Source: an uncultured Olsenella sp.
GTDB lineage: Bacteria > Actinomycetota > Coriobacteriia > Coriobacteriales > Atopobiaceae
Direction of reading: 5' to 3'
Length of the DNA stretch: 36,593 nucleotides
Assembly: GCA_900314575.1 (NCBI GenBank)
Contig: OMVS01000013.1
Location: 1-36,593, forward strand
A program made the translations under genes and the position numbers. Below are positions 1 through 36,593 of this stretch, one piece after another; position 1 is the first letter of the stretch; each line of letters opens with the position of its first letter. The notes beneath the pieces are model-generated. The model saw nothing but the letters and a program-made list of their open reading frames with translations, was not told the origin of the DNA and ran no database searches.

Positions 1-68
1 TCCGCGCGCCGGGCCTTGCGCCCGGTCGCCTTCTTGCTCGCAAGGTGCTTGCCCTTAGGCTTTGCCAC
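1..68 (-). CDS. N-terminal fragment of an unknown basic protein, cut by the window edge
   Basis: Reading the minus strand, a GTG codon at 68-66 is preceded by AAGGGG at 80-75 with a 6-nt gap, a good ribosome site. The frame stays open to the window edge for 22 codons and gives a start very rich in lysine and arginine (begins MAKPKGKHLASKK). A short Lys/Arg head like this is common before a first membrane segment or on nucleic-acid-binding proteins, but too little is visible to choose. I do not recognise the gene. The call rests on the ribosome site and composition only. Confidence 0.5.
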   Translation of the reverse strand, partial: MAKPKGKHLASKKATGRKARRA

Positions 69-153
69 GATGAGCCCCTTAGGTCCGACTGTCGTCCGTG
101 CGCCCCCTGGGGGGGCCTGGTGTGTTCTGCTGCGTTTGGGGTGGGGCGAGAGC

Positions 154-177
154 CCCGGCTGCCGCGAGGCAGCCGGG
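154..177. terminator. Perfect 10-bp hairpin with GCGA tetraloop
   Basis: CCCGGCTGCC (154-163) pairs perfectly with GGCAGCCGGG (168-177) around a GCGA loop of the GNRA class. There is no U-run on either side, so it may be a terminator of the GC-only kind or part of a structured RNA. Confidence 0.4.
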
Positions 178-276
178 TAAGATTCTAAGGCTTCGGACGC
201 CCGTGCGGGAGGCTCTCACAGAGACTGAAGAAACCGAGAAGGGCCGCGGGGCCGCGAAGGGGGCGGCGACAGAAGA

Positions 277-307
277 GGCGGGCGGCCACGTCCGTGTGCC
301 GCCCGCC
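277..307. terminator. 10-bp GC hairpin, possible terminator
   Basis: GGCGGGCGGC (277-286) pairs with GCCGCCCGCC (298-307), with a further CAC/GTG pairing inside the loop. On the plus strand the stem is followed by a T-rich stretch (CTCTGTTACGTTT), on the minus strand by CTCTTCTGTC, so it could stop transcription either way. Confidence 0.4.
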
Positions 308-555
308 CTCTGTTACGTTTCTAGGCTCGGGTTGCTCGAGTCCCGGTCGCCTGCACATCCGAGATCTGCGTCTCGTGATGGTCGCTCGCAGCTCCCGTCT
401 CAGCACCTCCGGGCCGCTCCTGAGCCCTTTGGACTCCCCTCCTCAGCTCGTGCCGCCCCGCAGGTACGGCGACTTGCTATGGAAAGCTCGCCTTCGTGCG
501 AGCAACGCGACTCAAGTCTCAGCTTTCTCAAGTAGGATTCGGACAGTCGAAAGAA

Positions 556-687
556 GCGCGCCTGCCCTCGGAACCACTTGTCGCTCGTCTGAGCTGGGGG
601 AAGACCGGGGCACTCACGCGAGAGTCTGCCGCCGGAAGAGACCTTAGGCGTCCTCGGGCAGGCGCGCGCTAGAACACTCGTCTGAGC
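556..687. repeat. 12-bp inverted repeat with an interleaved 11-bp direct repeat
   Basis: GCGCGCCTGCCC (556-567) is the exact reverse complement of GGGCAGGCGCGC (656-667). The direct repeat CTCGTCTGAGC occurs at 584-594 and again at 677-687, so one copy lies inside the inverted repeat and one just outside it. No gene explains this arrangement. Confidence 0.55.
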
Positions 688-777
688 CCATCGGACAACA
701 CCTCCTAGGTCTGCCGCCCACCGGGCGGACAACCGATTGGTCAACTACATTCTGCCCGTACGACGGGTCGAAGCCCC

Positions 778-794
778 CCGCCCGGGGCGGGCGG
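778..794 (-). terminator. Hairpin downstream of the 819-1220 gene
   Basis: CCGCCC (778-783) and GGGCGG (789-794) pair across GGGGC, starting 25 bp past the stop codon of the minus-strand gene. It has no real U-run. A second GC hairpin (714-719 with 723-728) follows. Placement suggests termination; strength is uncertain. Confidence 0.35.
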
Positions 795-818
795 TCCGGT
801 TTCGTCGCCGGACGGCCA

Positions 819-1220
819 TCAGATGTACTCGACCTCCTCGTAGCCGTCGTCCGGCAGGTAGATGCCGGGGTTGCCCTCCCAGGCGACGACGCCGTCCACG
901 ATGAGCCTCTCCAGCCCCTCGGTGTGCTCGCAGACCTTCGCGACCGACGGAGCCGCATGGTGGACGTGGTCCGACTCGAACTGGATCTCGACGATCCTGC
1001 GCGGGCGGATGGGGTAGCCGTCGTCGGTGCGGTCCGCGATCGGCGTTATCTCGAGCCCCATGATGTTGGTGACGGTGCGCTTCTCGTCGTCCTCCTCGAA
1101 GTCCGCGCTGGCCTCCTCCACGAAGGTCGAGAGCCGCGCGTGAGAGGTCGAGTGGAACGAGTCCTGCGCGGTCACATAGGTGTCGATGACCCCGTCGTTG
1201 TAGATGAGCGTGACCTTCAT
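819..1220 (-). CDS. Unknown small cytoplasmic protein, 133 residues
   Basis: The ATG at 1220 follows AAAGGGGAAG at a good distance, and the frame ends in TGA at 819. The protein is acidic and soluble, with no signal peptide or membrane segment. It reads as short beta strands: a YNDG turn near residue 9, then a central region with MGLEITPIADRTDDG, then a C-terminal acidic end (YEEVEYI). Three histidines sit close together near residue 87 (DHVHHA), which could bind metal, but I do not recognise a family. It is separated from the TetR gene upstream by about 150 bp, so it may have its own promoter. Reality of the gene is well supported by its start site and even composition; function is unknown. 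Confidence 0.75.
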   Translation of the reverse strand: MKVTLIYNDGVIDTYVTAQDSFHSTSHARLSTFVEEASADFEEDDEKRTVTNIMGLEITPIADRTDDGYPIRPRRIVEIQFESDHVHHAAPSVAKVCEHTEGLERLIVDGVVAWEGNPGIYLPDDGYEEVEYI

Positions 1221-1371
1221 GTGCTTCCCCTTTCGGCCGAGGACGTGCTGAACCGACGGGGCGATGATACTTCAGGGCGCGCCTCCCCCCGCCCACGCAT
1301 CCGCCACCATTCCGCGCACCTCGCCGAAGGGGGCCCGAAGGCGCACGGCGGCGGCGCGCCGCCGGACCCGA

Positions 1372-2124
1372 CTACCGCACGACGGCGTCCACGCCGCCGC
1401 ACTCGCCCGCGAGCACCTTGGAGGCCCCGCTCACGAGGCACGCCAGCCCGGCGTTTATCTCGTCGATGCCGATGTCTCCGTACTCGCCGTTGATCCAGGA
1501 GCTGTAGGTGCCCAGCAGGCCCGAGGAGATGTAGTCCGCCACCATGAGCGTGCGCGCGGCGTTGTCCGCGTACTCCCTCACCAGGAAGTCCTTGATCTGG
1601 CTGCGGACACGTCCCTTGAGCGGGCCAGTGAAGGCGGAGAGGCTCTGGGACTCCATGAGCTTCTGCACGAGGTCGCGGTTGTCCTGGATGAAGCCGCTGA
1701 TCTGTTGCAGGACCGGCATGGGGTCCTCCACGAAGGAGAGGTCCATGACCTGCTCGACCAGGTTGGAGAGGGTCTCGGCGAGGGAGTCCATCAGCTGGTT
1801 CATCAGGGCCTCTATGCTCGAGAAGTGCGCGTAGAAGGTGCCCCTGTTGAGGTCTGCCCTGCGGGTGACATCGGTCACCGTGATCTTGTCGTAGGGCTTC
1901 TCCGCAAGGAGCTGCACGAAGGCCTCCTCGAGCAGGCGGATGGAGCGCTCCGCGTTGCGGTTGCGGGCGCGGGGCCTCGGCTTGTCCGCCGTCTCCCCGG
2001 CCCTTGCTGCGCCCGCCCCGGAGGCGGCGACGCGCGCGCCCCCGTCCGCGTGCGACCGGGCGGCGGACCTCACCGCAGCGAACGACCTCTCGAGACCCGC
2101 AATGCTGACCGCGTCCTCAGACAT
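1372..2124 (-). CDS. TetR/AcrR-family transcriptional regulator
   Basis: The DNA-binding domain is clear: a first helix around residues 58-75, then the helix-turn-helix at about 81-103 (KITVTDVTRRADLNRGTFYAHF), the classic TetR pattern with GTFYxHF. The rest is an all-helical ligand domain. The first 55 residues are an odd Ala/Gly/Arg-rich extension with no domain, unusual because most TetR proteins begin about ten residues before helix 1. I chose ATG 2124 because GGAGGGGAAGG lies just upstream; an upstream GTG at 2193 has no ribosome site. The gene is divergent from an MMPL transporter and heptad-repeat protein, so it most likely represses that pair and itself. The ligand is unknown. Confidence 0.88.
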   Translation of the reverse strand: MSEDAVSIAGLERSFAAVRSAARSHADGGARVAASGAGAARAGETADKPRPRARNRNAERSIRLLEEAFVQLLAEKPYDKITVTDVTRRADLNRGTFYAHFSSIEALMNQLMDSLAETLSNLVEQVMDLSFVEDPMPVLQQISGFIQDNRDLVQKLMESQSLSAFTGPLKGRVRSQIKDFLVREYADNAARTLMVADYISSGLLGTYSSWINGEYGDIGIDEINAGLACLVSGASKVLAGECGGVDAVVR

Positions 2125-2260
2125 GGTCCCGCCTTCCCCTCCGACGAGGCGCGCCCCCCGGCGCGACCCCTGCTCCTTCACAGGAACGGACACTTACAGC
2201 CCACAGTGTCGGTACGTACACATATCGGCGGCGACTGATCGTTTCTTCCGTTCTCGAACA

Positions 2261-2290
2261 ATTCTACCCACAAAACGGAAAAATGTACAA
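2261..2290 (-). promoter_or_regulatory. Promoter for the TetR gene
   Basis: On the minus strand, TTGTAC (2290-2285) is followed after 18 bp by TAGAAT (2266-2261), a good -35/-10 pair. The -35 hexamer is part of the left arm of the inverted repeat at 2284-2325, so a repressor bound there would block this promoter. Confidence 0.55.
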
Positions 2291-2325
2291 GTGTCGAATA
2301 TGCCACGTGTGGCTATGTTTGTACA
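2284..2325. promoter_or_regulatory. Candidate TetR operator: nested inverted repeats
   Basis: TGTACAA (2284-2290) and TTGTACA (2319-2325) are exact reverse complements. Between them GCCAC (2302-2306) and GTGGC (2309-2313) form a second inverted repeat with a 2-bp centre. A GTGTCG word just right of the left arm (2291-2296) recurs at 2206-2211 beside the palindrome GTACGTAC (2212-2219), perhaps a second site. Position between the two divergent genes makes it the best operator candidate for the TetR protein. Binding is inference. Confidence 0.5.
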
Positions 2326-2433
2326 GGTGGTTTGATTTCAGGACCGATAAGGCCCCTCTGGAGCACGTGGCCTCCGACATGGTCCGACAGGGTCGGCAGG
2401 GACCCTCTGGTAGGTCAGGAAAGGAAGGAACCG

Positions 2434-4551
2434 ATGGAGAAACTCTTCAGGGGGGTGCTCAGGCACCGCGTGGTCGTGCTCTGCGTCTTCCTCGCGCTGA
2501 CGCTGGTGAACCTCGCCTGCATCCCGCGGGTGGTGATCGACGCCAACATGAGCGACTACCTCCCGACGAGCGCCAAATCGTCCCAGGACCTCACGCTCAT
2601 GAAGGACGTCTACGGAAACGACATCCCCGACGCCCGCATCTACGTGACGGGCATCTCCCAGCCGGAGGCGGAGAGGTTCGCGGACGAGCTCAAGGACGAG
2701 GACGCGGTCGTCTCAGTCTCCTGGCTCGGCAGCCAGGTCAACCTCGACGAGCCGATGGAGGTCCAGGACCAGGACACCATCAAGGACTGGTACGACGGCG
2801 ACGGCTACCTCTTCCAGGCGGTGCTCTCCTCCGAGGCCGACCAGGCCGAGGTCGACCACATCCGCGCCATCGCGCAGGGCCTCGACGGCGCGCAGGGCGT
2901 CTACATCGACGGCTCGGCTGTCTCAGACGCAGCCAACCTCGCCTCCATCAACACCGACATGACCAAGATCATGGCGATCGCGGTTGTGGTCGTCTTCCTC
3001 ATCGTGATGCTCAACACCACGAGCTACCTGCACCCCGTCGTGATGCTCCTCACCATAGGCATCGCGATCGTCCTCAACATGGGCACCAACATCTTCCGCG
3101 GCACGATCTCCTCGATCACGCAGCTCGTGGCCTCGGTGCTGCAGCTCGCGGTGTCGATGGACTACTCGATCGTGCTCCTCACCAACTTCGGGCGCTGCCG
3201 CGAGCACACGGACGACCAATTCGAGGCCATGGTCGAGGCCATGACCAAGTCGTTCCCGGTCATCCTCTCCTCGGCGGCCGTCACGTTCTTCGGGTTCCTC
3301 TCGCTCGCCGCCATGCAGTTCCTGATCGGCGCCGACATGGGCATCGCGCTCGCCAAGGGCATCGTGTGCTCGTTCTTCTCCATCACGCTGCTCATGCCCT
3401 GCGTCCTCTACATGATGCGCAACCTGGTGGAGAGGACCACGCACAGGCCGTTCATCAAGTCCTTCAAGCGGATGTCGCTCGTCTGCCACCGCTTCGCCGT
3501 GCCCGCCCTCGTCATCGCCCTCGTCTGCACGGTGCCGGCGCTCCTCGCCTCTAGCTCCGTGAGCTTCACCTACGGCTCCAGCTCCAACATCTCGGCGACC
3601 TCGCAGGTCAAGCTCGACGGCGACGTGATCGACAAGGCCTTCGGGCAGTCCCAGACCTGGGCCATCATGGTGCCCGAGGGCCGCTGGTCGGACGAGAACG
3701 CCCTCGTCGACGACCTCAAGGGCCTACCCACGACCAAGAGCGTGCTCTCCTACGGCACGGTCGCGAGCTCCGCGCTGCCCTCCGAGCTGGGCGACGAGTC
3801 CGAGGTCAAGCAGCTCCTGAGCGGCGGCTTCAGCCGCATCGTGCTCACCTCCAAGATCCCGGACGAATCCAAGGGGGCCTTCGACCTGGTGGACACCGTG
3901 CGCAGGATCTGCTCGGAGCACTACGGCGACGACTACCACCTGGTGGGCAACGCCGTGAGCTACTACGACATCCGCTCGGTCACCACCTCCGACAACCTCA
4001 CCGTCAAGCTGGCCTCCATGCTCGCCATCGGCGCGGTCCTGCTCGTGATGTTCAAGTCCGTCTCCATCCCCGTCCTGCTCATCGCGGCCATCGAGGTCTC
4101 GATCTGGATCAACGAGGCGGTGCCCTACTTCACCGGGGAGACCATCAACTTCGTCGCCTTCCTCGTGATCGACGCGGTGCAGCTCGGCGCGGCCGTCGAC
4201 TACGCGATCATCTACACCGAGGAGTACCTCGCCAGGCGGCGGCGCATGGGCAAGCGCGAGGCCTCCGTCACCGCGATCGAGCACACCGCGCAGCCGATCA
4301 TGACCTCGAGCTCCATCCTCATCCTCGCCTGCCTCGGCATCTACCTCTCCGTGAGCAGCCCGATGATCTCGCAGGTAGGCATGCTCATCGCCCGCGGAGC
4401 CCTCATCTCCGTCGTCGAGATCTTCTTCGTGCTCCCGCTGCTCTTCGAGGTCTTCGACTGGGTGGTCAGGCACACGAGCTACAAGATCGGCTTCCTCGTC
4501 GAGGACAAGGGACCCAAGGACGCAGACCAGGCGCCGGAGGCCGCGCGCTAG
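2434..4551 (+). CDS. MMPL-type RND transporter
   Basis: A 705-residue membrane protein of the RND superfamily, MMPL branch, expected to export a lipid-like or drug substrate using the proton gradient. The layout is doubled: a first membrane helix at about 11-30, an outside domain to about 170, then a cluster of helices. After a second outside domain the pattern repeats in the C-terminal half. The proton-relay region of each half is visible as MDYS (242-245) and VDYA (588-591). I chose ATG 2434 because GGAAGGAACCG sits directly upstream; the longer frame from 2332 has no ribosome site and adds non-membrane sequence. It is followed 82 bp later by a secreted heptad-repeat protein and is divergent from a TetR regulator. 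The substrate cannot be told from sequence. Confidence 0.92.
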   Translation: MEKLFRGVLRHRVVVLCVFLALTLVNLACIPRVVIDANMSDYLPTSAKSSQDLTLMKDVYGNDIPDARIYVTGISQPEAERFADELKDEDAVVSVSWLGSQVNLDEPMEVQDQDTIKDWYDGDGYLFQAVLSSEADQAEVDHIRAIAQGLDGAQGVYIDGSAVSDAANLASINTDMTKIMAIAVVVVFLIVMLNTTSYLHPVVMLLTIGIAIVLNMGTNIFRGTISSITQLVASVLQLAVSMDYSIVLLTNFGRCREHTDDQFEAMVEAMTKSFPVILSSAAVTFFGFLSLAAMQFLIGADMGIALAKGIVCSFFSITLLMPCVLYMMRNLVERTTHRPFIKSFKRMSLVCHRFAVPALVIALVCTVPALLASSSVSFTYGSSSNISATSQVKLDGDVIDKAFGQSQTWAIMVPEGRWSDENALVDDLKGLPTTKSVLSYGTVASSALPSELGDESEVKQLLSGGFSRIVLTSKIPDESKGAFDLVDTVRRICSEHYGDDYHLVGNAVSYYDIRSVTTSDNLTVKLASMLAIGAVLLVMFKSVSIPVLLIAAIEVSIWINEAVPYFTGETINFVAFLVIDAVQLGAAVDYAIIYTEEYLARRRRMGKREASVTAIEHTAQPIMTSSSILILACLGIYLSVSSPMISQVGMLIARGALISVVEIFFVLPLLFEVFDWVVRHTSYKIGFLVEDKGPKDADQAPEAAR

Positions 4552-4633
4552 CGCGCCCCCAGGCCCGCGCACGGCAGCCCCGGGCGCGCGGCGCACACGA
4601 CAGCAACATGACCCCGAAACGGAGTGATTCAAG

Positions 4634-7600
4634 ATGACCAGCAGGAACGGCAGGAAGATGCAGGAGCTCTCGGGCGTCCCCAGCCTCGGCAGGAGGATCG
4701 CGGCCGGCGCCATCACGGCGGCGCTCGGCCTCTCCATGAGCGTCCCCTACGGCGCCGTCGAGGCGCTCGCCGAGGAGGCCACGACGGGCCCCTCCGACGC
4801 ATCGAGCCAGGACGGCAGCGCCAGCCAGTCCGCCAAGAACGAGATCGTCTACACCAAGACCGACGTCTCCGGCGCGAGCCAGGGCGTCTACGTGGTCAAC
4901 TCCTTCGACACCACGGACGCCGTCGACGTCTCCGACCCCGGCACCTACACCAGCGTCAAGAACCTCTCGACCTCCCAGCAGCTGACGAACGAGGGCGGCT
5001 CGGTCCAGCTCACCACCACGGCCGACAAGCCCTTCTACTACCAGGGCGACCTCGACTCCACGACCGCGCTCCCCTGGAAGGTGAGCCTCACCTACACGCT
5101 CGACGGCAAGCAGGTCTCGCCCGACGACCTCGCGGGCAAGAGCGGCAAGCTCGACATCGAGCTCAAGGTCGAGGGCGCAGACGACGACTCCGCCACCGCG
5201 GACTTCGCCAAGAGCTTCCTGCTGCAGGCGCAGGGCACCTTCCCCAAGGCGAACTTCAGGCTCGACGAGGCGCAAGACGCCACGACGGCCGAGGTCGGCA
5301 GCAACACCCTCGTCACCTACCTGGTGCTGCCCGGCTCGGACGGCGACTACCACATCACCGGCGACGCCCAGGACTTCACGTACGACGGCTGGCAGATAAG
5401 CGCGATGCCCCTCTCGCTCGCCATCGACGTGAACGACTACGACACCTCCGAGCTCACCGACGCCACGAGCGAGCTCGAGAGCGGCGTCGGCAAGCTCAAC
5501 GACGGTGGCAAGTCGCTCGCGGCCGCCCTCGGCCTCATCAACGACGGGGCCGGCAGCGCGAGCGAGGGCTCGGCGTCCCTGGCCTCCGGGGCGTCGTCCG
5601 CCAAGGGCGGGTCGGCGGCGCTCGCCGAGGGCGCGGCCGAGCTCAAGGGCGGCACGGCATCCGCCGTCTCCGGCACGGCGCAGCTCGCCGCCGGGTCGGC
5701 CACGCTCACCCAGGGCGCCGGCTCCCTCGCCAGCGGGCTCTCTCAGCTCCAGGCCCAGGGCACGAGCCCCGTTGCCCAGGGCGCGAGCGACCTCAAGGAC
5801 GGCACGGCCCAGGCGGTCGCCGGCACCGCCAGGCTCGCCGCGGGCGCGACCGAGCTCGCCTCGGGCACGAGCCAGCTCAAGGGTGGCGCCGCGGCGCTCA
5901 AGGCCAAGCTCCAGGACTCCCAGCAGGTGAGCCAGCTCAACCAGCTCAAGGAGGGCGCCGCGGCGGTCTCCGAGGGCACCAAGCAGCTGAGGAGCACCCT
6001 CGACTCCACGATACCGAGCATGCTCGGCTCCGCCAGCAAGAGCCTCGGCCAGATCTCCGGCCGCCTCGACACCATCGACGGCGAGGTGGCGACCCTCGAG
6101 GACCAGAGCTCCAAGGCGATGGAGACCGTCGGCGGCTACGCCACCAACGCCAACGATGACGGCTCCAAGGTCGCTCAGGACCTCCAGAAGCTCGGCTCCG
6201 ACCTCCAGGGCATCTCGGACGACCTCGGGTCCGCGGCGAAGTCCGCCCAGAGCGCGGCCGCGAGCGCCCAGGGCGCCGCGAAGACGGCGCAGGCGGCCGC
6301 CAGCGCCCAGGGCGACGTCTCCGGCAGCGCCTCCGCGGCCGCCACGTCCGCCGGCGCCGCCGCCTCTGACATCAGCGCCGCCAGCTCGCAGCTCCAGGGC
6401 CTGCTCTCCGACCCGACCCTGACCGACGCGCAGAAGGCCGCCATCCAGAGCGCCCAGGGCTCGCTGGGCTCCGCGCAGAAAAACGCGTCGAACGCCCAGA
6501 GCTCGGCCGAGAGCGCGGCCTCCGCGGCGGCCCCCGCGGCCGAGAAGATCGGCTCGGCGGCCCAGGGCATCGGAAGCGCGGCGAGCGAGATCGGCTCGGC
6601 GGCCCAGTCCGTCGGCTCGGCGGCCCAGGCGGCGAAGTCCGTATCCACCGACGCCCAGTCCTTCTCCAAGGACGCGGCCGCCCTTGCGCAGGACCTGCAG
6701 AACCTGCAGGCCAGCGCCGGCGGCATCTCCAGCATCACCCAGAGTGCGAGCGGCATCCTCGCCGAGTCCAGGGGCGTGGTCAATGACTCCAAGTCACTCG
6801 TGAGCGGCACGCAGCAGAGCCTCGCCCAGATGCAGACGTCCATGCCCGGGCAGCTCGACAAGCTCGCCGGCGGGGCGGAGCAGGTGAGCGACGGCGTGTC
6901 CCAGCTGGTGGGCAGTCTCACGCAGCAGACCGACGCCAGCGGCAACCCCACCCTGCTCGGCGCAGCGACCGCCCTCGCCGAGGGCGCGGAGAAGGTCGAC
7001 GGTGGCGCAAGCCAGCTCAAGGGCGGCATCGACACCCTCGGCTCGGGCGCGACCCAGCTCGACGACGGCGCCGCGAGGCTCGCGGCCGGCGCAAGCACCG
7101 TGGACGAGAAGGCCAAGGCAGCCGCGGCCGGCGCAGGCCAGCTCTCCCAGGGCGCCCAGGCGCTCGAGGCCGGCATCGACACGCTGCGCTCAGGCTCCAC
7201 GCAGCTCGACGACGGCGCCGCAAGGCTCGCGAGCGGCGCCTCGACGCTCGACGACGGCATGGGGACCCTCGCCGACGGCGCCGACACCCTCTCCAGCGGC
7301 CTCGCCACCCTCGCCGACGGCACCTCCCAGGCCTACGACGGCTCCAACACGCTCTCGGACGGCCTCCAGCAGCTCGCGGACTCCGTCGACGGCATGGACC
7401 AGAAGGTGCTCGACAAGCTGCAGGACACGATCGACGAGAAGCTGGGCCGGGGCTACAAGCTCCACTCCTTCGTCGACCCCGCCAACACCGACGTCAACGA
7501 GGTCGAGTTCGTCTACGTCGTCTCCGGCGTCTCGAAGCCGGACGACACGACTGGCGCGTCCTCGGACGACTCCGCGTCCACCTCGAGCGACCAGGGGGGC

Positions 7601-7657
7601 CAGTCGTTCCTCGACCGACTCGCCGCGCTCTTCTCCCATGACAGGCAGGACGACTAG
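4634..7657 (+). CDS. Large secreted Leu-x-x-Gly heptad-repeat protein (YhgE/Pip-like central region)
   Basis: A 1007-residue protein with a basic head, a hydrophobic segment at about 21-40 and an AxA-type site near residue 46, so it is probably exported. An N-terminal beta-rich domain runs to about 270. From about 275 to 930 it is dominated by heptads with Leu and Gly at fixed spacing (phrases such as ASGTSQLKGGAAAL), broken by an Ala/Ser/Gln-rich coiled-coil section around 530-690. This is the X-X-X-Leu-X-X-Gly repeat seen in YhgE/phage-infection-protein relatives. Unlike YhgE it has no C-terminal membrane cluster and ends in a Ser/Asp-rich tail, so it is probably not itself a transporter. 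It follows the MMPL gene, suggesting a periplasm- or wall-spanning partner for that exporter. Start: GGAG sits 10 nt upstream of the ATG. Confidence 0.85.
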   Translation: MTSRNGRKMQELSGVPSLGRRIAAGAITAALGLSMSVPYGAVEALAEEATTGPSDASSQDGSASQSAKNEIVYTKTDVSGASQGVYVVNSFDTTDAVDVSDPGTYTSVKNLSTSQQLTNEGGSVQLTTTADKPFYYQGDLDSTTALPWKVSLTYTLDGKQVSPDDLAGKSGKLDIELKVEGADDDSATADFAKSFLLQAQGTFPKANFRLDEAQDATTAEVGSNTLVTYLVLPGSDGDYHITGDAQDFTYDGWQISAMPLSLAIDVNDYDTSELTDATSELESGVGKLNDGGKSLAAALGLINDGAGSASEGSASLASGASSAKGGSAALAEGAAELKGGTASAVSGTAQLAAGSATLTQGAGSLASGLSQLQAQGTSPVAQGASDLKDGTAQAVAGTARLAAGATELASGTSQLKGGAAALKAKLQDSQQVSQLNQLKEGAAAVSEGTKQLRSTLDSTIPSMLGSASKSLGQISGRLDTIDGEVATLEDQSSKAMETVGGYATNANDDGSKVAQDLQKLGSDLQGISDDLGSAAKSAQSAAASAQGAAKTAQAAASAQGDVSGSASAAATSAGAAASDISAASSQLQGLLSDPTLTDAQKAAIQSAQGSLGSAQKNASNAQSSAESAASAAAPAAEKIGSAAQGIGSAASEIGSAAQSVGSAAQAAKSVSTDAQSFSKDAAALAQDLQNLQASAGGISSITQSASGILAESRGVVNDSKSLVSGTQQSLAQMQTSMPGQLDKLAGGAEQVSDGVSQLVGSLTQQTDASGNPTLLGAATALAEGAEKVDGGASQLKGGIDTLGSGATQLDDGAARLAAGASTVDEKAKAAAAGAGQLSQGAQALEAGIDTLRSGSTQLDDGAARLASGASTLDDGMGTLADGADTLSSGLATLADGTSQAYDGSNTLSDGLQQLADSVDGMDQKVLDKLQDTIDEKLGRGYKLHSFVDPANTDVNEVEFVYVVSGVSKPDDTTGASSDDSASTSSDQGGQSFLDRLAALFSHDRQDD

Positions 7658-7676
7658 CCTCGCCTGACGCGCGGCC

Positions 7677-8537
7677 CTAGCGCCTCCTGAGCACCAGGTA
7701 GGCGTTGAGGGAGCCCGTCCGGCCGTCGGAGCGGAAGCGGTCTGCGACCTCGACCCCGCAGCCGAGGTCGCAGACCAGGGCGTCCACCTCGTCTCCGGAG
7801 AAGCTGTGGCAGTAGCGCCAGGCGCCGGGCACCCCCTGCCACCCGAGCAGGTAGTCGCCCTCGCCGAGCGACCCCGCGCCGAGGCCGAGCTCCGAGGCGG
7901 CCTCGGCGGTCGTGCGGCGAGCGCGCTCGGCGAGGCCGGCGTCGCTCATGAAGCGCCAGAGGGAGACGCAGCAGGTCCCTCCCGGCGCGAGGCGCGCTGC
8001 GAGCGCGCGCAGCAGCCGGAGGCGCGCCGCGAAGGTCGGCACGTGGTGCAGAAAGCCGAAGCAGGCGACGAGGTCCTGCTCGCCTGCGCCCCCGAGGGCG
8101 ACGTCCAGGGCGCAGGATGCGCGGTCGTCGAGGAGGGCGCAGACGAGGTCGGCGCCCACGAGCCTCGCCTCCCAGCCAGCGGGCGGCGCCCAGCCCCGCG
8201 CCAGCTCGGGGCAGGAGTCCACCCCCCGGTAGCGCACGGGCTCCCCGGGAAGCTCGTCTGCGAGGAAGCGCGCGAGGCGGAGGTTGCCGCAGGCGACGTC
8301 GAGCACCCGGAGCGGGCCCGCGCCCAGCGCGCCGGCGGCCAGGCCCGCGTCCGCGAGGCAGCGCCGCCACCCCGGCCAGGGCGATCGGCGCGTAGAGGAG
8401 AAGGACGTCGCCTGCTCGCGGTAGAAGCGGGCGTTGACCTCGTCCATCAGCAGGGCGCAGTCGCGCCCCATGTCCCGCGCCGGCGCCCCGTCGCCACCCG
8501 CGCCGGGAGGCCGGCGCCCCTGTCTCTTCTCATCCAT
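7677..8537 (-). CDS. Trm9/ALKBH8-like SAM-dependent methyltransferase, probable tRNA wobble-uridine modifier
   Basis: A 286-residue class I methyltransferase. Motif I is VLDVACGN (78-85) and an acidic residue after strand 2 is D107 (GVDSC). Three features match the Trm9 family rather than generic methyltransferases: FSSTRRSPWPGW at 46-57 (yeast Trm9 has FSxTRxxPWP), a post-motif block LHHVPTFAARLRLLRALAARL ending in PGG (163-187), and a late RYCHSF (241-246) with an Asn-rich end. In yeast, Trm9 methylates cm5U34 made by Elongator to mcm5U34. Its divergent neighbour here is Elp3, the enzyme that makes cm5U34, which strongly supports the same role. No Trm112 partner gene is in the window. The ATG at 8537 lies 6 nt after TAGAAT, so the mRNA is probably leaderless; an internal Met at residue 23 or 31 is the alternative start. 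Confidence 0.75.
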   Translation of the reverse strand: MDEKRQGRRPPGAGGDGAPARDMGRDCALLMDEVNARFYREQATSFSSTRRSPWPGWRRCLADAGLAAGALGAGPLRVLDVACGNLRLARFLADELPGEPVRYRGVDSCPELARGWAPPAGWEARLVGADLVCALLDDRASCALDVALGGAGEQDLVACFGFLHHVPTFAARLRLLRALAARLAPGGTCCVSLWRFMSDAGLAERARRTTAEAASELGLGAGSLGEGDYLLGWQGVPGAWRYCHSFSGDEVDALVCDLGCGVEVADRFRSDGRTGSLNAYLVLRRR

Positions 8538-8543
8538 GAGGCG

Positions 8544-8549
8544 ATTCTA
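8544..8549 (-). promoter_or_regulatory. -10 element of the Trm9-like gene, leaderless start
   Basis: TAGAAT on the minus strand (8549-8544) ends 6 nt before the ATG at 8537, which places the transcription start at or next to the A of the start codon. No ribosome site is present. No clear -35 is visible. Confidence 0.55.
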
Positions 8550-8589
8550 GCAAGGCCGCGCCGGGCGTCGGGCCGGCACGTCCGGTCGC

Positions 8590-8595
8590 TATAAT
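8590..8595 (+). promoter_or_regulatory. -10 element of elp3, leaderless start
   Basis: A perfect TATAAT (8590-8595) ends 8 nt before the ATG at 8604, so transcription should begin at or within a base or two of the start codon. There is no ribosome site between them. The mirrored layout of the neighbour makes a divergent leaderless pair within 66 bp. Confidence 0.65.
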
Positions 8596-8603
8596 GCACA
8601 CCC

Positions 8604-10490
8604 ATGGAGGAACTACTGCTCGACATACTCGAACGCCTGCGCCGCGAGCCCGGCCGCGTCCTCGGCCCGGCGGAGCTCGACCGCGTCATCCGCGCCCACA
8701 ACCGCGGCGTCCACGACAACGCGCGCCACCTCTCCAAGCGCCAGGTCCTCCCCTACTACCTGCATGTGCGCGAGGCCGACCCGGAGCGCTGGTCCTCCTG
8801 GGAGGTCGACTGCGAGCTCGAGCGGCGTCTCGTGGAGACGCTGCGCCTGAAGCCGCGGCGCACCGCCTCGGGCGTCGCGACCGTCACGGTCCTCACCCGG
8901 CCCGCCCCCTGCTCCGGCAGCTGCGTCTTCTGCCCCAACGACGTGCGCATGCCCAAGAGCTACCTCCACCGCGAGCCCGCCTGCCGCCGGGCGGAGCAGG
9001 GCTTCTTCGACCCCTACCTCCAGGTCCACGCCCGCCTCAGGGCCCTCTCGCAGATGGGCCACCCGACCGACAAGGTCGAGCTCATCGTGCTCGGCGGCAC
9101 GTGGAGCGACTACCCGCGCGCCTACCAGGTGTGGTTCGTCCGGGAGCTCTTCCGCGCCGTCAACGACTGGCCCGGCGGCGACGGGGAGGCCGAGCGCCTC
9201 CGGGCCCTCTACCGCGAGGCCGGGCTGACGGACGACGCAGAGGAGCTCGCAGAGCGCGTCCGCCCGACGCAGGAGCTGGTCGACGCCGGCAGGCTCTCCT
9301 ACAACGACGCGGTGCGGCGCCTCTGGGGCCCGGGCGGCGACGGCGCGACCGAGGGGGCGCGCGCCCTTCTCGCCCGCCAGACCGCGACCCTCGATGAGCT
9401 CGCCCGCGAGCACGCGCGCAACGAGGGGGCGGCGCACCGGGTGGTCGGCCTCGTCGTGGAGACCCGCCCCGACGCCGTCACGCCGGAGTGCCTGAGGCTC
9501 CTCCGCCGCCTCGGCTGCACCAAGGTCCAGGTGGGCGTCCAGAGCACCCGCGAGGACGCGCTTGCCGCCAACGGGCGCAACACCAGCCTGGAGGAGGTCA
9601 GGCGCGCCTTCGCCCTGATCAGGCTCTACGGCTTCAAGATTCACTCCCACCTGATGCTCAACCTCGTGGGCGCGACGCCCGAGCTCGACCGCCGGGACTT
9701 CTCCGCCCTCGTCTCCGACCCCGCCCTCAGGCCGGACGAGGTCAAGCTCTACCCGTGCGCGCTCGTCCCCGGCACGCGGCTGGTCGCCCTCTACGACCGC
9801 GGCGCATGGCGGCCGTACACGGTGGAGGAGCTCGTCGACGTCCTGGTGGCAGACGTCCTCGCCACCCCGCCCTACATGCGGATCTCCCGCATGATCAGGG
9901 ACATAGGCGCGGACGACATCCTCGTGGGCAACAAGCACGCCAACCTGCGCCAGCTCGTGGACGAGAAGATCCGCACCTCCGGGCTCTCCCGGCGCGTCCG
10001 CGAGATCCGCTACCGGGAGATCGCGCGCAGGGAGGTCGACCTCTCCCGCCTCGAGCTCGTCGACGTCCCCTACGAGACGGACGTCACGCGCGAGCGCTTC
10101 CTCGAGTGGGTCACGCCCGAGGGGCGCATCGCCGGCTTCCTGCGTCTCTCCCTGCCCCGGTGGGAGCGGCTCCGCACGGACGAGCTCGCCACCAGGCCGG
10201 GAGACGCGATGATCCGGGAGGTCCACGTCTACGGCGAGGCGGCCCACCTCGGGCGCACGGACGCCTCGGCCCAGCACCGAGGGCTCGGCCGCGCCCTCGT
10301 CGAGCGCGCCGCGAGCATTGCCGCCGAGGAGGGCTACGCGGGGCTCTGCGTGGTCAGCTCCGTCGGCACGCGGGGCTACTACAGGGGGCTCGGCTTCGTG
10401 GACGACGGCCTCTACCAGCGAAGGGACCTCTCGGCCGCACCCGTGGCCCCCACCGGCGAGCGGCAGGCCGCGCGTGGCGCGCGCCCGTAG
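8604..10490 (+). CDS. elp3: Elp3: tRNA uridine-34 5-carboxymethylaminomethyl modification radical SAM/GNAT enzyme
   Basis: A 628-residue two-domain enzyme that makes cm5U at the wobble position of tRNA from acetyl-CoA by radical SAM chemistry. The radical SAM cluster cysteines are C103, C107 and C110 (CSGSCVFC), followed by the family signature CPNDVRMPKSYL. The barrel continues with LIVLGGTWSDYP, LVVETRPDAVTPE, KVQVGVQS and LMLNLVGATPE. The C-terminal acetyltransferase domain has QHRGLGRAL (557-565) as its acetyl-CoA loop, then a YYRGLGF ending. Length and motifs match standalone bacterial Elp3 of the type known from Dehalococcoides. No Elp1/2/4-6 genes accompany it. The start is fixed by TATAAT directly upstream (leaderless). 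A Trm9-like methyltransferase is divergent, suggesting a joint pathway to mcm5U34. Confidence 0.95.
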   Translation: MEELLLDILERLRREPGRVLGPAELDRVIRAHNRGVHDNARHLSKRQVLPYYLHVREADPERWSSWEVDCELERRLVETLRLKPRRTASGVATVTVLTRPAPCSGSCVFCPNDVRMPKSYLHREPACRRAEQGFFDPYLQVHARLRALSQMGHPTDKVELIVLGGTWSDYPRAYQVWFVRELFRAVNDWPGGDGEAERLRALYREAGLTDDAEELAERVRPTQELVDAGRLSYNDAVRRLWGPGGDGATEGARALLARQTATLDELAREHARNEGAAHRVVGLVVETRPDAVTPECLRLLRRLGCTKVQVGVQSTREDALAANGRNTSLEEVRRAFALIRLYGFKIHSHLMLNLVGATPELDRRDFSALVSDPALRPDEVKLYPCALVPGTRLVALYDRGAWRPYTVEELVDVLVADVLATPPYMRISRMIRDIGADDILVGNKHANLRQLVDEKIRTSGLSRRVREIRYREIARREVDLSRLELVDVPYETDVTRERFLEWVTPEGRIAGFLRLSLPRWERLRTDELATRPGDAMIREVHVYGEAAHLGRTDASAQHRGLGRALVERAASIAAEEGYAGLCVVSSVGTRGYYRGLGFVDDGLYQRRDLSAAPVAPTGERQAARGARP

Positions 10491-10502
10491 CGCGGCGGCC
10501 GC

Positions 10503-10534
10503 GTTTCCAAACGAGGCACCCCCGTGTTTCCAAA
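10503..10534. repeat. GTTTCCAAA direct repeats, candidate operator
   Basis: Exact 9-bp copies at 10503-10511 and 10526-10534, 23 bp apart (about two helical turns), just upstream of the presumed leu promoter. This spacing suits a regulator contacting one face of the DNA. The regulator is unknown. Confidence 0.45.
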
Positions 10535-10623
10535 TCAAGTCACTTTGGCGCCCCGAGCGCATCTGTGGCAATCTAGCCACAACGCATCGGAAGGGCCGAT
10601 GCACACGGTCGAGGGACAACGTC

Positions 10624-10734
10624 ATGTCTAACGTTGAGGTTGCAATAGCACAGGCCGCCTGGCGCGCGCGTCGCGCCACGAGCGATCGCCACGCGCAGCT
10701 ACTCGCCCCCCTCGACCTACGCCTAGCGCTATAG
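10624..10734 (+). CDS. Leucine-rich leader peptide of the leu operon
   Basis: A 36-codon frame with GAGGG 8 nt before its ATG. Six of its last eleven sense codons are leucine ([12 protein letters not shown]), and four of these are CTA, the codon that is otherwise nearly absent in these GC-rich genes. Stalling of a ribosome short of leucyl-tRNA at these CTA codons is the textbook basis of leucine attenuation, and the frame stands directly upstream of leuA. The start of the peptide has no similarity to a functional protein. I infer a regulatory, not structural, role. Confidence 0.8.
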
Positions 10735-10824
10735 GGTCCCCCAGCGACCCGGCGCTCCGGCACGCGCTCCGCCCAGCCCCCTAGGACAGGCGTCTGCAGC
10801 ACGACCTCGCCGACGGCGACGACT

Positions 10825-10841
10825 CGGGGCGCCCCGCCCCG
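10825..10841 (+). terminator. GC hairpin in the leu leader, candidate attenuator terminator
   Basis: CGGGGCG (10825-10831) pairs with CGCCCCG (10835-10841) across CCC, about 90 nt after the leader-peptide stop and 107 nt before leuA. There is no U-run after it, so it is either a GC-type terminator or one arm of a larger alternative structure. Confidence 0.4.
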
Positions 10842-10948
10842 GGCAGGCACCAAGTCCCAGAGCACCACCCATCCCTCGCAACCTCACCGTAGAAGACGCA
10901 CGTCCCTCGGCCACGCACCCAAGAGGACCACGACCGAGAGGATCTGCC

Positions 10949-12499
10949 ATGACTCGCAAGATCGACATCTTCGACACCACCCTGCGCGACGGCGAGCAGT
11001 CGCCCGGCGCCTCCATGAACACCGAGGAGAAGCTCGTCATCGCCCAGCAGCTGCTCCGCATGCACGTCGACGTCATCGAGGCGGGCTTCCCCATCTCCTC
11101 GCCCGGCGACTTCCGCTCCGTGCAGGAGATCGGCCGCCTGGCGGGCGACGACGCGGTCGTCGTCGGCCTGACGCGCGCCGTCGACAAGGACATCGACCGC
11201 GCGGCCGAGGCCCTCTCGACCGCCAAGCGCCCGCGCATCCACACGGGCCTGGGCGTCTCCCCGCAGCACCTGCGCGAGAAGCTCCGCATCAGCGAGGACG
11301 AGTGCGTCGAGCGCGCGATCCACTGCGTCAAGTACGCCAAGCGCTACGTCGAGGACGTCGAGTTCTACGCCGAGGACGCCGGCCGCGCCGACCAGAAGTT
11401 CCTCGAGCGCGTGATCCAGGCGGCCGTCGACGCCGGCGCCACCGTCGTCAACATCCCCGACACCACCGGCTACCAGATGCCCGACGACTTCGGTGCCCGC
11501 ATCAAGGGCCTCGCCGACAACGTGCGCGGCATCGAGAACGTGACAATCTCCGTCCACACCCACAACGACCTCGGCATGGCCACGGCCCTCGCCCTGGCCG
11601 GCGTCAAGAACGGCGCCACGCAGATCGAGTGCACGATCAACGGCCTGGGCGAGCGCGCCGGCAACACCGCGCTCGAGGAGGTCGTCATGGCCATCAAGAT
11701 GCACGGCGACGAGCTCGACGCCCACACCGACGTGGTCACGCAGGAGCTCACCCGCGCGAGCCACCTCGTCAGCCGCATCACCGGCATGAACGTGCAGGCC
11801 AACAAGGCCATCGTGGGCGCCAACGCCTTCGCGCACTCCTCCGGCATCCACCAGGACGGCGTGCTCAAGGCCCGCGACACCTACGAGATCATCAACCCCG
11901 AGGACGTGGGCGCCGCGGGCTCCGAGATCATCCTCTCCGCGCGCAGCGGCCACGCGGCGCTCAAGCACCGCCTCGCCGAGCTCGGCTACACCTTCTCCGA
12001 GGACGAGTACGACGACATCTACAAGCGCTTCCTCGAGATTGCGGACCAGAAGAAGGAGGTCTACGACGAGGACCTGGAGTCGATGGTGCAGGAGCGCCAG
12101 CGCGAGGTGAGCGCCGTCTACACCCTGGACGCGCTGCAGGTCACCTGCGGCGACCCGCTGGTGCCCACCGCCACCGCCACGATCACCGACGAGGTCGGCG
12201 CCCAGCACGTGGTCTGCGCCACCGGCGCCGGCCCCGTCGACGCCGCCTACAAGGCCATCGACGAGGTCGTCGCCATCCACGGCGACCTGCAGGAGTTCGC
12301 AGTCAAGGCGGTCACCCGCGGCATCGACGCCCTCGGCGAGGTCACGGTGCGCATCCAGGCCGACGACGGCCGCGTCTTCACCGGCCGTGGCTCGGACAAC
12401 GACATCGTCGTGTCCTCCGCCAAGGCCTACGTCAACGCGATCAACCGCATGATCTCGACGCAGCGCTCGCGCGAGGACAAGGGCGCGCAGGCGAGGTAG
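10949..12499 (+). CDS. leuA: 2-isopropylmalate synthase
   Basis: A 516-residue LeuA of the long bacterial type, condensing 2-ketoisovalerate and acetyl-CoA in the first committed step of leucine synthesis. The TIM barrel opens with [12 protein letters not shown] (9-20) and contains the metal-binding HTHND (203-207) and NGLGERAGN. The C-terminal third, from about 390, is the regulatory domain where leucine binds, including the [10 protein letters not shown] and [23 protein letters not shown] blocks. Start: GAGAGGA precedes the ATG. It is the first gene of leuACDB and follows the leucine-rich leader peptide, so both attenuation and feedback by leucine are expected. Confidence 0.97.
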
Positions 12500-12540
12500 C
12501 ACGACGGACGCCCGGGCCTGGCAGGCACCGGGAGGCAGCA

Positions 12541-12571
12541 GGGCGGCGCCGCTCCGAGGGCGGCGCCGCCC
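12541..12571 (+). terminator. 11-bp hairpin between leuA and leuC
   Basis: GGGCGGCGCCG (12541-12551) pairs perfectly with CGGCGCCGCCC (12561-12571). It lies inside an operon and 18 bp before the leuC start, so it may act as a partial terminator or an mRNA-stabilising end rather than a full stop. Confidence 0.45.
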
Positions 12572-12589
12572 CACCTAGAGAGGGACGAC

Positions 12590-13855
<1,266 letters not shown>

Positions 13856-13894
13856 GCGCGCCACCTACGGCACCCACCCACAAAGGAGAAGAAC

Positions 13895-14398
13895 ATGCAG
13901 TTCAAGGGCAACGCCTTCCGCTACGGGCGCGACGTCGACACCGACGTCATCATCCCCGCGCGCTACCTCAACACCTCCGACCCCGCCCAGCTCGCCGCCC
14001 ACTGCCTCGAGGACCTGGACGCCACCTTCCGCGAGCGCGTCCGGCCCGGCGACGTCATCGTCGCCGAGGAGAACTTCGGCTGCGGCTCCTCCCGCGAGCA
14101 CGCGCCCGTGGCCATCAAGGCGGCAGGGGTCTCCGTCGTGATCGCGAAGAGCTTCGCGCGCATTTTCTACCGCAACGCCATCAACATCGGCCTGCCGATC
14201 ATCGAGTGCCCCGAGGCCGTCGACGCCATCGCCGACGGCGACGTCGTGAGCGTCGACGCCGACACGGGCGTCGTGCGCGACGAGACGAGCGGCGAGAGCT
14301 TCCAGGCACAGCCGTTCCCGCCGTTCATCCAGGAGATCATCAACGAGGGCGGCCTGGTCGCGAGGACCAGGAAGCTCCTCGCCGAGAGGGAGGCCTAG
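13895..14398 (+). CDS. leuD: 3-isopropylmalate dehydratase, small subunit
   Basis: A 167-residue small subunit, matching the short form that partners the short LeuC type. The swivelling domain shows [15 protein letters not shown] near the start and the conserved [13 protein letters not shown] block around residues 57-71. AAAGGAG is 6 nt before the ATG. The stop codon is only 2 bp before the leuB start, so leuB translation is probably coupled. Confidence 0.96.
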
Positions 14399-14400
14399 CC

Positions 14401-15555
14401 ATGGCGAGCAGGACCTACAGGATCGTCACGCTTCCGGGCGACGGGATCGGCCCGGAGATCATGGCCGAGGCCAAGCGAGTGCTCGCCAGCGTCGGCAGGG
14501 CGTACGACGTCGAGTTCGCCTGCGAGGACCACCTGATCGGCGGCGCCGCCATAGACGCCACCCGCACCGCGGGCGGCCCCGTCTCCGCCCTGCCCGACGA
14601 GACCCTCGAGGCCGCGCGCGCGGCTGACGCGGTCCTTCTGGCCGCGGTGGGCGGCCCCAAGTGGAACGACACCACGCCGGGCGCCGTCAGGCCCGAGCAG
14701 GGGCTCCTCGCCATCCGCAAGCAGCTGGGCCTCTACCTCAACCTGCGCCCGGTGCGCGTCTACGACGCGCTCGCCCAGGCGAGCTCGATCAAGCCCGAGC
14801 TCCTCAAGGGGGTCGACGTCCTCATCGTGCGCGAGCTCACGGGCGGCCTCTACTTCGGCAGGCACGAGCGCAACCACGACGTGCCGGGCGCGGCCATGGG
14901 CGGCGGCGCGGGCGACACGGCGCTCGACTCCATGGAGTACAGCGAGCTCGAGATCGAGCGCGTGGTGAGGTGGGCCTTCGACGCCGCGGAGCGCCGCCGC
15001 GGCCACGTGACCTCGGTCGACAAGGCCAACGTGCTCGAGACCTCCCGCCTGTGGCGCGAGGTCGCCCACCGCGTCGCCGCGGAGCACCCCTCCGTCGAGA
15101 GCGAGGACATGCTCGTCGACAACACGGCCATGCAGCTCGTAGCCCGGCCGGCCCAGTTCGACGTGATGGTGACCGAGAACACCTTCGGAGACATCCTCTC
15201 CGACGAGGCGAGCATGCTCACGGGCTCGCTCGGCATGCTCGCCTCCGCCTCCCTCGGCGACGGCACCGCGCTCTACGAGCCGAGCCACGGCTCGGCGCCC
15301 GACATCGCGGGCAGGGGCATCGCCAACCCGATCGCCCAGGTCCTCTCCGTCGAGCTCATGCTCCGCTACAGCTTCGGCATGGACGAGGCCGCAGACGCCC
15401 TCGCCGGTGCCGTCGACGACGTGCTCGCCGCCGGCTGGCGCACGGCCGACATCGCCGAGGAGACCACGCCCGAGGAGCGTCGCCTCTCGACCAGCCAGAT
15501 GGGCGACAGGCTCATCGAGGCCTTCGAGGCGCGCGCGACGCACCAGGGTCGCTAG
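14401..15555 (+). CDS. leuB: 3-isopropylmalate dehydrogenase
   Basis: A 384-residue NAD-dependent beta-decarboxylating dehydrogenase giving 2-ketoisocaproate, the last operon-encoded step before transamination to leucine. It has the GDGIGPEIM loop near the start, GGPKWND, the ELTGGLYFG block, [14 protein letters not shown], and the substrate/metal block [23 protein letters not shown] with GSAPDIAG after it. I chose ATG 14401, two bases after the leuD stop; GGGAGG within the end of leuD is the ribosome site. The open frame extends much further upstream but only as a shadow of leuC/leuD. Confidence 0.96.
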
Positions 15556-15565
15556 CACCACCGGT

Positions 15566-15592
15566 GCCGCCGGGACGTCGCGCCCCGGCGGC
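15566..15592 (+). terminator. leu operon terminator hairpin
   Basis: GCCGCCGGG (15566-15574) and CCCGGCGGC (15584-15592) form a perfect 9-bp stem 10 bp after the leuB stop. No U-run follows, as for most hairpins in this window. Confidence 0.55.
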
Positions 15593-15612
15593 CCGGGTCG
15601 TGGAGGCCTCGT

Positions 15613-15667
15613 GCAGACCGAATGTCTGCGTCTCGGTAGCATATATTCCCGCGCCGCTGGGCATAAT
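15613..15667 (+). promoter_or_regulatory. trxA promoter region with inverted repeat
   Basis: Two -10 candidates are visible: TATATT (15642-15647) and CATAAT (15662-15667). The inverted repeat GCAGAC-CGAAT-GTCTGC (15613-15629) would overlap the -35 region of the first, or sit just upstream of the second, so it is a possible operator. No -35 hexamer is clear. Confidence 0.4.
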
Positions 15668-15721
15668 GGGGGCGTGAGAGAAAGCGAAGCCCGCGACCGC
15701 GGGCAGGAAGCGAGGGTCACC

Positions 15722-16033
15722 ATGGCAGAGGTAACCATCACCATCGACAACTTCGAGAAGGAAGTCCTCCAGTCCGACGTCCCGGTCCTTGTCGACTTCT
15801 GGGCGCCCTGGTGCGGCCCGTGCCGCGCGCTCGGCCCGGTGATCGAGGAGATCGCGGGCGAGGTGGCCGGCAAGGCCAAGGTCGGCAAGGTCAACGTCGA
15901 CGAGGAGCCCGAGCTCGCGCGCAAGTTCAGGGTCATGAGCATCCCCTCCCTCTTCGTCTTCGAGGGCGGTCAGATCAAGGCCAGCAAGGTGGGCGCTCAG
16001 CCCAAGGACGTCATCCTCTCCATGCTCGACTGA
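15722..16033 (+). CDS. trxA: Thioredoxin
   Basis: A 103-residue thioredoxin, the cytoplasmic dithiol reductant. The redox site WCGPC is at 30-34 within [10 protein letters not shown], and the cis-proline loop SIPSLFVF follows at about 73-80. Length and fold order are normal with no fusion. The ATG at 15722 follows GAGGGTCACC. It is a single-gene unit between the leu operon and a DUF349 gene, with its own promoter region and a strong hairpin after it. Confidence 0.96.
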
Positions 16034-16057
16034 CGCTCGGGCGAGGCGGGGTCATCC

Positions 16058-16101
16058 GGCAGGGGCCGGGTCGTGGCAAAGGCCGCGGCCCGGCCCCTGC
16101 C
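16058..16101 (+). terminator. trxA terminator, 13-bp stem
   Basis: GGCAGGGGCCGGG (16058-16070) pairs perfectly with CCCGGCCCCTGCC (16089-16101), 25 bp after the trxA stop. The loop is 18 nt with some inner pairing. There is no U-run. Confidence 0.65.
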
Positions 16102-16275
16102 CGTATGCGGGGCCCGCGCGAGGAGCGCCCGCGCGCGCCCGGCGCCGGCAGCGCTCCCCCCGCAAGTCCTTCTCCGCCAGCGCGCCCCCCGAAGTCGTCT
16201 GACCGAGGAATCCGCACCTCACGCGCACTGCGAAACGCCAACCACCGATGGCCGACGCGTCCGAACACTATGATG

Positions 16276-16303
16276 TTGGACTGACATCGTCCCGTGATAA
16301 CCT
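16276..16303 (+). promoter_or_regulatory. Promoter for the DUF349 gene
   Basis: TTGGAC (16276-16281) and TAACCT (16298-16303) are 16 bp apart. A small inverted repeat GATGT/ACATC (16272-16288) surrounds the -35. The start codon is 93 bp after the -10. Confidence 0.45.
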
Positions 16304-16395
16304 AATCGCCCAGCGCGAGTCCCCGCACGGCGCGGGACGGCGCGCCCCCCACCGGGCCCGTCCGGCGCTGGCCCCGAGACCAGGGAGCAAGACAG

Positions 16396-17817
16396 ATGAA
16401 CTGGAACACCATCCCCACCTTCGACGACGAGAACGCCAAGGTGGTCCGGCACGACGACACCCCCTTCGGGGCGCCCCTCGTCGAGGTCCTCTACGGCGCG
16501 GCCGACGCCGAGGGCAACCCCGTCGCCCCCACCGAGGGCAGCGACGAGGACGGCCACGGCACCTGGGCGGCCCTCGAGGTGGCAGGCGAGTACCGCCTGC
16601 TCTCCTGGAGGCGCCCGGCGTCGGAGGGTGGCGGCACCGAGTTCGGCTTCGGGATGGCCACGGACCCGAGGCCCGTCCTCGAGGCGGACATCGCCAAGAA
16701 GGAGGGCCTCGTCGAGCGCATGCAGCAGCTCCTCGACGGCGGGGACTACCACGGCGGCGGAAGCGTCCTGCGCCAGACGATGGACGAGTGGCGCGCCACG
16801 CCCAACTGGCACACGCCGCGCGAGGACGAGCTCTGGGAGGAGTTCCAGTCTAGGCGCAAGACCTTCTACGACAGGCGCTCCTCCGCCCGCGAGGAGGCGG
16901 CCGAGAGGAAGCGCGCCCTCATAGGGCAGGCCAAGTCCCTCGCCGACTCCACCGAGTGGAAGGCCACGGCGGAGAGGTTCCACGACCTCATGGACCAGTG
17001 GAAGGCGGCGGGGTCCGCCGGCCACGAGGAGGACGAGCGCCTCTGGGAGCAGTACAACTCCTACCAGCACGCCTTCTACAACCATCGCTCGGAGCACTAC
17101 CAGCAGATGCGCGCCGAGCACGCCGCCAACAAGAAGGCCAAGCAGGCCCTCATCGCAGAGGCCCGCGAGGTCGTCCAGCCCACCGCCGAGTGGTCGCCGA
17201 GGCAGTGGAAGGAGGCCAACGCCCGCATGCGCGACCTCATGGGCGCATGGAAGCAGGTCGGACCGGTCGACCGCGAGGACTCCGACAGGCTCTGGAACGA
17301 GTTCAACGGGCTGAGGCAGAAGTTCTTCGACGCCCAGCACGCCCACCACGAGGAGGTCGAGGCGCAGCAGGACGCCAACGCCGCAGGCAAGCAGGAGCTC
17401 ATCGAGACCGCGCGGCGCATCGCCGCGGCCGAGGACTACTCCGCCGAGGCCACCCAGCAGATGCGCGACCTCGACGTGAGGTGGAAGGCCCTGGGCTACG
17501 CCGGCAGCGCCAGGAACGACGCCCTGTGGGACGAGTTCCGCACGGCCAAGGAGTCGTTCTGGGACGCGAGGCGCGCCCACAACGACGAGCGCCACGCGCA
17601 GTGGCTCCAGAAGACCCAGGAGGCGCTCGAGCGCAAGCGCGGGCAGATCGCGAGCCTGAACGACCAGATCGAGCGCCTGCAGAGCAGGATCGACCACGCG
17701 ACGGTGATGGTCAGCGAGTCCAGGCTCAACGAGTGGGCCAGCTGGATAGACGAGAAGAAGGAGCGCATCGCCGAGCTCGAGCGCCAGGTCGCAGACATCG
17801 AGCAGAAGCTCAAGTAG
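16396..17817 (+). CDS. DUF349-repeat coiled-coil protein
   Basis: A 473-residue, highly charged helical protein. Its first 100 residues are an acidic beta-rich region. From about 100 to 420 it has four or five tandem units of roughly 75 residues with the DUF349 pattern: a WKA(A/V)G-type motif, then LWxxF/Y and a FF/FYxxR end (for example MRDLMGAWKQVGPVDREDSDRLWNEF split over residues near 276-301). The C-terminus from about 425 is a coiled coil (ERKRGQIASLNDQIERLQSR). DUF349 proteins are widespread in actinobacteria and have no firmly settled biochemical role. The ATG follows GGGAGCAAGACAG. It seems to be a single-gene unit with its own promoter and a very strong terminator. Confidence 0.85.
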   Translation: MNWNTIPTFDDENAKVVRHDDTPFGAPLVEVLYGAADAEGNPVAPTEGSDEDGHGTWAALEVAGEYRLLSWRRPASEGGGTEFGFGMATDPRPVLEADIAKKEGLVERMQQLLDGGDYHGGGSVLRQTMDEWRATPNWHTPREDELWEEFQSRRKTFYDRRSSAREEAAERKRALIGQAKSLADSTEWKATAERFHDLMDQWKAAGSAGHEEDERLWEQYNSYQHAFYNHRSEHYQQMRAEHAANKKAKQALIAEAREVVQPTAEWSPRQWKEANARMRDLMGAWKQVGPVDREDSDRLWNEFNGLRQKFFDAQHAHHEEVEAQQDANAAGKQELIETARRIAAAEDYSAEATQQMRDLDVRWKALGYAGSARNDALWDEFRTAKESFWDARRAHNDERHAQWLQKTQEALERKRGQIASLNDQIERLQSRIDHATVMVSESRLNEWASWIDEKKERIAELERQVADIEQKLK

Positions 17818-17840
17818 GCGAGAAGGACGTCGGGCAGTCG

Positions 17841-17876
17841 GAGGGCCCCAGCCGACCTCGGTCGGCTGGGGCCCTC
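17841..17876. terminator. 16-bp perfect terminator hairpin between convergent genes
   Basis: GAGGGCCCCAGCCGAC (17841-17856) pairs without mismatch with GTCGGCTGGGGCCCTC (17861-17876) across CTCG. It lies between the DUF349 gene and the convergent lysozyme-fold gene and can serve both. Confidence 0.85.
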
Positions 17877-17915
17877 TCGGCAATCTGGGCGGCAAGGCCG
17901 GCCGGACGCCCCCCG

Positions 17916-18596
17916 CTAGATCCTCTCCATCGCGGCGCTCACCTGCTGGTACCAGGCGTCCGCAGAGGCGCCGCAGTAGCGCGCCGCCATGGACCTGCTC
18001 GCCGTGAGGCCGTAGTCTCCCTCCGCCATCGCGGAGGAGTAGGACGCAGCCATGCCCGAGACGTGCGCCCGGATGGCGCTCTCCCAGTCGGACCAGCCGA
18101 TGCCGCCCCAGCCCCAGGCGTTATGTGACGCGTAGCAGACCGACCCCTTGCCGCTCTCCACCTCGGCGATCGCGGGCGAGAGCCTCGGGTCCACGCCGGC
18201 CTCAAGCGCCGACCTCGCGAACGTCTCGCCATAGCCCTCGAGCGGGGACCCCGCGAGGTAGGCGTCTATGCGCGCCGTCCACGTGGCGAGCTCCTCGTCC
18301 TTCTCGCGCTCGGCGGCAGCCGCCTCGTCCCGCTCGCGCCGCGCCTCGACCTTGGCAGCGTAGGCGTCCCGTGCACCCTGGGCCAGGTCGCCGGCGACGT
18401 CTACCACGTGCAGCGCGCCCGAGGAGGCGACCTCGTCCGCCGTCGCACCCCCCTCTCCCTGCGTCGCCTGCGGATCGCGGGAACCTTGCGTCGCCTGGGC
18501 CTGGACGAGGGGGCCGAGGGGTGCGAGGGAGAGCGCGAGCGCGCCTGCGAGCAGGACGCGCGAAAGGGACTTGCGAGGGCTGGGGGTGGCTGCCAT
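17916..18596 (-). CDS. Secreted lysozyme-like (peptidoglycan hydrolase) protein
   Basis: A 226-residue protein with a basic head and hydrophobic stretch (residues 8-30) ending near VQAQA, a signal peptide. A helical charged linker with coiled-coil character covers about 70-108 (KVEARRERDEAAAAEREKD). The C-terminal domain has the lysozyme-fold signature AIAEVESGKGSVCYASHNAWGWGG at about 142-165, where E145 or E147 is the likely acid, then a GxxSWxSAI-like block and an AARYCG ending. It should cut glycan strands in the wall. Two cysteines (C154, C208) could pair. GGAGGCAC precedes the ATG. It belongs with the transpeptidase upstream as a cell-wall gene but is transcribed separately. Confidence 0.82.
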   Translation of the reverse strand: MAATPSPRKSLSRVLLAGALALSLAPLGPLVQAQATQGSRDPQATQGEGGATADEVASSGALHVVDVAGDLAQGARDAYAAKVEARRERDEAAAAEREKDEELATWTARIDAYLAGSPLEGYGETFARSALEAGVDPRLSPAIAEVESGKGSVCYASHNAWGWGGIGWSDWESAIRAHVSGMAASYSSAMAEGDYGLTASRSMAARYCGASADAWYQQVSAAMERI

Positions 18597-19271
18597 GTGC
18601 CTCCATCGTCGGTCCGATAGATGAGCGATGCAACGGAGCGCGGCGGCTACCGGCGCATCGTCGGAAGTTCATGCATCTTGTTCTACCCGCGCGATGTGGA
18701 CGTCGCGTCCAGACGGGCCTCGGCTCCCGGATGCGCACACGAACTCCACGCCGGACACCCGGAGACTCCACGCCAGGTGCGCGCAGGTCGTCGGACGAGT
18801 ACGCACAAAAGAAGCGGGGCACCTCCCGGTGCCCCGCCGTCGTTCTTAGCTGTTCATTGGACTCACGACTCGAATCTGGTCCTCGAACTTCTGCCTTGCG
18901 CCTCACAATGCGCTGCTTCCGGCTATTCGATTGTAAGACAGCGTCTCATCGGGTGACGCTCCCTCTGTTGGTGCGCCGGTTCTTCCGCCTGTCTCTCGAC
19001 TATCGCGATCTCGTATCGCGTATTGAAGCCAAGTACCGCAGGCTTAGAAATCAGAGGCGGGACACGCGACGCCTACCACAGAGCCAAACCTTTCTATCTC
19101 CTCTGTGTCCATCGGCATCGCCTCCCTCGGTCGGGCAACCCCTCTTGGGACTGCGCCTCTGTTACTGCCTTTCATATACCCGTTGCGGCCGCCCTCATTC
19201 ATCGACGCCGCCTGCTCGCGCGGACGGTGGCATTTCCTCCGTGGACGGCGTGCACGCGCGAGTGCCCCGGC
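18597..19271. other. 675-bp gene-poor stretch, less GC-rich than its surroundings
   Basis: No reading frame has both a ribosome site and protein-like composition. Between 18840 and 19270 the base composition is visibly less GC-rich than the flanking genes, with words like TTTCTATCTCC. It contains the inverted repeats CGCGAT/ATCGCG (19004-19020) and CACAGAG/CTCTGTG (19077-19107) and the terminator at 18814. The part from 18600 to 18800 should hold the promoter of the lysozyme-fold gene. A minus-strand small RNA ending at the 18814 hairpin, or decayed or foreign DNA, are both possible. Confidence 0.45.
18814..18837 (-). terminator. Terminator with U-rich tail, minus strand
   Basis: GCGGGGCACC (18814-18823) pairs with GGTGCCCCGC (18828-18837) over TCCC. 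On the minus strand the stem is followed by TTCTTTTGTG, the best U-tract of any hairpin in the window. It lies 435 bp beyond the stop of the L,D-transpeptidase gene. Confidence 0.75.
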
Positions 19272-21260
19272 CTACTTGTGGACCCAGACGACGTCCCCCA
19301 CGTGCAGGAGCCCGTAGAGCTCGGCGGCCTTGGCGACGGGCAGGTTGATGCAGCCGTGGCTCCCGTTGGTCTTGTAAATCTCGCCGCCGAAGGTCGAGCG
19401 CCAGGACGCGTCGTGCAGAGCGTAGGCGTTGCCGATGAAGGGCATCCAGTAGCTGACGAAGCTCTGGTAGTCCGGCTGGCCGTCGCCGTCCTCATCGCCG
19501 CCGACCAGGACCGTGTCCGTGGTCTTGTTGCCGTTGACCTCGTACGTTCCCGTGGGGGTGTCCCTCCCCTCGCTTGCGTCGCCGGAGACGAAGGCGGACT
19601 CCCAGACGCAGGTGCCGTCCGTGTCGAAGAGGCGCGCGTACTGCGCGTCGAGGTCGACGTCCACGTAGCGGCCGCGCGACGGGTCCCAGCCCCCCTTCGC
19701 CCAGGCGGCGTCCTTGGAGAGGCCCGACGAGTTCCTCTTGGAGACCAGCGGTGCCTCGATGGGGTCGAGGTCGCCCTGGGCCAGGTGGTCTGACATCAGC
19801 TCCGCGAGCCCGTCGACGTCCAGGCTGTAGTCGTTCTCGTCGTCGGACGAGGCGAAGTAGGGCTTCACGTAGTACGTGAGGTAGGTGCGCACGGCATCCT
19901 CGTCCACGCTGACCCTGTCGTCCTCGATCGAGACCCAGCGCCTGAGCGACGTCGTCACCTTGTACTTGGTCTCCCCGTCCGAGGTGATCGCCAGCTCACC
20001 CGTGCGCACGCGGTTGATGGCGTCGGCGGCCTCGTGGAGGCTCTCGCAGTCATCGAGCGTCGCCGGCCGCTCGACCTCGGCGGGGTCGAGCTCGACGGTC
20101 TCGGAGAGCGACCCCACGCCCGCCTCGAACGCGCGCGTCACGGCCTCTGGGTCGAGCACGGTGCCCGAGACGCTGCCGCTCACCCCGTAGCTCCCACTCG
20201 CGGCGTCGAAGGTGACGTGAGCGTCGGTCTCGTCCATGCTGGACTCGTTGTAAGACTCGACCGCTCCCTCCACCACGGACGCGAGCGCGTCGGCGTCGAA
20301 GCTCACGCCCTCGTCGCCTACGTAGGTGTGCCTGCGGAAAGCCTCGACCGGCCAGGCGAGCACGTTCTCCCTGGAGAGCGCCTCGTCCGTGAGCGCCGCG
20401 CCGTCCCGCGCGAGCCCGACCTGGGCGCCCGTAACCGTGAGCGAGAAGTCGCCCTCAGCAGCGCTGATCGCGTACTCCCCCGCCTCTCGCGAGATGGTCG
20501 CGGCGACCTCCTCGGCGGACTGGCCGGAGACGTCGCGGCCGTTCAGCGTCGTGTTGGGGAAGAAGTGCGAGGAGTAGAAGAGCGCGCCGCCCACGTAGGC
20601 GCCCACGACGGCGCAAACGGCGGCGACGCCACCCACGACCCTCCGGTTCCTCTTCGAGGTCTCGCGCCTCGTGGGCTCCGCGGCCTGCTCCTCCGTGACG
20701 AGGGGGCACTCGCCGCCCAGGTAGTCGGCGTCGATGCGCGGAGCGCCCTCCGAAGGCTCGATGACCTCGGACTCGGCCGAGGTCTCCGACTCGGGTTCCG
20801 CCTCAGGCTCGGGCTCCGCCTCAGGCGCGGGCTCCGGTTCGGGCTCCGGCTCGGGTTCCGGCTCCGCCTCAGGCGCGGGCTCCGGCTCGGCCTCCGGCTC
20901 CGCCTCAGGCTCGGGCGCGGGCTCCGGCTCGGGCTCCACCTCGGGCTCCACCTCGGGCTCTGGCTCGGGCTCCGGCGCGGGCGCCTCGGCGGCCTCGTCC
21001 GCGACGAGCTTCGTCGAGGTGCCGCGGATGGCCTGGAGCCACTGAGGGACGGCGCCGGGCGACTTGGGGCCCGCCGTCGCACGGCGGTAGCGTGCCATCG
21101 TCCTGCGGTCGAGCCGGGGGAGCGGGATGGTCGTCTCCGCCTCGATGACCTGCGAGAGGTCGGCGGTGTCGCCCAGCGGGTCGTCCCCGGGGGCCTCGGG
21201 CTCCCCCGTGCCGGAGGCACCGAGGGCATCCTCGGGCCTGCCTGTGTCCTTGTCCGTCAA
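19272..21260 (-). CDS. Membrane-anchored L,D-transpeptidase with Glu-Pro repeat region
   Basis: A 662-residue enzyme that should form 3-3 peptidoglycan cross-links or attach proteins to the wall. The N-terminal 206 residues are cytoplasmic and include an almost pure Glu/Pro/Ala tract (about 92-158). A single membrane helix follows at about 207-228. The outside part has two peptidoglycan-binding domains of the type common before YkuD (about 232-500), then the YkuD catalytic domain with a YALHD histidine near 619 and the SHGC motif at 634-637 (C637 nucleophile). The start is TTG at 21260 with GAGGGAG before it. A perfect 8-bp hairpin (21285-21303) sits in the 5' leader and TAGGAT (21335-21330) is a possible -10. 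Confidence 0.92.
20781..20990 (-). repeat. Glu-Pro coding repeat inside the transpeptidase gene
   Basis: About 210 bp of short, degenerate tandem repeats built on GAGCCCGAGCCG-like units (CGGGCTCCGGCTC on the plus strand) code for the Glu/Pro/Ala tract. The units vary in third positions (GGC/GGT), so the repeat has been stable long enough to drift. Length variation between strains is likely. Confidence 0.8.
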
Positions 21261-21284
21261 AGCGCGCTCCCTCGGGTACCCTGT

Positions 21285-21303
21285 GGCGGGACTGCGTCCC
21301 GCC
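21285..21303 (-). promoter_or_regulatory. Hairpin in the transpeptidase 5' leader
   Basis: GGCGGGAC (21285-21292) and GTCCCGCC (21296-21303) pair perfectly around TGC, 24 bp upstream of the TTG start and outside the ribosome site. It could protect the mRNA 5' end or act in regulation. Confidence 0.4.
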
Positions 21304-21419
21304 CGCTGCGAATCGGGTCATGCTCCCCCATCCTACCCGATGGGAAATCGCCTGGCCGAACATCAAACGATGCACAGAACCGCACGGCTGCCGTGGCCTG
21401 CGACGGGCCGCGCCGAGCG

Positions 21420-22064
21420 CTAGGGCCTCGCCCCCGAGCCCTCCAGGCTCAGGCTCTCGCCCGGGCGCAGCAGCAGCGGGTTGGGCGCGAGCCGCGCGAA
21501 CTTCTCGGCCTGCTCCTCCCCGTAGGGAACGACCGGCTTCAGGTGGATGGGGATGTTGTGCCTGGCCCCGATGACGCGCGCGCACGCGGCGGCGCCCGCG
21601 ACGTCCATGTTGTAGATGCCGTCCCCGGGCAGCAGGGCATAGTCGATCCCCATGCCGGACAGCGTGAGGCTCATCTGGCGCGTCTCCGAGGTGTCGCCCG
21701 CGCAGTAGACGAGCACGCCGTCCATCCACACGAGGTAGCCGACGCACTCGTCGATCGGGTGGTTCTCGTTGAAGGCGACCGTGGCCTGGACCGTGACGTC
21801 CGCGAGGGAGCGCCTGAGGTACTCCCCGCGCCTGGGGTGCAGGTCGAAGTTCTCCCACACGACGCAGCCCGGCTTGCGCGCGGGCAGGTCGGTCGCGGTG
21901 TGGTCGTAGTGCTGGTGCGTCACGAGGATGAGGTCCGCCGAGACGCCATAGGTGCTCGTGCCCTTGGCGCCGGTGGGGTCCATGTAGGGATCGACGTAGA
22001 CGACGGTGCCCGCGGCGCTCGTCAGGCGCAGGCTGCCGTGGCCCTGGTAGAGAAGCTCGGCCAT
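21420..22064 (-). CDS. MBL-fold metal-dependent hydrolase (UlaG/UPF0173-like)
   Basis: A 214-residue metallo-beta-lactamase-fold protein. The metal motif THQHYDHTA is at about 49-57 (H50, H52, D54, H55); later ligands are the aspartate of CAGDTSE near 121-127 and the histidine of IPIHLKP near the C-terminus. The start LLYQGHGSLRLTS followed by VVYVDPYMDP is the typical opening of the UlaG-like group, which lacks extra domains. The substrate is not evident from the neighbours. GGAGGAGAGC precedes the ATG. An AT-rich patch with TATATA around 22123-22128 probably holds its promoter. Confidence 0.85.
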   Translation of the reverse strand: MAELLYQGHGSLRLTSAAGTVVYVDPYMDPTGAKGTSTYGVSADLILVTHQHYDHTATDLPARKPGCVVWENFDLHPRRGEYLRRSLADVTVQATVAFNENHPIDECVGYLVWMDGVLVYCAGDTSETRQMSLTLSGMGIDYALLPGDGIYNMDVAGAAACARVIGARHNIPIHLKPVVPYGEEQAEKFARLAPNPLLLRPGESLSLEGSGARP

Positions 22065-22172
22065 GCTCTCCTCCTCTGCGCGCCGCCCTGCTCGGCTGGG
22101 CGGCCAGGTGGGACAAGGACGTTATATATGCAGAGGTATACGTCACCTGCGGCCGTTCGGGCCTCTCCCGTA

Positions 22173-22228
22173 GGCGGGCGGTCGCCCGCCGGGCCCGACC
22201 TCGGGGCGGTCGCCCGCTGGGCGCGCCC
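22173..22228 (-). terminator. Terminator hairpins downstream of the LysR gene
   Basis: GGCGGGCG (22173-22180) and CGCCCGCC (22183-22190) form a tight stem. Next to it CTCGGGG and CCCCGAG (about 22200-22233) enclose another GC stem. The word GGGCGGTCGCCCGC occurs in both, so this looks like a duplicated hairpin. Confidence 0.5.
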
Positions 22229-22243
22229 CCGAGCCGGGCGCCG

Positions 22244-23116
22244 CTACAGGTAGCGCAGGAAGTCCGCACAGGCCCTGGAGAGGAGCGGCTCGGCGCGGTG
22301 GACGACGTAGATCGTGCGGTACTTGCGCTCCGTGAGGTGCTTGGGGACGATGCGGTAGGGGTTGCGCCTGAGGATGAGGGAGGGCAGCACCGCGAGGCCG
22401 AGGCCGCTCTCCACCATGGACATGATCACGTAGTCGTCCCAGGTCTCGAAGCGGACGTCCGGCGTCAAGCCGGTGCCCTCGAAGACCATGCCCGTCTCGT
22501 CGTCCTCGCCGCGCTTGAGCAGGAGGAACGGCTCCGTGCAGAGGTCGGCCACGTCTATCGACGCCTTGCTCGCGAGGGGGTGGTCCTTGGGGACGATGGC
22601 GAAGTACTCGTCGCGCTTGAGCGCCTCGTACGAGAGGCTCGCGTCCTTGGGGACGCGCGAGACGAACCCACAGTCGACCCTCCCCGAGGCGGCCCAGCCC
22701 TCGATCTCCGTGTAGTCCCCCATGAGCAGCTCGTAGTCCACGCCGGGGTGGGCCTCCTCGTAGCGCTTGATGATGCCCGGCAGCCAGTGCGTCGCCACGC
22801 TCGAGAAGGTCCCGATCCGGATCCTGCCCGAGGCGATGCCGCGGATGTCTGCCACCTCGGACTCGAGCCGGTCGTGGTCGGCGCAGACCATCTCCACGAA
22901 TGGGAGGACGCGCGCGCCGTCGCCCGAGAGGCGCACGCCGCTGCGCCCCCGCTCGAGGAGGGTGATGCCCCAGTCGCGCTCGAGGTCGGCCACCATGCGG
23001 CTGATGCCGCTCTGCGAGTAGCTGAGGGTGGCGGCGGCCTTGGTGAAGCTGCCTTGGCGCACGGTCTCGACGAGCGCCCGGTACTTCTGGGTATTCGCGT
23101 CCGTCTCTGTCGTCAC
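22244..23116 (-). CDS. LysR-family transcriptional regulator
   Basis: A 290-residue LysR protein. The winged helix-turn-helix is at about 10-65 (VRQGSFTKAAATLSYSQSGISRMVADLERDWGITLLER), followed by the linker helix and a two-lobed effector domain from about 93 (GRIRIGTFSSVATHWLPGIIKRYEE). The pattern is complete and not truncated. The start is GTG 23116 with AGGGGCAG very close in front, a slightly short spacing. It is divergent from a DMT exporter across 136 bp, the usual layout in which a LysR protein controls the neighbouring transporter and itself. The effector is unknown and may be the exported compound. Confidence 0.9.
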   Translation of the reverse strand: MTTETDANTQKYRALVETVRQGSFTKAAATLSYSQSGISRMVADLERDWGITLLERGRSGVRLSGDGARVLPFVEMVCADHDRLESEVADIRGIASGRIRIGTFSSVATHWLPGIIKRYEEAHPGVDYELLMGDYTEIEGWAASGRVDCGFVSRVPKDASLSYEALKRDEYFAIVPKDHPLASKASIDVADLCTEPFLLLKRGEDDETGMVFEGTGLTPDVRFETWDDYVIMSMVESGLGLAVLPSLILRRNPYRIVPKHLTERKYRTIYVVHRAEPLLSRACADFLRYL

Positions 23117-23164
23117 CTGCCCCTATGCGGGGAGCGTGCCCCGCTTGCATCTGGTTTCCTCATG

Positions 23165-23213
23165 ATACCCATCTAATATATTCGCTTTTATAATTTGTTG
23201 GATGATGGGATAT
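23165..23213. promoter_or_regulatory. Divergent LysR/DMT control region
   Basis: This is the most AT-rich spot of the window. CCCATC (23168-23173) and GATGGG (23204-23209) form an inverted repeat, each arm flanked by ATA/TAT, around a consensus TATAAT (23189-23194) that suits the DMT gene. There is no good -35, as expected if the LysR protein activates. On the other strand TATATT-like words could serve lysR. Confidence 0.5.
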
Positions 23214-23252
23214 TTACAGAAAGGTTAATTCCATCTCGGAGTGGAGTGCCCC

Positions 23253-24263
23253 ATGAGCAACGCCAGGCGTTCTGACCTCGTCAAGTACCTCCTCGCGCTC
23301 GTCCTGTGCGGCTCCAACGGGATCGTGGCCGCCTACATCGACCTCCCCTCCGACCAGGTGCCGCTGCTCCGCGCCCTCATCGGGTTCGTGACCCTGGCGG
23401 CGGTCCTGCTCGTCAGGAACCGCGGCACCCAGGGCCTCGCCGCGCGGAGCCACCCGCGCGAGGTGCCCTACCTGCTCGCCTCCGGCGCCGCCCTCGGCAC
23501 CGGCTGGATCCTGCTCTTCCGCTCCTACCAGATGATCGGCGTCGGCGTCACCACGCTCATCTACTACCTCGGCCCGGTGCTGGTCATGGCCCTCTCGCCC
23601 GTGCTGTTCGGGAACCGCCTCAACAGGCACAAGGTCCTCGGCTTCGCCGTCGTGGCCGTCGGCGCCTTCCTCATTGGCTCCGACAGCCTCGCCTCCAACC
23701 CGTCCGTCCCCGGCCTCCTCCTGGCGTCGCTCACCACGCTGTGCTACGCGCTGATGGTGGTCTGCGCCAAGCGGGTGAGCCACATCCACGGGCTCGAGAA
23801 CGCGACCATCCAGCTCGGCGGCAGCCTCGCCGCGGTGGCCGTCCTCTTCGTGGCGAGCGGCGACGCCCTCGTGGCCGTCCCCGCCTCCTCCGTGGTCCCC
23901 GTCCTCGTGATTGGCCTGGTCAACACCGCCGTCGAGCTCTACGCCTACTACACCGCCATCGACGCGCTGCCGGTGCAGAGCGTCGCGGTCCTCGGCTACC
24001 TCGAGCCCCTCTCCGCGGTGGTCCTCTCCACCCTCGTCCTGGGCGAGCCCTTCGGCCTCGCCCGCGTCATCGGCACCGCGTGCATCCTGGGCGGCGCCGT
24101 GTGGTGCGAGCTTGTCGGCAACCGCCATGACGCCGCTGCGGGCGAGAAGGACGCGGAGCTCGCGCGCGCCGGCCGCATCCACGCGCGTCGCGCCCGCACC
24201 GGCCGCCCCGACGCCCGCAGGCGTCCGGCGGTGTCGGCGGCGACGCAGGTCCGCGGCGCCTAG
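23253..24263 (+). CDS. DMT-superfamily (EamA) transporter, 10 membrane helices
   Basis: A 336-residue protein with ten hydrophobic segments in two EamA halves. The first runs from about residue 10 to 130 and the second from about 140 to 285 (ending LGEPFGLARVIGTACILGGAVWCE). The last 45 residues are a charged, Arg/Ala-rich cytoplasmic tail that most family members lack. Such proteins usually export amino acids or small metabolites. I chose ATG 23253 because GGAG (23243-23246) is 6 nt upstream; a GTG at 23241 overlaps that site. It is divergent from a LysR regulator that likely controls it. Confidence 0.9.
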   Translation: MSNARRSDLVKYLLALVLCGSNGIVAAYIDLPSDQVPLLRALIGFVTLAAVLLVRNRGTQGLAARSHPREVPYLLASGAALGTGWILLFRSYQMIGVGVTTLIYYLGPVLVMALSPVLFGNRLNRHKVLGFAVVAVGAFLIGSDSLASNPSVPGLLLASLTTLCYALMVVCAKRVSHIHGLENATIQLGGSLAAVAVLFVASGDALVAVPASSVVPVLVIGLVNTAVELYAYYTAIDALPVQSVAVLGYLEPLSAVVLSTLVLGEPFGLARVIGTACILGGAVWCELVGNRHDAAAGEKDAELARAGRIHARRARTGRPDARRRPAVSAATQVRGA

Positions 24264-24419
24264 CCCCTGGGGGCGCAGGCCGCGCACGCCGCGCGTCCTT
24301 CTCGCCCTGGCGCGCCCCTCTCGCCCTGCGCCCTCCCGGCGAGCCGAAGGGCTACACTTACCCGCGTCCGTAGGGTTCCGCGTAGGGTCCGACCCACGCC
24401 CGCGCCAGGGAGGGGATAT

Positions 24420-24911
24420 ATGTCCAAGCAGCAGACCCGGGGGGACGTGCGCCCGTCGCCGGCCCCCGAGGGCTTCTCGCCCGTCGTCACCTGCACCGAG
24501 CACGTGCGCTCCAACCTCCTCGTGGGGATCGAGGTCGAGGTCGCAGGCGCCCTGGTTGCCGCCTTCTGCCTCTCGCCCATCTGGGGCCCAGGTTGGGTCC
24601 TCGCGCTCGTCCGGATCCTGCTCCTCGCCATCGTCGCCGCAAGCATGGTCATGGGCGTCATCCAGATCCTCGGCTACTTCAACAAGCGGGTCGAGATGGA
24701 CGAGGGGGGTCTCGTCTACACGAGCAGCACCCGCCGCTCGGAGCACCACCCATGGTCAGACGTCGTCGCCTACGACACGCGCGAGGACATGAACTCCCTC
24801 GAGCTCGTCTTCTGCGGCCGAAAGCGGCGCACCTTCCACAAGTCGAGCGAGAACTACGAGCAGATGGTCGACTACGTGATCGACCACACCGAGCTCATCA
24901 GCGTCAAGTAG
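24420..24911 (+). CDS. Small membrane protein with two helices and a PH-like C-terminal domain
   Basis: A 163-residue protein. Two hydrophobic helices lie at about 32-53 and 59-80. The rest is a beta-rich cytoplasmic domain with the pattern KRVEMDEGGLVYTSSTRRSEHHPWSDV (broken across about 88-114) and a long final helix (YEQMVDYVIDHTELI). This resembles the YcxB/PH-like membrane proteins in which two helices precede a strand-rich domain with a WSDV motif. The role is unknown. GGAGGGGATAT precedes the ATG and TACACT (24353-24358) is a candidate -10. It is convergent with the AAA+ gene and appears to be on its own. Confidence 0.75.
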   Translation: MSKQQTRGDVRPSPAPEGFSPVVTCTEHVRSNLLVGIEVEVAGALVAAFCLSPIWGPGWVLALVRILLLAIVAASMVMGVIQILGYFNKRVEMDEGGLVYTSSTRRSEHHPWSDVVAYDTREDMNSLELVFCGRKRRTFHKSSENYEQMVDYVIDHTELISVK

Positions 24912-24992
24912 GCCGCGCCGGCAGGCGCCGGCAGGGCATGCGTGGCGGCGGGGTGTCCCGCCGCCGGAGCCAGGGGCGCACGTCCTTCTCGG

Positions 24993-26519
24993 CTACTCGC
25001 CCTCCTTGCGGAACTCGTCGACCTCCTTGAGAAGCCCCAGGCCGCGCTCGCTCAGCATGAGGCCCTTGCTGTGCTCGAGGAACTTGTGGGAGCCGTGCGC
25101 CGTGACGAAGGCCATGAACTGCTCGTCGCACGCGAGGCGCGAGACGAACAGCAGCATCTCCTCCCCGTCCCCAAAGGCGTCGTCCAGGAAGTCGAGGACG
25201 TGGTCGAGCTCGTCGCCCGTCTGCTCGACCTTGGCCGAGAGGCTGCGCACGTAGTCGTTGAAGCAGCTCGTCGCGCCCTTCCACGCGGCGTCGCCGGCCT
25301 CGGTGCCGTGCAGCGCCGCGGCGCTGCGCAGCGCCTCCTCGGCGACCTTCCCGAGGATCGCCTTGTGGCTCGCAGCCGCGTCCAGGCGCGCCTTGGAGGC
25401 GCCAGCCCTGGAGAGGCGCCTGAGCTCGTCCTCCGCACCCCTCACCGGCTCGGCGAAGGCGGAGCGCACGCTCGCGCCGTCGAGCTTGGGCTTCAGGGTA
25501 GCGAGATCGTTGTGCACGTCCTTCAGGGCGGCCTCCTCGCTGACGTCGGCGTGCACCTCGCGCAGCAGCGCCTCGATGGTCAGGTTGAGGAAGGCGAGCC
25601 GCTCGTCGAAGCGCGCGGCCTTGAGGCGGGCCTTGCCCTCGGGCGGGACGCCTCCGGCCAGGACGTCCTTGATGTGGTACTTGTCCTGGTACTTCTGGAA
25701 GAGCTCGTAGTACAGGGAGAAGTCCTCGGCGATGTCGGGGTCCTGCAGGTACTGGCTCACGAGGGAGAGGCTCACGTCCATCCCCTCGCGCTCGTAGACC
25801 TGGACCATGCGCGAGAGGTCCTCCCAGCCGCGGGCGGTGACGATGCGGGTCCCCTTGACGTCGGAGCGCACGTGGAAGAAGTTGTCGGGCTTGGCCTGCA
25901 GGTAGGAGGTGATCGCGGAGTGCACCCCGTGCGCGACCGCGTAGTCGAGCCAGACGTCGAGGTCGGGCTCGATGTCGATGCGCTTCATGCGGTCGAGCAT
26001 GGCCGGGTCGAACTCGCGCGCCGAGCGGTTGTACTCGGGCGGGTTGCCGGCGGTCACGATGACCCAGCCCTCCGGGAGGCGGTGCTGGCCGAACTGCTTG
26101 AACTGCAGGAACTGAAGCATGGCCGGGGCGAGCGTCTCGCTGACGCAGTTGACCTCGTCGAGGAAGAGGACGCCCTCGCTGACGCCGGTCTCCTCCATGG
26201 CGTCGTAGGCGGCGGCGATGATCTCGCTCATGGTGTAGCGGCTCACCTTGTAGGCGTGGCCGCCGAAGGTCGCGTCGTCGATGTAGGGCAGGCCCAGGGC
26301 GCTCTGCCTCGTGTGGTGCGTGATGGAGTAGGAGACGAAGTTGATGCCCAGGTGCTGCGCGACCTGGGAGACGACGGCCGTCTTTCCCACGCCCGGCGGG
26401 CCCATGAGGATGATCGGGCGCTGCATCTGGGTGGGAATCAGGTAGAGGCCGTTCTCGTCCGTGGCGAGATAGGCCCTGACGGCGCACTCGACCTGCTCGG
26501 TCGCCTGCTTGATGTTCAT
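24993..26519 (-). CDS. MoxR-type AAA+ ATPase
   Basis: A 508-residue ATPase. Walker A is GPPGVGKT (40-47), Walker B LFLDEV (118-123), and a sensor-1 asparagine sits in VTAGNPPEYN. The lid part runs to about 300, and a long helical C-terminal extension (about 310-508) goes beyond the usual MoxR length. MoxR ATPases act with VWA-domain partners to load metals or remodel protein complexes. Its start ATG (26519-26517) overlaps the TGA of the VWA gene by 4 bp, which implies coupled translation and a joint complex. GGAGG lies 7 nt before the ATG. The long open frame further upstream on this strand is a shadow of the VWA gene. Confidence 0.9.
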   Translation of the reverse strand: MNIKQATEQVECAVRAYLATDENGLYLIPTQMQRPIILMGPPGVGKTAVVSQVAQHLGINFVSYSITHHTRQSALGLPYIDDATFGGHAYKVSRYTMSEIIAAAYDAMEETGVSEGVLFLDEVNCVSETLAPAMLQFLQFKQFGQHRLPEGWVIVTAGNPPEYNRSAREFDPAMLDRMKRIDIEPDLDVWLDYAVAHGVHSAITSYLQAKPDNFFHVRSDVKGTRIVTARGWEDLSRMVQVYEREGMDVSLSLVSQYLQDPDIAEDFSLYYELFQKYQDKYHIKDVLAGGVPPEGKARLKAARFDERLAFLNLTIEALLREVHADVSEEAALKDVHNDLATLKPKLDGASVRSAFAEPVRGAEDELRRLSRAGASKARLDAAASHKAILGKVAEEALRSAAALHGTEAGDAAWKGATSCFNDYVRSLSAKVEQTGDELDHVLDFLDDAFGDGEEMLLFVSRLACDEQFMAFVTAHGSHKFLEHSKGLMLSERGLGLLKEVDEFRKEGE

Positions 26520-28105
26520 CGTGCAACCTCCTTGAGCTCCCTGGGCGAGAGCACGAACTGCACCGCCCACGGGGGGACGACCTCCTTGCGATAGTTCTCG
26601 TCCAAGAAGACGAACGCGCACTTGTAGGACGGGACGCGCGTGGGGTAGACGCCCCAGCCGTCGGTGAAGTAGATGAGCCCGTCGACCCTGGCGAGCTTGC
26701 CCTCGGCCAAGAGGGAGTCGACGTAGCGGAAGGCCGGTCGGAAGTCCGTGCCCCCGAAGCCCTTGAGCTCGACGCTTGCAGCCCACCTCCTGAGGTCTTC
26801 CGCGGAGCCGATGACCACGTCGCTCCTGACGGCGGCGTCGCACTGGACGACGTGGACGTTCGTGCGGCCCCCCGACGAGGCCCCCTGGGCGATCACGTCG
26901 TAGGCGGCCTCGACGAACTCGCGCACGGCCTCCCCCTCGACCGAGGCGGAGGTGTCGATCACGATCACGAAGTCGTGGACCGCCCTCTCCTCGCGGTACT
27001 CCAGGTTCTCGATGAGGGGCATGTTGCCGTACAGCTCGAGGCCGTAGGCGTAGAACACGTAGTCGAACTCGTCGGGCGAGACGCGCATCGCCTCCTGGAC
27101 CCTCGAGAACTGGCGGAGAAACTCGCGCAGGTCGCGCTTGCGCGACCCCGCGACCTCGAGCTCGTGCCTGAGGTCGCCCAGCGACTGTCCACGGCCTCGC
27201 GAGATGGTCTCCAGGTCGAGGCGAACGCTCTTGCCGGCGTGCTTCCAGCGGGCCTCGAGCTCCGCGCGGTCGGGCTCCTGGGAGCCCCCCGGCGCCTCGA
27301 AGCTCGCCTCGCTGAAGCCGACGCGCTCCTCGCCCCCGCGCGCGCCCTCGCCCGCGCCCTCCCTGGCGCCGGACGAGGCGCCTCCCCCCTCGTCGCCCGT
27401 GCGGCCCCGGGCGTCTGCGGCGGAGGAGGCCGGCGAGGAGCCCTCGCCGCCGCCCTCGTGCACCCTCGCCTCGGCGGCGTCGTCCTCGGAGGCCTCGCCC
27501 GTGCCGCGGGTGCGGCCGTGCGCCTCGGGGAACCAGCGCTTCGGATCGTCGACCCTGAAGGCGCCCGCCCACCGCTCGCGCACGCCGGAGAAGCGCCCCT
27601 CCTCGAGGGCGTGGTAGACCTTCTCCGTGGTCGGACGCTCGCCGAGCTCGGCCTCGAGCTGGGAGAGGACGATGTCGAGGGCCTGCCCGCGCGCGCCGGG
27701 ACGCTTGCCGCAGAGCTCGGCGGTCAGGCGCTCCGCGATGACGTCCGAGGCTATCGCCCAGGAGTCCGGGTCGATGGCGGGGGTCGTGAAGGGGTGGAGT
27801 AGCAGGCAGTGGACGACCACGTGCGTGAGGTCGTGCACCGGGGGCTGGCGCGTGTCGGCGAACTCCTCGAGCACGCGGTCGGGGTCGAAGAGGAGGCGCC
27901 TGCCGTCCGTGGCGAAGGCGGCGCCGAGGCCCTCCTGGGCGACCGGCTTCAGGAGCTCGACCGCGGGGGTCAGGAAGTGGTTCTCGGAGAGCATCGTGAA
28001 GCGCGCCAGCTCGACCACGCGCTGTGCGAGCTCGGCCTTGCGCCCGGGCGCCGCACCCCCCTGCTCCGGGGCGCCTGGCAGACCGGCGGCCACGTCCCTC
28101 GACAC
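26516..28105 (-). CDS. VWA-like protein with degenerate metallopeptidase domain (DUF2201 type)
   Basis: A 529-residue protein. The N-terminal domain (about 20-200) resembles the putative metallopeptidase part of DUF2201 proteins, but the place where HExxH is expected reads HVVVHCLLLH (about 95-104), without a glutamate, so it is probably not catalytic. A low-complexity Gly/Glu/Ala/Ser linker covers about 210-290. The C-terminal VWA-like domain has the MIDAS motif DTSAS at 384-388 and a TDGWG block. I prefer GTG 28105 because GGAGG is 5 nt upstream; GTG 28126 has its purine tract touching the start codon. It sits between a helical-repeat gene and a MoxR ATPase, and the three should work as a chaperone-like unit. 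Confidence 0.85.
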   Translation of the reverse strand: MSRDVAAGLPGAPEQGGAAPGRKAELAQRVVELARFTMLSENHFLTPAVELLKPVAQEGLGAAFATDGRRLLFDPDRVLEEFADTRQPPVHDLTHVVVHCLLLHPFTTPAIDPDSWAIASDVIAERLTAELCGKRPGARGQALDIVLSQLEAELGERPTTEKVYHALEEGRFSGVRERWAGAFRVDDPKRWFPEAHGRTRGTGEASEDDAAEARVHEGGGEGSSPASSAADARGRTGDEGGGASSGAREGAGEGARGGEERVGFSEASFEAPGGSQEPDRAELEARWKHAGKSVRLDLETISRGRGQSLGDLRHELEVAGSRKRDLREFLRQFSRVQEAMRVSPDEFDYVFYAYGLELYGNMPLIENLEYREERAVHDFVIVIDTSASVEGEAVREFVEAAYDVIAQGASSGGRTNVHVVQCDAAVRSDVVIGSAEDLRRWAASVELKGFGGTDFRPAFRYVDSLLAEGKLARVDGLIYFTDGWGVYPTRVPSYKCAFVFLDENYRKEVVPPWAVQFVLSPRELKEVAR

Positions 28106-28170
28106 CTTGTCCTCCGTCTCGACCACCCCCTCGAAAGCCCCGACGCGCGCCCCAGGGTGCGTCCCCTCGC

Positions 28171-29301
28171 TCAGAATAGCAGGTCGCTCAGGCTGTCCCG
28201 TCCGTCCTCGTCGCCCTCGTCCGCCTGCTCGTGCAGGGAGAGCAGCCAGGTGGAGATCTCGGCGTGCCCGGCCGCCGAGGCGGCGTCTATGCCCCGCTTG
28301 AGCACGGCGGGCGTGAAGGCGTCCCTCCAGGCCGGCAGCTCGCCCATCCGCTTGAGGGCGTTGAGCTTGCCCTCCTTGGCGAACAGCTCAACGATGCAGG
28401 CGTTCTCCTCCTCGGTCCCCGCGGAGAGGTAGGGCACCATGCGCTCGACGAGGCGCGGGCGGGCCCTGAGCCAGGGATAGGACTCCAGGGCCTCGAGGAA
28501 GGTCGACGGCGATTGCTTGCAGACGAACATCATGATGCGAGGGTCCTCGTCCGAGCGGATGAAGTTGCTGAGGATGAGGTCGATGTACTCAGAGCCGAAG
28601 CCCTTCTCGTCCTTGAGGCGTCCCATCCTGGACGCGAGGTTGAGGCAGGCCCTCGCCGTGTCGGGGTCGTGCTTGTCGGGGGCCTTGTACGCCTCGTCCG
28701 CCTTCACCACCGCGGCACGGAAGAGGTCGTCGAAGACGACGGAGTCGAACCTCCCCTCCTCAGCGAGGGTGCCGACCAGCGACGCGGTTGCCCTCAGGCT
28801 GGTCTTTGTGCCGAAGGAGCCGCCCACGAGCTGCTCGCGACCCGTGAAGGGAGCGAAGACCTCCGATCCCACCGTCCGCTCGCCTGGGCTCAGGAAGAGG
28901 TTGGGGCTGTTGCGCGTGAGGTCGAAGCGCGACAGCGACGCCTCGTGGGCGGCGATCGCCCGGTAGAACTCGAGCCTCTCCACGTCCTGGAGCAGGTCCA
29001 CACCGCGGTCGAGCAGGTCGCGCGCGACGTCCTCCCTGGCCACGCGCAGCGCCAGCGCGAGTGCCCATCCCTCGTACGCGAAGGGCGCCAGCACGTCGTA
29101 CATGAAGTCCACGAGCAGCTTGGGGCCGTAGACGCACGAGCGCTCGAGAAGATCGACGAGCTCGGCGGCGGTGGCCTGGTCGCGCAGCTCAGAGACGGCC
29201 ATCGTGAGCGTGACGGCCTCCGTCACCTGCCCGGCGGCGATCGCGTCGCGATCGCGGGCGAGAAGGGCCTGCAGCTGCGCCCTGTCCTTGTCGTCCCTCA
29301 T
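28171..29301 (-). CDS. Helical-repeat protein of the MoxR/VWA module, function unknown
   Basis: A 376-residue soluble protein, almost all helical, with HEAT- or ankyrin-like repeats suggested by the end (GHAEISTWLLSLHE) and by paired amphipathic helices such as ATAAELVDLLERS. I see no catalytic motif. It ends in an acidic tail. It is the first gene of the module; the VWA gene follows after 65 bp. The start may be ATG 29301, with GGGGTGGAGT before it, or TTG 29313; I chose the ATG. I infer it is the target-binding or scaffold part of the ATPase/VWA complex. Its promoter should lie in 29302-29400. Confidence 0.75.
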   Translation of the reverse strand: MRDDKDRAQLQALLARDRDAIAAGQVTEAVTLTMAVSELRDQATAAELVDLLERSCVYGPKLLVDFMYDVLAPFAYEGWALALALRVAREDVARDLLDRGVDLLQDVERLEFYRAIAAHEASLSRFDLTRNSPNLFLSPGERTVGSEVFAPFTGREQLVGGSFGTKTSLRATASLVGTLAEEGRFDSVVFDDLFRAAVVKADEAYKAPDKHDPDTARACLNLASRMGRLKDEKGFGSEYIDLILSNFIRSDEDPRIMMFVCKQSPSTFLEALESYPWLRARPRLVERMVPYLSAGTEEENACIVELFAKEGKLNALKRMGELPAWRDAFTPAVLKRGIDAASAAGHAEISTWLLSLHEQADEGDEDGRDSLSDLLF

Positions 29302-29536
29302 ACTCCACCCCAACCTGCCGCCGCGGCGCGCGACGGTCGCGGCCTCGTCCCGACCCGCTCCTCGGGACCCATTCCAAAGGAGTTATTCTAGCGCCCCGCA
29401 CGGGCTGCGGGGCGACCCCTCCCTCACGAGCGGTGCCCACAACAGACGAGCGGGACGGTCTGGGGGGCAGGCGGGGTGCTCCGGGGGCCGCCCGCCGCCG
29501 GCCGGGCGCCTCCCGGGAGCACGGACCACCTCCCCA

Positions 29537-29542
29537 TATAAT
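29537..29542 (+). promoter_or_regulatory. -10 element of the hydrolase-glpK operon
   Basis: TATAAT at 29537-29542, 57 bp before the hydrolase start. A -35 is not clear in the GC-rich sequence upstream. Confidence 0.5.
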
Positions 29543-29598
29543 GGCCCTACCGCACGCCTGCCGCGGGGCCTCCCGAGCGCGCGGGACGAGGGGGCAGA

Positions 29599-30578
29599 AT
29601 GGACCGACGACCCGAGCTTCTCGACTTCACCTTCGCTTCCGCCGACGGCGCGAGCACCCTGCACGGGCGCGCCGCGTGGCCGGCCGGCATGGGGCCCGCC
29701 GCCGATGCGGGCACGCCCGCCTCGGCGCTGCCGCGGCCGCGGGGCGTGGTGCAGGTCGTCCACGGGATGGCGGAGCACGTCGAGCGCTACGACGAGCTCG
29801 CGCTGTGGCTCGCCGAGCGCGGCTGGCTCGTCTGCGCACACGACCAGATCGGTCACGGCCGCTCTGCCGACCCCTCCCGCTGGGGCTCCATCCCCTCGCA
29901 TGGGGGCAAGGAGGCCCTGCTCGAAGACGTCGACCGCCTGCGCGCGGCCACCGCCGCCCGCATCGCGCCGAACACCCCCTACTTCCTCCTCGGCCACTCC
30001 TTCGGCAGCTTCGTCGTGCGCGCCTACGCGGCGAGGCGGGGCGCGGGGCTCGCCGGCGTCGTCGTCTCGGGCACCGGCTACGTGCCGCCCGTGGCCTCTG
30101 CCGCCGGACGCGCGCTCGCCCTCGCCGTCTGCCGTCTGCGTGGAGACGAGTGCCGCAGCGAGCTTCTGCACTCCATGGCCGACGGCGCCTACGCCAAGGC
30201 GGTCGAGGGGGCCGAGAGCGGCTTCGAGTGGCTCTCGTACGACGAGGGGAACGTGGCCTCCTACATCGCCGACCCGGCGTGCGGCTTCATGTTCTCCGCC
30301 GGCGGCTACGCCACGCTGTGCGACCTCACGCTCGAGACCTGCGGCCAGGCCTGCGCGGACAGGGTCCCCAAGTCGCTGCCGCTGCTGTTCGTCTCGGGCG
30401 CGGACGACCCGGTGGGAGGCTGCGGCAAGGGGGTCGCCAAGGCCTGCCAGCTGGCGAGGCGCGCCGGCTCGACGGACGTCTCGCTCAGGCTCTACCCGGG
30501 GATGCGCCACGAGATTCTCAAGGAGGACGGCAGGAGGCTCGTCTACCACGAGCTCCTCGACTGGCTGGAGGCACGCTC

Positions 30579-30582
<4 letters not shown>
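29599..30582 (+). CDS. Alpha/beta hydrolase, monoglyceride lipase/lysophospholipase-like
   Basis: A 327-residue hydrolase of the Hydrolase_4/S33 type. The opening VVQVVHGMAEHVERYDELALWL is the oxyanion-hole region typical of monoglyceride lipases (HGMxEHxxRY). The nucleophile is S134 in GHSFGS (132-137), the acid D269 in SGADDPV, and the histidine H304 in GMRHEI, so the triad is complete. No signal peptide is seen; it acts in the cytoplasm. GAGGGGGCAG precedes the ATG. Its stop TGA overlaps the GTG of glpK by 4 bp. The natural reading is release of glycerol from mono-acylglycerol or lysolipid followed by phosphorylation by the next gene product. Confidence 0.88.
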
Positions 30583-32074
<1,492 letters not shown>

Positions 32075-32075
<1 letters not shown>

Positions 32076-32102
32076 CGTGACCACCGGGGCCGTACGTCAC
32101 GC
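32075..32102 (+). terminator. Possible glpK terminator
   Basis: GCGTGAC (32075-32081) and GTCACGC (32096-32102) are inverted repeats starting at the stop codon of glpK with a 14-nt loop. It has no U-run and is weaker than the other hairpins. Confidence 0.4.
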
Positions 32103-32116
32103 GCGCGACCACCGCT

Positions 32117-32157
32117 GGTAACCGTCCCGTTACCCGCGGCCGGCAAGGGCTTACAAT
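32117..32157 (+). promoter_or_regulatory. MarR-pth2 promoter with overlapping inverted repeat
   Basis: GTTACC (32129-32134) as -35 and TACAAT (32152-32157) as -10 are exactly 17 bp apart. The -35 is the right arm of a perfect inverted repeat GGTAAC-CGTCCC-GTTACC (32117-32134). A protein bound there would cover the promoter, and the first gene downstream encodes a MarR regulator, so self-repression is the likely meaning. A CGCCCC-TCC-GGGGCG hairpin (about 32207-32221) lies in the ~100-nt leader. Confidence 0.6.
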
Positions 32158-32267
32158 CGAGATGTGCGTCCTATGGTCACCCGTCGGATCGAGAGCAGGC
32201 CGAGACGCCCCTCCGGGGCGGCGCGCCCGCGCCTCGTACGCCGGGCCCCAAGGTCAGGAGATGTGCC

Positions 32268-32747
32268 ATGAACGCTATCGACGAGCCCTTACTCTACGCC
32301 TGGCTCAGGATGTCGACGACCCTGGAGGACATCCAGCCCTACACCCGGCTCACGAGGAACGAGTCGCTCATCTGCCACGTGCTCTTCCGCCAGGAGAAGA
32401 CCCACCCGGGCGTACCCCTCACCCCCACCGACATCTCCCGCCGCACGAAGATCAGGAAGTCCCAGGTGAACAGGAGCCTCAACCAGCTCGAGCGAAGGGG
32501 CATAATCACACGCGAGCATTCGACCGCCGACCGGCGGAAGGTCTACGTCCACTTCATGACCGAGAACGCGAGCGCCTTCTTCGAGATGTACGCCAAGTCC
32601 ATCGAGATGACCGACAGGTTCGTGAGCGCGGTCGGCGCCGATGAGGCAGAGCGCCTCATTGCAGTCATGGACAAGGTGACCGAGATCGCCGAGTCGGTCT
32701 ATCTAGGAGAGGACGAGCAGCGTGGCACAGGGGACCTACAAGTCTAA
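32268..32747 (+). CDS. MarR-family transcriptional regulator
   Basis: A 159-residue protein with the MarR winged helix: LTPTDISRRTKIRKSQVNRSLNQLERRGIITRE (split about 51-83) then the wing STADRRKVYVHF. A helical N-terminus and a long C-terminal helix should form the dimer. AGGAG is 7 nt before the ATG. Its last 26 bp overlap the start of the PTH2 gene, so the two are translated together. The inverted repeat over its own promoter suggests self-control. The signal is unknown, and a link to tRNA recycling is unexpected for this family. Confidence 0.9.
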   Translation: MNAIDEPLLYAWLRMSTTLEDIQPYTRLTRNESLICHVLFRQEKTHPGVPLTPTDISRRTKIRKSQVNRSLNQLERRGIITREHSTADRRKVYVHFMTENASAFFEMYAKSIEMTDRFVSAVGADEAERLIAVMDKVTEIAESVYLGEDEQRGTGDLQV

Positions 32748-33162
32748 GCAGATGATCGTCGTCCGTCGGGACCTCAAGATGCGCAAGGGGAAAATCGCAG
32801 CGCAGGCCGGGCACGCGTGCGTGGAGGCGACGCTCATGGCGCTCGCGCGCGAGCGGCGCCTGGACGAGGTGCGGCTCTCGGACGACGAGGGCTGGGTGTA
32901 CCTGGACGACGAGGGCACCGAGCCCACGCCCCTCTCCGAGTGGTTCGATGCGGGGGTGGCGAAGGTCTGCGTGTACGTGGACTGCGAGGAGGACCTTCTC
33001 GACCTCGCGCGGCGTGGGCGCGAGCGGGGCTTCCTCGTCGCGCTCGTCCGCGACGCCGGCCTCACGGAGTTCCACGGCGAGCCGACCTTCACCTGCCTCG
33101 CATTCGAGCCGCTAGGCGCCGAGCAGATCGACCCGCTGACGGGCGACCTCCCGCTCTTCTAG
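32722..33162 (+). CDS. PTH2-type peptidyl-tRNA hydrolase
   Basis: A 146-residue protein of the PTH2 fold typical of archaea and eukaryotes and found in some bacteria, unlike the usual bacterial Pth. The conserved start is KQMIVVRRDLKMRKGKIAAQAGHA (about residues 9-32), with the lysines and the QAGHA helix that form the active site. Later come AKVCVYVDCEEDLLDLA and the Gly/Asp-rich loop VRDAGLTEF before the C-terminal strand TFTCLAFEP. It frees tRNA from stalled peptides. The start is GTG 32722, inside the end of the MarR gene, with AGGAGAGGA upstream. An interrupted GGTCCC/GGGACC stem (33173-33205) follows. Confidence 0.88.
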   Translation: MAQGTYKSKQMIVVRRDLKMRKGKIAAQAGHACVEATLMALARERRLDEVRLSDDEGWVYLDDEGTEPTPLSEWFDAGVAKVCVYVDCEEDLLDLARRGRERGFLVALVRDAGLTEFHGEPTFTCLAFEPLGAEQIDPLTGDLPLF

Positions 33163-33471
33163 ACAGACCCTCGGTCCCGAGGTCCTTCTCGCCCGACCTG
33201 GGACCTTAGGGGCCATCGCAGGCGCCGCCAGCGCAACGTCAGGACCACCCCCGGACGACGGCTGGACCAGGCTCCCGAGCGTCGGCGAGGACGGGCCCCG
33301 GTCGTTAGCTGATTTAATCTTTTGTATCTTCCCATCCCCCGTGCCGAGCTGATGGTAGCTTTATGCGGAGTTGTCAATGAAGCGTCCCTTGGAATGGCAG
33401 GCCGCTGGGACAGGGGCCGTAACCGGCTCCACGACACGGCTGCCCCTCGCGGGGCTTCCCTAGGAGGAGAC
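33163..33471 (+). promoter_or_regulatory. 309-bp region between PTH2 and the ricin-repeat protein, with a structured leader
   Basis: First comes the imperfect stem GGTCCC/GGGACC (33173-33178, 33200-33205), probably the PTH2 terminator, holding a copy of the recurrent GAGAAGGAC motif on the minus strand. An AT-rich patch at 33305-33331 is the likely promoter. The leader then can fold as GGCA-G-GCCG (33396-33404) with CGGCTGCC (33437-33444), enclosing GGGGCCG/CGGCTCC (33413-33430). Alternatively GCCCC/GGGGC (33442-33455) can form right before the ribosome site. The last two choices exclude each other because they share 33442-33444. Confidence 0.45.
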
Positions 33472-35688
33472 ATGAAGGCAGCAAGGCTCGGCATCGGCGT
33501 CGCCGGTGCGCTGGTGGCCCTCTCGATCCAGCCCGCCGCGGCGCTCGCGTCCACCACCCCGGCCACCGAGGCGCCCACGGACGAGCAGGCTGCGACCGGC
33601 GCAATTGCAGCCCCAACGGCCGAGGCGACGGGAGGCGACGCAGCCGAGAGCAGCTCGGCCGCGACGCCCCCCTCGACCGAAGACTCCGCCCCGGACGCCG
33701 GGCAGCGGGGAGAGGCCACGGCCTCCGCGGCAGGCACGAGGCAGGTCGTGGCGACCGGATCCCCCACGGGGGCGGTCGCTGACGCCACCGTCCATTTGCA
33801 GGGCGAGGTTCCCGAGGGCCGCGAGGCGGAGGACGAGGGCCCCAAGGACCCCTCGGAGGACAAGGACGCGGAGCAGCCCGAGCTCCCGCCGATCGCCGAC
33901 GAGGCCGTCTTCGACATCTCGCCAGAGCTCACCGGATCCTCCACGAGGGTCGCCACCCAGGGCGACCGCGGGGCCGAGGGGACCAACGTCGAGAGCGACG
34001 CCTCTGCGAACGTACTCGGGCAGTACTGGCGCACGTTGAGCCTCGGCGGTAGCGAGTACCGCTTCGTGAGCCTCAAGGGCGGCGCCCTCGGCTACGACGC
34101 CGCGACCGAGAGGGCCAACGTCCGGATCGTCGGCAAGGACAGCGATGACGCGCGCTGGACGCTCGTCAAGAACGACGACGGCTCCTACTCCCTCGCCCCC
34201 GCGGCGGACAGGAGCCTGCGGCTCGACGTCTCCGGCGCCTCCAGGTCCGCCGGGGCGAACCTGTGGCTCTACGCCGCCAACGGCACGCTCGCTCAGAGGT
34301 TCCTCCTGAACCTCAACCCCACGCTGACCGAGGCGCTCCGCAATGGCAGGACGGCAGAGGAAGGCGTCTATACGCTGCGCTCCGGCGTCGCGGACGACAA
34401 GGTCGTCGACATCGCGTCCGCCTCCACGGCAGACGGTGCGAACGCCCAGCTCTGGTCGTCGAACAAGTCCCTGGCCCAGAAGTTCGTCCTCGGCTACGCC
34501 GGCAACGGCCTCTACACCATCCAGACCGGCAACGCCGGGAAGTACCTCGACGTCGAGGCAGGCGGTACCACGAGGGGCACCAACGTCTGGCAGTACGCGG
34601 GCAACGGGACCCTCTCCCAGCTCTGGTACCTCGTGAGGTCCGAGGTGGCGTACACGATCCGCTCCGCCCAGAACGGCCTGGCGCTCGACGTCTCCGGCGC
34701 GGGAAGCGACAACGGCACGAACCTGCAGGTCTGGGATGACAACGGCACCAAGGCACAGAGGTTCTCGCTCCAGCAGGCGCAGCTCGTGGAGGACGGCACC
34801 TACGCCATCGAGTCCGGGCTCTCCTACCCGCTCGTGCTCGACGTATCCTGCGGCTCCTCGGACGACGGCGCCAACGTCCAACTCTGGTCGACCAACGGGA
34901 GCGCCGCGCAGCACTTCCGGGTCACCCTCAACCAGGACGGGACCTACTCCATCGTGAACGCCGCGACGGGCAAATCGCTCGACATCACCGGCGCGAGCAG
35001 ACGCAGCGGCGCGAACCTGCAGATGTACGAGGCCAACGGCACTGACGCCCAGAAGTGGGTCATCCTTCCCGGCGAGGGCGGCCTCAAGATTCGCTCCGTC
35101 GCGAGCGGGCTCGACCTCGACGCCGCGGGCGGGGTCGTCGCCAAGGGCACCAACGTGCAGCAGTACTACGGCAACGGCACGAAGGCGCAGCTCTGGAGCT
35201 TCAAGGACGGCAGCTGGGAATACTTCCGGGGCTTCGGTGCCGTGCGCGAGAGGGTCATCCAGGCGGCACGCGAGCAGGAGGGCGTGCGCTACTGGTCGAT
35301 GCACAGCGGCCCGAGGGGCTCGGAGGACGAGGGCTTCGGCTGCGCCATGCTCGTCTGCTACGCCTACAACAAGGTCCTCGGCACGGACTGGTACGGGCAC
35401 TGCTGGTACCTCTGGGGCTCCGCGAACGGCACCGGCGGGTTCGACTACCCTCTCGAGGTCGTGTCCGACCCCGAACCGGGTGACATCGTCATGTACCTCG
35501 ACTACGACAGCGGCTGGTGCGAGGCGGCGTCGCACGCCGCTCTCTACGTCGGCAACGGTCGCGTCATCGGCGCCAACGGGGAGGGCTCCCCGTACAGGAG
35601 GCCCTGGTGGGGCAGGGTCGAGGAGACGAGCGTCGGCGCGCAGGCATACGGCCGCCTCGTCCGCTACATCCGCTACCGCTGGTTCTAG
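33472..35688 (+). CDS. Secreted ricin-type lectin repeat protein with NlpC/P60-like C-terminal domain
   Basis: A 738-residue exported protein. The signal peptide is about 1-26 (ends AAALAS). Residues 27-180 are a Thr/Ala/Glu/Pro-rich linker. Residues 180-585 hold ricin-type beta-trefoil units, with seven clear repeats ending in phrases such as NVWQYAGNGTLSQLW, NLQVWDDNGTKAQRF and NVQLWSTNGSAAQHF (the QxW/QxF signature). The C-terminal domain (586-738) looks like NlpC/P60: C624 in FGCAMLVCYAY and H688 in EAASHAALYVGNGRVIGANG are the likely catalytic pair. It probably binds wall or host glycans and cuts peptide cross-links. I chose ATG 33472, with GGAGGAGA directly upstream; the longer frame from 33322 has no ribosome site. 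Confidence 0.88.
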   Translation: MKAARLGIGVAGALVALSIQPAAALASTTPATEAPTDEQAATGAIAAPTAEATGGDAAESSSAATPPSTEDSAPDAGQRGEATASAAGTRQVVATGSPTGAVADATVHLQGEVPEGREAEDEGPKDPSEDKDAEQPELPPIADEAVFDISPELTGSSTRVATQGDRGAEGTNVESDASANVLGQYWRTLSLGGSEYRFVSLKGGALGYDAATERANVRIVGKDSDDARWTLVKNDDGSYSLAPAADRSLRLDVSGASRSAGANLWLYAANGTLAQRFLLNLNPTLTEALRNGRTAEEGVYTLRSGVADDKVVDIASASTADGANAQLWSSNKSLAQKFVLGYAGNGLYTIQTGNAGKYLDVEAGGTTRGTNVWQYAGNGTLSQLWYLVRSEVAYTIRSAQNGLALDVSGAGSDNGTNLQVWDDNGTKAQRFSLQQAQLVEDGTYAIESGLSYPLVLDVSCGSSDDGANVQLWSTNGSAAQHFRVTLNQDGTYSIVNAATGKSLDITGASRRSGANLQMYEANGTDAQKWVILPGEGGLKIRSVASGLDLDAAGGVVAKGTNVQQYYGNGTKAQLWSFKDGSWEYFRGFGAVRERVIQAAREQEGVRYWSMHSGPRGSEDEGFGCAMLVCYAYNKVLGTDWYGHCWYLWGSANGTGGFDYPLEVVSDPEPGDIVMYLDYDSGWCEAASHAALYVGNGRVIGANGEGSPYRRPWWGRVEETSVGAQAYGRLVRYIRYRWF

Positions 35689-35749
35689 CTCCTCACCGGC
35701 ACCGGCTCTTTGCTCATGGCGCGTGTGCCGGCGGGCGCGATTCGCCGAC

Positions 35750-35786
35750 GTTCACCGCCCGTTCACGGATGTGTCAGTGCTATGTA
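35750..35786 (+). promoter_or_regulatory. PHO-box-like direct repeat and -10 upstream of the MarR-RGG gene
   Basis: GTTCACC (35750-35756), four bases, then GTTCACG (35761-35767) gives two 11-bp direct repeat units. This is the form of the PhoP site known from Streptomyces. TATGTA (35781-35786) lies where a -10 should be if the second unit covers the -35. A PhoP-activated promoter for the gene at 35892 is inference. Confidence 0.45.
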
Positions 35787-35838
35787 AAGCCGTTTTCGCA
35801 GTAACCGGGCCACGGGCACCGAGTAAGCTGGAACCAAT

Positions 35839-35852
35839 CACAGGTACCTGTG
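35839..35852. promoter_or_regulatory. 14-bp perfect palindrome, candidate MarR operator
   Basis: CACAGGTACCTGTG is fully symmetric, and AA/TT pairs continue one base further out. It lies 40 bp upstream of the MarR-RGG start. CGCGC-GAT-GCGCG (35861-35873) is a second small inverted repeat next to it. Self-regulation by the downstream MarR protein is the simplest reading. Confidence 0.55.
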
Positions 35853-35891
35853 TTTGTTTTCGCGCGATGCGCGACACAAGAGAGGAATCTC

Positions 35892-36593
35892 ATGGCAGAG
35901 GATTTTGAGAACGAGCCCGCAAACGACGAGGAGCTCGCAGCCCAGGCGGAGGAATCCGCGGCTTCCGACGAGAAGAGCAACGACAACGCGCACGACACCA
36001 TCGAGGAGATGCCCCTCGTGGACAAGGTGGGCCGCCTCGGTGGCCTGCTGCACCGTTACACCAAGCACCAGGCCGAGGCCCATGGGCGCTTCGGCGACCC
36101 CCTTCGCGGCCAGGGTCGCCTGCTCACGCTGCTGAAGGCAAAGCCCGTCACCACGCAGAAGGAGCTCTCCTTCCTTCTCGACATGCGCCAGCAGTCCCTC
36201 TCCGAGCTTCTCTCCAAGCTCGAGGAGAAGGGCTTCATCACCCGTGAGAAGTCCGACGAGGACGCGCGCGTGATGATGATCAAGCTCACCGACGCCGGCA
36301 GGCAGGCCGCCCCCGACCTCACCGACATCGACCCCAACGAGGACGTCTTCGACTGCCTCACCGACGAGGAGAAGGACCAGTTCGGCGAGTACATCGTCAA
36401 GGTCACCAAGTCCCTCGAGCAGAAGCTCGTCGCCATGGGCGACGACCCCAACGCCCCGCGTCCCAGCCGTGACAGGGATCGCGGCGGCTACCGTGGCGGG
36501 CGCGGCGGCTACCGTGGCGGTCGCGACGACCGTGGCGGGCGCGGCGGCTACCGTGGCGGTCGCGACGACCGTGGCGGGCGCGGCGGCTACCGC
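35892..36593 (+). CDS. MarR-type winged-helix protein with RGG/RGGY tail, open at the window end
   Basis: 234 codons are visible with no stop. Residues 1-40 are acidic (AEDFENEPANDEELAAQ). The MarR winged helix is at about 75-137: TTQKELSFLLDMRQQSLSELLSKLEEKGFITRE (split), then the wing SDEDARVMMIKLTDAG. From about 190 the chain turns into Arg/Gly/Tyr repeats; a 13-residue unit RGGYRGGRDDRGG occurs twice in full and is starting a third time at the edge. RGG tracts bind RNA or drive condensate formation in other proteins, unexpected for a MarR regulator. GAGAGGAATCTC precedes the ATG. The gene is absent from frame lists that need a stop codon, so it is easily missed. Confidence 0.85.
   Translation, partial: MAEDFENEPANDEELAAQAEESAASDEKSNDNAHDTIEEMPLVDKVGRLGGLLHRYTKHQAEAHGRFGDPLRGQGRLLTLLKAKPVTTQKELSFLLDMRQQSLSELLSKLEEKGFITREKSDEDARVMMIKLTDAGRQAAPDLTDIDPNEDVFDCLTDEEKDQFGEYIVKVTKSLEQKLVAMGDDPNAPRPSRDRDRGGYRGGRGGYRGGRDDRGGRGGYRGGRDDRGGRGGYR
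36501..36593 (+). repeat. 39-bp tandem repeat coding for the RGG tail
   Basis: Two exact 39-bp units (36501-36539 and 36540-36578) and the first 14 bases of a third, ending at the edge with one differing base; a 21-bp partial unit stands before them. Near identity suggests recent expansion, and copy number may vary between strains. Confidence 0.85.

Follow-up and report, generated by a model that had tools for sequence, protein, structure and literature searches.

A head-to-head pair of Elp3 and a Trm9-like methyltransferase as a predicted two-gene bacterial route to mcm5U34

We identified a pair of neighbouring genes, one for a stand-alone Elp3 and one for a Trm9-like methyltransferase, with which the bacterium studied here, like many other bacteria including numerous Patescibacteria, very probably builds mcm5U. 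The pair lies in the window, i.e. the whole stretch of 36,593 nucleotides that was analysed, and the two divergent open reading frames are present where the first-pass annotation had placed them. The methyltransferase gene (7677-8537, minus strand) encodes a Trm9-like class I SAM methyltransferase of 286 aa, the predicted cm5U34 carboxyl methyltransferase. The elp3 gene (8604-10490, plus strand) encodes a complete stand-alone Elp3 of 628 aa with radical SAM and GNAT/KAT domains, the predicted maker of cm5U34. The genes stand head to head, with an intergenic spacer of 66 bp (8538-8603) between both start codons; scanned for promoters and terminators, this spacer contained no sigma-70-type consensus and no terminator. 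Overall, the interpretation given in the first-pass annotation, a two-gene route to mcm5U34 (presumed there to do without Elp1, Elp2 and Elp4-6), is supported, with mcm5U as the inferred product. From sequence we infer the substrate, the product, the independence from Trm112 and the set of tRNAs modified.

In bacteria, the modification of the wobble uridine is generally presented as the work of MnmEG. In the pathway proposed here, Elp3 alone would use radical SAM chemistry and acetyl-CoA to place a carboxymethyl group on C5 of U34, giving cm5U34, and the Trm9-like enzyme would methylate the carboxyl group of cm5U34 with SAM, giving mcm5U34. tRNAs that are also thiolated by MnmA would carry mcm5s2U34; MnmA is present in the bacterium's own genome (324 bits), so this thiolation is possible. 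The pathway would need neither Trm112 nor the accessory subunits of Elongator, and would occupy the place that MnmE/MnmG hold in other bacteria. We consider it quite likely that cm5U34 is made by Elp3 and then esterified to mcm5U34 by the methyltransferase, with no need for Trm112.

The Elp3 protein scores 402.4 bits against TIGR01211, for which the curated cut-off is 350, and its Acetyltransf_1 (GNAT) domain also scores above cut-off. In a PDB search, its closest solved relative is DmcElp3 of Dehalococcoides (6iaz, E 4e-81). The cysteines C103, C107 and C110, noted in the first-pass annotation along with a GNAT domain, are invariant in 65/65 compared Elp3s, and the identification stands. Equally invariant are E286, K381 and Y383, which correspond by motif, and with the same E-to-K spacing of 95, to E207, K302 and Y304 of the archaeal Min Elp3, shown to be essential in that protein (PMC13315578). 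The window Elp3 is thus predicted to form cm5U34 on tRNA. Elp3s of the window's class additionally contain an insert of about 70-80 residues with a recurring SYN motif, located in the window at 9171-9386 (plus strand; Elp3 residues about 190-261), which neither DmcElp3 nor the Patescibacteria-type Elp3s possess. It may serve for docking or for binding tRNA.

The methyltransferase (METHYLTRANSFERASE; 7677-8537, minus strand) was less straightforward to assign to a family. Pfam gives only the general Methyltransf_23/12, and searches of NCBIfam and Pfam returned no named specific curated family. A single-sequence phmmer search against the PDB gave weak generic matches only and none to Trm9; since the window sequence by itself misses Trm9, a profile was needed. 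The profile of 33 homologues from the window's class (alignment A1), searched against the 177635 sequences of the PDB, found yeast Trm9 (5cm2_Z) first with E 5.8e-7, the runner-up having 1.5e-4. A search of the whole phylum turned up additional homologues, shorter and more distant, in another three families of members with small genomes; Elp3 is the neighbouring gene in two of these families, and in the third the contig is too short to tell. When these homologues were added to A1 (alignment A2), Trm9 was again first, with E 2.3e-19 and a runner-up at 1.2e-13. One distant actinobacterial homologue searched alone against the PDB also found Trm9 first (E 1e-17). The family is therefore nearest to Trm9 and does not fall in an unrelated one, a placement that the first-pass annotation had named as refuting its reading. 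Its three Trm9-like motif blocks (LHHVP, RYCHSF and one more) are all present as quoted and coincide with columns conserved across the family, and are therefore not chance matches. In a tree with outgroups, a long branch of 2.1 changes per column leads to the window clade, and the deep node that joins it to Trm9 has a low support of 48/7.

Residues that handle the substrate in yeast Trm9 could be traced in the bacterial proteins. The mapping used a yeast Trm9 sequence that has the expected amino acid at each of the five published positions, so that it is adequate for this purpose. Mutating these residues, R29, H115, R241, Y243 and N271, strongly reduces both the activity of the enzyme and its binding of tRNA (PMC5372719). 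Their equivalents in the window are R50, H164, R241, C243 and N278. The equivalents of R29, H115, R241 and N271 are identical in 33/33 class homologues, and the position of Y243 differs from yeast, being Cys in all 33. In the genome-wide scan, which comprised 80 methyltransferase loci mostly from Patescibacteria, the four residues were retained at 79 (R29), 69 (H115), 71 (R241) and 74 (N271) loci, and position 243 was mostly Tyr, as in yeast (49 of the 80). The family thus spans both states at this position, and the window's class differs at one of five positions. On these computations, the window methyltransferase is shown to be a homologue of Trm9 with conserved substrate residues.

The AlphaFold2 model of the methyltransferase has a mean pLDDT of 92 and a pTM of 0.89, with low confidence in the first 20 residues. 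Because of this, and because most homologues begin near there, the alternative start at Met23 (position 8471) may be the true one. Both Foldseek and VIA identified a class I methyltransferase fold. Trm9 itself was not singled out: in Foldseek, 5cm2_Z (an incomplete Trm9 chain) is at rank 21, and in VIA, where METTL6 leads and CmoM (8joz, Z 17.2) is comparable, Trm9 is not among the best 50, which by itself rules nothing out. The fold is generic and does not decide among families; the sequence profile and the residues do. Strands 3 and 4 of the model are separated by an added helical stretch (residues about 129-152, 8082-8153; helices 131-136 and 140-148) that marks the methyltransferases of the class; in Trm9 and the Patescibacteria proteins, a short loop takes the place of the two helices. 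We speculate that these helices might shield the edge that is covered by Trm112 in eukaryotes.

Decisive for the proposed partnership is the linkage of Elp3 and the methyltransferase, which is a near-obligate co-occurrence in two phyla. Among the 149 surveyed genomes of the window's class, methyltransferase homologues were found in 62; a very weak match in G103 (E 6e-6) was left out of the class count. Both genes occur in 61 genomes, Elp3 only in one, the methyltransferase only in none and neither in 87 (Fisher p 1.5e-41, kinship ignored). Elp3 is therefore partnered by the methyltransferase in 61 of the 62 Elp3 genomes of the class, and in the sole Elp3-only genome it starts 1.16 kb from a contig end. 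The pairs are divergent within 6 kb in 57/61 cases; of the remaining four, two are close and reported in the same direction, and in the other two the genes are widely separated or sit on different contigs. One class genome has a second methyltransferase copy away from Elp3 (L013, G058:C4:255276-256127), reported with one internal TAA; it may be a paralogue that is decaying or has moved recently.

A comparable picture was obtained outside the class. In a sample of 188 genomes from one class of Patescibacteria, 47 have both genes, three the methyltransferase only, five Elp3 only and 133 neither (p 8e-35, kinship ignored), so that Elp3 is found in 47/50 methyltransferase genomes. Here 42 of the 47 pairs are neighbours in divergent orientation, and convergent orientation is seen in four pairs that lie nearby, indicating that the pairing survives rearrangement. 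Of the 80 loci in the genome-wide scan, 63 have Elp3, with the two genes invariably on opposite strands, and 15 of the 17 genomes with no local Elp3 carry it elsewhere. The genomic survey suggested in the first-pass annotation hence revealed recurrent adjacency, with 57 class pairs and 42 Patescibacteria pairs divergent in two phyla. Two MAG contigs with other labels, L143 (Ignavibacteriales) and L182 (Lysobacteraceae), carry a Patescibacteria-type pair; as the L143 genome has MnmG and the L182 genome is only 0.7 Mb, binning or labelling errors are likely.

MnmG over cut-off is absent from 148/149 genomes of the window's class and from 45/46 distant carriers, the exception among the latter being the MAG labelled Ignavibacteriales. 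Since class genomes without Elp3 also lack MnmG, its absence is compatible with replacement and not specific to it, and serves as context rather than proof. The single full MnmG in the class (G071:C8:4785-6713, 730 bits) belongs to a genome without the Elp3 pair and could reflect transfer or assembly contamination.

Other readings of the gene pair need to be weighed against this. The pair could make mcm5U34 with a methyltransferase that requires a partner, Trm112-like or other, which has gone unrecognised. Eukaryotic Trm9 and ALKBH8 do depend on Trm112 (PMC5372719), and small zinc knuckles diverge fast. We nonetheless think such a partner rather unlikely, because the bacterium's own genome, which is 96% complete, has no match to Trm112 (PF03966) in a search where control genomes gave the expected result, and only 3/46 distant carriers exceed the PF03966 cut-off, each inside a frame of at least 333 aa. 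These PF03966-like matches in some carriers, mostly within larger reading frames, mean that a diverged Trm112 could still exist; a clear stand-alone Trm112 is missing from the own genome and from most surveyed carriers, in line with the earlier suggestion that the route is perhaps Trm112-free. Alternatively, the methyltransferase may share only its ancestry with Trm9 and act on another Elp3- or anticodon-linked substrate, such as a different base or a protein. The change of Y243 to Cys in the class, the long branch of the window clade and the generic fold would all fit such a shift; we judge it unlikely, as the other four residues that orient the substrate in Trm9 do not vary in the window's clade and the enzyme almost obligately accompanies Elp3 in two phyla.

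Finally, the enzyme could be of the CmoM type, converting cmo5U34 to mcmo5U34 and unrelated to the Elp3 product. CmoM likewise methylates a carboxyl group on the wobble uridine and shares both the kind of reaction and the fold (8joz, Z 17.2), but its sequence similarity to the window methyltransferase is at background. With the window-clade profile (A1), E. coli CmoM scores 6.3 bits against 36.0 for Trm9, and with the wider profile (A2) 22 against 83. The maximum over 1000 shuffles of Trm9 is about 8 bits. Moreover, CmoM lacks the FSxTRxxPW, HH and RYxH motifs, and the linkage observed is to Elp3. CmoM as the identity of the methyltransferase was rejected on these background scores, and the CmoM-type reading appears highly improbable. 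The predicted esterification of cm5U34 to mcm5U34 is the reading that we carry forward.

The predicted pathway resembles several known systems. With eukaryotic Elongator (Elp3) plus Trm9-Trm112 or ALKBH8-TRMT112 it shares the Elp3 active site, the equivalents of R29, H115, R241 and N271, and Trm9 as the best PDB profile match. It differs in having two genes only and no detected Trm112, and, in the window's class, in the Tyr243 to Cys change, the extra helical stretch of the methyltransferase and the Elp3 insert; thiolation would presumably be performed by MnmA and not by Ncs6/Urm1. Archaea, reported to be without Elp1, Elp2 and Elp4-6 (PMC7663514), have homologues of both Elp3 and Trm9, which cluster in Sulfolobus solfataricus and were predicted in 2008 to make mcm5s2U-like bases (PMC2584109). 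As in these predicted pairs (Haloferax volcanii, S. solfataricus; PMC2584109, PMC5372719), a stand-alone Elp3 goes with a Trm9 homologue; some archaeal Trm9 candidates are, however, fused to Trm112, whereas the window pair is bacterial, head to head and has no Trm112 found. Given that archaeal pairs were already predicted, the bacterial pair would extend a familiar type of pathway, in reduced form, to a further domain.

Among bacteria, the MnmE/MnmG route to cmnm5U/mnm5U (plus MnmC/MnmM) targets C5 of the same wobble uridine, with unrelated enzymes and chemistry, and MnmG is absent in carriers of the pair (45/46 distant carriers). The Elp3 of Dehalococcoides mccartyi is likewise a bacterial stand-alone Elp3, and the bacterial example that has been reviewed (PMC7663514), but it lacks the 72-residue insert of the window Elp3. 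That 2020 review confined bacterial Elp3 to one clade, Dehalococcoides, where xcm5U derivatives were without direct evidence (PMC7663514). mcm5U has been regarded as typical of eukaryotes (PMC2584109), and a 2017 review stated that genes resembling the Trm112-dependent methyltransferases (Trm9-like) are not detected in bacteria (PMC5372719), which agrees with the first-pass remark that no bacterial Trm9 counterpart had been described. No earlier report of a bacterial Elp3/Trm9-like pair was found in the literature searched, which included few subscription journals.

Across dozens of species in the window's class the Elp3 pair is near-obligate; in Patescibacteria it is common, and its carriers there are without MnmG. 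We think it probable that a widespread bacterial mcm5U34 system, in which a stand-alone Elp3 is encoded head to head with a Trm9 orthologue that needs no Trm112, replaces MnmEG in many Patescibacteria and several actinobacterial groups, and that mcm5U is no eukaryotic signature. If true, this would explain U34 modification in these bacteria, provide a minimal, Trm112-free two-protein model of the Elongator/Trm9 pathway, and bear on the origin of the eukaryotic pathway.

The surroundings of the pair were also inspected. A tRNA gene search of the window found none. On the methyltransferase side lies a gene (4634-7657) whose 1007-aa product contains long repeats rich in Ala, Gly and Ser and resembles YhgE/Pip-type proteins; this gene directly follows one for an MMPL/RND-like transporter (2332-4551). 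After Elp3 follows a leucine-biosynthesis-like cluster (10949-15555; isopropylmalate synthase, LeuC, LeuD and LeuB), seemingly unrelated to Elp3.
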